In this document: positions 1-50,489 of the stretch, piece after piece
How positions within the stretch are numbered: the stretch's first letter is position 1
Layout of the letters: each line of letters opens with the position of its first letter
From: Candidatus Parcubacteria bacterium
Lineage (GTDB): Bacteria; Patescibacteriota; Minisyncoccia; Minisyncoccales; JAGLPU01
Reading direction: 5' to 3'
DNA length: 50,489 nt
Assembly: GCA_023137175.1 (NCBI GenBank)
Contig: JAGLPU010000005.1
Coordinates: forward strand, 1-50,489
Program-made: the position numbers and the translations under genes
The notes under the pieces: generated by a model
The model's input: only the letters and a program-made list of their open reading frames with translations
Databases searched by the model: none
Told to the model about the DNA's origin: nothing

Positions 1-346
1 CCATTCTTCCGCAAATAATAATTACCGCATCAGACGATCTGGTCATTAAAAGATTCCGGCCGGAATAATCAAATCCAGTATAAACTATAACATCAAAATT
101 ATCCGTTGGAAGCTTATAGGCTTTTTTATGAGCGGCTTCTGTGGCAGCCGGAGAAAAACCAATACTAATCCCTTTAGCTTGTTTTGCTCCTTGAGCAGAG
201 CAATAAGGCAAACCAATAGTGGCGCCGGTAATCAAAATACAGCCCTGTTTAACTATTTCTTCGCCTATTTCTTTGGCCAGTTCATGCGCGCATTCAGGAC
301 AAATCTTAGTATCGGCAGATCCGGCAACAGCAATTTTGTATTTCAT
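1..346 (-). CDS. SLOG/LOG-like Rossmann-fold protein (3' end outside window)
   Basis: I translated the minus strand from the ATG at 344-346; the frame stays open to the window edge, giving 115 residues. The product starts MKYKIAVAGSADT and continues with ILITGATIGLPY and a YSGRNLLMTRSSDAVIII stretch. A G-S near the N-terminus, a G-A/G-T-G-like turn and an R-N-xx-M-T segment are the usual layout of the SLOG nucleotide-binding fold (LOG, DprA and TIGR00725-type proteins). Members bind nucleotides or act as phosphoribohydrolases, but the substrate cannot be told here. The gene lies directly downstream of the tRNA-Arg gene on the same strand, so the two may be co-transcribed. The C-terminus is missing. 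Confidence 0.7.
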   Translation of the reverse strand, partial: MKYKIAVAGSADTKICPECAHELAKEIGEEIVKQGCILITGATIGLPYCSAQGAKQAKGISIGFSPAATEAAHKKAYKLPTDNFDVIVYTGFDYSGRNLLMTRSSDAVIIICGRM

Positions 347-381
347 ATATTTATTCTAACAAAAATTAATGTTTTTATCTA

Positions 382-453
382 TGCCCCCGGGCTGATTCGA
401 ACAGCCAGCTCCTCCTCCGGAGGGAGGTGTCTTATCCGTTAAACTACGGGGGC
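382..453 (-). tRNA. tRNA-Arg, anticodon CCG
   Basis: The minus strand folds into a full cloverleaf. The 7-bp acceptor is GCCCCCG with CGGGGGC and discriminator A. The anticodon stem is CCTCC/GGAGG around loop CTCCGGA, which gives anticodon CCG (codon CGG, Arg). The variable loop is AGCT. The T arm is GGCTG-TTCGAAT-CAGCC. No CCA is encoded. The 5' end (bases 439-453) lies inside the last codons and stop of the upstream methyltransferase gene, whose TAA falls in the D-arm region, so the tRNA is probably cut from a shared transcript. C34 means this tRNA is not itself a substrate for the wobble-uridine enzymes next door. Confidence 0.95.
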
Positions 454-1146
454 AGGCTTATGGGCTACAATATAAATATCGGAATATTTCCATTCTTTTC
501 CGGTAGTCCAAATTTTTGCTACCTCAAAATCTGCTTTTTCAGTTAAAGACTTCAGTTCATTTTTGGTAAAAAAATGATAATAGCGCGATGCTTTGTCCCC
601 CCAAGGGATAAAAGTATCGCCAAAGTCAAGTTTGGAAGCGCCAATGATTTTTAGAAATGTGCTCTTGATCAGCCTAAAAAGATTTTGTTTATCCCGACAT
701 TCCCAAACATTCCAAACCGTTAAAATTAAAGTTCCTCCCGGTTTAAGCACTCTATTCGCTTCAGCTAAAAATTGGGTTCTAAATTCTTGGGAAGGAAGGT
801 TGTGCAAGGCTCTAATGCTGTAAATTTTGTCAAAATGATTATCAGGAAAGGGCAGATTTAAAGCGTCTGCCGTCTGGAAATGCAAGTGGGGATAATTTTC
901 TTTTGCTATTTCAATCAACTCGCCGGAATTATCAACGCCAACATAGTCTATTTTTTTGTCTTTGAAAATTTTATATAAACGACCATTGCCACAGCCCAAA
1001 TCCAAAACCCTTTCTTCTGGAACAACATATTCTTTCAAACAATCAATGTCCCAAACAAAACCTCTTGACCTTGTAAAATGCAGGGCAATTCGGTTATAAT
1101 TCTGACAAGTTTCCTTTAATAAATATTTTGCGTATTCTCTATCCAT
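439..1146 (-). CDS. Trm9/ALKBH8-type SAM-dependent tRNA wobble-uridine methyltransferase-like protein
   Basis: Class I SAM methyltransferase of 235 aa. Seen: an N-terminal NYNRIALHF segment (residues 16-24), motif I VLDLGCGNG (47-55), acidic D72, ADALNLPFPD (93-102), ALHNL, post-motif VLKPGG (133-138), then DTFIPWG (177-183) and RYYHFF (188-193). The PW and RYYH elements and the N-terminal segment are hallmarks of Trm9 and the ALKBH8 methyltransferase domain, which methyl-esterify cm5U34 to mcm5U34 in tRNA; general SAM methyltransferases lack them. An upstream in-frame ATG at 1176 exists, but it would overlap the divergent elp3 gene, and residues 1-20 from 1146 fit the family, so I chose 1146. 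The start is only 3 bp from the elp3 start, and the 3' end overlaps the tRNA-Arg by 15 nt. Eukaryotic Trm9 needs Trm112; none is seen here. Function is inferred from motifs. Confidence 0.8.
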   Translation of the reverse strand: MDREYAKYLLKETCQNYNRIALHFTRSRGFVWDIDCLKEYVVPEERVLDLGCGNGRLYKIFKDKKIDYVGVDNSGELIEIAKENYPHLHFQTADALNLPFPDNHFDKIYSIRALHNLPSQEFRTQFLAEANRVLKPGGTLILTVWNVWECRDKQNLFRLIKSTFLKIIGASKLDFGDTFIPWGDKASRYYHFFTKNELKSLTEKADFEVAKIWTTGKEWKYSDIYIVAHKPAPVV

Positions 1147-1149
1147 AAA

Positions 1150-2745
1150 ATGCAAACTGCTCAAGCCATAATCCAAAAACTAATTAAAGATAAAGCAAAA
1201 ACTGTGGAGGATTTGGCATTGGCAAAAAGAAGAGTGGCTAAAGAGCTAAACTCCTCTCTTCCCACTAATGTAAAACTTTTAGCAGTATATCACAATTTGC
1301 TCCGGGAAAAAAGAATTACCAAGTCTGAAACTTTAGAAAAGCTTCTAATTAAAAGGGGCATTCGCAGCCTTTCTGGAGTAATAGTGGTTTCAGTATTAAC
1401 CAAACCCTATTCTTGTCCGGGAAAATGCATTTACTGCCCTACCGAAAAAGGAATACCGAAAAGTTATTTGTCGGGAGAACCGGCAGTAGAAAGAGCCAAA
1501 GCGTTAAAATACGATCCTTATCTACAAACCAAAACAAGAATAGACAGCTTATCAAAACAGGGGCACCCGATTGATAAAGTTGAACTGAGAATTATTGGCG
1601 CCACATGGAGTTCCTACCCTAAACAATATCAAGTCTGGTTTATAAAAGAATGCTTTAGGGCGGCCAATGAATTCTTGGCCGATAAAAAACAGCCCAGTAG
1701 TAAAAAAACCAGCTGGCCCGAGCTTAAAAGAGAACAGAGAAAGAACGAAAAAACCAAATGCCGTCTTGTGGGTATTAGCATAGAAACTCGGCCGGATTCA
1801 GTTGATCTGAAAGAGATCATCAACTTAAGAAAATTGGGTGTAACCATGGTTGAAATCGGCGTACAAACCATCTTTGACGATATTTTGGAAAAATGCAAAA
1901 GAGGGCATCTGGTGGAAGAAACAATAGCTGCCACTAAACTTCTTAAAAATGCCGGCTTTAAAGTAATGTACCAAATGATGCCCAATCTTCCCGGCTCCAG
2001 CTTAAAAAGAGATCTTACTTGTTTCAAATCTCTTTTTAACGACTCTAAGCTTAAACCCGACTGGCTGAAAATTTATCCTTGCCTGGTCTGCAAGGGCTCG
2101 GAGCTTTATGAACTTTGGAAACAAAAAAAATATCATCCCTACACAGACAAAGAATTGACTGAGCTTTTGATCGCAATTAAAAAAATCATTCCTTACTGGG
2201 TAAGGCTCAGTAGATTAATAAGAGACATCCCTGCATTTCAAATTGAAGCCGGCTGCAAAATTTCAAATCTAAGAGAAATAATTCAGAAAAAATTCAAAGA
2301 AAAAGGAATAAGATGCAACTGCATAAGATGCCGGGAAGTGAGAGAAAGATACAACCCCAAGGAAAAAATTGAACTTCATAGAGAAGACTATGATGCCTCC
2401 GAAGGCAAAGAAATATTCTTGAGCTTTGAAAATAAGGAGAAAACAAAACTTTTTGCCTATTTAAGGTTAAGAATTTCTTCTAATCTGTTGCCAGTGTTAA
2501 AAAACGCTGCTCTTGTCAGAGAACTACATACCTTTGGACAAATGGTGCCGGTAGGCAAAAAAGCTTGCCTAGCACAACACAAAGGACTGGGCAAAAAATT
2601 GCTCAAAGAAGCGGAAAAGATAAGCAGAAAAGAATTCAAACTAAATAAAATTGCCGTGATTTCCGGCATTGGCGCAAGAGATTATTTTCGCAAAACAGAC
2701 TATCGCCTAAAAGACAATTACATGGTGAAAACTCTACCTTTTTAA
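1150..2745 (+). CDS. elp3: Elp3-family tRNA uridine(34) acetyltransferase (radical SAM + GNAT)
   Basis: Protein of 531 aa, close to the size of known single-chain Elp3. The radical-SAM cysteine motif CPGKCIYCP lies at residues 89-97, followed by GIPKSYLSGEPA and YDPYLQ, both typical of Elp3, and a GATWSSYP segment matching the family's GGTWS loop. The C-terminal GNAT domain (about 420-531) has RELHTFGQMVPVG, HKGLGKKLL (acetyl-CoA loop), ISGIGARDYFRKTDYR and a final YMVK, all Elp3 landmarks. Known role: transfer of an acetyl-derived carboxymethyl group to C5 of U34, giving cm5U. In bacteria and archaea Elp3 can act without Elp1/2/4-6. The divergent Trm9-like neighbour could take the product on to mcm5U. 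A possible promoter, TTGTAA-18 bp-TATAAT (1071-1100), lies inside the neighbour's coding region. Confidence 0.92.
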   Translation: MQTAQAIIQKLIKDKAKTVEDLALAKRRVAKELNSSLPTNVKLLAVYHNLLREKRITKSETLEKLLIKRGIRSLSGVIVVSVLTKPYSCPGKCIYCPTEKGIPKSYLSGEPAVERAKALKYDPYLQTKTRIDSLSKQGHPIDKVELRIIGATWSSYPKQYQVWFIKECFRAANEFLADKKQPSSKKTSWPELKREQRKNEKTKCRLVGISIETRPDSVDLKEIINLRKLGVTMVEIGVQTIFDDILEKCKRGHLVEETIAATKLLKNAGFKVMYQMMPNLPGSSLKRDLTCFKSLFNDSKLKPDWLKIYPCLVCKGSELYELWKQKKYHPYTDKELTELLIAIKKIIPYWVRLSRLIRDIPAFQIEAGCKISNLREIIQKKFKEKGIRCNCIRCREVRERYNPKEKIELHREDYDASEGKEIFLSFENKEKTKLFAYLRLRISSNLLPVLKNAALVRELHTFGQMVPVGKKACLAQHKGLGKKLLKEAEKISRKEFKLNKIAVISGIGARDYFRKTDYRLKDNYMVKTLPF

Positions 2746-2796
2746 AATTTTTTGCTATACTCTAATAAAGATTAATATTAATTTAAATATAAAAAT

Positions 2797-3555
2797 ATGG
2801 AACCTATACTACTTATCTTAATTTTCTTATTTATAGTTTTTGGATTAGGCGGACTAAGAGTGGTTAATCAATACGAAAGAGGAGTGATTCTTACTTTAGG
2901 TAAATACACCGGCACTTATGAGCCGGGGCTGCGCTGGATATTTATCGGCATTCAAAACATAATCAAAGTCGATATTAGAATTACCACTATTGATATCCCA
3001 CGTCAGGAAGCAATCACTATGGACAATGTTCCGGTAGGCATCAATGCTGTTGTTTATTTCAAAGTATTAAAAGCAGAAGACGCAATATTAAAAGTAGAAA
3101 ACTATTCTTACGCTGTTTCCCAGTATGCCTTAGCTGCTTTGCGTGACATTATCGGAGGAGTAGAACTGGATACTCTTTTGGCAGAAAGAGAAAAAATAGC
3201 CGTTGACATTAAAAAAGTCGTTGACGAAGAAACCGATGCTTGGGGAATTGATGTTACAGCAATAAAAATACAAGATGTAGAACTCCCGGCCGGGATGAAA
3301 AGAGCTATGGCTGCTCAAGCTGAAAGTGAAAGAGAAAAAAGAGCGATTATTATTAAGGCCGGAGGCGAGGTAAAGGCGGCGGAAAATCTGCAAAGAGCGG
3401 CGGAAATTTTAGGAGCTACCCCAGGAGGTTTGTCTTTAAGAACTTTGGGAACAATAGAGAAACTCCAACCAGACCCTTCAAAGACAGTGATATTCGCTTT
3501 ACCAGTAGAGGTTTTAGAAGGATTAAAATCTTTAACAAGTAGCAAGAAAGTTTAG
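2797..3555 (+). CDS. SPFH/band-7 membrane protein (slipin/stomatin-like)
   Basis: 252 aa. One N-terminal membrane helix (about residues 3-22) is followed by RVVNQYERGVILTLGKYTG and an EPGLRWI segment, the standard opening of a slipin/stomatin SPFH domain. ALRDIIGGVELDTLLAERE and IQDVELPAGMKRAMAAQAE then lead into the Ala/Glu-rich helix. These proteins form membrane-bound oligomeric cages and often regulate proteases or membrane domains; a usual partner, NfeD, is not adjacent. A strong terminator follows 13 bases after the stop. An extended -10-like TTGCTATACT at 2749-2758 may be its promoter. A second, unrelated-looking SPFH gene lies at 42775. Confidence 0.9.
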   Translation: MEPILLILIFLFIVFGLGGLRVVNQYERGVILTLGKYTGTYEPGLRWIFIGIQNIIKVDIRITTIDIPRQEAITMDNVPVGINAVVYFKVLKAEDAILKVENYSYAVSQYALAALRDIIGGVELDTLLAEREKIAVDIKKVVDEETDAWGIDVTAIKIQDVELPAGMKRAMAAQAESEREKRAIIIKAGGEVKAAENLQRAAEILGATPGGLSLRTLGTIEKLQPDPSKTVIFALPVEVLEGLKSLTSSKKV

Positions 3556-3568
3556 AGAAAATTATTGA

Positions 3569-3598
3569 CCTCGCCCCGCTTAGCGGGGCGAGGTTTTT
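3569..3598 (+). terminator. Rho-independent terminator of the SPFH gene
   Basis: An 11-bp perfect stem (CCTCGCCCCGC / GCGGGGCGAGG) with a 3-nt loop and five Ts stands between two convergent genes. It is one of the strongest hairpins in the window. Confidence 0.95.
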
Positions 3599-3600
3599 GA

Positions 3601-4383
3601 TTATCTAATTTGTTGTAAAAACTTTTTAGCCAGTTCTGCTGTGTTGGCGGTGCCGTTATAAAATGATTTCCAGACAACAACAATGTCAGCATCATTAAAA
3701 ATAGCCCGTTGAACTTCCTGAAAGTCATCCCCTCCGGCAACAGCAATCATAATATCATAGCTGTTTTTAATTCTTTGAATTTCGTGAAAAGGAATTTCTT
3801 TTTCAATGTTATCCGATTCTTCGTCAACCCCCCGGTGCAAAATTACAACCTGCGGAAGTTTTTTTAATTGGCGCAAAACAGACAAAGGAAATTCAACATT
3901 CATCATGTCTATCATTGCTTCCAAATTATATGCTCCGCATTTTTGAATAAAAGCGTTCAGGGTTTCAATGGGAGCCTGGCCCAAAGCGGTAACAGCGTTA
4001 GCTCCTCCTTCTTTGGCAATCTCCACTTCTCTCGCTCCCCTGTCCATACACTTTAAGTCAGCAACAATATAGGGAGCAAAAACTGTTTCTTTGTTTTCTT
4101 GCAGCTTTTTTTTCTGAACATCAGCTAATTTTCCTGCCAATAAGGGCATCAAAATCCCCGCTAAAGAAGAATCTTTCACTTCCGGAATATTATATCCAAA
4201 AAGTCTCTGCTCCCACCATGACCTTATATTCCTAATTCCTCTTACTCCGTAATTCTTTATCAAAGGAGTTCCGGCCTCAATAATAATTCTTTTATCCAAA
4301 GGAATTTGGCCAATAATATTCTGTGCCTCGGTTAGGGTGCTGTTTAAAGCAATTTGGAGATAGCGCTGTTTTTTATCTAGCAT
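3601..4383 (-). CDS. HPS/KGPDC-like enzyme of the OMP decarboxylase superfamily
   Basis: 260 aa. IIEAGTPLIKNYG (residues 34-46), ADLKCMD (D109, K111, D114; the DxKxxD signature of the superfamily) and a later ILHRGVDEE correspond to hexulose-6-phosphate synthase and 3-keto-gulonate-6-phosphate decarboxylase. A C-terminal VAGGDDFQEV looks like the phosphate-binding loop. HPS condenses formaldehyde with ribulose 5-phosphate, or runs in reverse to make ribulose 5-phosphate. About 45 extra residues (52-100) sit between the GTPLIK strand and the DxKxxD strand, which normal HPS lacks. No PHI isomerase gene is seen nearby. The substrate is uncertain. Its stop abuts the terminator of the convergent SPFH gene. 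Confidence 0.78.
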   Translation of the reverse strand: MLDKKQRYLQIALNSTLTEAQNIIGQIPLDKRIIIEAGTPLIKNYGVRGIRNIRSWWEQRLFGYNIPEVKDSSLAGILMPLLAGKLADVQKKKLQENKETVFAPYIVADLKCMDRGAREVEIAKEGGANAVTALGQAPIETLNAFIQKCGAYNLEAMIDMMNVEFPLSVLRQLKKLPQVVILHRGVDEESDNIEKEIPFHEIQRIKNSYDIMIAVAGGDDFQEVQRAIFNDADIVVVWKSFYNGTANTAELAKKFLQQIR

Positions 4384-4395
4384 ACTTAAAGTATA

Positions 4396-5268
4396 TCAAA
4401 TAATTAAAGTAATCAAAAACCCTATTAAAGAAGATAAAGCGATGGGAGGCAAGGCAGGTATAGGCTTTCTATTTTCCTGCCTGATAAAAAGCCAAAAACT
4501 GGCCAAGAGCCCTATTAAAGAAAAAACCGCAACGATTAAAGAATTATTTATTCCCTGCGGAAGCAGAGAAATACAAAAAATCATCGGAAAAACAACATCA
4601 CCTCCTCCTAAAATTAAAAATTCTCTTTTAACGGCTTGAGAATCAGTTCTTACTTTTTCCAGCTGCGCTCCGAAATCGGAAATCTTTTGCGGAATAATTA
4701 AGGCCAGAATAGCCTTATGTTCTATCATTTCTCTAGCCATCTTCACCATGTGTTTTGTCTTATAAACAGCAATGAAATCATATATTGAAAAAAGCACCAA
4801 TAGCCATACTATCGCATAAGGGTCAAGGGTTAAACCTAAAATAACTCCTGCTCCAACTAAGCCTAAAATAAGGCAGATATTATGGTTTAAAACTAAAGGC
4901 TGTTTATGCCACCAAAAAACCAATAACCCCATTAAAACCATTGCTGGCAAAGAACTGAGCCACAAATTAAGAGTAAGAGTTCCTCCCCACCAGACAGTCA
5001 AGACAAAAAGACTTTTATAAACTATTTTCTTCTTTTTTCTTTGTTTTATTATAAAAAGAATAAAAAAAAGAACAGAGACAGCCAAAATAAACTGCAGAAT
5101 AAACTGTCCTAAAGAAACCTGCGGTAAAGAAATAATTTCCTTTTCTGAAAATTCATTCACTCTTAAACCGGCGATTAAACCCAATCCCAAAGTAAGAGAA
5201 AATAAAAAAACTTCTCCTAAAAGAATTCTCCAGGGAACTATTCTTTGAGTTGTTGCGCTGTTTTGCAT
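4396..5268 (-). CDS. Presenilin/SPP-type intramembrane aspartyl protease (A22-like)
   Basis: 290 aa with about nine hydrophobic segments. All three signatures of the GxGD protease family are present: YD at residues 163-164 in a membrane helix, GGGD at 221-224, and PALPP at 271-275. The two aspartates D164 and D224 are the expected catalytic pair. Known relatives (archaeal PSH, signal peptide peptidase) cut single-pass helices and leftover signal peptides in the membrane. Gene order on the minus strand is Mur ligase, a 44-aa ORF, this gene, then the HPS-like gene, with small gaps, so an operon is likely. TGA is the stop. Confidence 0.87.
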   Translation of the reverse strand: MQNSATTQRIVPWRILLGEVFLFSLTLGLGLIAGLRVNEFSEKEIISLPQVSLGQFILQFILAVSVLFFILFIIKQRKKKKIVYKSLFVLTVWWGGTLTLNLWLSSLPAMVLMGLLVFWWHKQPLVLNHNICLILGLVGAGVILGLTLDPYAIVWLLVLFSIYDFIAVYKTKHMVKMAREMIEHKAILALIIPQKISDFGAQLEKVRTDSQAVKREFLILGGGDVVFPMIFCISLLPQGINNSLIVAVFSLIGLLASFWLFIRQENRKPIPALPPIALSSLIGFLITLII

Positions 5269-5270
5269 TT

Positions 5271-5405
5271 TTAAGCCTTGTTCTTTTCAAACAATTCAGC
5301 TATCTTCTTCTCTTGTTTTTTTAAACTAAGTACCTCCCGCCGTATCCGAGCTTTTTGTCGGCAAATATATTTGCGCAAACCTTTAGGAATTTTTTGTCTG
5401 TCCAT
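5271..5405 (-). CDS. Small basic protein of unknown function, 44 aa
   Basis: The frame runs from ATG at 5403-5405 to TAA at 5271-5273. It starts MDRQKIPKGLRKYICRQ and is rich in Lys/Arg/Glu, predicted to be a single helix (RREVLSLKKQEKKIAELF). It fits exactly between the Mur ligase stop (5425) and the presenilin-like start (5268), with 2- and 19-base gaps, as an operon member would. I do not recognise a family. The context and the length of open frame in AT-rich DNA support a real gene; the function is open. Confidence 0.6.
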   Translation of the reverse strand: MDRQKIPKGLRKYICRQKARIRREVLSLKKQEKKIAELFEKNKA

Positions 5406-5424
5406 TTTTATTCAATATTAATTA

Positions 5425-6672
5425 TCAGCGCAATAATGATTTTCTGACAATCTCCCTGTCATCCCAAGAAATTTTCTTTCCGTTGGCGATACACATCCAT
5501 GGTTCGCATCCTTTGCCAGTAATAATCACAGTGTCTTTTGGCTGGGCCAAGCTTAACGCTTTTTTAATTGCCTGCTCTCTGTCTAAGACTTCATATAAAT
5601 CAGAATTATGAATTCCTGCTTTCACTTCCTGTAAAATCTGCTCAGGATTTTCGTCATAGGGATCTTCATTAGCAAGAACAATCTTATCGCAGTAGTTGGC
5701 CGCTATCTTCCCCATTTCCGGTCTCTTCCACTTATCCCTTCCTCCTCCCGCAGAACCCAAAAGACAAATTAGATTGCCGTCACTAAAGCTCTTGATAGAT
5801 TTATATACTTTTTCCAAGCTGTCAGGAGTATGGGCATAGTCAACAATAACTGACGGCTCCTTAGCTACTACTTCCATCCTGCCAGGAACACCAACTGTTT
5901 TTTCTAAAACTCGTTTGCAAATTTCCAAACTGACTCCTTGAGACAAGCCAATGCAAATTGCTGTTAAGGCGTTATAAACATTGAAGCTGCCTAACAGCTT
6001 CATATCAAATAAAACATTATTAGCTGTGAAGTTTATGCCTGTAGAAAAAAGACTAACATTGGTTGCTCCAACATATTTCAATCCCTGCTTTTTTAATTCT
6101 TTCAACCCATAGCTATATTTTTTATTAGCTGAAAAACTAAGAAAATATTCTGCATTGTCGTCATCTGTGTTCAGAATATGTATTCCCTTAGTCGCGGCAA
6201 ATAGTTTTCCTTTTGCCTGCCGGTATTTTTTAAAACTGCCATGGGATTCAATATGTTCTCGAGTAAGATTAGTAAACACTGCCGTGTCTAAATCAATAAA
6301 CCTATGGCGATGTTGCTTAATCCCCTCTGAGGTTACCTCTAATATTAGACACTTGCAGTCGGCATCAACTGCCCGTCTGATGAACTTTTGCAGCTTAAAG
6401 CGACCGGGCATAGTCATCTTCAATGTATTTGGCCATTCTTGATTGCCAATCTTAAATCTAATTGAAGAAACAGAAGCAACTTTAAACCCAGCTTCTGTTA
6501 AAATTTCACTTGCCAAGTGCGTAACTGTTGATTTGCCGTTCGTTCCAGTAATGCCGATCACGGTTATTTTCTTAGCTGGAAAACGATAGAAAGTAGCTCC
6601 TAATAACGATAACAAAAAATGGTACCAACTAAGTAAAAACGGAGGAATAAATTTTCTTAATAATCCTAACAT
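5425..6672 (-). CDS. MurE-like Mur ligase lacking the N-terminal UDP-binding domain
   Basis: 415 aa. The ATP loop GITGTNGKST is at about residue 40, followed by LEVTSEGIKQHR, TNLTREHIESHGS and KGKLF of the Mur ligase central domain, then VDYAHTPDSLEKV, GSAGGGRDKWKRPEMG and ITGKGCEPW of the C-terminal domain, matching MurE. The family's DNPR amino-acid-recognition motif is replaced by EDPYDENP, and the N-terminal domain is replaced by about 35 residues with a hydrophobic LLSWYHFLLSLLGATF stretch that could sit at the membrane. The role is probably adding a residue to the peptidoglycan stem, but the substrate may differ from classical MurE. It is first in a minus-strand run with the 44-aa ORF, the protease and the HPS-like gene. 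Confidence 0.85.
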   Translation of the reverse strand: MLGLLRKFIPPFLLSWYHFLLSLLGATFYRFPAKKITVIGITGTNGKSTVTHLASEILTEAGFKVASVSSIRFKIGNQEWPNTLKMTMPGRFKLQKFIRRAVDADCKCLILEVTSEGIKQHRHRFIDLDTAVFTNLTREHIESHGSFKKYRQAKGKLFAATKGIHILNTDDDNAEYFLSFSANKKYSYGLKELKKQGLKYVGATNVSLFSTGINFTANNVLFDMKLLGSFNVYNALTAICIGLSQGVSLEICKRVLEKTVGVPGRMEVVAKEPSVIVDYAHTPDSLEKVYKSIKSFSDGNLICLLGSAGGGRDKWKRPEMGKIAANYCDKIVLANEDPYDENPEQILQEVKAGIHNSDLYEVLDREQAIKKALSLAQPKDTVIITGKGCEPWMCIANGKKISWDDREIVRKSLLR

Positions 6673-6702
6673 CTTCTTTATGATATCTTATAATGCGCAA
6701 AT

Positions 6703-6723
6703 AAAAAAGAGGCTTTCTGCCTC
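6703..6723 (-). terminator. Rho-independent terminator after the receiver gene
   Basis: Read on the minus strand: GAGGC-AGAAA-GCCTC followed by six Ts. It lies between the receiver gene at 6751 and the Mur ligase. Confidence 0.85.
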
Positions 6724-6750
6724 CTGATTACGACCCTCAACAAGAAGCCC

Positions 6751-7113
6751 TTATAAATACTTATTAACATAGCCTACTAGTTCGGCGGGAGTAATGTTAG
6801 TTTTGATCAAATAAGCCTTAACGCCGCATTTTTCTGCTTGCTTCCGGGAATCAGGATCGTCATAATTAGAAAAAACAATTACCGGAATAGAAGAAATTTT
6901 AGGATTATTTTTTTGCTGCTTTAAGAAAAAAATACCATTTTCTTTAGGCAACAAGACATCAAGAATTACCATGTCTATTTCTTCTTTTTCAATAAGCTCT
7001 AATCCCTGTTCAGCGCTGGAAGCTGAAATTACTTCGAAACCAGCATGAACAAGCTTTTCCTTGTACATCTCTTTTAAAAGTTTTTCATCTTCTACCAATA
7101 GAATCTTTTTCAT
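6751..7113 (-). CDS. Stand-alone response-regulator receiver (CheY-like)
   Basis: 120 aa, a single receiver domain: KKILLVEDE (acidic pair at 8-9), phospho-acceptor D52 in MVILDVLLP, VIVFSNYDD (conserved Ser) and AYLIKT (conserved Lys). There is no output domain. A clear AGGAGGAA ribosome-binding site lies about 9 nt upstream of the ATG, rare in this window, so the start is secure. A terminator follows, so it is probably transcribed alone or as the tail of the valS unit (52-nt gap). The partner kinase is unknown; two other stand-alone receivers and two kinases lie at 11-19 kb. Confidence 0.93.
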   Translation of the reverse strand: MKKILLVEDEKLLKEMYKEKLVHAGFEVISASSAEQGLELIEKEEIDMVILDVLLPKENGIFFLKQQKNNPKISSIPVIVFSNYDDPDSRKQAEKCGVKAYLIKTNITPAELVGYVNKYL

Positions 7114-7165
7114 AAATCAGTTCCTCCTCTTTTATTTTAATATAAATAAAAAAAATGGCAAGGAT

Positions 7166-9310
7166 TTACTCCGGCCATTTTTCAACAATAAGAGCCTTCT
7201 TTTCTTTCAACGGAAGTGATTGATAAATCTCTTCTGTGATAAAGGGCATAAACGGATGTAGAATTTTTAAAGAAGTTGCCAAGACATATATTAGAATTTT
7301 TCTGGTGTTCTCTGCCTCTTTGGCCGATTTCGGCTCTTTGATTTGGTTCTTAGCTTCTTCAATATATAAATCACAAAATTGATGCCAGAAAAAATGATAA
7401 ATTTCCTGAATCGCGGTTCCAAAAGATAGCTTTGCTAAGTTAGTATCTATTTTTTTTATTGTTTTTTCCAGCTCGTTTAAAATCTTCTTATCTTCTTTAG
7501 TTATAGGGCTTGGTTTTATGATTATATCAAATTTTTCATCACCAAGCTGCTGCATAACGAACTTAGATGCATTCCAAATCTTATTACAGAACTTTTTGCC
7601 AGCCAGCATATTCTCCTCCCCAAATCTTATATCCTGCAGTTCCGTAATCTGCCAAGATAAGCCAAACCTGGTCGCGTCAGACCCGTATCTCTCAATTAAA
7701 TTCATTGGATTAATCCCTGTTCCTAAAGATTTTGACATTCTCCTACCGTCTTTAGTCATAATCGTGGCATGGATTATTATTTTTTTGAAAGGAACCTCTT
7801 TTAATAATTCCAGAGAAGAAAATATCATTCTAACCACCCAGAAATTAATAATATCCCTGGCAGTACAAATTATATCGGTAGGATAAAATTGTTCTAGATC
7901 TTTTGTTTTCTTTGGCCATCCCAAAGTGGCGAAAGGCCACAAAGCGGCGGAAAACCAAGTATCGAAAACGTCTTCTGATTGTTTTGGCTGGCATTTTTTG
8001 CAGATAGAACATTCTTTCGGAGTTTCGATAGAAACAAAGTGAGCTTCTTTATTTGTTTGGCAAAACCACACCGGCAATCTGTGTCCCCACCAAATTTGGC
8101 GGGAAATACACCAATCCTGAATATTTTTCAGCCATGTGAAATATCCTTTTTCCCATCTTTTTGCCGTGAACACTATTTCCTTTTTTTTCACAGCATCTGT
8201 AGATAATTTGGCTAATTTATCCATTTTCACAAACCATTGCCAGGAAGGAATAATTTCAATCGTTGTGTTGCAACGGTAGCACTTAGGAATTTGATGGGTG
8301 TAATCAATAACTTTCTCTAAAACGTCTAATTTTTCCAATTCAGCAACCACTTTTTCTCTGGCTACTTTAGCCTTAAGCCCTTGATAAGCTGAAGAAACAT
8401 TGTCCATGCGACCATTTTCATCAATGATCTGCATTACTTCCAGCTTATGCCTTAATGAAATTTGGTAATCTCCCATATCGTGCGCAGGAGTAACTTTTAC
8501 CGCTCCGGTGCCAAATTCAAGATCAACGAAATCATCAGCCACAATAGGGATTTCCCTATTAACAATTGGTAAAATTATTGTTTTGCCAATAAGTTTTTTG
8601 TACCTTTTGTCTTTGGGATTTACCGCCACTGCCATATCGCCCAACATTGTTTCCGGCCTTGTCGTTGCTACTTCAATATATCCATCTTCGTCTTTTAGTT
8701 TGTATTTTATAAACCAAAGTTTGCCTTTTTCCTCTTTGTATTCAAGTTCTAGATCAGACAAACTTGTCTGGCACCTCGGACACCAGTTTACCGCCCTCTT
8801 CCCTCTATAAACTAATCCCTTGTCGTAGTAATGGAGAAAAGACTGCTGGACGGCTTCCGTATAACCTTCATCCATTGTAAATCTTGTTCTGGACCAATCG
8901 CAGGAAGTCCCCAGCGATTCTATTTGTTTTAGGATCATACTTCCATACTCTTTTTTCCATTCCCAAACTTTTTTAATAAATTCATCTCTTCCTAGATCAA
9001 ATCTTGTTTTGCCTTCTTTTTTAAGCTTTTTTTCCACTACATTTTGAGTGGCAATGCCGGCATGGTCAGTCCCAGGCAATAAAAGAGTTTTAAACCCCTG
9101 CATTCTTTTCCATCTTATTAGAATATCCTGAATGGTAAAGTTCAATGCATGTCCCATGTGAAGCACTCCCGTGACATTTGGTGGTGGCGTGGCAATAGAG
9201 AAAGAACCTTTCTTACTTTCAGAAAGATTGTCCGGATTGAAAAAGCCTCCTTTCTTCCAAAATTGATAAATCTTTTCTTCAATATTTTTAGCTTGATATT
9301 GCTTATCCAT
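7166..9310 (-). CDS. valS: Valyl-tRNA synthetase (short form)
   Basis: 714 aa. Class I signature HMGH in PNVTGVLHMGHALNF, TDHAGIATQ, a WCPRCQTSLSDLELEY editing/Zn-like knuckle, ATTRPETMLGD of the editing domain, PSWQWFVKM, and RRMSKSLGTGINP as the KMSKS loop all fit ValRS. It charges tRNA-Val and edits Thr-tRNA. E. coli ValRS is about 950 aa; this one ends soon after the anticodon-binding domain (PFITEEIYQSLP) and lacks the C-terminal coiled coil, as often happens in reduced genomes. Additional CxxC pairs (CYRCN, CSICKKCQ) suggest bound zinc. The promoter is 9 nt from the ATG. Confidence 0.97.
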   Translation of the reverse strand: MDKQYQAKNIEEKIYQFWKKGGFFNPDNLSESKKGSFSIATPPPNVTGVLHMGHALNFTIQDILIRWKRMQGFKTLLLPGTDHAGIATQNVVEKKLKKEGKTRFDLGRDEFIKKVWEWKKEYGSMILKQIESLGTSCDWSRTRFTMDEGYTEAVQQSFLHYYDKGLVYRGKRAVNWCPRCQTSLSDLELEYKEEKGKLWFIKYKLKDEDGYIEVATTRPETMLGDMAVAVNPKDKRYKKLIGKTIILPIVNREIPIVADDFVDLEFGTGAVKVTPAHDMGDYQISLRHKLEVMQIIDENGRMDNVSSAYQGLKAKVAREKVVAELEKLDVLEKVIDYTHQIPKCYRCNTTIEIIPSWQWFVKMDKLAKLSTDAVKKKEIVFTAKRWEKGYFTWLKNIQDWCISRQIWWGHRLPVWFCQTNKEAHFVSIETPKECSICKKCQPKQSEDVFDTWFSAALWPFATLGWPKKTKDLEQFYPTDIICTARDIINFWVVRMIFSSLELLKEVPFKKIIIHATIMTKDGRRMSKSLGTGINPMNLIERYGSDATRFGLSWQITELQDIRFGEENMLAGKKFCNKIWNASKFVMQQLGDEKFDIIIKPSPITKEDKKILNELEKTIKKIDTNLAKLSFGTAIQEIYHFFWHQFCDLYIEEAKNQIKEPKSAKEAENTRKILIYVLATSLKILHPFMPFITEEIYQSLPLKEKKALIVEKWPE

Positions 9311-9319
9311 AGTATTGTT

Positions 9320-9348
9320 ATATTATCAGCAAGAAAGTTCTGTGTAAA
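9320..9348 (-). promoter_or_regulatory. valS promoter, near-identical copy of the lysS promoter
   Basis: Minus strand: TTTACA (9343-9348), 17-bp spacer, TAATAT (9320-9325), then 9 nt to the valS ATG. The block is about 30/33 identical to that before lysS, spacer included. A start site about 7 nt after the -10 would make the mRNA essentially leaderless. Confidence 0.75.
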
Positions 9349-9354
9349 GAAAAT

Positions 9355-10935
9355 TTACTTTGCTAAACTGCTTAATAATTCTTTTGCTTTATCCTCTCCT
9401 ATAGCAATCAAAAATGTCGACAAACGCGGCCCTGTGTCAGCATCTATTAACATTTGGTAAATATTCTTAAAAAAGCTCCTTTGCGCTTTCTTTTTTTCTT
9501 CGTCGGAAAAACTTGGACTTTTAGGAATTTCATAAACCAACCATGTAAGTTTATCCAAATCCCAATAATTATTTATATCTTCTGCCAATTTATCTATTTG
9601 TTTTTTTTCTTCAAGTGGCAAAGAGTTGTAATAATTTTCATTAAAACCTTCTCTTAATTTGATTTTCAGCTCCGGCATAAATTTATTAATCCAGTTTTGA
9701 GATTTTTCCAATCTGGCTCCTAATAGTTTCTCGTCATATGCTTCTCCGAATCTTTTATATATATTTTTTAATTCTTCAAAATTCCCTTGAGTTATCTGCC
9801 CAAAAGAAGCAACTTGCCTGAAGGGCGCTCTTTTTTCTATTGGCTGTTCCTTATGGACTACGCTGGAGAATTCTATTCCTCTTTCCCCTACCGGTGAAAG
9901 CTTCTTCTTATAATAGTCTGATATTGCTCTATCAAATTCTTCGTATTGCTTTATTATAAATGTATCAAAAAATAAAGTGAAAGATTTGTTTGGCCTGGTT
10001 TTACAAAACATCCATCTTAATAATTCCGGCTCATATATTTTAAGCAGATCTGCGGGAACAACGCCTGTTCCTTCCGAACTCGACATTTTTGCCGCTCCTT
10101 GTATGCCGACAAACGCATATCCTTTAAATAAAGGAGGTTCAGTTTCAAAGACTTCTTTAGCTATATTTTTTGCAACATAGTAGCTCCCTCCATGCGCGGC
10201 ATGGTCTGTTCCTCCGGGCTCAAAAGAAACATTTTCATATTTCCACCTCATTGCCCAGTCTATTTTCCAGCCCAGCTTTCCAATGTTTTCCTTAGAAATA
10301 TCTGCAATCTCCGTATGCCCACAATCACACGAATACTCAATTTCGTTTTCCCCGTTATAGCTTATAATCTTCGTAGAAGTGCTTTTTCTGCATTTTCTGC
10401 AATACACTTGCAAGGGATAATATTCTTCAATTTCTTTTTTGGAAATTCCTTGCGTTCTAAACTTACCTAAAATTTCAGCAATTACTTTTCTTTTCTTGAG
10501 CGCTGTTTTAATTTCCTCATAATATTTGTTTTTTTGATACATTTCGGACTGGTATATAAACCTTGCTCTTACTCCAAATTGCGGCATAACTTCTTCAAAC
10601 TCAGATTCAAAATGTTTCGCATAAGAATCATGACAGCCGTAAGGGTCTGGAATTTCCGTAAGAGGCATTCCTAAATACTTGGAAAAATCTGAAGGAACTC
10701 CTCCGGGCACTTTTCTTAATCTATCAAAATCATCCCATGAAAAAATCAGCTCTGCTTCACAACCTTTATCTTTTAAGGCTCTGCAAACTAACTCTGAAGT
10801 AATAATATCTCTAAAATTACCTATATGCACTTTCCCTGAGGGAGTAATTCCAGCAGCACAAATAAACTTTTTCTTAGTTGGAAAAAGTTTTATCAATTCT
10901 TCAGTTATTTCATCTGTCCAATGTATTGCTTTCAT
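9355..10935 (-). CDS. lysS: Class I lysyl-tRNA synthetase
   Basis: 526 aa. ITPSGKVHIGNFRD (HIGN version of HIGH), FSWDDFDRLRKVPGG, a CRKCRK...CDCGH zinc-ribbon insertion, PGGTDHAAHGGSY and AAKMSSSEGTG (KMSKS) identify the class I, archaeal/spirochaete-type LysRS, which is unrelated in fold to the class II enzyme of most bacteria. It charges tRNA-Lys. The alpha-helical C-terminal anticodon-binding part is present. It lies 44 nt upstream of valS, each with its own promoter. Confidence 0.96.
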   Translation of the reverse strand: MKAIHWTDEITEELIKLFPTKKKFICAAGITPSGKVHIGNFRDIITSELVCRALKDKGCEAELIFSWDDFDRLRKVPGGVPSDFSKYLGMPLTEIPDPYGCHDSYAKHFESEFEEVMPQFGVRARFIYQSEMYQKNKYYEEIKTALKKRKVIAEILGKFRTQGISKKEIEEYYPLQVYCRKCRKSTSTKIISYNGENEIEYSCDCGHTEIADISKENIGKLGWKIDWAMRWKYENVSFEPGGTDHAAHGGSYYVAKNIAKEVFETEPPLFKGYAFVGIQGAAKMSSSEGTGVVPADLLKIYEPELLRWMFCKTRPNKSFTLFFDTFIIKQYEEFDRAISDYYKKKLSPVGERGIEFSSVVHKEQPIEKRAPFRQVASFGQITQGNFEELKNIYKRFGEAYDEKLLGARLEKSQNWINKFMPELKIKLREGFNENYYNSLPLEEKKQIDKLAEDINNYWDLDKLTWLVYEIPKSPSFSDEEKKKAQRSFFKNIYQMLIDADTGPRLSTFLIAIGEDKAKELLSSLAK

Positions 10936-10956
10936 AATTTTACTTATATTGATGCC

Positions 10957-10985
10957 ATAGTATCAGTAAGAAAGTTCTATGTAAA
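10957..10985 (-). promoter_or_regulatory. lysS promoter
   Basis: Minus strand: TTTACA (10980-10985), 17-bp spacer, TACTAT (10957-10962), 21 nt from -10 to the lysS ATG. The spacer differs from the valS copy at only two positions. Confidence 0.72.
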
Positions 10986-11029
10986 GAAACTTGTATTTCT
11001 TAACCCGATCAAGTAATGCTATTTTCAAC

Positions 11030-12580
11030 TTAAGCCATTTGTTTCGGCTTCTTGGGCAGTTCGATATAAAAGGTTGAGCCTTTGCCCCTTCCTTTTGATT
11101 CAGCCCAGATTTTGCCTTTGTGCATTTCCGCAAACTTGCGGGCGATATATAGTCCCAGTCCGGCTCCTTCAGTATGGGTTTCGTTGCCAACGCTTCCCCT
11201 GGAAAAGCTATGGAAAACTTTTGTTACTTCTTCCTCTGTCATCCCCTCTCCCGTATCAATAATTGAAATCAAAACACCATACCTTAAATTCTTGACTTTT
11301 ACGACTATACCACCTTGTTTAGTATAGCGAATGCAATTGTCAATCACATTTAAAATTATCTGCCTGATTTTTTCCGCGTCAACTAAAATCTGTGGCACTG
11401 GCTTTTTAGACTGTTCCAATTTTAAATAAAGCTTTTTCTTTTTTGATTCCAGTTTCAGTTCACTGATTATTCCCTCTATCATCTCTTCTAAAGAAGTCTT
11501 TTCATAAGCCATCTCCAATTTACCTGCTTTAATTCTGGAAATGTTCAAGAAATTATTCACAAGCCTTATTAGTCTTTCGTTGCTCTCATAAACATTGCCT
11601 ATAACTCGTTCTGATTTCTTGGGCAACTTTCCGTAGCTTCCTTCGATGAGCATCGACATATATCCTTTTATGGCCGTTAAAGGAGTTCTTAACTGATGAG
11701 AAACAATAGAAACAAACTCTGACTTAGCCCGAGTTAATTTCTCTAAAGTTTCAATTTCTTTTAAAGTCCCTCGTATTAAGAAAAATCCGAATATTGTCAC
11801 AAAAAGAAACACGCCTCCTCTGATTAAAAATTCATCAAAAGAAGGAGCAATAATGGTTTGGACTAAAAGAATAAGGATAATCAAGCCGGTGAATAGTTCC
11901 GTAGCGATTACTCTGATGTTCATTAAGTGATGTTTTAGAATGGCATAAGTAACTAATATAACATAAATAGATACCAATCCGTTGCCGATTGGTAGAATAG
12001 GAATATTATACCATAAAAAATAATTAGTTGAACCGCCGATAAATCCAACCAACGTTCCAATTAATACAAACTTTATTTGTTTACGCTTCATTCCTGTAAA
12101 TTTTTTGTAAGCGCCTATCATTAAATACCAGCTCCAAGCCGTATATCCAAAAAACATTAAAAGAAAAAAATGAAATAAAATGCCAGGCTCTGGCCAGAAA
12201 GGAAATGAAAGTTTTGAAGTCACATCCCGCACAAATAATGGAGTAAAATTTAAAAGAAAAAAAATAAAACTAGCAATATATCCAAAAATAAGTAAATTTT
12301 TATTTCTTTTGACATTATTTATGAGACGAAGAACAAAATCAAAATAAAATACAGGAATAAAAATTGTTCCAGCCATTAAAACACGAGACCAAAAAAGAGC
12401 TTCTTGCGGTTCTTTAGCTATCTGCCAAAAGAAGTAACCAAAACTCCATATTGCAACACTAAAGGCGAATAAACCAAATTTTTTATTAAGCTCATTTTTT
12501 CTGTTTTTAGAGTAAACAAAAATACCAAGAATAAGGCTAGTCGCAGCATTTATAAGACCTGTAATAGCGTAAAAAAACAT
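11030..12580 (-). CDS. Membrane histidine kinase with 7TM-type N-terminal sensor
   Basis: 516 aa. About nine hydrophobic helices (first ~290 residues) resemble the His-kinase 7TM N-terminal region plus extra helices. A HisKA domain follows with SHQLRTPLTAIKG (phospho-His), then an HATPase with NVIDNCIRY (N box), DTGEGM (G1) and GAGLGLYIA (G2). It should sense a membrane or extracellular signal and autophosphorylate. No response regulator is adjacent; the candidate partners are the stand-alone receivers in this window. It lies 13 nt downstream of a methyltransferase gene in the same direction, so the two may be co-transcribed. Confidence 0.93.
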   Translation of the reverse strand: MFFYAITGLINAATSLILGIFVYSKNRKNELNKKFGLFAFSVAIWSFGYFFWQIAKEPQEALFWSRVLMAGTIFIPVFYFDFVLRLINNVKRNKNLLIFGYIASFIFFLLNFTPLFVRDVTSKLSFPFWPEPGILFHFFLLMFFGYTAWSWYLMIGAYKKFTGMKRKQIKFVLIGTLVGFIGGSTNYFLWYNIPILPIGNGLVSIYVILVTYAILKHHLMNIRVIATELFTGLIILILLVQTIIAPSFDEFLIRGGVFLFVTIFGFFLIRGTLKEIETLEKLTRAKSEFVSIVSHQLRTPLTAIKGYMSMLIEGSYGKLPKKSERVIGNVYESNERLIRLVNNFLNISRIKAGKLEMAYEKTSLEEMIEGIISELKLESKKKKLYLKLEQSKKPVPQILVDAEKIRQIILNVIDNCIRYTKQGGIVVKVKNLRYGVLISIIDTGEGMTEEEVTKVFHSFSRGSVGNETHTEGAGLGLYIARKFAEMHKGKIWAESKGRGKGSTFYIELPKKPKQMA

Positions 12581-12593
12581 ACTTTAATATTTT

Positions 12594-13502
12594 TTAATCA
12601 ATAGATTTTTGACAAATCACTATATTATGAATTTTATGTGACTCATAAATAATCCTGCAATTAGAAGCAATGAAACCACTTTTAAATAAAACTTCTGACA
12701 ATTCTTCTGGAGTTCTGTATATCATTGACCAATTAATAACATAATAAAGAAAAGGACGCTCTAAATTATTAGAAATACTGGCTGTCAAGAACATTCCTCC
12801 TGGCATAAGAAATCGATGAATTTTACTAATTAATTCAATCGCTTGCTTTCGAGGTCTATATTCTAAAAATCCAATCATTTCTACTACATGAGGGCAAAAA
12901 TCATTCAATACTTCTTGAAGTATTCTCGTGCTCTTATTAAGAAAAGTTATTTGGTTTTCTACCTCGTATTCTCGTGCTAATTTCTTGGCATATTCTATCG
13001 CTGTTGGATCAAGATCTAATAAAACAGCCTTCACTAAAATATTTTCTTTCTTAAGGTCTGATATTACGCCTATCACGCCTTGAGCAGAACCGCTAGCAAT
13101 CGAAAGTAGCCGAATTTCCTTTTCTTTACTAAATTTTTTAATGCTTTCTTTGAGCAAATAATTGACTAATTTAAGCCTATTGCGGACAGCTTGAGCATTC
13201 ATCATGCCAATCCAAAAATTACTGATGAATTTTCTAAAATTATAAGCTTTATTGAACTCATAATTATAAATAATATCTAATGCTTGCCACCCTTTAGCCC
13301 CTTCCTTGATTTTCCGGCAAGAAGAACTTAAACCATCGAACCAAAAGGTATTGATTTCAGAATTACTTTTAAAAAACTTCTTTTTTATCGCAACATAAAA
13401 AGCTAATACCCACATTAATGGCAAGGTAAAATAATAAAGCCATCGTTTTTTTTCAAGGTTTAACTCCTTGTCCTGAAGTACTGTCACCTTTATATTTTCC
13501 AT
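12594..13502 (-). CDS. Predicted class I SAM methyltransferase with N-terminal hydrophobic segment
   Basis: 302 aa. LSIASGSAQGVIGVI works as a glycine-rich SAM loop and is followed by AVLLDLDPTAIEYAKKL, the acidic end of beta-2, then VVEMIGFLEYRPRK and MPGGMFLTASIS, the usual spacing of motifs I, post-I and III. One hydrophobic stretch near residues 23-40 may anchor the protein. A NTFWFDGLSSSCRKIKEG-type N-terminal region is conserved-looking but I cannot assign it. The substrate is unknown. It precedes the kinase at 12580. Confidence 0.7.
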   Translation of the reverse strand: MENIKVTVLQDKELNLEKKRWLYYFTLPLMWVLAFYVAIKKKFFKSNSEINTFWFDGLSSSCRKIKEGAKGWQALDIIYNYEFNKAYNFRKFISNFWIGMMNAQAVRNRLKLVNYLLKESIKKFSKEKEIRLLSIASGSAQGVIGVISDLKKENILVKAVLLDLDPTAIEYAKKLAREYEVENQITFLNKSTRILQEVLNDFCPHVVEMIGFLEYRPRKQAIELISKIHRFLMPGGMFLTASISNNLERPFLYYVINWSMIYRTPEELSEVLFKSGFIASNCRIIYESHKIHNIVICQKSID

Positions 13503-13523
13503 CTGAATATTTTAAGTTTGTTT

Positions 13524-13555
13524 AAACAAAAAACTCTGCAATACTGCAGAGTTTT
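13524..13555 (-). terminator. Strong Rho-independent terminator
   Basis: Minus strand: CTCTGCA-GTAT-TGCAGAG with flanking A:T pairs and a TTTTTT run. It closes the small leaderless unit that starts at 13642 and shields the methyltransferase gene. Confidence 0.88.
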
Positions 13556-13558
13556 AGA

Positions 13559-13642
13559 CTAAAAATTATATGTTCCTTCATTTATAGAAGAATTATTATA
13601 TCTCTCATTCTTTTCCAACAATAATGACTTCGCTCTTATCAT
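13559..13642 (-). CDS. Candidate 27-aa leaderless small protein
   Basis: ATG at 13640-13642, TAG at 13559-13561. The predicted peptide starts MIRAKSLLLEKNERYNN and is not notably hydrophobic. It is too short for normal gene calling. The support is architecture: a consensus promoter (TTGACA-17-TAAGAT) ends 7 nt before the ATG, and the terminator stem begins within a few bases of the stop, so the ORF fills the whole predicted transcript. The -10-to-ATG spacing equals that of rpmH. There is no Shine-Dalgarno, as expected for leaderless mRNA. Alternatively the roughly 90-nt transcript is a noncoding small RNA. Confidence 0.5.
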   Translation of the reverse strand: MIRAKSLLLEKNERYNNSSINEGTYNF

Positions 13643-13649
13643 TACGGGT

Positions 13650-13678
13650 ATCTTATCTGAAAACCTGCATTTTGTCAA
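13650..13678 (-). promoter_or_regulatory. Consensus sigma-70-type promoter for the small ORF
   Basis: Minus strand: TTGACA (13673-13678), 17-bp spacer, TAAGAT (13650-13655). A perfect -35 and optimum spacing make it one of the best promoters in the window. Confidence 0.78.
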
Positions 13679-13697
13679 AGAAAAGTCTTGTTTAATA

Positions 13698-13717
13698 CAA
13701 AAGGAGATAAGCTCCTT
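13698..13717 (-). terminator. Weak terminator-like hairpin after the Nudix gene
   Basis: Minus strand: AAGGAG-CTTAT-CTCCTT followed by only a short T-rich tract (TTGTATT). It lies 13 nt past the Nudix stop and just before the next promoter. Confidence 0.45.
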
Positions 13718-13729
13718 CTTTCAAAAGAA

Positions 13730-14155
13730 TTAAAACTTAAAGAGATTATGCTTTTTTGATTTTAGTGCTGCAAAGCAGTCATACAGATAATCAACTAGTT
13801 GGTATTGATCAACTTCGGAGATATCTATCCACCTATAATCATTGTGTTCTTTTGGATTAACTTTTACTTCTCCGTCTTTATATTCCGCTATAAATATGAG
13901 CCTGACAAACTGTTTATTTTTCTCGTTATCTATATTAGATGTATAGAAAAATAAATTTGGGTTATTAATATCTAATCCTGACTCCTCTTTAGTCTCTCTT
14001 ATAGCTCCAGAACAAGGATCTTCACCGTTTTTCAGTGTCCCTCCCGGGACATCCCAGTAATTCGCAAGCACATCATTGTTTGTCGCTCTTTTAATAATAA
14101 GAATTTGTTTCTTCTTATTAAAAATAATAGTGTGCACAATTAATCCTTTATCCAT
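13730..14155 (-). CDS. Nudix hydrolase
   Basis: 141 aa, typical single-domain size. The Nudix box GX5EX7REUXEEXGU is complete: GTLKNGE, then DPCSGAI, then RETKEESGL. VPGG precedes it. These enzymes cleave nucleoside diphosphate derivatives such as oxidised dNTPs, but the substrate cannot be read from the sequence. The N-terminus (VHTIIFNKKKQILIIKRA) is a normal Nudix beta strand pair. The upstream gap to 14218 is very AT-rich with an inverted repeat (AAACTAT / ATAGTTT) but no clear promoter. Confidence 0.92.
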   Translation of the reverse strand: MDKGLIVHTIIFNKKKQILIIKRATNNDVLANYWDVPGGTLKNGEDPCSGAIRETKEESGLDINNPNLFFYTSNIDNEKNKQFVRLIFIAEYKDGEVKVNPKEHNDYRWIDISEVDQYQLVDYLYDCFAALKSKKHNLFKF

Positions 14156-14217
14156 TTATTAAAAATAAATAATTTAATTAGCTAAAAACTATAAACTGTT
14201 AATAGTTTAACACTAAA

Positions 14218-14244
14218 AATAAAAAAGCCTAAATGAATAGGCTT
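14218..14244 (-). terminator. Rho-independent terminator of the coiled-coil gene
   Basis: Minus strand: AAGCCT-ATTCATTT-AGGCTT followed by a T-rich run, 25 nt after the stop of the gene at 14270. Confidence 0.8.
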
Positions 14245-14269
14245 GGATAAAATTTAAATTTGGTAAAGT

Positions 14270-14644
14270 CTAGGCTAAATCCACACCGAGTTTTTCTCTA
14301 ACAACCTCTTTGGTCCTTTTTTGCTCTTCTTTCATTAAAACAAATTCTTGATCAAGCTTATCAACTGTTTTCACGAACCCGTCAACAGCGTTATAAGTGT
14401 CATCAATTTTTTCTCTTAATTCTTCTCTGTCTGCTTTCGCTTCGGCAAAGCCCTCTTGAATATTTACTCTATTAACAGCCACATCGGTCTTTATTCCTTC
14501 AATGTTTTCTTTATTCGTTACCACATCGGTCTTTATTCCTTCAATGTTTTCTTTATTCGTTACCACATCGGTCTTTATTCCCTCCAGCTCAGTATCTATT
14601 TTATTAAATTTTTTGTCTAAATATTCTATTAGTTCTTCGTTCAT
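14270..14644 (-). CDS. Repetitive coiled-coil protein of unknown function
   Basis: 124 aa, all helical by eye. Residues 20-60 hold three near-identical 14-residue repeats of EGIKTDVVTNKENI, followed by a heptad-like charged helix (REELREKIDDTYNAVDGFVKTVDKL). There is no signal peptide or membrane helix. Such small soluble coiled coils with tandem repeats occur in many CPR genomes, but I know of no function. The nucleotide repeat is nearly perfect, so copy number may vary between strains. It lies between ruvA and the Nudix gene, with its own terminator. Confidence 0.75.
   Translation of the reverse strand: MNEELIEYLDKKFNKIDTELEGIKTDVVTNKENIEGIKTDVVTNKENIEGIKTDVAVNRVNIQEGFAEAKADREELREKIDDTYNAVDGFVKTVDKLDQEFVLMKEEQKRTKEVVREKLGVDLA
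14479..14581. repeat. 42-bp tandem repeat inside the coiled-coil gene
   Basis: Two full adjacent copies (14479-14520 and 14521-14562) are essentially identical, and a third partial copy runs to 14581. The unit is a multiple of three and encodes 14 residues, so slippage would keep the frame. Confidence 0.93.
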
Positions 14645-14695
14645 ATTTTTAATAAGTTTATAATATCATTCTACTATTTTAAAAAACCATGTCAA

Positions 14696-15262
14696 TTATT
14701 TCCCTAAAATTTTTAACGCCCTCTTTATTTTCTCTTCATCATCTTTAATATTAGTCAATCCAGACAGTGTTTGTTTCGCCTTGTCTCGGGGGAAGCCGAG
14801 ATTAATTAGGGTGTCAAGAACCGGATCTGTTTCTTTTTTTCTTGAAATAAACGAATCAAAGTCCTTTATTTTTCCGGAAAGTTCTAAGATGATTTTTCTG
14901 GCCTTCTTCTGTCCAATTCCCAGAATGCCTTCAAATATTTCCTCGTGCTGCAACTCAATCGCCTCTTTCAATTTTTCTTTGGGCCCAATGGAAGAAATCT
15001 CTAAGGCAGCCTTGGGTCCCACTCCGGAAATTCCTATCACCAGTTCAAAAAGATCCAGCTCTTCCAGCTCTAAAAATCCATACAAATCTAAAGAATTTTC
15101 ACGGACACTGAGATGGCAGAAAAAACTTAATAATTCGTCTGTATCCCCTATCTTGTCAAAAGTCTTTTGAGATAAAAACACTTTATATCCCACTCCATTC
15201 ACATCCAAGACAATAAATTTGTCTTTTTTAAGAATAATCCTGCCTTTAAGATAGCTAATCAT
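14696..15262 (-). CDS. ruvA: Holliday junction helicase subunit RuvA
   Basis: 188 aa. It starts MISYLKGRI and has the domain I GVGYKVFLS strand, SVRENSLDLYGF, helix-hairpin-helix ISGVGPKAALEI and LGIGQKKARKIILEL, and a C-terminal UBA-like LGFPRDKAKQTL domain. RuvA binds the four-way junction and loads RuvB. It stands apart from ruvC and ruvB (24-27 kb), an arrangement unlike the classical ruvCAB operon. It is followed by the coiled-coil gene on the same strand. Confidence 0.96.
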   Translation of the reverse strand: MISYLKGRIILKKDKFIVLDVNGVGYKVFLSQKTFDKIGDTDELLSFFCHLSVRENSLDLYGFLELEELDLFELVIGISGVGPKAALEISSIGPKEKLKEAIELQHEEIFEGILGIGQKKARKIILELSGKIKDFDSFISRKKETDPVLDTLINLGFPRDKAKQTLSGLTNIKDDEEKIKRALKILGK

Positions 15263-15330
15263 TGTTTTTATTATAGCATAAGTATTGCCTTGTTAAAAAA
15301 AGTATGCTATCCTCGTATTAAATCAATTTT

Positions 15331-15603
15331 ATGCCAATTACTAAAGCAGCAAAAAAATCCGTCAGACAGGACGAGAAAAAAAGAAAAAGAAACACGCTTT
15401 GCAAAAAAACAATGAGAGGCCTTTTAAAAGAGGCTAAGACTTTGATTGTTAAAAAGAAGGCCGAAGCAGCAAAAGAGCTTCTGCCAAAGATATATAAATC
15501 TTTGGATAAAGCGGCTAAAAAAGGAGTGATTAAAAAAAATACAGCTTCCAGAAAGAAAGCAAGAATAACAAAGTTAATAAATATTAAAGCAGCGACAAAA
15601 TAA
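15331..15603 (+). CDS. rpsT: Ribosomal protein S20
   Basis: 90 aa, very basic. It begins MPITKAAKKSVRQDEKKR and contains NTLCKKTMRGLLKEAK and DKAAKKGVIKKNTASRKKAR, the S20 signature. It binds 16S rRNA during 30S assembly. A likely promoter lies upstream (TTGCCT-17-TATCCT with a TG extension, about 15282-15310). It is convergent with holA, leaving only two bases between stops. rpsT next to holA is a common bacterial pairing. Confidence 0.95.
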   Translation: MPITKAAKKSVRQDEKKRKRNTLCKKTMRGLLKEAKTLIVKKKAEAAKELLPKIYKSLDKAAKKGVIKKNTASRKKARITKLINIKAATK

Positions 15604-15605
15604 CC

Positions 15606-16538
15606 TTATATCTCAGCAATTAGCAAATCAAGCGCCACTTCTGGACCTACTTGTCCGGTTTTTATTTGCAAATCTATCTTAAAGATTCTTTTATATATCT
15701 TTTTCAACTCTTCCAAGGAAAACCTTTTAGTTTGCCAAAGCGTTTTTCTTATTACATAAGGGTGTATCCCCAGCTCTTTACTGGCGCTGGGCGACAGATA
15801 TTCCATGTTTTTGCATTTGTCTTTTACCATTAAAAGATTGCGGAACTGGAAGTTTATCATCGAAAGAATGTATAAAGGCGAGTCCCCTTTTTCTAGATGC
15901 TTATGAACAGAGATAAGCGCTTCCTTCTTGTTTTTTACGGCCAAGGCGTCAATGGTTTTAAAAATATCAGCCTCAATCCGCGGAGCCACTAACAATTCAA
16001 TGTCCTCTTTTTTAATCTTCAGGCTATAAGAAGCAAGCTTTTGTAGCTCAAAAGAAAGCCTCCATAAATCATTGCCGACAAATTCAACTAATTTTTCCAC
16101 GGCAGTAGTCTCTATTTCTGCCTTATATCTGCTTATTTCTGTTTTTATCCAATTCTTCAACTTTAAGCCGGAAAGAGGCTCAAACTCCTGGCATTTCCCT
16201 TCTTTTTTTAGAAACCTTAAAAGAGTGTTATTAGCGGGGATCTTATCCTTTTCATAGAATATAATAATATCGTCTGATTGAATAAAAAGTTTCTTTTGCT
16301 TTAAAAATTCGGTTTTAAAGTCTGTATTGTTTAGAACATTTTTAAGAACGAGTAGCTTTTTTTCGCGAAACATTGAGATTGTATTAATTCGGTTTTTGAA
16401 ATCTTTAAAATCCAGATTTTGGCCGTCAAAAAACTCCAAATTCAAGCCACTTTGGTGAACCTTCTTATAGCTACTAATAATTCCATTCAGCTTATGCCGG
16501 GAACGATAAATATCTTGTCCGTAAAGAAATAAAAGCAT
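15606..16538 (-). CDS. holA: DNA polymerase III delta subunit
   Basis: 310 aa. It starts MLLFLYGQDIYRSRHKL and continues with FDGQNLDFKDF, SMFREKKLLVLKN, KEGKCQEFEPLS and ISRYKAEIETTAVEKLVEFVGNDLWRLSFELQKL, the HolA clamp-loader layout. The C-terminal part has DALAVKNKKEALISVHKHLEKGDSPLYIL and QIKTGQVGPEVALDLLI. Delta opens the beta clamp (dnaN here at 29.4 kb). Similarity to other HolA proteins is normally low; the ordered motifs and the rpsT neighbour make the call firm. Confidence 0.9.
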   Translation of the reverse strand: MLLFLYGQDIYRSRHKLNGIISSYKKVHQSGLNLEFFDGQNLDFKDFKNRINTISMFREKKLLVLKNVLNNTDFKTEFLKQKKLFIQSDDIIIFYEKDKIPANNTLLRFLKKEGKCQEFEPLSGLKLKNWIKTEISRYKAEIETTAVEKLVEFVGNDLWRLSFELQKLASYSLKIKKEDIELLVAPRIEADIFKTIDALAVKNKKEALISVHKHLEKGDSPLYILSMINFQFRNLLMVKDKCKNMEYLSPSASKELGIHPYVIRKTLWQTKRFSLEELKKIYKRIFKIDLQIKTGQVGPEVALDLLIAEI

Positions 16539-16547
16539 GTTATTAAT

Positions 16548-16570
16548 AAAGGCCCTTTAAAAGGACCTTT
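16548..16570 (-). terminator. Terminator-like hairpin after the two-receiver unit
   Basis: AAAGGCCCTTT / AAAGGACCTTT forms an almost perfect stem. On the minus strand it is followed only by TTTATTAATAA, so termination efficiency is uncertain. Confidence 0.5.
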
Positions 16571-16596
16571 GTTGAAAATATATTGTTCAAAGTGAT

Positions 16597-16968
16597 TTAC
16601 TTCCCGAGTATAAATTTAACTTTTTCAATAATCTCTCCCGGAGTGAAATGAGCTTTTATCAAATAGTCAGTAGCTCCCAGCTTTAATCCTTTTTCAATAT
16701 CCTCTTTTTGCCCAAGATTAGACAAAATAATTACAGGAACTGGAATTAGAGAATCTTCTTCCTTGATCTTTGCGAGAACATCAAATCCATCTATACCAGG
16801 AAGTATAAGGTCAAGTAGGATTAATTCTGGGTTTTCTTCTTTGGCTTTTTTTACTCCCTCTTCCCCATCCACAGCTTCAACAACATCATATTCTTCATTG
16901 CGAAGCTTTTGAGACATTAATTCTCTTAAAAATTTATCATCTTCAACTATAAGAATTTTTTCTGCCAT
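16597..16968 (-). CDS. Stand-alone response-regulator receiver
   Basis: 123 aa, a single receiver: EKILIVEDD, phospho-acceptor D53 in LILLDLILPGIDG, VIILSNLG and YLIKAHFTPGEII. No output domain. It lies 7 nt downstream of another receiver gene and behind a PAS kinase in the same direction, so all are probably one transcript. It may act as a phosphate shuttle or bind a protein target. Confidence 0.94.
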   Translation of the reverse strand: MAEKILIVEDDKFLRELMSQKLRNEEYDVVEAVDGEEGVKKAKEENPELILLDLILPGIDGFDVLAKIKEEDSLIPVPVIILSNLGQKEDIEKGLKLGATDYLIKAHFTPGEIIEKVKFILGK

Positions 16969-16975
16969 GTAAAAT

Positions 16976-17347
16976 TTATTCTCCTATTTGTTTTATTATT
17001 TTTTCAATAATTTCCTGAGGATCAAATTCTGTCTTAATCAGCCAATCTTTTGCTCCTAATTCTTTGACTCTTTCAATCTCTACCGGCTCACCGGAATTGG
17101 AAATAACAATAACTGGAATTTCTTTTAATTCCTGATCATTATTCATCGCCTCCATTGTTTCCAAACCATTCATTTTAGGCATAACGATATCCATTAAAAC
17201 AAGATCTGGCTTTTCTTTCTTCATTGCCTCCAATCCTTCTTTGCCGTTTCGAGACAAAGAAACTTCATATCCTTTTTCTTTTAATTTTTTTTCTAAAATA
17301 TTGATTATCAGCTCTTCGTCTTCAACTAGTAGGATTTTTTTTGCCAT
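16976..17347 (-). CDS. Stand-alone response-regulator receiver
   Basis: 123 aa. KKILLVEDEE, D53 in LVLMDIVMPKMNG, VIVISNSGE and WLIKTEFDPQEII give a complete receiver. It is a paralogue of the next gene (16597) and of the receiver at 6751, with the same IKT/IKA-xF-xP-xEII C-terminal helix. It lies 73 nt downstream of the kinase gene, the likely phosphodonor. Confidence 0.94.
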   Translation of the reverse strand: MAKKILLVEDEELIINILEKKLKEKGYEVSLSRNGKEGLEAMKKEKPDLVLMDIVMPKMNGLETMEAMNNDQELKEIPVIVISNSGEPVEIERVKELGAKDWLIKTEFDPQEIIEKIIKQIGE

Positions 17348-17420
17348 ATTAGACTTGTGTTGAGATTATTCTACGATCTCATTATAATAATTATTTGACC
17401 TTAAGACAAGTGTGTATAAC

Positions 17421-19004
17421 TTATTTTGCTGGCAGACTAAAATTGAATGTTGACCCTTTCCCCTCTTCTGACTCAAACCAAACTTTTCCATGGTGAGCTT
17501 CAATTATGTTTTTAGCTATATAAAGACCAAGACCCGAACCTTCTGTTTCCATCCTCAAGGCATTGCCGCTTCGAAAAAACCTTGTATATATCCTGTCTTG
17601 CTGATCTTTGGCTATCCCTATGCCAGTGTCTTTTATCGAAAATACCATTTCATTCTTCTTCTTGTCGTGCTCAATAGCAACACTTACTTCCCCGTCCTTT
17701 TTAGTATACTTTAACGCATTATCGAAAAGATTCTGAAGCACTAAGTTTATTTTCTCTACATCAACAGTCAGCTTAGGCACTGCTCTTGGTTTTTTAAAAC
17801 CAAATTTGATTTCCTTTTTCTCAAATTCATTTTTGTATAAATCTATCATTTTTTGGACTAGGTCTATAAAAGAAACTTGAGTGAGGTCATAAATATACCT
17901 TCCTTCTTCTATTCTAGTCACATCTAGAAGGTCATTGATTAAAGCAATCATTCTTTCATTGCTTACATAGATTTTTTCTAGAAATTCTTCCTGTCCTTTA
18001 TTCACTTCTCCCAAGTCTCCGTCTATTAACATTTTTATCGTCCATTTAATTGCTGAAAGAGGAGTCCTTAATTGATGGGCTGAAATTGAAACAAACTCTG
18101 TCTTCATTTTTTCTATTAATTTCCCCCTGGTAACATCGTGAAGAATCACTAATGTTCCTGTCTGCTTTCCTTCTTTTACTATTGGGATTGTGCTCACTTC
18201 CAAAATCAACTTTTCGCTTATCTTTAACTCTTTTTTAAAAATCTCGTCTATCTTCACATGCTTGCTAGGCCCGCTTAAAATTTCTATTAAAGATTTAATG
18301 TTTGGAATTTTTGCCAGTTCGGCGATAGACTTGCCTGTTACCTCCTGATTTTTAACGGAAAATATCTTTTCTGCCTCGGAATTAATAAGGACCATCTTAT
18401 TCTCCATGTCAAAATTAATCAATCCGTCAACAAAATTAGCGACAATAGATAATGTTCTTTCTTTCTCTTCTTCGACCTGTTTTTTTGACTCCTCTGCATC
18501 TTCAAGCATGTTTAACAAGGCCAACCTTGAATTCCTTAGCTCTGTTAATTTGGTTTCCAGCTCTTTGGTTTTTTCTTTTATCTGTTCTTTCAACTCTAAA
18601 GGAGAATATGCTTCTTCGTTTTTATGAATTCTATCTATTACTAAAAAATAACCGTTAAAATAGTTTTGTCTATCTCTTCTGGCTATGGCAGACAAACTGA
18701 CTAGAATCTCTTTTTTATCCTTAGTTAAAAAAATTGCTTCTTTTTTAACCGAACCTTTTTGGACAATTTCTTTTTTTAATTCTTCCATAGAAGAATTTTC
18801 TTGAAAAAACTTTTCAATATCTTCGCCAGCCATTTCAACCTGAGTATAGCCGAAAACCTGCTCTAGCTTTTCATTAATATCTAAAATAAAATGAAGAGAA
18901 TTCACGTAGCACAAAGGCAAAGGCAGAAATTTCCAAAAATCATAAAGATATCCTTCTGATGCTCCTGCCTCCTGCCAGGAGTTTTTTTCTTTTGAGTCTT
19001 CCAT
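17421..19004 (-). CDS. Soluble PAS-PAS histidine kinase
   Basis: 527 aa with no membrane helix. PAS-like domain 1 (about 25-130; NEKLEQVFGYTQVEMAG), a coiled coil (about 135-185), PAS domain 2 (about 190-300; NSEAEKIFSVKNQEVTG), HisKA with SAHQLRTPLSAIKW, and HATPase with LFDNALKYT, DTGIGIAKDQ and GSGLGLYIA. It should autophosphorylate in response to a cytoplasmic cue. It overlaps by 1 nt (TAATG) with the upstream PAS-coiled-coil gene and precedes two receivers; the four genes look like one signalling operon. Confidence 0.94.
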   Translation of the reverse strand: MEDSKEKNSWQEAGASEGYLYDFWKFLPLPLCYVNSLHFILDINEKLEQVFGYTQVEMAGEDIEKFFQENSSMEELKKEIVQKGSVKKEAIFLTKDKKEILVSLSAIARRDRQNYFNGYFLVIDRIHKNEEAYSPLELKEQIKEKTKELETKLTELRNSRLALLNMLEDAEESKKQVEEEKERTLSIVANFVDGLINFDMENKMVLINSEAEKIFSVKNQEVTGKSIAELAKIPNIKSLIEILSGPSKHVKIDEIFKKELKISEKLILEVSTIPIVKEGKQTGTLVILHDVTRGKLIEKMKTEFVSISAHQLRTPLSAIKWTIKMLIDGDLGEVNKGQEEFLEKIYVSNERMIALINDLLDVTRIEEGRYIYDLTQVSFIDLVQKMIDLYKNEFEKKEIKFGFKKPRAVPKLTVDVEKINLVLQNLFDNALKYTKKDGEVSVAIEHDKKKNEMVFSIKDTGIGIAKDQQDRIYTRFFRSGNALRMETEGSGLGLYIAKNIIEAHHGKVWFESEEGKGSTFNFSLPAK

Positions 19005-19633
19005 TATGATTGGTTTTTTATTTTTAATTTTAGTTCTTTATTTTTTTCTTTTAGTTCCGCCATTTTTAACTCTCTGCCAACTGCCATCTTGCGCCATTGT
19101 TCCAGCTCGTCAATCTGTTCCTGGAGCTCTTTGGTTCTTGCTTCCACTTGGTCCTCAAGTGTTTCATTAAGCTCTCTTAAAGCCCTGGTTTTAGCCTTAA
19201 CTTTCACTTCCAGCACCATTCTTATTTCTTCTGAGTCTTCTTTCGCTTTTTGCAGTTTATCCAAGCCCGGCTCTGTCTTATCTTTGCCTCTTTCCGAAAA
19301 TACAGCCAGTCCGCCGACAAATTTGTCTGTTTTGTCTGTTAATGGCAAAAGGCTTAAAACAATAGAGATTTCTTTTTTATTTTTGCCCAAGAAAAAAGTA
19401 TCAAGTTTTTTTGCCTTTTTTATCTCTTTCTCAAATAAGCTGTCAATTTTTCTTTTTTCCCTGCCAGAGATCAAAGCAAATAAAGGCTTGTTGGTTAATT
19501 CTTTCAATTTGTAGCCGCTGAAATTCTTCCAGCGCTTATTGCTATATTTAATACGCCCTTTTTGGTCAAACAGCACCAAGGGGTCAATATAGTCGTCAAA
19601 GATTTTTTGGAATAAAAAGAGATTTTTTATCAT
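19004..19633 (-). CDS. PAS domain plus coiled coil, no kinase domain
   Basis: 209 aa. A PAS domain (about 8-120; DPLVLFDQKGRIKYSNKRWKNFSGY) is followed by a long coiled coil (about 125-205) that ends MAVGRELKMAELKEKNKELK. That VGRELKM-type linker usually sits directly before the phospho-His domain in larger kinases, but here the chain stops and the next gene starts a complete kinase. I infer it is a separated sensor module that may pair with the downstream kinase through the coiled coil. The alternative, that a frameshift split one gene, is less likely because the downstream protein has its own full PAS N-terminus. Confidence 0.82.
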   Translation of the reverse strand: MIKNLFLFQKIFDDYIDPLVLFDQKGRIKYSNKRWKNFSGYKLKELTNKPLFALISGREKRKIDSLFEKEIKKAKKLDTFFLGKNKKEISIVLSLLPLTDKTDKFVGGLAVFSERGKDKTEPGLDKLQKAKEDSEEIRMVLEVKVKAKTRALRELNETLEDQVEARTKELQEQIDELEQWRKMAVGRELKMAELKEKNKELKLKIKNQS

Positions 19634-20554
19634 TTAAAAAAGAGTCATATTATTTGTTTGTTCTTTTTCCTTTGACAGCCTTTTCGCTAGGCTATGAAAC
19701 CCAAACTTTTCCAATGTCTCTGCTGTTTTTTCTTCATCAAAACCGCGCCAAACGCATTTCTTTAAATCAAATTCAAAAGACACATCGCACTTAATTTGAC
19801 CTAATTCCTTGGAAAGAAGGGCTGAATCTTTATTGTCTATCAATAGTTTTCTTAATTTTTCTCTGATTTTTTCGGATTGTCGGTCAAGCTCTTGATAAAG
19901 ATTTTCAATACTATCGAATTCTTGAATTAATTGAATGGCTGTTTTTTCTCCAATACCTGGAACGCCGGGAATATTATCAGAGGGATCGCCTCTTAATCCT
20001 TTAAAGTCTGCCAACTGATCTGGAGTCAATCCTTGATACTTTTCTTTTACCAGTCGCTCGTCGTATAAAACGATATCTTTGAGCCCCTTTCTTAAAGTAT
20101 AAACTTTTGTTTGCTCGTTGACCAGCTGCAAGGCATCCATGTCTCCGGTTAAAATAATAGTTTCTACGTCAAAAGACTTTTTTGTTAAATGCGCAATCGT
20201 GCCAATGATATCATCTGCTTCGTATCCTTGCTTTTCAAAAACTGGAATGTCAAAATCTCTTAAAACACTTTTTACTTTTGGAATTTGCTCATAAAGCTCG
20301 TCCGGAGCCTTAACCCTTTTCCCTTTATAATCCTTAAACTTTTTATGGCGGAAAGTGGGACCGGGCAGATCAAAGGTAGCAGCCATATAGTCCGGTTCCA
20401 ACTCTTTGACAACTTTGAAAAAGATTGACAAGAAGCCATAAACAGCGTTTACCAATTCTCCTTTTGGCGTGGTCAGCGGAGGAAGGGCGTGATAAGCCCG
20501 ATGGATTAAGGCGTTACTGTCAATAACCACCAAGCGCTTCTTTTCTTTTTTCAT
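19634..20554 (-). CDS. Stand-alone 5'-3' exonuclease (Pol I N-terminal domain-like)
   Basis: 306 aa. LVVIDSNALIHRAYHALP, TFDLPGPTFRH, YKGKRVKAPDEL, GYEADDIIGT, ILTGDMDALQLV, GLRGDPSDNIPGVPGIGEKTA are the metal-binding acids and H3TH motif of the PIN/FEN family found in Pol I. The chain ends 60 residues after that region with no 3'-5' exonuclease or polymerase domain; the next gene follows immediately and is unrelated. It likely removes RNA primers and flaps. A separate Pol I polymerase would lie elsewhere. Confidence 0.92.
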   Translation of the reverse strand: MKKEKKRLVVIDSNALIHRAYHALPPLTTPKGELVNAVYGFLSIFFKVVKELEPDYMAATFDLPGPTFRHKKFKDYKGKRVKAPDELYEQIPKVKSVLRDFDIPVFEKQGYEADDIIGTIAHLTKKSFDVETIILTGDMDALQLVNEQTKVYTLRKGLKDIVLYDERLVKEKYQGLTPDQLADFKGLRGDPSDNIPGVPGIGEKTAIQLIQEFDSIENLYQELDRQSEKIREKLRKLLIDNKDSALLSKELGQIKCDVSFEFDLKKCVWRGFDEEKTAETLEKFGFHSLAKRLSKEKEQTNNMTLF

Positions 20555-20575
20555 ATTCCTATTTTAACACAGATA

Positions 20576-21010
20576 TTAGAAAGCTTCTATTTTTCGGGTT
20601 GTCTCGTCTATAAAATCAAACTTAAGAATTATTATCTCTTTTGGCAAAAGCTGTCGCGCCTTTTCCGCCCACTCAATCGCCACTATGTTTTTCGGATCGG
20701 AAATAATTTCTTTAAAGCCAAGAGTCAATAATTCTTTTGGTTCTTGAATCCGGTAGCAGTCAAAATGATAAAAAGATTGATATGAACCGGATAAAGAATA
20801 TTTCTTAAAAACAGCAAAAGTAGGGCTAAGGATTTTTTCTTTAATCCCCAGCCCTGCTCCAAATCCCTGTAAAAAAGTTGTCTTACCTGCTCCTAGATCC
20901 CCTTCCAGGCCAATGATTACTGCCATTTCCGCGGAAGTCCGCGTAATCTCTTTTGCCAGGATACTTCCTGCTTTTTTTGTTTGTTTAAAATTTTCAGTTA
21001 AAATTTCCAT
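20576..21010 (-). CDS. tsaE: tRNA threonylcarbamoyladenosine biosynthesis ATPase TsaE
   Basis: 144 aa, normal length. GLEGDLGAGKTTFLQG is the Walker A loop, followed by SPTFAVFKKY, FYHFDCYRI and VAIEWAEKA, all TsaE signatures. It works with TsaB/TsaD to make t6A37. The reading frame extends to an ATG at 21118, but those extra residues lie in strongly structured intergenic DNA and are not family-like, while an AGAGG ribosome-binding site precedes the ATG at 21010, so I use that start. It is the first gene of the run with exonuclease, PAS, kinase and receivers. Confidence 0.93.
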   Translation of the reverse strand: MEILTENFKQTKKAGSILAKEITRTSAEMAVIIGLEGDLGAGKTTFLQGFGAGLGIKEKILSPTFAVFKKYSLSGSYQSFYHFDCYRIQEPKELLTLGFKEIISDPKNIVAIEWAEKARQLLPKEIIILKFDFIDETTRKIEAF

Positions 21011-21018
21011 AAGACCTC

Positions 21019-21145
21019 TTGCGAAATAACTTTTCGCAACGAAAATTAATAATTTTGAACGAAAATTGTGAAGAACGAGAAGGCATATACGATGTATATG
21101 GCGACGAGTTCTGAACAATTTGCAGCCAAAATTTTTAATTTGCAG
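21019..21145. ncRNA. Structured intergenic element of two hairpins (candidate RNA)
   Basis: In the 208-bp gap between divergent tsaE and the DHH-like gene. Hairpin 1 is an 8-bp perfect stem TTGCGAAA / TTTCGCAA at 21019-21039. Hairpin 2 pairs arms of about 51 nt (21040-21090 with 21094-21145) around a 3-nt loop: CATATAC/GTATATG, AGAAC/GTTCT, AAATTGT/ACAATTT and an outer AATTTTG/CAAAATT block with AATT extensions are paired, separated by small internal loops. A similar AACGAAAATT opposite TTTGCAG internal loop occurs twice. There is no T tract, so it is not a simple terminator. Strand and function are unknown. Confidence 0.5.
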
Positions 21146-21177
21146 TAGAAAGTGTTATTTTTGTAAGAGGGCTAAGA

Positions 21178-21206
21178 TTGACTGTTTGTAAAAAATAAGT
21201 TAATTT
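21178..21206 (+). promoter_or_regulatory. Promoter of the DHH/PilB operon
   Basis: TTGACT (21178-21183), 17-bp spacer, TAATTT (21201-21206). GGAG at 21207-21210 could serve as a ribosome-binding site only if transcription starts farther upstream. Confidence 0.55.
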
Positions 21207-21218
21207 GGAGATAATCTT

Positions 21219-22313
21219 ATGGCAGAACCAATAATAGAAGCAAAGGAACTTATCCAAGACGCGCATAACATCTCTATCTTGCTTTCGGACATTCAAGAAG
21301 ACAATTTGACAAGCGCCATAGCTCTTTTCCATAGTTTAAAAAAGCGGGCAAAAAAAGCAGTTATCCTGCTACCGGCCTCCTCGTTGGCGAATCTCCAATC
21401 TCTAAGGATTTATAAATTATTGCAGCCGAAAAACTTTGTTATTTCTATTGACACCTCACAGAATAAAGTTTCGGAAATATTCTACGAAAAAAACGAAAAA
21501 AATCTGAAAATCTGTTTAGCTTTAAGCTCGGGCCACATTGAAGAAAAAAACATTGATTTTTCCTTTCTTTCCTTTAAATCTTTAGACACTCTTAAAGAGG
21601 AAAAATTTGATTTGTTAATAACCTTGGGCGTTCAGAATTCAGAAGATTTATTTAAAAAACAAGAAACTCCTATTTTAAATATTGATAATCACCCTGACGG
21701 CAAGAACTTTGGCAAAGTGAATATAAGAGAACCTCAGTTTTCTATAGCGCAAACCTTGATTGAGCTCATTAATGAAATGGATAAAAATATTGCCACTCCC
21801 CTTTTAGCGGGAATGATATATTTTTCTATCCAAAGAGAAACAACTATCCAGCCGAAAGTTTTTAAGGCTATCTCTTATCTTATCAAAAAAGACGGAGATA
21901 TCCAAAAAATAATCCAGCATCTTAAGACTGAAACAGAATTGCCAAACAACTCTGTAAAACAAATTTCACAAATCCGGCTGCTGGCAAAAGTTCTGGAAAA
22001 ACTGGACTATGATAAAGACAAACAACTATATTGCGCAGTTCTGACAAACGAAGATTTTGAAAAATTGGAAGCCAGCTCTTTGGATTTAAATTTTGTAATC
22101 ACAGAATTGAAAAATGCTTGGCATTTCCCTTGTTTACTCGTTCTCTGGGAAGACAAGACCGCGACTAAAGGGGTTTTCTATTCTCCTCAGCCAGAAGCAA
22201 TCAAAAAAATTCTGGAAAACTTTACCGGAACGCTAAAGGGCGAAGGAGGAATATTCCTGATTCAAGAAGTAGATCTTGAAACAGCTAAAAAGAAAATTTT
22301 AAAACTATTATGA
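21219..22313 (+). CDS. Degenerate DHH-family phosphoesterase-like protein
   Basis: 364 aa. ILNIDNHPDGKNFGKVN matches the ID(N/H)H...FG..N segment of DHH/NrnA-type phosphodiesterases, where DHH aspartate and histidines bind Mn. The usual first motif (D-x-D-x-x-GS/A) is replaced by SDIQEDNLTSAIALF, and the C-terminal DHHA1 nucleotide loop GGG/GGH is present only as GEGGIFLI. Catalysis is therefore doubtful; it may be a pseudo-enzyme that binds a dinucleotide such as c-di-AMP or pApA. It overlaps the next gene (a PilB-type ATPase) by 4 nt, which suggests a joint role with the pilus machinery. Confidence 0.7.
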   Translation: MAEPIIEAKELIQDAHNISILLSDIQEDNLTSAIALFHSLKKRAKKAVILLPASSLANLQSLRIYKLLQPKNFVISIDTSQNKVSEIFYEKNEKNLKICLALSSGHIEEKNIDFSFLSFKSLDTLKEEKFDLLITLGVQNSEDLFKKQETPILNIDNHPDGKNFGKVNIREPQFSIAQTLIELINEMDKNIATPLLAGMIYFSIQRETTIQPKVFKAISYLIKKDGDIQKIIQHLKTETELPNNSVKQISQIRLLAKVLEKLDYDKDKQLYCAVLTNEDFEKLEASSLDLNFVITELKNAWHFPCLLVLWEDKTATKGVFYSPQPEAIKKILENFTGTLKGEGGIFLIQEVDLETAKKKILKLL

Positions 22314-23605
22314 TGCGCAAAACTACCGGAGAAATAAAAATATCTCCAGAAATACTTGATCAAATCAAAAAAAGCATTAAAAGCCTTTCTGATTTGGGAA
22401 AAAAAATTAAAGAGTCCTCCTTTAGAAACACAACCGAGGTCTTAGAAATTATCTTAGCCAGCCTGATTATTTTGGAAGCTTCTGATGTTCATATTGAACC
22501 GGAAGAAGAGAAAACCAAGATAAGAGCCAGAATCGATGGAATGCTGCACAGGGTAACCTTTATTGAAAACAGCCTTTACAGCGCTCTTGCCTCTCGCATT
22601 AAACTAATTTCCGGCATTAAACTAAACATAAAGAACCGACCTCAAGACGGCAGGTTCTCAATAGATGTAGAAGAAGGCCAGACTATTGAGATTAGAAGCT
22701 CTACTCTCCCCTCTGAACATGGCGAATCAATAGTGATGAGAGTTCTTAACCCTAAAAATTTGATTAGCATTGAAGAATTGGGACTAAGAGAAGATTTATT
22801 GCAAATTTTTAATAAACAAGCGAAAAAACCTAACGGAATGATTATTATTACCGGTCCCACCGGTTCCGGTAAAACAACCACCTTATACGCTTTCTTAAAA
22901 AAAGCTCAATCTCCGGAAATTAAAATCATTACGATTGAAGACCCGATTGAATACCATTTGTCGGGAATTTCCCAAACTCAGACAGCTCCGGAGCAAGGAT
23001 ATGATTTTGCTTCCGGATTGAAATCATTAATGAGGCAGGATCCGGATATAATTTTAGTCGGAGAAATCAGAGACGCTGAAACAGCCAGAATCACTATTCA
23101 GGCCGCCTTAACCGGACATTTTGTGCTCACAACTCTGCATACTAACGATACCGCAGGAACAATCGCCAGATTAATTACTTTAGGAGCAAGTCCTTCAAAC
23201 ATTGGACCGGCTTTAAATATGGTTGTCGCTCAAAGACTAGTAAGAAAGGTTTGCCAAAAATGCGGAGGGCTCAAGGCTCCTTCCCTCGAAGAAAAAAAGA
23301 AAATAAAAAAAGGATTGGCTAAAATTCCAGCCAATGTTAAAATTCCAAAAATTACCCAAATCCCGGAAGTTAAAGGATGTAAATATTGCAATAAGAGTGG
23401 CTATAGAGGAAGAGTAGCAATTTCCGAAGCTTTGATTATGGATGCAAAAATGGAAAAATTTATTTTAACCAATACTTCCATTTCCGCTTTTAAAGAAGAA
23501 GCAGTTAAACAAGGAATGACCACCGTTTATCAAGACGGATTAATAAAAGTTCTTAATGGTATTACCACCATAGAAGAAATAGAAAGAGTAGTTGGTAAAA
23601 AATAA
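22310..23605 (+). CDS. PilB/GspE-type assembly ATPase (short form)
   Basis: 431 aa. ASDVHIEPEEEKTKIRARIDG, GRFSIDVE, GPTGSGKTTTLYA (Walker A), IEDPIEYHLSGISQTQ (Asp box), RQDPDIILVGEIRDAETA (Walker B), TGHFVLTTLHTN (His box), and a CxxC...CxxC zinc knuckle (KVCQKCGG, GCKYCN) match type IV pilus/type II secretion extension ATPases. The N-terminal MshEN-like domain of full PilB is absent. No pilin or platform gene is next to it; only the DHH-like protein is. Translation is coupled by ATGA overlap. Confidence 0.94.
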   Translation: MMRKTTGEIKISPEILDQIKKSIKSLSDLGKKIKESSFRNTTEVLEIILASLIILEASDVHIEPEEEKTKIRARIDGMLHRVTFIENSLYSALASRIKLISGIKLNIKNRPQDGRFSIDVEEGQTIEIRSSTLPSEHGESIVMRVLNPKNLISIEELGLREDLLQIFNKQAKKPNGMIIITGPTGSGKTTTLYAFLKKAQSPEIKIITIEDPIEYHLSGISQTQTAPEQGYDFASGLKSLMRQDPDIILVGEIRDAETARITIQAALTGHFVLTTLHTNDTAGTIARLITLGASPSNIGPALNMVVAQRLVRKVCQKCGGLKAPSLEEKKKIKKGLAKIPANVKIPKITQIPEVKGCKYCNKSGYRGRVAISEALIMDAKMEKFILTNTSISAFKEEAVKQGMTTVYQDGLIKVLNGITTIEEIERVVGKK

Positions 23606-23732
23606 GCTTGAAGCCGCAGGTAAAATAAACTTTAGCTTAGCACTAAGGGTGAGGAAATTTCCGAGGCGTAAATTAGTTCTCACCAATTTACCCGTCTAAG
23701 AAATTTCCCCTATTACCTGCAGTTTCAAACTT
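23604..23732. ncRNA. Candidate structured RNA between the PilB ATPase and ruvB
   Basis: About 129 nt fold into one long hairpin. A 20-bp closing helix pairs 23604-23623 with 23713-23732 (two mismatches, one G-U). Inside are a 24-nt 5' bulge, a 9-bp helix GGAAATTTC/GAAATTTCC (23653-23661 with 23700-23708), an internal loop, and GTAAATT/AATTTAC closing a 10-nt loop. GGTGAG (23648-23653) can alternatively pair with CTCACC (23679-23684), which would break the inner helices. T-rich DNA follows on both strands. The shape (closing stem, large bulge, terminal stem) recalls 6S RNA, but it is shorter and I see no diagnostic sequence. Confidence 0.55.
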
Positions 23733-23781
23733 ATTATTTTTTAAACGCGTTGCAACAGTATTCTACAATAATACTTTAAAA

Positions 23782-24786
23782 ATGTCAAGCCCTCGAAGCA
23801 TAAAACAAAAAGATCCGCTCCTGGATTCCGCTTTGCGGCCTAAAACATGGGATTCATACATTGGACAGGACAAGATAAAAAAGAATATTAAAATAATTGT
23901 TTCAGCTGCTAAAAAGAGAGATGAAGCTCCTGAACACATTCTTTTTTATGGCGGGCCGGGTTTAGGAAAGACCACTCTGTCCCATATTATCGCCCATGAA
24001 ATGGAAGCGGACATAAAAGTAACTTCCGGACCGGCGATTGAAAGAGCCGGCGATTTGGTGGCGATTTTAAGCAATCTATCCGAAGGAGATGTTCTTTTTC
24101 TGGATGAATGCCATCGAATAAATAAAACCTGTGAAGAATATCTTTATTCGGCCATGGAAGATTTTAAACTAAATTTGATTTTAGGTAAGGGTCCGATGGC
24201 CAGAACAATGGAGTTAAATATCCCCCACTTTACTTTAATCGGAGCCACAACCAGAATCGCTTTAATTTCATCGCCATTAAGAGACCGTTTTGGGGCAACC
24301 TTTCAACTTTCCTTCTATAAAAATGAGGATATTGAAAAAATAATCCAAAGGTCAGCCAAGCTTTTGAAGATAGGCATATCTCCGCAAGCCTGCAAGATTA
24401 TTGCCGAGCGCTCACGATTTACTCCCAGAGTTGCCAACCGCCTGCTTAAAAGGGCCAGAGACTTCGCTCAAATAAAAGAAAAAGATGTTATCGCCGAAGA
24501 AGTTGCTATTGAGGCGCTGGAGGCGCTGGAAATAGATAAAATGGGGCTAGAAAACGAAGACAGAAGGATACTGAAAATAATCATTGAAAGGTTTGACGGC
24601 GGACCGGTGGGAATACAGGCTTTAGCCGCGGCCGCGGCCGAAGAAGAAGACGCTATCCTAGAAATTTACGAACCATATCTAATGCAGCTTGGGCTTATTG
24701 AGAGAACTCATAGAGGCAGAATGGCAACAAAGCTGACTTATCAGCATTTGGGGATAGAATACAAGAAGCAAGACAGTTTGCTATAA
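23782..24786 (+). CDS. ruvB: Holliday junction branch-migration ATPase RuvB
   Basis: 334 aa. LRPKTWDSYIGQDKIKKN, FYGGPGLGKTTL (Walker A), SGPAIERAGDLVAIL, VLFLDECHRI (Walker B; DECH in place of the usual DEIH), GATTRIALISSPLRDRFG (sensor 1) and a winged-helix RTHRGRMAT end are all RuvB. It works with RuvA and RuvC to process recombination junctions. Its stop overlaps the next start by 1 nt (TAATG). A possible -10 lies within 4-12 nt of the ATG. Confidence 0.97.
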   Translation: MSSPRSIKQKDPLLDSALRPKTWDSYIGQDKIKKNIKIIVSAAKKRDEAPEHILFYGGPGLGKTTLSHIIAHEMEADIKVTSGPAIERAGDLVAILSNLSEGDVLFLDECHRINKTCEEYLYSAMEDFKLNLILGKGPMARTMELNIPHFTLIGATTRIALISSPLRDRFGATFQLSFYKNEDIEKIIQRSAKLLKIGISPQACKIIAERSRFTPRVANRLLKRARDFAQIKEKDVIAEEVAIEALEALEIDKMGLENEDRRILKIIIERFDGGPVGIQALAAAAAEEEDAILEIYEPYLMQLGLIERTHRGRMATKLTYQHLGIEYKKQDSLL

Positions 24787-25871
24787 TGCTTAAAGCAATT
24801 ATCTTTTTAATAATCATTTTTTGGCCGCCAGCCGTAATGGCGGCTGATTTTTTAACCGTTGTTATTGATAAGATTACATGGATGGGAAACAAAGATTCCC
24901 ATAGTAACGAATGGATTGAACTTTATAATAATTCCTCAGTTCCTGTTGTTCTTGACAACTGGAAATTAATCGCGGAAGATGGAAGCCCGGAAATCAATTT
25001 AATCGGCGAAATTGCCGGGCAAGACTTCTTTCTCTTGGAGAGGTCAGATGATGAAACAGTTCCGGAGATTGAAGCTGACTTGATTTATACTAAAAGCTTG
25101 AACAATGATGGTGAAAGCTTAAAGCTTATCAACGAACAAGGAAAAGTAATAGACGAAGTAAATTGTTCCGCGGGCTGGTTTGCTGGAGACAATGAGACTA
25201 AACAGACCATGAAAAGAAAAAGTCCTAATGTTTCGGGGAACAATCCTGACAACTGGCAAACTGGCCAAAATACAACTAAGACAAAAGAAGCCAAGCCTCT
25301 TTTGTCTTATTCTGATGGAATTGTGATTAATGAAGTTCTCCCCTCTCCGGAAGGCCCTGACGCTGATAACGAATGGATTGAATTTCTCAATCAAAATGAT
25401 TTTGCTGTTGATTTGTCCGGCTGGAAAATCTCTGACACTGAAGGAAAAACTAAAATATATGTTTTTCCGGAGAAAACAAATATTAAGGCAAATTCTTTTC
25501 TTTTGCTTTCTCGAACAGAAAGCAAAGTCACTCTGAACAATAATGGTGATGGAATACAGCTTATTCAACCTGACGGAAACATTATAGATAATGTAAATTG
25601 GGGGCAAGCTGCTAAGAACCAGTCATACGGCCGAACCGAATCCGGGTGGAAGTGGATTTCTGATTTAACTCCTAATTCAGCTAATGCTGTTTTAAAAATA
25701 ACAAAAACCAACCCTACTAAGAATATAGAGAAAAAAGAACCTAAAATTAGCTCAAAAGTCTTCACCTCTTCAGCGAAAGACTCCAGTTTCTCTTTGTCAG
25801 CCGCTCTAGTAGTGGCTCTTCTGTCCGGTGGAATAATAATCTTTCTTAAAAGAACAATTAATCAGGCTTGA
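24786..25871 (+). CDS. Secreted protein with two lamin-tail domains and C-terminal membrane helix
   Basis: 361 aa. A short signal peptide (LKAIIFLIIIFWPPAVMAA) ends near residue 19. Two lamin-tail (LTD) immunoglobulin-like domains follow: residues ~25-120 (NEWIELYNNSSVPVVLDNWKL) and ~180-290 (INEVLPSPEG, NEWIEFLNQNDFAVDLSGWKI). A Lys/Ser-rich spacer leads to one C-terminal membrane helix (SLSAALVVALLSGGIIIFL) with KR after it, so the protein is probably anchored with the LTDs outside. LTDs in bacteria are thought to mediate surface adhesion or nuclease targeting. Placement inside the ruvB-yebC-ruvC run is odd. Confidence 0.85.
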   Translation: MLKAIIFLIIIFWPPAVMAADFLTVVIDKITWMGNKDSHSNEWIELYNNSSVPVVLDNWKLIAEDGSPEINLIGEIAGQDFFLLERSDDETVPEIEADLIYTKSLNNDGESLKLINEQGKVIDEVNCSAGWFAGDNETKQTMKRKSPNVSGNNPDNWQTGQNTTKTKEAKPLLSYSDGIVINEVLPSPEGPDADNEWIEFLNQNDFAVDLSGWKISDTEGKTKIYVFPEKTNIKANSFLLLSRTESKVTLNNNGDGIQLIQPDGNIIDNVNWGQAAKNQSYGRTESGWKWISDLTPNSANAVLKITKTNPTKNIEKKEPKISSKVFTSSAKDSSFSLSAALVVALLSGGIIIFLKRTINQA

Positions 25872-25902
25872 TTAATCAAAAAAGTTAAGATAAAATTAAA
25901 AC

Positions 25903-26610
25903 ATGTCAGGTCATTCTCATTGGAGCTCAATTAAAAGGGCTAAAGAAGCCACAGATCAAAAACGGGGAAAGGTTTTTTCTAAAATTGCTCGGCAGATTTC
26001 GGTTGTCTCCAGAGAAAAAGGAGGAGATATTGAAACTAACGCTTCTCTACGCATTGTTATCGATAAAGCCAAAAAACTTAATATGCCCAAAGAAAACATT
26101 GAAAGGGCCATTAAGCGCGGCTCTGGAGAATTCGGCGAAGGCAAATTAGAAGAATTTATCTTTGAAGCTTACGGACCGGGAGGAATTGCCGTTATTATTG
26201 AAGGAATCACGGATAACAAGAATCGGGCCTTAGGAGAAATTAAACAAATTCTAAGTAAAAATGGTGGTAAATTAGCCAGCGAAGGCTCGGTGAAATGGAT
26301 GTTTAACCAAAAAGGAGTGATACTTATAGAAAATAAGGGGAATAAAGACGAGTTGGAAATGAAAGCGATTGAAGCTGGCGCTGAAGATATTAAATGGGAA
26401 GACGACAATCTGATTGTCTATGCCAAGGCGGAAGATTTGGAAAAAACAAAAAAGAATTTGGAAAATCAGGGAACCGAGATTGAATCTGCTTCTTTGTGCT
26501 GGATAGCGAAAGAAGAAGTAGAACTGGAACAAAAAGAAAAGATGGAAAAACTTTTTGAACTCCTGGACGAAGAAGACGATATTCAGGAAATATATTCAAA
26601 TTTAGCATGA
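25903..26610 (+). CDS. yebC: YebC/PmpR family protein (TACO1-like)
   Basis: 235 aa. SGHSHWSSIKRAKEATDQKRGKVFSKI is the invariant family start, followed by NMPKENIERAIKRGSG, YGPGGIAVIIE and GSVKWMFNQKGVI. Members have been described as DNA-binding regulators and, more recently, as translation factors that relieve stalls at proline runs. The gene overlaps ruvC by 4 nt (ATGA), the usual yebC-ruvC coupling of bacteria. Confidence 0.96.
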   Translation: MSGHSHWSSIKRAKEATDQKRGKVFSKIARQISVVSREKGGDIETNASLRIVIDKAKKLNMPKENIERAIKRGSGEFGEGKLEEFIFEAYGPGGIAVIIEGITDNKNRALGEIKQILSKNGGKLASEGSVKWMFNQKGVILIENKGNKDELEMKAIEAGAEDIKWEDDNLIVYAKAEDLEKTKKNLENQGTEIESASLCWIAKEEVELEQKEKMEKLFELLDEEDDIQEIYSNLA

Positions 26611-27071
26611 TAATTTTAGGCATTGATCCCGGAACCGCAACCACCGGATTTGGACTAATAGAAAGCAGCCCGGAAATTAAGTATTTAGACCATGGCTGTA
26701 TTAAAACCAGCTCCAAGCTGCCGGCGGAACAGCGGCTTAAGGAAATACACCAAAAACTCAGTAAAATAATAGGGCAATATCAGCCTGACGCTTTGGCCGT
26801 TGAAACCCTTTATTTTTTTAAAAATTTAAAAACAGCGATGCCTGTAAGCCAGGCAAGAGGAGTTATTTTATTGGCCGCCGCCCAAAAAAAAATTCCTATT
26901 TACGAATTCACTCCTTTGCAGGCAAAAATGGCGGTTGTCGGCTACGGACGAGCAGAAAAAAAACAAGTACAGGAGATGGTTAAGTTGCTTCTTAACTTGG
27001 AAGAAATACCAAAACCCGATGATTCAGCCGACGCTTTGGCTATAGCTATTTGCTATTCTCGAACACTTTGA
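26607..27071 (+). CDS. ruvC: Holliday junction resolvase RuvC
   Basis: 154 aa. ILGIDPGTATTGFG carries the first catalytic Asp (D7), AVETLYFFKNLKTAMPVSQARGVI the Glu and the DNA-contacting loop, and KPDDSADALAIAIC the last acidic pair. It nicks Holliday junctions symmetrically. It ends a ruvB-LTD-yebC-ruvC run. A promoter for the next small gene begins 8 bases after the stop. Confidence 0.97.
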   Translation: MIILGIDPGTATTGFGLIESSPEIKYLDHGCIKTSSKLPAEQRLKEIHQKLSKIIGQYQPDALAVETLYFFKNLKTAMPVSQARGVILLAAAQKKIPIYEFTPLQAKMAVVGYGRAEKKQVQEMVKLLLNLEEIPKPDDSADALAIAICYSRTL

Positions 27072-27079
27072 AATAAGGG

Positions 27080-27107
27080 TTGACAAGGGTTTTTGAAAAC
27101 ATATAAT
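27080..27107 (+). promoter_or_regulatory. Consensus promoter of the acidic small ORF
   Basis: TTGACA (27080-27085), 16-bp spacer, TATAAT (27102-27107). Both hexamers are perfect matches to the sigma-70 consensus, the strongest promoter in the window. It would leave a leader of about 75 nt. Confidence 0.85.
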
Positions 27108-27187
27108 TATTGTAATAATCCTTTTCATTGCTTATAGTAGTGAGGGATAAAGTCGATAATAATTAATATAATTTAAGAAACAAAATT

Positions 27188-27274
27188 ATGATTTACGAGG
27201 AAATCACAAACGAAGAAGAAGAAACTGAAGAGACCGAAGAAGATGAAGAAGAAGATGAAGACGATGAAGAGTAA
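27188..27274 (+). CDS. Small extremely acidic protein, 28 aa
   Basis: ATG at 27188, TAA at 27272-27274. The peptide opens MIYEEITNEEEETEE and then is almost only Glu and Asp (about 19 acidic residues in 28, no basic ones). It has its own perfect promoter about 80 nt upstream and its own terminator 15 nt downstream, so it forms a separate transcription unit between ruvC and the penicillin-binding protein. There is no clear Shine-Dalgarno. It could be a DNA-mimic or a binder of a basic protein, or the RNA itself may be the product. Confidence 0.55.
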   Translation: MIYEEITNEEEETEETEEDEEEDEDDEE

Positions 27275-27289
27275 TTAAAAATACCTCCC

Positions 27290-27319
27290 CCCGCCAGTTT
27301 AACAGACTGGCGGGTTTTT
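27290..27319 (+). terminator. Rho-independent terminator of the acidic small ORF
   Basis: 9-bp perfect stem CCCGCCAGT / ACTGGCGGG with a 7-nt loop and five Ts. Confidence 0.94.
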
Positions 27320-27342
27320 ATTAAAAATGTTAGATTTTAGAT

Positions 27343-29451
27343 ATGGCGGAAAGAAAATATTACCGCAAAATCTATCAAAAAAAGAAAAATAAGAAAATAA
27401 ACTTAATTTTAAAGTTGTTGGTTTTTTGTTTTTTGTTTTTAGGATTTGCCTCTCTTTTGGTATTTTTTTACTATGCCAAAGACCTTCCTCGGCCAGAAGT
27501 ATTCACTGAAAGACAATTTATCCAATCAACTAAAATTTATGACCGGACAGGAGAAGTGTTGCTTTATGACATTCACGGAGAAGAAAGAAGGACTATAGTA
27601 TCTTTAAACATTATCCCTAAGAGCCTGCAACAAGCAGTCATGGCGGCCGAAGACGCTAGATTTTACCAACATTTTGGAATAGATTTTAAAGGAGTAGGCA
27701 GAGCAATACTGGTTAATTTGCAAAGGAGAGATGTTTCTTCTTCTGTTGGAGCTTCAACCATCACGCAGCAGTTTATCCGCTGCTCTTTTTTGACAATGGA
27801 AAAAACCATAGAAAGAAAGATAAAAGAACTCGTTTTAACAATAGAAATAGAAAGAAGGTATTCTAAGGACCAAATTCTGGAATGGTATTTAAATCAAGTT
27901 CCTCTAGGAAGCGTTTATGGAGTAGAGGCCGCCAGCAGGTCATTTTTTGATAAAAAAGTGCAAGATATTTCTTTAGCAGAATCAGCCATAATAGCTTCTT
28001 TAATTAAGGCTCCCAGTTATCTTTTAGAAAATAAAGATAAACTTGTTATAAGAAAAGATTATGTTCTGGATAGAATGGTGGAAGAAAATTTTATCACGGC
28101 AGAAGAGGCGGAAACCGCTAAAAAAGAAGAAATAAAATTCGCCAAGGCTAAATCAATCCAAGCCCCTCATTTTACCCTCTATATTAAAAAATATCTAACA
28201 GAAAAATACGGGGAGAAGTTTTTAGAAGAGAAAGGATTGAAAATCTATACTTCCTTAGACTGGAACCTCCAACAGGAAGTAGAAAAAATAATAGAAGAAA
28301 GAGCAAAAATTAACGAGAACTATGGAGCCTTTAATGCTTCTTTGGTTGCTCTTGACCCAAAAACCGGAGAAGTTTTAAGTATGGCCGGTTCAAAGGACTA
28401 CTTTGCCGACTCTTATCCCGAAGGCTGCTCTGGTCCGGACTGCTTATTTGAACCGGATTTTAATGTGTCCATGATTGGGAAGAGACAGCCGGGATCAGCT
28501 TTCAAGCCTTTCGCTTACGCCACTGCTTTTAAAAAAGGATTTACCCCGGAAACAATTTTATGGGATGTAGAGACTAATTTCGGCATTTACGGCAACGAGT
28601 CCTATATCCCGCAAAACTATAATGAAAAATTCCAAGGAGCCATAAGCTTAAGGGATGCTTTGGCTCAGTCCGTTAATGTTCCCGCAGTAAAAATGCTTTA
28701 TTTGGCCGGACAAAAAGATACACTAGAGACAGCTAAAAAACTTGGCATAACAACCTTAGAAAAAGACCCCTCTTATTACGGCCTATCTTTAGTTCTGGGA
28801 GGAGGAGAAGTCAAGCTGATAGATATGGTTTCGGCTTACGGGGTATTCGCCACTGAAGGGCTGCAAATTCCTCCTGTGTTTATTTTAAAAATTGAAGACA
28901 GTCAAGGAAACATTATTGAAGAAAACAATAAAACTCTAAAGAGAGTTTTAGATAGACAAACAACAAAAAACATCAATGACATTCTTTCTGATAATCAAGC
29001 TCGCACACCAACTTTCGGACCTAATTCCGCTCTACACTTTAATGATCGCCAGGTAGCGGGGAAAACCGGAACTACCCAAGAATACAAGGACGCATGGACA
29101 ATAGGATACACTCCTTCAATTGTGGTCGGAGTGTGGGTTGGAAATAATAATAATTCTCCGACAAAAAAGCCCGGTGTAGTTTTAGCCGGGCCCATCTTTC
29201 ATAGAGTTATGGAAAAAGCTTTATTAGGGACTGAAAAAGAATACTTTAATGAGCCCGAAGTGATTATAACTTCTAAGCCGATTTTAAACGGAGAAGTAGA
29301 AGAATATGAACTGCCGGAAACACCTCATTCCATTTTGTATTATGTTGATAAAAATAACCCCTTAGGAGAAATGCCTGTTGAGCCTGAATCAGATTCCCAA
29401 TACTCAGCGTGGGAACAAGGGATCAAGGATTATTTTAAAGTTTCTGATTAA
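27343..29451 (+). CDS. Class A penicillin-binding protein (transglycosylase-transpeptidase)
   Basis: 702 aa. A basic N-terminus and one membrane helix (about 22-45) lead to a GT51 domain with AAEDARFYQHFGIDFKG (catalytic Glu), GASTITQQ and KEL/EI motifs, then a transpeptidase domain with PGSAFKPF (SxxK), SVNVP (SxN) and GKTGTT (KTG). Both activities should be intact. It polymerises and crosslinks peptidoglycan on the outside of the membrane. The length fits PBP1A-type enzymes of CPR bacteria. It is convergent with dnaN, the stops overlapping by 4 nt. Confidence 0.96.
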   Translation: MAERKYYRKIYQKKKNKKINLILKLLVFCFLFLGFASLLVFFYYAKDLPRPEVFTERQFIQSTKIYDRTGEVLLYDIHGEERRTIVSLNIIPKSLQQAVMAAEDARFYQHFGIDFKGVGRAILVNLQRRDVSSSVGASTITQQFIRCSFLTMEKTIERKIKELVLTIEIERRYSKDQILEWYLNQVPLGSVYGVEAASRSFFDKKVQDISLAESAIIASLIKAPSYLLENKDKLVIRKDYVLDRMVEENFITAEEAETAKKEEIKFAKAKSIQAPHFTLYIKKYLTEKYGEKFLEEKGLKIYTSLDWNLQQEVEKIIEERAKINENYGAFNASLVALDPKTGEVLSMAGSKDYFADSYPEGCSGPDCLFEPDFNVSMIGKRQPGSAFKPFAYATAFKKGFTPETILWDVETNFGIYGNESYIPQNYNEKFQGAISLRDALAQSVNVPAVKMLYLAGQKDTLETAKKLGITTLEKDPSYYGLSLVLGGGEVKLIDMVSAYGVFATEGLQIPPVFILKIEDSQGNIIEENNKTLKRVLDRQTTKNINDILSDNQARTPTFGPNSALHFNDRQVAGKTGTTQEYKDAWTIGYTPSIVVGVWVGNNNNSPTKKPGVVLAGPIFHRVMEKALLGTEKEYFNEPEVIITSKPILNGEVEEYELPETPHSILYYVDKNNPLGEMPVEPESDSQYSAWEQGIKDYFKVSD

Positions 29452-30578
29452 TTACCCTTAATCGGCATCACCACATAAAGATAACTCGTATCCCCTACCG
29501 GCTTTAATATCGCCGGCCCTTCTATTCCATTAATGCCGAAGATGACTTCGTCACTTTTTATATTTGTCAGTCCATCAAGTAAGAATTTAAAATTAAAGGA
29601 AGTCTCTGTATTTTTGCCTTCCGCTTTGACTAAAATTTCTGATTTGTTCTCTCCAATCTCCGGGGTTTGGGCAAAAAGCTCCATTTTATTCTTATTGACA
29701 TTGACATTGATTTTGATTTCATTGGTTTTCCCACTGAACAACGAAGTTGTTTTAATTTGGCTGATAAGCTCATCTCTTGAAACAACCACTTGCGTTTCAT
29801 ATTTTTGAGGAATAATTTCTTGATAATTAGGATATTTCCCCTCTATTAGACGAGACACAAGCTGAATTTGAGGCTGATTGCCTTCTGGAAAAGACAGTTC
29901 AAATAAAACCTGGCTAGATGATAAATACATTTTTAATTTATCCTCTCTTTCAGAAGTAATATTAATAAGCTCGCGCGCTGTTCTTTGAGGAATAATAAAA
30001 GAAGTTTCTTTTTTTATATCCATTCCGTCTTTAAAATAAAGAGTTTTCTCGGCTAGTCTAAAACTATCTGTTGCCACGATCTTTAAAGCGTTTTTTTGTA
30101 AATTAAAATAAATTCCGGATATTTCGGGCTTAGTCTGGTTTAAAGAGCTGAATTCCACCACTTGAGATATTCCTTTATAAAAAGGGATACTGTTTATTTC
30201 TATAAAATCAGTAGTTTCAGTTTTAGGGATAATAGGAAAATCATCTGGGGACTGCCCTTTAATTTTCACATTATAATTATCGCAGTTTATATTTAAAACT
30301 TGATCTTTTTCTTCTAAAGTTATCTTCTTGTTTGGTAAGGAATTAACTAAACTTAAAATAAGCTTTGCCGGAACCGTTATCTTTCCTTCTTTTTCTGTTT
30401 TAGTTAAAGTCCAATAATTTATTCCCACTTCTAAATCGGTAGTGGAAAGTTTTAAAAGATTCTTTTTAACAGAAATCAAAACATTATTTAAAATAGGCAA
30501 TGTTAAGTTTTTTCCTGTAATTCTTTCGACAATGTCTAATCCTCTTTTTAAATTTTCTTTTAATATAATTAAATTCAT
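29448..30578 (-). CDS. dnaN: DNA polymerase III sliding clamp (beta)
   Basis: 376 aa, the normal clamp size with three repeated domains. It starts MNLIILKENLKRGLDIVERI, and contains LPILNNVLI, LSTTDLEVGI, FPII, ATDSFRLAEKTL, LIEGKYPNYQEIIP, and ends YLYVVMPI, which carries the usual PM clamp end. It lies downstream of dnaA on the same strand, the standard origin-linked order. The 197-bp gap between them contains DnaA-box-like sites. Confidence 0.97.
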   Translation of the reverse strand: MNLIILKENLKRGLDIVERITGKNLTLPILNNVLISVKKNLLKLSTTDLEVGINYWTLTKTEKEGKITVPAKLILSLVNSLPNKKITLEEKDQVLNINCDNYNVKIKGQSPDDFPIIPKTETTDFIEINSIPFYKGISQVVEFSSLNQTKPEISGIYFNLQKNALKIVATDSFRLAEKTLYFKDGMDIKKETSFIIPQRTARELINITSEREDKLKMYLSSSQVLFELSFPEGNQPQIQLVSRLIEGKYPNYQEIIPQKYETQVVVSRDELISQIKTTSLFSGKTNEIKINVNVNKNKMELFAQTPEIGENKSEILVKAEGKNTETSFNFKFLLDGLTNIKSDEVIFGINGIEGPAILKPVGDTSYLYVVMPIKGN

Positions 30579-30775
30579 TGTTGTTACTATATCGTTATAT
30601 TTTTATATTTTTACTCTTATTTAGCTTAGAATAAAGTGTGGAAAATGTAGTGGATGAATCCCTTATTTTCTCCTTAATAAATTGTGACCTTTTTAATTGT
30701 TTTAAAAGCTATAAAATTTATCCTCTATTCTTAAAGTATTTTTCCTCTTCTTTGTCCACAGTTTTTAAACACTCT
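30579..30775. other. dnaA-dnaN intergenic region with DnaA-box-like sites
   Basis: Very AT-rich gap. TTGTCCACA at 30752-30760 and TGTGGAAAA at 30637-30645 each differ by one base from the DnaA box TTATCCACA (the second on the opposite strand). It may be part of oriC or autoregulatory sites for dnaA/dnaN. No terminator hairpin seen. Confidence 0.55.
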
Positions 30776-32116
30776 TTATAAATATAATTGCTCTTTTATT
30801 AATTTTATTTCTTCAACCAATATTTCGTTTTCCTCTTTTTCTTTGGCAATTTTCGTACAAGCATGGATAGCGGTTGTATGGTCTTTTCCTCCGAACTTTC
30901 TTCCAATAGCAGGAAATGAATTACTTAATTCGTTTCTTAATAAATACATGGCAATTTGTCTGGGCCTGACAATTTCTTTCTTGCGAGAAGCAGCTATTAA
31001 ATCTTTTTCCTTCAGATCATAAAATTCAGCCACTATTTGGATTATTTTTCTTGGATTAATCACTTTTACCGGCGATAAAATAGCTGTTTTAAGAAGGTTT
31101 TTTATAATTAATAGGTCAGCATCTTTGTTATTGATTTTTTGATAAGCGGCCAATCTATTTAGGGCGCCTTCTAGCTCTCTGATGTTCTTTTTAATATTAG
31201 TGGCAATATATTCTAAGATTTCGTCAGAGATGTTAACCCTTTTTTCTTGCGATTTAACTTTTAAAATAGCCATCCTAGTTTCAAAGTCCGGGAAATCAAC
31301 GTCAGCGATCATTCCCCCTTCAAAACGGGAACGCAGTCTGTCTTCTAAAGCGGAAATAGCCTTAGGAGGACGGTCAGCAGAAAGAATGATTTGTTTATTT
31401 TCTTCATATAGAGTATTAAAAATGTGAAAAAATTCTTCTTGAGTTTTTTCTTTTCCGGCTAAAAACTGGATATCGTCAATAATTAAGACATCGTATTTGC
31501 GATATTGTGTTTTGAAACTTTCAATACTGTGGTCTCTGATAGAATTAACCACTCCGGAAATAAATTTTTCTGAAGGAATATATTTTATTTTTTTTCGTGG
31601 AAAGTTTTTTTTCACCTTATCTCCGATAGCTTGTATTAAATGTGTTTTGCCTAGTCCCACTCCCCCATAAATGAAAAGAGGATTATAAACGGCGCCGGGA
31701 TTTTTGGAAACAGCCCATGCGGCAGCGTGAGGTAATTCGTTAAACGGACCCACTACAAAATTTTCAAAAGTATAACGGGGGTTAAGGTTAGTCTCTCTAT
31801 TAATTTTAAGCTCTTGGAATTCAAGCTGGTCAGTTTCCGGAAGACTTACTGTCGGCTGTTTTTTAAATTCAGTGTGATTCACCGTATATTGAGCTTCTTT
31901 GATTCCCTCATCAAGGTTATGCAGGGTTTTAAGGATAATCTTATTATACTTGTTTTCCAGCCATTCCTTTGAAAAATTATTAGGGACAGAAACAATTACC
32001 AATCCTTCTTTTTTATTAAGAATTTTAGTGTTTTTAAACCAGGTAGCAAAACTAGCCTGTGAAATATTAAATTGGATTTGAGCAAGAACTGCTTGCCAAA
32101 GTTCTTCGTTATTCAT
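30776..32116 (-). CDS. dnaA: Chromosomal replication initiator DnaA
   Basis: 446 aa. Domain I (1-90; LWQAVLAQIQFNISQASFATWF), domain III with IYGGVGLGKTHLIQ (Walker A) and LIIDDIQFLAG (Walker B), and domain IV with RPRQIAMYLLR and GGKDHTTAIHAC, the DnaA signature that reads the DnaA box. It unwinds the origin and loads the helicase. It heads the dnaA-dnaN unit and is divergent from rpmH, with DnaA-box sites in the space between. Confidence 0.98.
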   Translation of the reverse strand: MNNEELWQAVLAQIQFNISQASFATWFKNTKILNKKEGLVIVSVPNNFSKEWLENKYNKIILKTLHNLDEGIKEAQYTVNHTEFKKQPTVSLPETDQLEFQELKINRETNLNPRYTFENFVVGPFNELPHAAAWAVSKNPGAVYNPLFIYGGVGLGKTHLIQAIGDKVKKNFPRKKIKYIPSEKFISGVVNSIRDHSIESFKTQYRKYDVLIIDDIQFLAGKEKTQEEFFHIFNTLYEENKQIILSADRPPKAISALEDRLRSRFEGGMIADVDFPDFETRMAILKVKSQEKRVNISDEILEYIATNIKKNIRELEGALNRLAAYQKINNKDADLLIIKNLLKTAILSPVKVINPRKIIQIVAEFYDLKEKDLIAASRKKEIVRPRQIAMYLLRNELSNSFPAIGRKFGGKDHTTAIHACTKIAKEKEENEILVEEIKLIKEQLYL

Positions 32117-32293
32117 AAATTTAATACTAGAATTTCCTTGTTTAGTATAACATAAGTCTTAAACAAGAGTAAAATAAGCGTAAGTATAATTTTGTGTTGA
32201 TAAGCTGTGGATAACTTGTGTAGTGTTTCAAAACAAGTGATTGTAATTGTCAAAAAATTGACTAAAATACAAGAAACTGATATATTAGTTAAT
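32117..32293. other. Putative replication origin between dnaA and rpmH
   Basis: AT-rich 177-bp gap. TGTGGATAA (32206-32214) is a perfect DnaA box on the minus strand, and TGTTGATAA (32195-32203), one mismatch, lies exactly 11 bp (one helical turn) before it. An inverted repeat CTTGTTTA/TAAACAAG (32137-32167) stands on the dnaA side. Gene order on both sides (dnaN, dnaA | rpmH, rnpA, yidD, yidC, khpB) is the classic origin neighbourhood. Confidence 0.7.
32258..32286 (+). promoter_or_regulatory. rpmH operon promoter, leaderless type
   Basis: TTGACT (32258-32263), 17-bp spacer, TATATT (32281-32286). Only 7 nt separate the -10 from the rpmH ATG, so transcription should start at or next to the start codon. 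Confidence 0.75.
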
Positions 32294-32428
32294 ATGAGTA
32301 TTACTTATCAACCTAAAAAAAGAAAAAGAAAGCGGACTCACGGGTTTAAGACAAGACAGAATACTAAGAATGGGAGAGAGGTCTTATCTCGCCGCAGAGC
32401 AAAAAATAGGCAGAAACTAACTGTCTAG
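32294..32428 (+). CDS. rpmH: Ribosomal protein L34
   Basis: 44 aa, the standard L34 length, from ATG 32294-32296. It starts [18 protein letters not shown] and contains [22 protein letters not shown], the L34 signature. A longer in-frame start at 32207 is rejected because it would add 29 non-family residues through the promoter and DnaA boxes. It leads the rpmH-rnpA-yidD-yidC-khpB run. Confidence 0.97.
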
Positions 32429-32443
32429 TTATTCTGTTAGTAT

Positions 32444-32809
32444 ATGTTACCAAAAGAGAACAGATTAAGGAGTAAAAAAGATTTTGACAGAGTTTTTAGA
32501 GAAGGGAGAGGGCTTAAAGAAGATTTTCTTTATTTGAAATTTGCAAAAAATAATTCAAATTTCAGCCGTTTTGGCTTTATTGTCAGCCAGAAAGTTTCTA
32601 AGAGGGCAGTTGTCAGAAATAGGCTTAAAAGAGCCTTGAGAGCACTGATAAGAACGAGAATGCCTAGAGTTAAGAAAGGAGTAGATATTGTTCTGATAGC
32701 GATTTCTGGATTAGAGAATAAAGATTTTTGGGAGCTGGAGAATATTGTGGATAAAATTTTTGAAAGAACAAAGATTTTAGAAAATATAAATGAAAATATT
32801 AGTTCTTAA
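32444..32809 (+). CDS. rnpA: Ribonuclease P protein component
   Basis: 121 aa. It starts [18 protein letters not shown], and has [25 protein letters not shown], the RNR signature that contacts RNase P RNA. It helps the ribozyme process tRNA 5' ends, including overlapping units such as the tRNA-Arg at 382. It lies 15 nt after rpmH and overlaps yidD by 20 nt. Confidence 0.96.
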
Positions 32810-32996
32810 GATTATAAGTTTTTATCGGAAGTTTATTTCCCCTCTTTTGGGGAAACGTTGCCGTTTTTATCCCAGTTGTTCTCAATATACCTATAGAGCT
32901 ATTGAAAAATATGGGCTGTCCAAGGGCTTGATGCAAGGAATAAAAAGAATATTGAGGTGCCATCCGTTTAATCCGGGAGGGATAGATTTTCCCTAA
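32790..32996 (+). CDS. yidD: Membrane protein insertion efficiency factor YidD
   Basis: 68 aa. [30 protein letters not shown] and RCHPFNPGG are the conserved YidD core with its paired cysteines (CRFYPSCS...RCHPF). It supports YidC-dependent insertion at the membrane. The start at 32790 overlaps rnpA, as in many bacteria. Confidence 0.96.
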
Positions 32997-33040
32997 TTAA
33001 AAAGACGAAAATAATAATAAGTTTGACTTAAATTTTTATT

Positions 33041-33775
33041 GTGTTTGATTTATTAATCTCATTTTTTAATACTGTCCTATATCAGCCGTTATTTAATGCT
33101 CTGATTTTGTTATACGAATACCTGCCCGGTCATGATTTTGGTATAGCGGTTATCGCGCTGACTTTGATAATTCGTTTACTGCTTTATCCTTCTTCAGTGC
33201 AGGCGATTAAATCCCAGGCGGCGCTGTCCAGGCTCCAGCCTAAAATTAAAGAAATTCAGCAGAAATACAAAGACGAAAAAGAAAAGCAAGCCATGGAGAT
33301 GATGGAGCTTTATAAGAAGGAAAAGATTAATCCTCTTTCCGGATGCTTGCCCTTGCTAATACAGCTGCCGTTGATTATTGCCCTTTATCAAGTATTTTGG
33401 AAAGGTTTTAAAAGTGAAGAAATGCATTTTCTTTATAGTTTTGTCCCCTATTCCGGGACTATCGATACTACTTTTCTGGGGATGCTCAGTCTAAGTGAAC
33501 CTTCGGCGGTCCTGGCTGTTTTAGCCGGTATAGCCCAGTTCTTTCAAAGCAAAATGATGGTTACCGCGCCTACTTCTAAAAAGAAAGGAAATGATATCGC
33601 CCAAACAATGCAAAAGCAAATGACATATTTTCTTCCTTTTTTTACAGTTTTTATTCTTTGGAATATGCCGTCAGCAGTCGGATTGTATTGGCTAGTAACC
33701 AGCCTTTTTTCCATAATTCAACAATATTTTATTTTAAAGCCTCAGGCCCAGCCTATCCAGGGAAGCCAGGGTTAA
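33041..33775 (+). CDS. yidC: Membrane insertase YidC/OxaA
   Basis: 244 aa from a GTG start, without the large periplasmic domain of E. coli YidC. GIAVIALTLIIRLLLYP, the charged hairpin LQPKIKEIQQKYKDEKEKQ, NPLSGCLPLLIQLPLIIALYQVF and MPSAVGLYWLVTSLFSIIQQYF are the five-helix Oxa1 core, with an Arg (R in IIRLLL) in the hydrophilic groove. It inserts inner-membrane proteins, probably including the many membrane proteins of the secretion locus just downstream. Confidence 0.96.
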   Translation: MFDLLISFFNTVLYQPLFNALILLYEYLPGHDFGIAVIALTLIIRLLLYPSSVQAIKSQAALSRLQPKIKEIQQKYKDEKEKQAMEMMELYKKEKINPLSGCLPLLIQLPLIIALYQVFWKGFKSEEMHFLYSFVPYSGTIDTTFLGMLSLSEPSAVLAVLAGIAQFFQSKMMVTAPTSKKKGNDIAQTMQKQMTYFLPFFTVFILWNMPSAVGLYWLVTSLFSIIQQYFILKPQAQPIQGSQG

Positions 33776-33806
33776 GTTTTCTAACAACTTAGGGGTTAGA
33801 ACCATT

Positions 33807-34268
33807 ATGATTAATCAAGAAAATTTAGAAAAAATAAGAGAAATCAGCCAGGATTTTTTCCAGAGAGTTGATGGTGAGGCTCAAATCACAGTTGTGATCC
33901 TTAATGATGAATCAGTTCAAGTTGATTTAAGAATTGAGAAGCCGCAAATGTTGATTGGAAACAGGGGCGCGATTTTAATTGAAATCCAACACCTTTTAAA
34001 AGCAATATTAAAGAGAAAAATAAACGAAGATTTCTATATTGATCTTGATATCAACGATTATAAAAAGAAAAAGAACGAATACATAAAGCAATTAAGTGAA
34101 TCTTTGGCAGAAGAAGTGGCGCTTACTAAAAAAGAAAAGATATTGCCTTCAATGTCGGCTTACGAAAGAAGAATCGTCCATTTATTATTGGCTGATCGAG
34201 AGGATGTGGTTACGGAAAGCATTGGGGTGGAACCGGAAAGAAGGGTGATCATTAGGATACAATCATAA
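33807..34268 (+). CDS. khpB: RNA-binding KH-R3H protein KhpB (Jag)
   Basis: 153 aa. The KH domain contains IGNRGAILIEIQHLLK with its GxxG loop, and the R3H domain contains MSAYERRIVHLLLADRE. The N-terminal Jag domain seen in longer homologues is missing. KhpB binds RNA, often with KhpA, and affects cell-wall growth in Gram-positives. It ends the yidC run and is followed by a terminator. Confidence 0.94.
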   Translation: MINQENLEKIREISQDFFQRVDGEAQITVVILNDESVQVDLRIEKPQMLIGNRGAILIEIQHLLKAILKRKINEDFYIDLDINDYKKKKNEYIKQLSESLAEEVALTKKEKILPSMSAYERRIVHLLLADREDVVTESIGVEPERRVIIRIQS

Positions 34269-34283
34269 TTTCAAAAAACAAAA

Positions 34284-34307
34284 AGAGGGATTATTCCCCT
34301 CTTTTTT
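34284..34307 (+). terminator. Terminator after khpB
   Basis: AGAGGGA-TTAT-TCCCCTCT stem with one bulged base and six Ts. Its T tract runs into the next promoter's -35 box. Confidence 0.88.
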
Positions 34308-34308
34308 C

Positions 34309-34337
34309 TTGACAGGTGTTTGGAAATGTTACATAAT
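34309..34337 (+). promoter_or_regulatory. Promoter of the 34400 gene
   Basis: TTGACA (34309-34314), 17-bp spacer, CATAAT (34332-34337). The -35 sits right behind the previous terminator's T tract. The leader would be about 55-60 nt. Confidence 0.68.
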
Positions 34338-34399
34338 TATAATAATATAGCTCTTTAGCTCTTTACAATAATTTAACAATTAAAAAAGAGAAAGAGATA

Positions 34400-34819
34400 A
34401 TGTCTGAGGTGATTGAAATGGAAGGAAAGAAACATAGAATATTCCCACCGATATTTGTTGATAAAGAGAAGAGAATTGGCTTCGGGATTCTTGCTCTATT
34501 TTGTCTTGTGATAGTGGGAGCTTACGCTTTTGGAGGCGGTGGCGATGTTATCGCAGATAGCGTAGGTTGTTATGTGTGCGGCACATGGGTCCCCGTGAGA
34601 GAAGTAGGAGGAACAGTTAGCATAGAATTTAGTAGTGATGGCAGTTTCAACTACTTTGAAAACATGGAAGATGACTGGGCCAGGTTTTCCGCAGCCGGCA
34701 CATGGGAACAGACAGGAAACACAATAACAGTTGAATATAGAGGACTGAAAGAAACATGTGTTTTAAAAGGAAGAGTCTTGCACGACGAAGATGGCATAGC
34801 ATGGAAAAAGCTCCGTTAA
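34400..34819 (+). CDS. Membrane-anchored small beta-rich (lipocalin-like) protein, function unknown
   Basis: 139 aa. A cytoplasmic N-terminus with KR/K charges precedes one membrane helix (about 27-46; IGFGILALFCLVIVGAYAFG). The rest is probably outside: CYVCGTWVPVREVGGTVSIEFSSDG, then AAGTWEQTGNTITVEYRG, alternating strands with GTW...GTW like small lipocalin-type or META-type stress domains. A CxxC pair (YVCG) and a later Cys could form disulfides. It has its own promoter and terminator. It sits between the origin block and the secretion locus but on the other strand. Confidence 0.75.
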   Translation: MSEVIEMEGKKHRIFPPIFVDKEKRIGFGILALFCLVIVGAYAFGGGGDVIADSVGCYVCGTWVPVREVGGTVSIEFSSDGSFNYFENMEDDWARFSAAGTWEQTGNTITVEYRGLKETCVLKGRVLHDEDGIAWKKLR

Positions 34820-34826
34820 AAAAATA

Positions 34827-34855
34827 TTTCTGTCTTAATAGGCAGAAATTTTTTT
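34827..34855. terminator. Bidirectional terminator between convergent genes
   Basis: TTTCTGTC-TTAATA-GGCAGAAA (one G-U) with a T run on both strands. It serves the 34400 gene and the pilin-like gene at 34859. Confidence 0.88.
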
Positions 34856-34858
34856 ATT

Positions 34859-36304
34859 TTAATATTTTACTTTAACCACTATTAGAGAAGAGCCTATGTC
34901 GTTCATGGTGTAGGTAAAGTTTTTTAGTTCTCCTTTGCGAAGAACCATACATTTACCCGAATAGTTGCTATCTTTATACAGGAAGGCTATATAGTTGCCG
35001 TCTGCGCTGATTTCTGCTGCAGAAATACCACTATCGGTCAAAAGACCGTCCCCTATCGGGTCATCAGGATCAGGAGCCAGCACTCCGTGTTCCTCCCATG
35101 TATGAAGCTGTAAATTAGCGTCTCCTTTGGCCACTGCTTTGCCAGCTAAGCTAAAAGTGTCGCCAAATTTAGTATCAGCAAATCCATAGTAGGTAAATGT
35201 GGCAAGATTAGGGACTATTGTCCCGCCGATACAGCCAAGCGGTGTCCATATGCCTCCAACACAGTAATTATGTTTTTCACAGTTATGCTCGCGGCATAAC
35301 TTTATTCTCCCATCGTAATAAGGCTGAATGTTCAAATCAAGAAAAGTCATAGAAGAGGCGCCATAACCTACAGCGTTGTCGGTTAGATCCGGATCATCGT
35401 CAAGTATAATGTCGCATTCTCCTTCATAATGAAAATTCTTATGTAGAGCGACACGGAGATAAGAATTTAAGTCGTCTTTGAATTTAATAGATTTTACTTT
35501 ATCGTTAAGATTTTCAGTATAAAGATTATAGAGATCGGGTTGTTTCGGAAAAAATTTGCACTTGCCGTAATTTGTTTCTTCACAAAGATAAAGACCAGGT
35601 TCTCTTTTGTTAACTATTTTTATTGATTTGGGGGCAAAGCCGCAGAGAGCGGTTATGTCATCGTGATGTCTAGGGGGATTTCCGGATGCTGGGTCAATAG
35701 GATCAAGGAATTTTCTCTCTATCCCTCCATAGTCTATCTCAGTATAAAAATAAACATCTATATCTTCCACGGAAACAGAATCATTGATTTTGACAGAAAG
35801 AGTATTGAAATCACTTAAGTTGTGCATGGATTGATCAAATCCATAGATACGATGGTCCCCCCCTAAATTTATTTCAGGGTAAAGTTCTATTGCTCCTGAC
35901 ATTTCTATCTTATCTAATCTTAAAATTGTTAGTTCCGGGTTAATGGTATTTAAAATCAAGAACGAAGAAAGTAGTATCGCCAAACCTATGACCGCTGAGG
36001 TTATTTGATCTCTGGCGTCGCTCATTTTTGCCGGATTACCGCCGGAAGTCATATGTTTGTATCCTCCTAAAATCAAAGCGCTAAAAGCTACTAAGCCGGC
36101 AATCATTAAAGCGAAACTGAAAATATACTCTATATAATCCGGCAGAAGGGTTTTGGTCGAAACAGGCACAGGCACTCCGCCAATTATAGGATAATCAACT
36201 TCCAAGTCTGTTTCGCTGAAACAAAAACTACTAGGAGCAAGAGTTAAAAAAAAGAATAAAACAAGAATAAAGCCAATGATTTTTTTATGTTTAGTTATTT
36301 TCAT
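34859..36304 (-). CDS. T4SS pilin-like protein with beta-gamma-crystallin-like ectodomain
   Basis: 481 aa. A signal peptide (about 1-29) leads to TDLEVDYPIIGG and a VirB2/T4SS-pilin-like two-helix region (55-120) with GGNPAKMSDARDQI between the helices. The rest should be outside. Residues 184-231, 237-275, 284-322 and 438-478 look like Greek-key motifs of beta-gamma crystallins: FYTEIDYGG, YLCEETNYGKCKFF with NDKVKSI, VALHKNFHYEGECDII with ASSMTF, and FLYKDSNYSGKCMVL with NDIGSS. NDIGSS fits the D/N-D/N-x-x-S/T-S calcium motif. The middle part has six cysteines (337-358). It is the last gene of the minus-strand locus. The fusion is unlike ordinary short VirB2 pilins. Confidence 0.75.
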   Translation of the reverse strand: MKITKHKKIIGFILVLFFFLTLAPSSFCFSETDLEVDYPIIGGVPVPVSTKTLLPDYIEYIFSFALMIAGLVAFSALILGGYKHMTSGGNPAKMSDARDQITSAVIGLAILLSSFLILNTINPELTILRLDKIEMSGAIELYPEINLGGDHRIYGFDQSMHNLSDFNTLSVKINDSVSVEDIDVYFYTEIDYGGIERKFLDPIDPASGNPPRHHDDITALCGFAPKSIKIVNKREPGLYLCEETNYGKCKFFPKQPDLYNLYTENLNDKVKSIKFKDDLNSYLRVALHKNFHYEGECDIILDDDPDLTDNAVGYGASSMTFLDLNIQPYYDGRIKLCREHNCEKHNYCVGGIWTPLGCIGGTIVPNLATFTYYGFADTKFGDTFSLAGKAVAKGDANLQLHTWEEHGVLAPDPDDPIGDGLLTDSGISAAEISADGNYIAFLYKDSNYSGKCMVLRKGELKNFTYTMNDIGSSLIVVKVKY

Positions 36305-36310
36305 ATATTT

Positions 36311-37456
36311 TTAATAAATTAGATCGCAGCAGAAATAATTAGGGGCCTTAGCCGGATCGGCCGCTTCTTCGCTGCACCTGGGTTTATCAATTTCTAAAAA
36401 GTACTTAATAATAGAACAGTTTAATGTGTCTTTTATAGTGAATATCTCACCTTCAACAACACAGTATCCATCTCCGGCGACAAGTTGCTTATAACATGTT
36501 AAAGGTGTAAAACACTGTCTTAATTCTTTTCTAGCCCCATCTAATTTTGCTGAAATTTGCGTAGGCGTAACCGATGTAGTCAGCGTCATAACATTTAAAA
36601 GATCACCGGTAATGTTTAAATTATGGATTTGAATATTTGTATAAGAATTATTAATGTTAGTATAATTTGTAAGCGCGTTGCTATAGTAGCCAGTTATTGC
36701 GGCAATAGAGGCATCAATGTCTGTCATGGGGCAGGCGTTATCAGTGCCGTCCCAGCGAGCGCAGCTGGCCTTAGAACCGTCAAGGAGAGTAAAAATATCG
36801 CAATTGCAAGGATTCTCACAGTTAGGGCATTTATAGTATGGTTCGTCGCAGATCCAATCACAGGTCCATGGGAACACTGGTAAACAATCAAGGTGTCCAG
36901 AGAAACAGTCATCTGGGCAATCATTTGTTGTGTCTATATCATTATTGTCACACATTTTACAACCATGGCGCTTTGGTGTCCCATCCGCATTAAAAACATC
37001 AGATTCCAAAAGATCAAATTCCCATATTTTAGTACAGTTGCATTTTCCGGGCAAACAAGCTCCTGAGCAATCCTCGCAATTATTCGGGCTTCCGTCTGTA
37101 AAACCGAGTATTTTATTAGCTTCTTTTCTCGCTGAATTAGTCGTTTTCGCGATATTCTCTATTAAGAGTATAGCATTATCAACTGCGGAAAACCCTTCGT
37201 CTTTAGCTAAAACGGCATTATCATAAAGATCTTTGTATTTTATAAGCAGGTCATCGCCGTATTCTTTCGTTTCGTCAACCGCTTCTCCTATGCGAATTTC
37301 TGTGTGGCAATCCCATTGTTCCGTTTTTTCTTGTCCCTGGACAATCTCTTTTTCATTAAATGACAAGAAACAGGAGAGTAAAAGAGAAACCGTCAAAACT
37401 AAGAAAGTTTTTATGCCTATTCTGTAGATTTTTTTATTTAATAAATAATATTTCAT
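36311..37456 (-). CDS. Secreted cysteine-rich helical protein
   Basis: 381 aa. A signal sequence (about 12-30) ends LLSC, so either cleavage or lipidation is possible. The mature part has 26 cysteines, an even number suited to disulfides. A helical stretch (about 60-120) leads to a Cys block (127-250) with CEDCSG, CNCTKIWEF, GCKMCDNND, DCPDDC, then CPNCENPCNCDIF and ACPM. Another helical stretch (about 255-330) and more Cys follow. The repeated CxxC...C.C.(I/F)(W/F) motif also occurs in the next gene upstream. No known family recognised. It sits 6 nt from each neighbour, within the same run as VirB4, so it is probably a surface part of the secretion apparatus. Confidence 0.7.
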   Translation of the reverse strand: MKYYLLNKKIYRIGIKTFLVLTVSLLLSCFLSFNEKEIVQGQEKTEQWDCHTEIRIGEAVDETKEYGDDLLIKYKDLYDNAVLAKDEGFSAVDNAILLIENIAKTTNSARKEANKILGFTDGSPNNCEDCSGACLPGKCNCTKIWEFDLLESDVFNADGTPKRHGCKMCDNNDIDTTNDCPDDCFSGHLDCLPVFPWTCDWICDEPYYKCPNCENPCNCDIFTLLDGSKASCARWDGTDNACPMTDIDASIAAITGYYSNALTNYTNINNSYTNIQIHNLNITGDLLNVMTLTTSVTPTQISAKLDGARKELRQCFTPLTCYKQLVAGDGYCVVEGEIFTIKDTLNCSIIKYFLEIDKPRCSEEAADPAKAPNYFCCDLIY

Positions 37457-37462
37457 AGACTA

Positions 37463-38809
37463 TTATTCCACATAATAAAAAGTTGCCGGATCGCCTCCCG
37501 GTTCAATTTCTCCATCTCTATATTCCTTTAATTCTATGTTTGTTTTTTCAGTTTCTAAAAAAGAATAATAACTCATTATAGAATTATAGGGATTTAATTT
37601 TATTATCATTTCAATTTCTTCCAGGCTGACCAAATCTTTTGTCAGGTTTTCTATTATTTCTTCCGGACTGCCGTAGTCTTGTTCAATTTCTTTTAATCCT
37701 GTGCGGTCAGCTTTTGAAATCAGATCTTTGGCTTCCGTATCAAGTATAAACAAGGCGTTAATTTCTACTGAATTAGTGGTTTCAAATGCTTCAACAGTAT
37801 TAGTATCGCTCTTGCTTAAAAAAGCGTCAATCACGCCGGCAAATAATTCAACCCTTTTTAATTCTTCTTCCACCACCGGTTTTTTGGCAGAGATATTGGC
37901 AATAATTTCAGGAATGCCATCTATAATATTAAAAGGATCTCTTAGCTCATCCATTCTGGCTCTATCCGGGCAGGTGTCAGTAATAGGGCCGGTATTGCAG
38001 GCGCTGCAAGCAGTCATAGCGTGGCAGCCGTCATTGGTACAGTTATCGCACTTGTTGCCTCCAAATACCCAAAATATAGTGCAATCAGAACTGCAGTTGC
38101 TGCATTTACAATCAGCGGCAAGAGTTGCCAGTTCTATGGACTGGGCTTTTAAGAAGAGGCCAAGATTTTTTAATTTCAAAGACTCATCGTGCAAGACTTC
38201 CATTAATTTTTCTAATTTTTTGTTCGCTCTTTCAAGAGCGTCTCCGGTTTTTTCTAGTCTTTGCAGCCTGGCAGGGTTTAAAATTCCTTCGTAAGCTGAA
38301 TAGGAGATGCTTAAAACAGAATTTTTATTATTAATTAGCGTCCCTAAAGGAAATTCATAAACAGTAATCTTTGGTTCTATATTATAATCCTCGGGGAGAG
38401 GCAAAGCTTCAGGATCGTGTGTTAACGGGGCAAAGGAGAAAAATACCAAGTTAGGATTAATAGTAGATAAGAGGATATAAGAAGAAAGTAAAATTAGCAG
38501 TCCAACAATGCCGCAAATGATTCGGTCCCTTGCGTCTCTATGAGAGGCTGGGTTTCCCCGGGAAGCTGTATATTGTGCTCCGGCTCTAACTATTACTCCT
38601 AAAGCAATAAGCCCGCAAGCAATGATGGCAAAATTAAAAATATATTTAATGTAGCTATGCAAGAAGGTTCTGGTTGATGTCGGGCTTTCCCCGCTGATTA
38701 CAGGATAATCAACTTCTAAATCTGTTTGGGAAAAAACAAAACCGCCTATAGACATCAGCAAGAGAGAAAGAACAAGAGCTATAATAAATGTTTTGGAATG
38801 TTTAATCAT
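37463..38809 (-). CDS. T4SS pilin-like protein with helical, Cys-tipped ectodomain
   Basis: 448 aa. Signal peptide, then TDLEVDYPVISG and a two-helix region (about 50-125) with GNPASHRDARDRI and INPNLVF, a clear paralogue of the 34859 product (same TDLEVDYP, GNPA...DARD and TINP elements). The ectodomain has a long helix (about 175-230, LEKTGDALERANKKLEKL), a 10-Cys cluster (233-280, CSNCSSDCTIFWVF...CDNC...CPD) and a second helical stretch. That reads as a helical hairpin with a disulfide-bonded tip. It overlaps the upstream gene by 8 nt. Function is inferred from its place in the locus. Confidence 0.72.
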   Translation of the reverse strand: MIKHSKTFIIALVLSLLLMSIGGFVFSQTDLEVDYPVISGESPTSTRTFLHSYIKYIFNFAIIACGLIALGVIVRAGAQYTASRGNPASHRDARDRIICGIVGLLILLSSYILLSTINPNLVFFSFAPLTHDPEALPLPEDYNIEPKITVYEFPLGTLINNKNSVLSISYSAYEGILNPARLQRLEKTGDALERANKKLEKLMEVLHDESLKLKNLGLFLKAQSIELATLAADCKCSNCSSDCTIFWVFGGNKCDNCTNDGCHAMTACSACNTGPITDTCPDRARMDELRDPFNIIDGIPEIIANISAKKPVVEEELKRVELFAGVIDAFLSKSDTNTVEAFETTNSVEINALFILDTEAKDLISKADRTGLKEIEQDYGSPEEIIENLTKDLVSLEEIEMIIKLNPYNSIMSYYSFLETEKTNIELKEYRDGEIEPGGDPATFYYVE

Positions 38810-39365
38810 TTTTTAACTCGCTTACTACAGTTAAGCTCCAGAAAGGAAAAACTTGGATAATAGGGACTAAGGTGCCGACAAAAGACCTAAATAATTTTAG
38901 AGCTATCTTACCGCCACTTCTCGCCGCTGTTTTTACTGCCGTTTTTGTAACTACTCTTTTTGTCGTTGTTTTTTTTATTCTTGTCGCTGCTGCTCTTTCC
39001 GCCTCCTGTGCCATATCTTTTTCCGTGGCCTTGGCCACTCCTTTTTCTGATTCTTTGGCGTCAGCCTTAGTGGCAGCTCTGTCTTTTTTAGTTAAATTTG
39101 TATCCGGTAGGGTTATCTCCGGTTCTTCTATCGTATCTATTTCTTCTTCCTCCTCTTCCGTTGATGCTTTTTTACCGCTTGCGCGAGAATACATCCATGA
39201 GCCGACTATTATTAAACAGAAAAAGTCTAAGATTAAACAAGAGATAATAGCTGCCAGTGCGCCTATTATCGTAGGAAGCAAGAGTGTTGTGACAATGCTT
39301 ACTAAGTCGCAAGCTCCGCCCACTATTAACATTGCTACTCCTTCCGGTCTGGTAAAACTAGACAT
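38802..39365 (-). CDS. Membrane protein with charged Lys/Ala/Thr-rich linker, T4SS-associated
   Basis: 187 aa. Two or three membrane helices near the N-terminus (about 9-57, ending FFCLIIVGSWMY), then about 70 residues of alternating Glu and Lys/Ala/Thr (a TTTKRVVTKTAVKTAAR tract) and a C-terminal hydrophobic stretch (LKLFRSFVGTLVPIIQVFPFW). Such a protein commonly lies between VirB4 and pilin genes in CPR genomes, but I cannot give a function. It overlaps the pilin-like gene by 8 nt and lies 2 nt after VirB4. Confidence 0.65.
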   Translation of the reverse strand: MSSFTRPEGVAMLIVGGACDLVSIVTTLLLPTIIGALAAIISCLILDFFCLIIVGSWMYSRASGKKASTEEEEEEIDTIEEPEITLPDTNLTKKDRAATKADAKESEKGVAKATEKDMAQEAERAAATRIKKTTTKRVVTKTAVKTAARSGGKIALKLFRSFVGTLVPIIQVFPFWSLTVVSELKND

Positions 39366-39367
39366 AT

Positions 39368-41149
39368 TTATTCTGCTTGTTTAGCTCTTTTTATTTTCAG
39401 AATTTCTTCGGGAGAGGTGGTGATTATTTGGTCCTCGGCATAAGAGGCGACAACTTTAACTAAAACATGCTTTTGTCCGGCGAAAAATAATCCCTCCCCT
39501 ATCGCTGCCTCTAAGAGCATGTATTTTTCTTCGTCAGTCAAATTAAAAGTCTTTTGGACGATGTCTATGCTTGCCGGGCTTTGTTTCATCAGAAATTGCA
39601 AAGAGGAATTAGTGATAATGGGACGGCCATAGCTTGATTTCATAAAGTCAGCCACATCCTGGGTAATAGTGGTAAGTCCCAACCAGTATTTCCGTCCCCT
39701 TTTCGCAATGCCGAAAAGGAAAGAAGCTCCATCTTCCGTTTTCATCAGCCACCATGCTTCGTCGATAACCAGAATTCTTTTCTTTAGCTCTGAGCGAACC
39801 TTGTTCCAGATGTATCTCATGATGATAAACATTGCCATGGGCCTGAGTTCGTCTTCCATGTCCCTTATGCCAAAAGCAACCAAAGAAGAATCCATAGAGA
39901 TGTTGGTGGGCTGGTTAAAGAAATTTGAAAAAGTTCCTTCAGTGAATTTAGCCATCCGTTTTAATAAAGAGTCAGTCCCATCCATTCCTTCCAGCACTGA
40001 CTGCAAGTCTTCCATTAAAGGGATATTATCCGGCCAGGCGTCTGGATCGCTATCTATAGTAATATCATGGGAGGCATAAGTTTCAGTCAAAGCCTGGTCC
40101 ATAATACTGTCTTCAGCCGCTGACAGACCGCCAAGCATAATTCTTAATAACCCCACTAAGTTGATAATATTGGAGCGGAGGATATCTTCCGGCTTTTCTC
40201 CTTCCCTGGGGCAAGGCAGGTCAAAAGGATTGATATGATTATCTGATGATAAAGAAATATTAAAGAAAGATCCTCCTACTGCGTCAGCCAAAAACTGATA
40301 TTCGTTTTCCGGGTCAAGAATAATGCAATCCACTCCCAACATTAAAGAGCGCAACAGTTCCAGCTTTACCATGTATGATTTACCGGAACCGGATTTGGCA
40401 AAGATTACACAGTTGGCATTTTCTAAACTAAATCTGTCAAACAAAATTAAAGAATTGTTATGTTGGTTTACCCCGTAAAGGATTCCTTCATTCGAGCTTA
40501 AATCAAAGGAAATAAAAGGGAAAACGCTGGATAAAGGGCCGGTGTTCATCGGTGTATAGACCTGAAGTTCATCCAAACCATAAGGCGCAGAAGAAGTAAA
40601 TCCCTGTTTTTGCTGGTAAAGAGCGGGTTTGATATAGATTAAGCGTGATTCCAGAATTGAACGAAGCTCGGTTTCAGTGCTTATTAATTCTTTTTCGGTA
40701 TCAGCATAGATAGTCAGATATATGCCTAGATTGAACATTCTTTCCTGAGCGGTTTGTAACTGATCTCTTAAAGTTTCTAAGTCTTGATGCGCAGTTTCCA
40801 AAACCGGATCGCGAACCAATCCTTTCTCTTCTTTCTCCATAATCTCGGCTTGAACTTCGGTTACTCTTTTTCTTAAATCCTTTAAGGTTCTTTCGGTTTC
40901 GATAGGATAAACAAAAAAGGAAATATCCATTGGCGTATCCAGATTGATTATTGGAGAAAACCAGCCTGTTGTCAGATATCTGGGATAAGAAAAAATGAAA
41001 AAGCTTTTAGTGAGCCTTTCCCCTACTTTTGAATAGCTTTGAGCAATTTCAATAAAAGAAGGAGCGATAATATCAACAGCTTTAAGAGTGTCTATCTCAA
41101 AAATTCTTTCAGGGACTCCTTCCTTCTTTTTTTTAAAAAATGGGAACAT
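39368..41149 (-). CDS. VirB4/TraC-type secretion ATPase
   Basis: 593 aa. An N-terminal module (about 1-190) with the KDLRKRVTEV coiled coil is followed by a RecA-like domain: NCVIFAKSGSGKSYMVKLE (Walker A), DCIILDPENEYQFLA, KRILVIDEAWWLM (Walker B), and WLGLTTITQDVADF and NSSLQFLMKQSP, all VirB4/TraC motifs. It powers assembly or transport in type IV secretion. With PrgI and the VirB6-like protein it forms the core of the locus. Many CPR genomes lack relaxase genes, so a role in pilus or DNA-uptake function is as likely as conjugation. Confidence 0.94.
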   Translation of the reverse strand: MFPFFKKKKEGVPERIFEIDTLKAVDIIAPSFIEIAQSYSKVGERLTKSFFIFSYPRYLTTGWFSPIINLDTPMDISFFVYPIETERTLKDLRKRVTEVQAEIMEKEEKGLVRDPVLETAHQDLETLRDQLQTAQERMFNLGIYLTIYADTEKELISTETELRSILESRLIYIKPALYQQKQGFTSSAPYGLDELQVYTPMNTGPLSSVFPFISFDLSSNEGILYGVNQHNNSLILFDRFSLENANCVIFAKSGSGKSYMVKLELLRSLMLGVDCIILDPENEYQFLADAVGGSFFNISLSSDNHINPFDLPCPREGEKPEDILRSNIINLVGLLRIMLGGLSAAEDSIMDQALTETYASHDITIDSDPDAWPDNIPLMEDLQSVLEGMDGTDSLLKRMAKFTEGTFSNFFNQPTNISMDSSLVAFGIRDMEDELRPMAMFIIMRYIWNKVRSELKKRILVIDEAWWLMKTEDGASFLFGIAKRGRKYWLGLTTITQDVADFMKSSYGRPIITNSSLQFLMKQSPASIDIVQKTFNLTDEEKYMLLEAAIGEGLFFAGQKHVLVKVVASYAEDQIITTSPEEILKIKRAKQAE

Positions 41150-41164
41150 ATTTAAAATAAATTA

Positions 41165-41800
41165 TTATGTTGTTAGTTCTGGCGGGATTTCAGGGTAATA
41201 ACCAATTTCCGCTTGCTTGGGGTGGTGCAGAGCCCAAAACAGTTCAATTAATTCGCCGGTAGTTAAAGGAACGGCTTTCAGCCCGCATCTTCTTAATCCT
41301 AAAACAACGAACTCCATTCTTTGCCAAAGCTGAGTTTTGCATCTTTGGAATATCTCTTCGGTCAAATTGGGCGCTTTCTGCTTTTTTTTGGATTTTATGG
41401 AACTAGTAGCTAGGACAGAAGTGCTGAAAGGAACCACTAAAAAGAAAGTCTTTGACATAATGGTGCCTGTTTTCACTAATCCTTGAATAAACTCTATATA
41501 ACCGGTAGTTTGCATTTTAAGAAGTTCGTTTTGCTGCTTTGCTTCTATCTCTTTTAATTTTTCAATATAGCCGGTAATGTTAAGTTTTCTTGATTGAACC
41601 AGGATTTGGCAGCCGAAATCCATAGAATTAAGAAAATTCTGGAATTGATAAATGGTGGCAGTTTGTTCTTCTTCTGACTTCAAAGCGAAATTTAAAGAAG
41701 AAACCATTAAAACTCCCCTAAAGGATTTGTTTTTTAAAATGATAACTCCTTCCCTTATTTGTTTTATTTTTAAAAAGTCTTGAGTTGCTGATTTAGCCAT
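41165..41800 (-). CDS. VirB4/TraC N-terminal-domain-like protein
   Basis: 211 aa from ATG 41798-41800 (MAKSATQDFLKIKQIREGV). VIILKNKSFRGVLMVSSLNFALKSEEEQTATIYQFQNFLNS and CQILVQSRKLNITGYIE resemble the N-terminal module of TraC/VirB4 ATPases, but there is no ATPase domain. It is probably a separate chain that would be fused to VirB4 in other systems; the VirB4 gene follows 15 nt later. A start at 41821 is possible but overlaps prgI by 29 nt; the 41800 start overlaps by 8 nt (ATGGCTAA). Confidence 0.8.
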   Translation of the reverse strand: MAKSATQDFLKIKQIREGVIILKNKSFRGVLMVSSLNFALKSEEEQTATIYQFQNFLNSMDFGCQILVQSRKLNITGYIEKLKEIEAKQQNELLKMQTTGYIEFIQGLVKTGTIMSKTFFLVVPFSTSVLATSSIKSKKKQKAPNLTEEIFQRCKTQLWQRMEFVVLGLRRCGLKAVPLTTGELIELFWALHHPKQAEIGYYPEIPPELTT

Positions 41801-42221
41801 GTTGTGTTCTGTTAACTTCAATTTGAGTGAATAATTTTTTTAATTTGCTTCTGCCGGCAATTTCCGGAAGAATGTATTGTTTTTTCTTTATATCTTCTTC
41901 GCTCTTTTTAGGCATTTTTTTGATTACAAATTTAGGCGGCATAACTTTTCTTTTCCAAAGAAATATTTTAGAAGAAAGAGCAAAAATTAAAAAGTTTCTG
42001 AAAACTATCTCTAAGCTTTGTCCGTTGATTTTTAAAAAAGTGAGGGAACCCACTGCGCCGACAAGAGTGACGGAAGCCATTAAGAAAAAGAAAGGAGGCA
42101 GAGAAACTTTAAAAAAATAGCAAGCAGCTGCCGTCAGAACAATAATGATAAACTGGCGGAAAGTAAGCGGACCTACTATTTTTGGTTTTCGGTCAATAAA
42201 TTGTGGAACCTGAAATCGCAT
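41793..42221 (-). CDS. PrgI family T4SS inner-membrane protein
   Basis: 142 aa. It starts MRFQVPQFIDRKPKIVGPLTFRQFIII, the PrgI/VirB3-like signature, with two membrane helices (about 24-38 and 43-63), then a basic cytoplasmic tail (KKMPKKSEEDIKKKQ). The tail is longer than in minimal PrgI proteins. It is thought to be the VirB3 equivalent that links VirB4 to the membrane. It overlaps the next gene by 8 nt. Confidence 0.9.
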   Translation of the reverse strand: MRFQVPQFIDRKPKIVGPLTFRQFIIIVLTAAACYFFKVSLPPFFFLMASVTLVGAVGSLTFLKINGQSLEIVFRNFLIFALSSKIFLWKRKVMPPKFVIKKMPKKSEEDIKKKQYILPEIAGRSKLKKLFTQIEVNRTQHG

Positions 42222-42233
42222 ATGAATTTAAGC

Positions 42234-42605
42234 TTATTCAATTGATTCTCTATAAGTATCTTTTATTGGAGGAGAAGAAGGCGTTTCTGTTTTGTATAAA
42301 GAGGCCAAACTTTTTTCCACGGGACTGAAAACAGTTTGTTTAATTTTCAAAGCAATTTTTTCAGCGGTTTCCGCTTCTATCCCTGTTTTCTCTATAGTTT
42401 CCTGAAATTTATCCGGAGGCAAAAGACCTGTTAAGACGTCTTCAATGACTTGAGCGATTTTGGAAATTCTATCGGTTTTAATTCCATTATCAGTGCAAAT
42501 GTTATAGACAGCATCAGCTGTTTTTTCTGAGAAAATCACTTCTTTTAGTTCTTTAGAGAGGTCTTTGTGATCTTTTTCTTTTGTCAGAGAATCAGGTGTT
42601 TCCAT
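42234..42605 (-). CDS. Small helical T4SS-linked protein of unknown function
   Basis: 123 aa, no signal or membrane helix. KELKEVIFSEKTADAVYNICTDNGIKTDRISKIAQVIEDVLTGLLPPDKFQETIEKTGIEAETAEKIALKIKQTVFSPV is a compact helical domain. A Pro/Ser-rich C-terminus follows. Similar small cytoplasmic proteins occur near PrgI in CPR genomes, as far as I recall. It is the first gene of the minus-strand PrgI-VirB4-pilin run, 12 nt before prgI. It may act as a chaperone or regulator, which is only a guess. Confidence 0.65.
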   Translation of the reverse strand: METPDSLTKEKDHKDLSKELKEVIFSEKTADAVYNICTDNGIKTDRISKIAQVIEDVLTGLLPPDKFQETIEKTGIEAETAEKIALKIKQTVFSPVEKSLASLYKTETPSSPPIKDTYRESIE

Positions 42606-42693
42606 AATAAATTTATAAATTCTTCTTACACTTATTATTTTACTATATATTTAATCAACAGGCAATGTTAGCAAATTTGATTTTTTAAAGAAG

Positions 42694-42728
42694 TTGACAG
42701 ATTTAGAGAATTGTGTTATTGATATAAT
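42694..42728 (+). promoter_or_regulatory. Promoter region of the second SPFH gene
   Basis: TTGACA (42694-42699) is followed after 17 bp by TATTGA (42717-42722), and a perfect TATAAT lies directly behind it (42723-42728). Which of the two acts as the -10 is uncertain. Confidence 0.5.
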
Positions 42729-42774
42729 CAAACCAAAATGCACATTAAAATATAAATAAATACAGGTGATAAGA

Positions 42775-43911
42775 ATGATAGGATTTCTAATAGGATTAGT
42801 AACAACTATAGCAACGGCGGTAGCAATATTGGTATTAGCGGCAGTGGCAGGCTTTCTTATAGTCTATTTCTATTTGGCTCCGAGAAACTATTTTTTTACT
42901 TTTGTAAAAGAAGGTTCAGCTAAAGCCATTATGAGAGCCGGTAAATTTGAAAAGATTCTTATCCAATGGGAAGGTCGTGGGTTAACTGAAAACGGCGATG
43001 TAAGTTGGTTCGAAGAAGACAAGAGTTTTCTCAGGCGCTTGTTCGGTGGCCTTTGGTATTATGGATTTTGGCCGCTGCACGATGTCTATATCTATAAATT
43101 TGACTGGACTGGGATAAAAGAAAATGGAGAACCAAATCCTCACCAGGGGAAAACGCTTGATTACATCTTAGTAAAAGAAGATGTTTATCGGGTAGAGATT
43201 AAAGATGCTGAGGACAAAGATTTGCTTCATTTATTAGTGGAAGTAGTTATGCCTATAAGAATTGTTAACCCGCGGAAGGCGCTATTTGATGTGGAGAATT
43301 GGTTGGAGGCAGTGATTGCGCTAGTGGCGCCTGCAGTACGAGATGCAATTACCCAAGACACTTATAAAAACCACATTAGAAACCCAGAGTCATTAGGGGA
43401 AAAAATATTTAGTCTTTTAAAAAAGCAGATAAAAAGATTTGAAAAAGACTATGGTGTAAAAATTCTTGATATAGGTATAAAGAATATAGATCCTCCTGAA
43501 GAATATCGGGAGGCGAGCATTAAAGAATATCTTGCCGAACAAGAGAAAAAAAGAATTAAAATACTGGCAGAAGCGCAAAAACAAAAGTTGATAACTGAAG
43601 CCGAAGGAGAAAGACGAAGAATAGAAAAGGTATACGGGCAGACTGACAAAATGGGTTATATCGGTCAATTAAAAGCGATATTAGAATCAATGGAAAAAAC
43701 AGGAATGGCTGGTGTCTACGCTGTGCCAGGGCTTAAGGAATTTATAGGAGAAGCCGTTGGTAAACCCACAGAAAAGATAACTCCTGAGGATATTGCAATT
43801 TTTAGAAAAGTGGCTGAAGAAGAAATTGCAAAATCAAAAAAACCTAAGTCTGCAAAAAAGAAAAAACCTGCCAAAAAACGCAAGGAGGTTACTAGAAAAA
43901 AGAAAAATTGA
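42775..43911 (+). CDS. SPFH-domain protein with basic C-terminal tail, inside the T4SS locus
   Basis: 378 aa. I chose ATG 42775 over GTG 42766 because AGGTGAT, a good ribosome-binding site, lies just before it. One membrane helix (about 8-35) is followed by RNYFFTFVKEGSAKAIMRAGKF, LFDVENWLEAVIALVAPAVRDAI and LAEAQKQKLITEAEGERRRIEKVYG, the SPFH helix with its AEGE repeat. It is longer than, and not a close paralogue of, the protein at 2797. The tail is a Lys-rich array (KPKSAKKKKPAKKRKE) that could bind nucleic acid or lipid head groups. It is the only plus-strand gene between the VirB6-like gene and the PrgI run. Confidence 0.85.
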   Translation: MIGFLIGLVTTIATAVAILVLAAVAGFLIVYFYLAPRNYFFTFVKEGSAKAIMRAGKFEKILIQWEGRGLTENGDVSWFEEDKSFLRRLFGGLWYYGFWPLHDVYIYKFDWTGIKENGEPNPHQGKTLDYILVKEDVYRVEIKDAEDKDLLHLLVEVVMPIRIVNPRKALFDVENWLEAVIALVAPAVRDAITQDTYKNHIRNPESLGEKIFSLLKKQIKRFEKDYGVKILDIGIKNIDPPEEYREASIKEYLAEQEKKRIKILAEAQKQKLITEAEGERRRIEKVYGQTDKMGYIGQLKAILESMEKTGMAGVYAVPGLKEFIGEAVGKPTEKITPEDIAIFRKVAEEEIAKSKKPKSAKKKKPAKKRKEVTRKKKN

Positions 43912-43915
43912 GAGA

Positions 43916-43945
43916 AAAAAAGAGGCTGAAATTCAGCCTCTTTTT
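43916..43945. terminator. Bidirectional terminator between the SPFH and VirB6-like genes
   Basis: AGAGGCTGA-AAT-TCAGCCTCT, a perfect 9-bp stem with A/T runs on both sides, so it can stop transcription from either direction. Confidence 0.93.
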
Positions 43946-46104
43946 CATGAGTCAAACCCGGCTCCTCCTTGTCCTCTAGGAGGTTTTCCCTTTTTTTTAG
44001 AAGGCTTTATCTCTCTTGGTCCGGTCACTCCTCGTGGTTCTTCAGGTGGCTGTAGCTTTTTCTTTATCCAGCCCGTTAGTTTTTTTCGTTTCTTTGTTTT
44101 CTTTATATCTTCTTCGCTTTCTTTTTCCATTACATCCATTTGGCCTAATGTCTCTTTCCATCCTTCGTTCGTTAGATCCCTATCTTCTGTAACTTTTTCA
44201 AATTTTCCAAGTATTTTCTCCTGCCACTCTTTTTGTTCCTGTTCGCTTTTTTGAGGAACATCAATGTTTTTTATTTCTTTCAAAGTTTCCAAGAAGTTTT
44301 CTTTGCCTTGAGGATTATTGCGGCTCATAGATTTGTAAAATCCTTTGCCTAGATACTGCATGAACGCCGTGACAAAAGCCTTATCCTTAAAGACATCAGC
44401 GCCCATGTCTTTTATGTCTTCAACTCTTACTTTGTCTCTTGCCACTGCCTCTACTGCTTCGTCTTCTGTCATTTTTCTCTTTGTCATTTTACCAGTCTTA
44501 GTATCTCTCTTTTCTATATATTCATAAGCTCCTATGTTTCCAGCCGCCAATCTTGCCAATCGAGGATTATTTCTTAAAATAGGAGTTAATTCACCTCCTT
44601 TATTAGCATCTACTAATTTTGGAGTTATTAATTGCTTGAATCTTTTATCTTTTATAACCTGATCATCTGTACTGAGCTTATATTGTTTTTTAGCTGCATC
44701 AAACAAGTCCTGCACATCGCCGTTTTTGGCAAGTTGTTTAAGGGCGGCAGTGCCGCGTATTTCTGACAAATCTTCGGTCATCAGTCCATGAGCCAAAGAG
44801 CCGGAATTTCTGTAAGAAAGCTCTTTTTGGGCGGTTTCAATCGACCCTTTGTGCTCGGCATATTTTCTAAGCCCTTCCGGGACAGCCCACCTGGCTATAT
44901 TATGTTTTTCCCATTGTCTTGTTACGCTACCTGCTATTTCTCGAGTTTTTAACTTTCTTTCAATTGGAGCGGCAATTCTCTCTCTGACCACTCTTGTGCC
45001 TCCTTTTCTCATCCATCCTAAGGCTTTATTTCCATATTTTTTGCCGCCGCTTATAACCCCTCCGGCGCCCATTGGCGTGGTTTTAATTGCAGTAAGAAAA
45101 CCGATGAATAACAATACCATACAAACAATATAAGGCATTATTGTGTCTAGATAACCACTGCTGCCGGCTAAGATTTTGCCGATGGAAATAACATTAGTGT
45201 CCACCATATATCCTTTTAGCTGGTTGGACAAGAACAGAAAAAAAGCTAAAGTTATACCGATAATATTCCATTGTAAAAATTGGTTCCACCATTCTTCCCA
45301 ATGTAATATTCCCGGGAATAGTTTTTTTGTTAAACCGCTTTCTTTAAAAATATAGGTAAAGAATGCTATAGGCGACAGAATAACCAGAATCCATAACATA
45401 ACATATCGAGTGATGAATAAAGCAACAAAGAGGAAATAAATAAAAGCAGTCATCAAACTTATGAAAATATGAATGATGGTTTTAAACATAAAACTAAAAG
45501 AAAGAATTTCAGATATAGCGCTGAAGCCCATTAAGCTTGATGTTATTTCTTTATATTGTTTGGTAAATTCATCTAAAACAGATCCCCAACCGGTGACTCC
45601 GTCTAGAAAATAGTTCATTGCAATATTGGAAGCGTCAATAATAACTCCACATATCACCGGAGTGAAATTAATTAACAACAGGATAATAAATAAACGAGGC
45701 AAAGTTTTCTGCCACTGGTATTCTTGGATTCTCAAAGCGGTTCCCAGCCCAATAAAAGCTAAAATAATAATAAAGCCCATATTGACCAAGTTTCTAACAA
45801 TGTTCCATCCTTGAATCACAAATTCGTTGGAAGTGAAAGAAACATTAATAAAATAGGGACTGGTCACTATCGTTAAAAGCCCCGCCGCCGCCGCCAAAAG
45901 AACATTGGCAAGAAGTAAAAGGAATTGCAAAACTACATCTTTGAGAAGAAGAAAGGATATGCTAATACCAAAAAGTGCGTGAGCGGAAAAAATCGGCAAT
46001 GTTATTCCTAAAACTGAAAACAATAAAACAGCCATCCAACGCTGTTTTTTATTTTTTTGAAAATATGAAACTTTATCTATAAATTTTCTGAGAAATTGTT
46101 TCAT
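43945..46104 (-). CDS. VirB6/TrbL-like polytopic membrane protein with long cytoplasmic tail
   Basis: 719 aa from ATG 46102-46104 (MKQFLRKFIDKVSYF); an upstream in-frame start at 46146 would add 14 unlikely residues. The first half (to about 370) has some eight membrane helices, with GWNIVRNLVNMGFIIILAFIG and RYVMLWILVILSPIAFFTYIF typical of VirB6/TrbL. The second half is soluble, charged and helical (TEDLSEIRGTAALKQLAKNGD, NPRLARLAAGNIGAYEYI) and ends with a basic Pro/Gly-rich tail. It would form the membrane channel part. The soluble half, about 340 residues, is as large as the channel part and its role is unknown. Confidence 0.85.
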   Translation of the reverse strand: MKQFLRKFIDKVSYFQKNKKQRWMAVLLFSVLGITLPIFSAHALFGISISFLLLKDVVLQFLLLLANVLLAAAAGLLTIVTSPYFINVSFTSNEFVIQGWNIVRNLVNMGFIIILAFIGLGTALRIQEYQWQKTLPRLFIILLLINFTPVICGVIIDASNIAMNYFLDGVTGWGSVLDEFTKQYKEITSSLMGFSAISEILSFSFMFKTIIHIFISLMTAFIYFLFVALFITRYVMLWILVILSPIAFFTYIFKESGLTKKLFPGILHWEEWWNQFLQWNIIGITLAFFLFLSNQLKGYMVDTNVISIGKILAGSSGYLDTIMPYIVCMVLLFIGFLTAIKTTPMGAGGVISGGKKYGNKALGWMRKGGTRVVRERIAAPIERKLKTREIAGSVTRQWEKHNIARWAVPEGLRKYAEHKGSIETAQKELSYRNSGSLAHGLMTEDLSEIRGTAALKQLAKNGDVQDLFDAAKKQYKLSTDDQVIKDKRFKQLITPKLVDANKGGELTPILRNNPRLARLAAGNIGAYEYIEKRDTKTGKMTKRKMTEDEAVEAVARDKVRVEDIKDMGADVFKDKAFVTAFMQYLGKGFYKSMSRNNPQGKENFLETLKEIKNIDVPQKSEQEQKEWQEKILGKFEKVTEDRDLTNEGWKETLGQMDVMEKESEEDIKKTKKRKKLTGWIKKKLQPPEEPRGVTGPREIKPSKKKGKPPRGQGGAGFDS

Positions 46105-46152
46105 AGAAGCAAGAGGTTTGTAATCATCTATATTATTATAACACAACTTTTT

Positions 46153-46968
46153 TTATAATAACACATTTTTAAAATTTACTAAATTTTTCCAGTCGTCGAG
46201 GCTTAAAGTTTCCGCTCTTTGGTTCGGCTTAATATTATTTTCCGATAGCCATGATGCGGTTTTTTCTTTTGGCAGATTTAATCCCCCGCTTAGATTGTTG
46301 ACCAGTTGTTTTCTGGGGTGGGAAAATCCAGCCTTAACAATTTTAAAGAATTCTTTGGGGAGTTTGGGCGTGAAGCAAGGAATTATTTCAATGATGGCGG
46401 AGTTTACTTTAGGCATCGGATAGAATGACCCACGGGAGACATAACTCATAATTTTGGGCTGGCTATAGAACTGTACGGAAACAGCCAATAAATTCATTCG
46501 CGGAGGTCTAGAGCAAATTCTTTGCGCCACTTCTTTTTGCATCATCAAAACCATTGATTCGGGCCGATTTTCCGCTTCTAAAAACTTTCTTATAACAGGA
46601 GAGGTAAGGTAAAAAGGCAGATTGGCAACCACTTTATAGTTGGAAACCAAAGATTGTAGATTTAATTCAAGGATGTCCTCCCTTACAACTTTAACATTTT
46701 TTGTTTCTTCCAGGGTTTCTTTTAAAATTTCTATCATCTCTCTGCTTTTTTCTACGGCAATAACCTGTCTTGCTTTTTTTGCCAGCTCCTGGGTGATAAC
46801 TCCAATTCCCGGTCCGACCTCTAAAACAATGTCTTTTTGCGTTGTTTTTGCTGTTATTTTTTCCACCACTCCTCTGTTAACTAAAAAATTCTGCCCGAAA
46901 TATTTTATGGGAGCAGTTTCATATTTTTTAAGCAGTCCAACAATGTCTTTTTTTGAACATAAGTCCAT
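46153..46968 (-). CDS. rsmA: 16S rRNA (A1518/A1519-N6)-dimethyltransferase RsmA (KsgA)
   Basis: 271 aa. KYFGQNFLVNRGVVEKI, VLEVGPGIGVITQEL (SAM motif I), VVANLPFYLTSPVI (catalytic NLPF/Y) and FSHPRKQLVNNLSGG mark RsmA. It dimethylates two adenines at the 3' end of 16S rRNA in late 30S assembly. It is divergent from the LysM-M23 gene. A TG-extended -10 (TAAAGT, minus strand) ends 6 nt before the ATG, another candidate leaderless start. Confidence 0.96.
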   Translation of the reverse strand: MDLCSKKDIVGLLKKYETAPIKYFGQNFLVNRGVVEKITAKTTQKDIVLEVGPGIGVITQELAKKARQVIAVEKSREMIEILKETLEETKNVKVVREDILELNLQSLVSNYKVVANLPFYLTSPVIRKFLEAENRPESMVLMMQKEVAQRICSRPPRMNLLAVSVQFYSQPKIMSYVSRGSFYPMPKVNSAIIEIIPCFTPKLPKEFFKIVKAGFSHPRKQLVNNLSGGLNLPKEKTASWLSENNIKPNQRAETLSLDDWKNLVNFKNVLL

Positions 46969-47011
46969 TGCCTTACTTTACCATAAATTTGCCTGGTTGT
47001 GGAAAAGACGC

Positions 47012-47039
47012 TTGACTTTTATCTTAGGAACGATAGACT
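47012..47039 (+). promoter_or_regulatory. Promoter of the LysM-M23 gene
   Basis: TTGACT (47012-47017), 16-bp spacer, TAGACT (47034-47039); about 18 nt to the ATG at 47058. Confidence 0.5.
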
Positions 47040-47057
47040 TAGAACAAGTTAATTTAT

Positions 47058-48113
47058 ATGAGTACTATCTTAAAACTAAGTACAAATTCATTGAGGAGAG
47101 TTGCGAAATCTCCTTTTTTTTGTTTAGGAATACTTTTTATTGTTTTATTCGGATTAACCTATAATAATTCTTCTATTGATAAAGAAGAATTTCCTTTGAC
47201 TCAGGTAGGCAATCAATGTAGTCTGTTTGCCGCTTCTATGGACAATTTAGAGCTTGAATCGCCTGATTTATCTCTTATCCAAAATAGCAGTGTTGTAGGC
47301 AATTCTCCGCCTTTAATAATTAGTTCTAAAGTACTGGGAAGTTTAGTCGGCTCTGAGATTATAGTTGAAGAAAAAAGAAAAGAAATTACCGGGTATATAA
47401 TACAGCCGGGAGACAGTTTGTGGTCTATTGCTGACCATTTTGGCATTTCTTTAGACACTATTAGATGGGCCAACGATTTGAATAAAAGTTCCGTGCTTAA
47501 AGTCGGCAATAAGCTGATTATCCCTCCGGTTTCAGGAGCGCTTCATCTCGTGGAATCGGGTGATACTTTGAGCGGTATAGCTAACGATTATAAGGGTAAG
47601 GTTGAAGAAATAATCGCTTATAGCGATATTGATGAAGACGGAAAGATTTTTGTCGGAGATATTCTGGTTATTCCGGGAGGAAAAATGCCCGTAGCTGCCC
47701 AATCTTCTTACACTCAAGTTCCTTTGGCCGATTCTTATCTCAGCTTCCCTACTCAGGGCACGATAAGCCAAGGTCTACACTGGTATAATGCGATAGATAT
47801 CGCCAATAAATGTGGAACACCGATTTATGCCGCTGCCAAGGGCACTGTGCAAAAGACAGGTTATATAAAAATAGGCGGCAATAGAGTTAGAATCATTCAT
47901 TCTAACGGCATAGTCACTTATTATGGCCATCTCTCCAGGATATCAGTTTCTCCAGGACAAGTTGTCTCTCAGGGACAATTAATCGGCTATATGGGCAACA
48001 CAGGTTATACTATTGGTGCTACTGGCTGCCATTTACATTTTGACATTTTAAACAAAGGGGTTATTAATCCTTTGTTGAAATATCCAGTAGGTACTTATAT
48101 AAGCTGGAAGTAG
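47058..48113 (+). CDS. Secreted LysM-M23 peptidoglycan endopeptidase
   Basis: 351 aa. An N-terminal membrane anchor or signal (about 19-36) and a Ser-rich spacer precede two LysM domains (about 113-157, YIIQPGDSLWSIADHFGIS; and 163-205, HLVESGDTLSGIANDY). The C-terminal M23 (LytM) domain has GLHWYNAIDIANKCGTPI with its zinc His and Asp, TYYGHLS, and TGCHLHFDI, all metal-binding residues being present. It should cut peptide crosslinks in the cell wall. Being next to the secretion locus, it could open the wall for the apparatus, but this is inference. Confidence 0.93.
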   Translation: MSTILKLSTNSLRRVAKSPFFCLGILFIVLFGLTYNNSSIDKEEFPLTQVGNQCSLFAASMDNLELESPDLSLIQNSSVVGNSPPLIISSKVLGSLVGSEIIVEEKRKEITGYIIQPGDSLWSIADHFGISLDTIRWANDLNKSSVLKVGNKLIIPPVSGALHLVESGDTLSGIANDYKGKVEEIIAYSDIDEDGKIFVGDILVIPGGKMPVAAQSSYTQVPLADSYLSFPTQGTISQGLHWYNAIDIANKCGTPIYAAAKGTVQKTGYIKIGGNRVRIIHSNGIVTYYGHLSRISVSPGQVVSQGQLIGYMGNTGYTIGATGCHLHFDILNKGVINPLLKYPVGTYISWK

Positions 48114-48138
48114 CGAACGATTACTCTTTTAACTAAAA

Positions 48139-48167
48139 CCACGACCATAAAGCCGTGGAGTTTTTTT
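48139..48167 (+). terminator. Terminator after the LysM-M23 gene
   Basis: CCACG...CGTGG stem with a 10-nt loop followed by AG and seven Ts. Confidence 0.75.
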
Positions 48168-48169
48168 AA

Positions 48170-48541
48170 TTATTTGCACATAGTGCAGCTTCTTGCTTCC
48201 GGGCAGGCTTGAAGCCGCTCGATCAGCATTTCTTTTCCGCACTTTTCGCACTTGCCATAAGTTCCTTGTTTAAGTTTTTTTAGGGCTAAATTGACATTTT
48301 TAAGCTTAGTTTCAAAGCTATATTCAATTGAAAGTAAATTCTCGTATTTCTCAACCTCGTCACCAGCTTCTTCTATGTTTGTTTCTTTGTTGAAGCGCGG
48401 GTATTCTGTGTTCCAATTACCTTCTAGTTTTTCATCTTTTTTAGCGAATTTTTGCAATTCCTTTTCTAGGATATCTTTTTCTTTTTCTAATTTTAATTGC
48501 ATTTCCTGAAGCAGTTTTTTATCCATGAGTTGTTTTGTCAA
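48170..48541 (-). CDS. DksA/TraR-type zinc-finger protein
   Basis: 123 aa. A coiled coil (about 8-60; LQEMQLKLEKEKDILEKELQKFAKK) precedes AGDEVEKYENLL and a C4 zinc finger, CEKCGKEMLIERLQACPEARSCTMC, as in DksA/TraR. Classical DksA has a DxxDxA tip motif in the coiled coil; here the NWNTEYPRF loop replaces it. DksA acts in the RNA polymerase secondary channel. It lies 9 nt after the long coiled-coil gene, so the two are probably co-transcribed. A second start at 48526 is equally possible. Confidence 0.87.
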   Translation of the reverse strand: MTKQLMDKKLLQEMQLKLEKEKDILEKELQKFAKKDEKLEGNWNTEYPRFNKETNIEEAGDEVEKYENLLSIEYSFETKLKNVNLALKKLKQGTYGKCEKCGKEMLIERLQACPEARSCTMCK

Positions 48542-48550
48542 ATTCCAATC

Positions 48551-50489
48551 TTAATTTCCCAAAAAAGGGAGGCTTGGTAATAGTCCTTTTTTATACAAAA
48601 AGTTAAAAATGAAAATAATTACCAAAATTACTAGAATTAAAATAAGAAGTCTTATTAATATTTTTTCAATTAAGGCTGGTTTAGCCGGAAGAGGCCGATA
48701 AATTATTTCTTTTTCTCGTTCATAATTTTCCGGAAGAGGCTTACTTCCTTCAGGAGCGGATGGCTTCATTTTGTCAAAAGCTCCCCCCTTTTCTCTTTTT
48801 TGTATTCTTTCTAAAAATTTACTTCGTTCTAGCCCTTCTCTTTTTTGAATTTTTTCCAATTTTTCTCTCATTCTTCTCATTCTGTTTATTTCTTCCAAAT
48901 CTTCTTTCTTTTTTTGTTTTTCTTTTTGTCTTCCCATTTTTTCTTCCTGGATTTTTTCTTCCGCGGCTTTCCTTTCTTTTCTAGCTATTTCTTCTTTTTC
49001 TTGTTTTTCTCTTTCCCTTTGTTCTTTCTCCTTTTTAATAAAACTGGCTACTCTTGCTTTTTCTGCCGCTTTATCTTCTTCGGTTTCTAGGTTTCCCTGC
49101 TTGGGTATTTCCCTGCTCTTTAATACTTCCCTTTTTCCCTCCTCTTTCTCGGCGGAAAGAGGCTCGTCTTCTTCGACGCCGCCAGTTATTTTTAATAATG
49201 AATCATTAATTTTATCAAGTCGTTTTTCTAATTGCTTTTTTCTAGATAGCAATTCTTTGCATTGCAGATTTATTTCTTTTTTCTGGCTCTCTATCTTATT
49301 TTCTTTATTTTCATATTCCCATTTTTGTTTTTCCGTTTCTTTTCTTTCCTTTTCTGTTTGTTGTCTTTCTTTTTCTATTTTTCTTTTTTCGGACAGGATA
49401 AGTATTTCTTTTTCCTGTTTTTCAATTTCATCTATTTGTGTTTCAATCTCTATTTCTTTTCTTAAAATTTCGTTTAAAATATTGTCTATTTCTGTTTTAT
49501 CTGCCGAGAGTTTTTCTAGCTTTGTTATAAAAGGACTTTTTTCGAGCGCGATTTTTTGCAACTTTGCTTCTATTTCAGCTTTTTTCCGTTTTAGTTTTAT
49601 TTCTTCTCTTTGATTTACAATTTCTTCTTTTGTTTCTTCAAGTTTTCTTTTCTCTTTTAGTTTTTCTTGATGCTCAAATCCAACTTTTTTTGCTTGATGT
49701 TTAATATTTTCCAGCTCATCTTCAATCTTCCATCTTTCGTTTTCTGTCTTTTCTCTTTCATCTTCAATCTTCCATCTTTCGTTTTCTATTTTTTGTTTTT
49801 CTATAGAAGATTCAGCAATTTTCTCTTTTTCCTCGACTTCCTGCTTCCTTTTCTCAATTTCTGTTTCTTTAACCAAAACAGTTTCCAAATTTTGTTGGTA
49901 TTGATTTATCTGATTTGAAAATTGGCTTACCCTTGTAGCCAAGGTCTTTACTTGCTTAGCTAAAGGAATAATTTTTGTTTCAAGTTCAAGTATTTCTTTT
50001 CCTAGTCTTTTTTCTTTTTCTTCAGCTGTTTCTTCTTTAACTTCCTTTTCAGCCATTTCTACTTCTTCTCTTTCTTCCTGCCTAGCTCTTTCTTTTTCTT
50101 CATTTCTTTTTCTTTCTTCCGCGGTTTCCCTTTCTTTTTTAGCAGTTTCTTCTCTTTCTATAACGGCTTCTTCTTCTCTTTTTTTCTGTCTATCTCTTTC
50201 TTTTTCTTCATTTCTTTTTCTTTCTTCCATAGCTAACTTTTCCTTTTCTCTTTTCTCTTGTTTTTCTCTTTCTGCCACGACTTTTTCTTCCTGTATTTTT
50301 TCTTCAGTTTCTGTTTTTTTCTGTTTTTCCTCCCAGCGTTTCCCTAACTCCTCAGTTTCTTTTTGCTCATCTATTTCTTTAATTTCGCTTTTTGGTGTTT
50401 CAACAAACTTTTTTTGTTTTTCCTTTAATTCAGCTTCCAGCTTTTTCTCTAATTCTAATTCTTTCTGTCCTTTGGTTATTTTTTTTTCT
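48551..50489 (-). CDS. Giant tail-anchored charged coiled-coil protein (5' end outside window)
   Basis: At least 645 aa. The frame is open past 50278 (where a GTG exists) to the window edge, so the true start is outside. Nearly all of it is Glu/Lys/Arg/Gln, low-complexity, with short repeats such as ERKRNEEKER and KERQQTEKERKETEKQ; long stretches should form continuous coiled coil or single alpha-helix. A Pro-rich linker (RPLPAKPALIEK) leads to one C-terminal membrane helix (RLLILILVILVIIFIFNFLY), so it is likely anchored by its tail with the rod in the cytoplasm. The family is unknown; partner DksA-like gene downstream. Confidence 0.75.
   Translation of the reverse strand, partial: EKKITKGQKELELEKKLEAELKEKQKKFVETPKSEIKEIDEQKETEELGKRWEEKQKKTETEEKIQEEKVVAEREKQEKREKEKLAMEERKRNEEKERDRQKKREEEAVIEREETAKKERETAEERKRNEEKERARQEEREEVEMAEKEVKEETAEEKEKRLGKEILELETKIIPLAKQVKTLATRVSQFSNQINQYQQNLETVLVKETEIEKRKQEVEEKEKIAESSIEKQKIENERWKIEDEREKTENERWKIEDELENIKHQAKKVGFEHQEKLKEKRKLEETKEEIVNQREEIKLKRKKAEIEAKLQKIALEKSPFITKLEKLSADKTEIDNILNEILRKEIEIETQIDEIEKQEKEILILSEKRKIEKERQQTEKERKETEKQKWEYENKENKIESQKKEINLQCKELLSRKKQLEKRLDKINDSLLKITGGVEEDEPLSAEKEEGKREVLKSREIPKQGNLETEEDKAAEKARVASFIKKEKEQREREKQEKEEIARKERKAAEEKIQEEKMGRQKEKQKKKEDLEEINRMRRMREKLEKIQKREGLERSKFLERIQKREKGGAFDKMKPSAPEGSKPLPENYEREKEIIYRPLPAKPALIEKILIRLLILILVILVIIFIFNFLYKKGLLPSLPFLGN

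Follow-up and report, generated by a model that had tools for sequence, protein, structure and literature searches.

Prediction of an Elp3 and Trm9 pair in archaea dates back to 2008 (PMC2584109), and mcm5U has been reported in Haloferax, according to PMC7663514. The original prediction for the locus described here had placed the mcm5U route mainly in eukaryotes; the eukaryotic part stands, but these two sources add the archaea. In a review (PMC5372719, citing Selvadurai 2014), archaeal Elp3 alone is stated to make cm5U34 in vitro. The same review considers bacterial homologues of the Trm112-dependent methyltransferases undetectable. In the review PMC7663514, bacterial Elp3 is said to be confined to Dehalococcoides and no evidence of any xcm5U in bacteria is recognised. 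Our search found no literature linking Elp3 with Patescibacteria in the manner reported below; earlier publication in a subscription journal or as a preprint is not excluded.

The locus examined here is bacterial. Its divergent gene pair quite likely constitutes a minimal two-enzyme pathway to mcm5U34 (mcm5s2U34 together with MnmA), which replaces MnmEG and dispenses with Trm112 and the other Elongator subunits; nucleoside or enzyme data are not available for it.

Gene layout and the Elp3 partner

The window, that is, the whole stretch of DNA analysed (50,489 nucleotides), is contig 30 of a 779 kb genome that is about 90% complete. Its assignment to a CPR bacterium is right, because the near relatives that bear names are Candidatus Nealsonbacteria and other Paceibacterota/Parcubacteria. 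The window starts, in order, with a partial ORF, tRNA-Arg(CCG), the methyltransferase and Elp3, and both ORFs of the predicted head-to-head pair were found in place, with their ATGs 3 bp apart. The word "divergent", which had been applied to Elp3, suits its orientation but not its sequence, which is well conserved. Elsewhere in the window, positions 4396-5268 of the minus strand encode a bacterial signal-peptide-peptidase/presenilin-type aspartyl protease (PF06550, 6.3e-22). The main features of the locus are as follows.

382-453, minus strand: tRNA-Arg(CCG), whose gene overlaps that of the methyltransferase at the latter's 3' end; kept as the same-strand neighbour directly 3' of the Elp3-linked methyltransferase at 44 of 99 distinct loci
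439-1146, minus strand: putative class I SAM methyltransferase resembling Trm9, 235 aa, with a TAA stop at 439-441; Methyltransf_11 3.3e-23; Trm9 first in PDB profile searches; AlphaFold2 pLDDT 96.4
1147-1149, no strand: 3 bp gap separating the two divergent starts; relatives have start codons that abut or that lie on one CATG palindrome
1150-2745, plus strand: Elp3, predicted radical SAM/KAT cm5U34 synthase, 531 aa plus stop; TIGR01211 569.7 bits (cut-off 350); phmmer match to archaeal Elp3 3.8e-127

This tight packing recurs. Where starts could be placed, their spacing is between -20 and +100 bp at 47 of 55 loci. The divergent starts abut or overlap, and the methyltransferase ATG follows a C in 25/68, which would fit a single CATG palindrome serving both genes as their start; neither a promoter nor a ribosome site would then have space between them. 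A promoter shared by the pair was considered and rejected: there is no intergenic DNA, and promoter-like sites turned out to be no commoner than in shuffles. On the other side, tRNA-Arg(CCG) overlaps the methyltransferase or lies within 30 nt of it at 30 loci. The methyltransferase stop codon falls inside the tRNA at 16 loci, most often ending at tRNA nucleotide 10, as would be expected if the conserved U8-A9-G10 supplies the UAG. A stop codon in this position would be removed by RNase P maturation. The neighbouring tRNA-Arg has C34 and is therefore not itself a substrate of the U34 step.

The window Elp3 matches TIGR01211 from end to end (residues 7-529) and also matches the solved archaeal Elp3. 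In M. infernus Elp3 (MinElp3), residues K150, K266 and Y517 are required for tRNA-induced acetyl-CoA hydrolysis (PMC6367351). Alignment places the following sites in the window protein.

1414-1437, plus strand: 4Fe-4S motif CPGKCIYC (C89, C93, C96), CX3CX2C
1576-1578, plus strand: K143, equivalent of the catalytic MinElp3 K150
1960-1962, plus strand: K271, equivalent of MinElp3 K266
2314-2331, plus strand: linker cysteines CNCIRC (C389, C391, C394), a Zn/disulphide site typical of prokaryotic Elp3
2683-2685, plus strand: Y512, equivalent of MinElp3 Y517

The equivalents of K150, K266 and Y517 (MinElp3 numbering, with a mapping inferred from alignment) are retained in the order-level set, and the three radical-SAM Fe-S cysteines are invariant across 29 aligned orthologues. 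The position of MinElp3 Q461 is Glu in 29/29, and the Fe-S motif is CX3CX2C, whereas that of archaeal Elp3, CX4CX2C, is one residue longer. As judged from sequence, the window Elp3 is a conserved, non-degenerate enzyme; its formation of cm5U34 on tRNA is inferred, without biochemistry.

The methyltransferase and its nearest relatives

The methyltransferase carries a SAM motif together with the PW and RYYHFF elements that had been claimed for it, located at residues 181-182 and 188-193. Pfam and NCBIfam recognise only a generic class I methyltransferase: NCBIfam offers no equivalog, its best curated matches all lie far under cut-off, and none of the curated models among the matches listed is Trm9-specific. 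The single sequence matches Yarrowia Trm9 (5cm2_Z) at 2e-12 in an alignment that takes in the C-terminal RYYH region. Four profiles were each searched against all solved structures (PDB): A1, from 26 order-level orthologues; A2, from the whole family of 79 members; A3, from seven distant Elp3-linked members; and A4, from two DPANN proteins only. A better match to another methyltransferase family would have told against the original prediction, and none appeared. Trm9 came first with A1 at 1.3e-22, a small lead over 1ve3 (2.8e-22), and likewise with A2 (2.6e-29; runner-up 1.6e-26), A3 (2e-23; 3.3e-19) and A4 (2.9e-16; 9.9e-14), in alignments that reach through the C-terminal lid. In the reciprocal direction, the Yarrowia Trm9 fragment gives a median of 52.8 bits with Elp3-linked methyltransferases (n=96, some loci entered twice) vs. 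11.9 bits with 22 unlinked paralogues of the same genomes (p=3e-13). The pattern RYx[HY]x[FY] occurs in 69/96 of the former and 0/22 of the latter. By these comparisons, which remain comparisons of sequences, the closest solved relative of the methyltransferase is Trm9.

CmoM structures are found among the weak A3 matches, and CmoM performs the same chemistry, carboxyl methylation on the C5 side chain of U34. The methyltransferase might then esterify some other wobble base that carries a carboxyl group, in the way that CmoM esterifies cmo5U34. We give this option next to no credence: the CmoM structures (8joz, 4htf) reach only about 7e-9 against 2e-23 for Trm9 with the same profile, and the synthase to which the gene is linked is Elp3, the maker of cm5U.

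Mutation of R29, H115, R241, Y243 or N271 in ScTrm9 lowers tRNA affinity and kcat (PMC5372719). The ScTrm9 numbers were mapped via Yarrowia Trm9, so that the equivalences below are inferred.

1063-1065, minus strand: R28, corresponding by inference to ScTrm9 R29; 76/79 aligned sequences have R (mutant data, PMC5372719)
802-804, minus strand: H115, corresponding by inference to ScTrm9 H115; 76/79 have H (PMC5372719)
568-618, minus strand: predicted two-stranded lid (strands 177-182 and 186-191) bearing PW and RYYHFF, like the lid of Trm9; AlphaFold2 model, lid described in PMC5372719
478-480, minus strand: D223, corresponding by inference to ScTrm9 N271; 72/79 have Asn and 3 have Asp, the window copy among them

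Four of the five mutation-tested active-site residues appear to have window equivalents: R28, H115, R188 (for R241, kept in 63/79) and Y190 (for Y243, kept in 38/79). The Y243 position varies across the family (Y/F/V/I/L). The fifth is D223, whose mapping is inferred because that end of Trm9 lies outside the alignments. An Asp in the window copy where ScTrm9 has N271 and the variable Y243 position both count against the reading of a Trm9-type enzyme.

The AlphaFold2 model shows the two-stranded lid with PW and RYYH, and the lid region aligns to 5cm2 with the A2 profile. A Foldseek search with the model places Trm9 at rank 2. In structure comparison METTL6 is at the top, with Z 24.1 vs. 20.8 for the Trm9 chain, which is shorter and lacks its first ~40 residues; all 1000 of the 1000 chains compared exceed Z 8. 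Fold comparison on its own was dropped as evidence for Trm9, since every class I methyltransferase scores high and METTL6 is first.

The rank of METTL6 nevertheless raises the possibility that the methyltransferase has a different site or group of the same tRNAs as its target, for instance m3C32 as in enzymes of METTL6/Trm140 type, and is paired with Elp3 since both modify the anticodon loop. The Asp at the N271 position is also in line with this, and the substrate evidence is not direct. However, METTL6/Trm140, top by structural Z, is absent among the listed matches of the A1, A2 and A3 profiles, where Trm9 is first; the Trm9-type lid and the H and R residues are retained; and Z rises with length, while the Trm9 chain is a truncated one. 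An m3C32-type activity therefore seems unlikely to us, and a methyltransferase of Trm9 type remains the preferred reading.

Linkage to Elp3 and the wobble-uridine context

Co-occurrence with Elp3 across Patescibacteria, which the original prediction had named as a check, turned out to be very strong. Among 40 order-level genomes, with the methyltransferase counted at E below 1e-30, it is present in 29, 28 of which have Elp3; Elp3 without the methyltransferase occurs in 2. In a phylum sample of 192 Patescibacteria genomes, Elp3 is found in 48/49 genomes with a strong methyltransferase match vs. 22/143 without (Fisher p=7e-27, uncorrected for shared ancestry). The two genes are divergent within 3 kb of each other for 44 of 52 methyltransferases of this sample, two weaker but adjacent matches included, and the presence of the methyltransferase follows Elp3 even when the genes lie on separate contigs. 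A scan of named genomes, in which loci were picked by methyltransferase similarity only, revealed Elp3 at 68/80 loci, mostly head to head. The pair was rightly placed in a CPR bacterium, but it is not specific to one; its linkage holds at 26-29% identity in Anaerolineales and beyond. Elp3-linked loci with 26-36% identity occur in Anaerolineales (26-27%), Microgenomates (26%), a Pacearchaeon (35%) and an Aenigmarchaeon (32%); the position of the distant members in the tree is weakly supported. The loci assigned to Bacteroidetes (L124, which shares 91% identity with Anaerolineales L127) and Nanoarchaeia (L076) are apparently misbinned and were not counted as separate lineages. Distances of the methyltransferase and Elp3 correlate with r=0.84, to which shared species history contributes; without a species-tree control, this was not taken as proof. 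The genomic linkage is tight, wide and deep, and the pairing is neither chance nor local.

Linkage might still be inherited synteny without joint function, the methyltransferase having an unrelated substrate, perhaps a small molecule. A class I fold is generic, and gene order in CPR can stay conserved within orders. This explanation is very hard to uphold, as the linkage survives across phyla and domains at such low identity, the methyltransferase tracks Elp3 onto other contigs, the distances correlate (with the reservation made above), and the nearest relative, Trm9, is itself a U34 enzyme. We hold to a joint function of the two enzymes at U34.

Elp3 without a clear Trm9-like partner was seen in about 20 of the 70 Elp3-bearing genomes of the phylum sample, and therefore cm5U alone may suffice there; this counts against the proposed reading. 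Whole families have Elp3 and no recognisable partner, namely f62 (e.g., 7 genomes) and f58, which suggests cm5U or another derivative as the end product in them.

MnmE and MnmG exceed the cut-off in 0/40 order-level genomes, while the same searches pass in 9 control genomes. MnmG-like partial matches in the order mostly cover the first ~33 residues (the FAD-binding start) of ~310-aa proteins and were rejected as MnmG. Across the phylum sample MnmG is over the cut-off in only 4/192 genomes, none of which has Elp3. More than 100 of the 192 genomes lack both MnmG (found in 4) and Elp3 (found in ~70). The window's own genome contains MnmA/TrmU (326.7 bits), and its U34 tRNAs include Lys-UUU, Glu-UUC, Gln-UUG, Arg-UCU and Leu-UAA.

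That no Trm112 is seen had been noted for the window, and this extends to its own ~90%-complete genome, in which a search for Trm112 (PF03966) gave no match; Haloferax, which encodes Trm112, served as the control. In the phylum sample, Trm112 is over the cut-off in 8/192 genomes, 2 of which have a strong methyltransferase match. Since the search for Trm112 in its genome was negative, the methyltransferase is not grouped with the Trm9-Trm112 holoenzymes. The Trm9 enzymes studied so far work with Trm112, and for this reason its not being found here counts against the proposed reading.

A putative Elp3-Trm9-like route among described systems

In the proposed pathway, Elp3 alone, with acetyl-CoA and a SAM radical, would attach a carboxymethyl group to C5 of U34, giving cm5U34. 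The Trm9-like enzyme, with SAM, would methylate the carboxylate to mcm5U34, and MnmA could add the 2-thio group on suitable tRNAs, yielding mcm5s2U34 on Lys, Glu and Gln tRNAs. The pair would thereby stand in for the missing bacterial MnmE/MnmG. What was observed is the identity of Elp3 and its catalytic residues, the rank of Trm9 as the closest solved relative, whose lid and most of whose active-site residues are shared, the linkage and the absence of MnmEG. The cm5U34 substrate, the product, methyl esterification and independence of Trm112 are inferred, no chemistry having been demonstrated. The two-enzyme mcm5U34 reading of the original prediction thus gains support from profiles and linkage, but its chemical part is still an inference in the absence of nucleoside data from these bacteria.

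The pair might also lead beyond mcm5U to ncm5U or cnm5U, in which case mcm5U would be an intermediate or a by-product. Some archaea are known to contain ncm5U (PMC5372719), which also builds up in a yeast trm9 mutant according to the title of PMC3110198; yet a non-systematic look revealed no amidating or nitrile-forming partner adjoining the pair. We regard such a further product as improbable and retain mcm5U34, with or without the 2-thio group, as the presumed end product.

Beyond this genome, and with less assurance, we lean towards the view that a large share of the Patescibacteria, along with some Chloroflexota and some DPANN archaea, relies on a Trm112-free Elp3-Trm9-like pathway as the sole C5 wobble-uridine system, making mcm5(s2)U34. 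In many of them it would be a module without intergenic space, whose starts share or abut CATG and whose methyltransferase stop lies inside tRNA-Arg. The "eukaryotic" tRNA mark mcm5U probably exists in bacteria, and many ultra-small Patescibacteria without the usual wobble enzymes carry the pair start to start. If this holds, the statements of PMC5372719 and PMC7663514 on bacterial Trm9 homologues and Elp3 look outdated, and U34 modification is explained in a bacterial radiation without MnmEG. A Trm9-type enzyme without a partner would provide a simple pair for mechanistic work, and the finding would matter for the question of how the Elongator pathway common to archaea and eukaryotes arose.

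Like the eukaryotic Trm9-Trm112/ALKBH8 methyltransferase, the window enzyme has a class I fold, 5cm2 as its nearest solved relative, the PW/RYYH lid, equivalents of R29, H115, R241 and Y243, and a pairing with Elp3. It differs in being bacterial, in that Trm112 was not found, in having Asp for N271 and in a gene divergent from Elp3. Bacterial MnmE-MnmG (cmnm5U34/nm5U34) serves the same tRNA position and role by different chemistry and proteins, and is absent from 40/40 order-level genomes. Dehalococcoides mccartyi DmcElp3 is likewise a bacterial stand-alone Elp3 with linker Zn cysteines; the available text on it presents it as a rarity among bacteria, for which no xcm5U product is known, and describes no methyltransferase partner. 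The archaeal Elp3 and Trm9 predicted for Haloferax and Sulfolobus (PMC2584109) also combine an Elp3 without other Elongator subunits with a Trm9 homologue, and in S. solfataricus the two are likewise clustered. Haloferax encodes Trm112, whereas the window system is bacterial, is arranged head to head and has MnmA rather than Tuc1.
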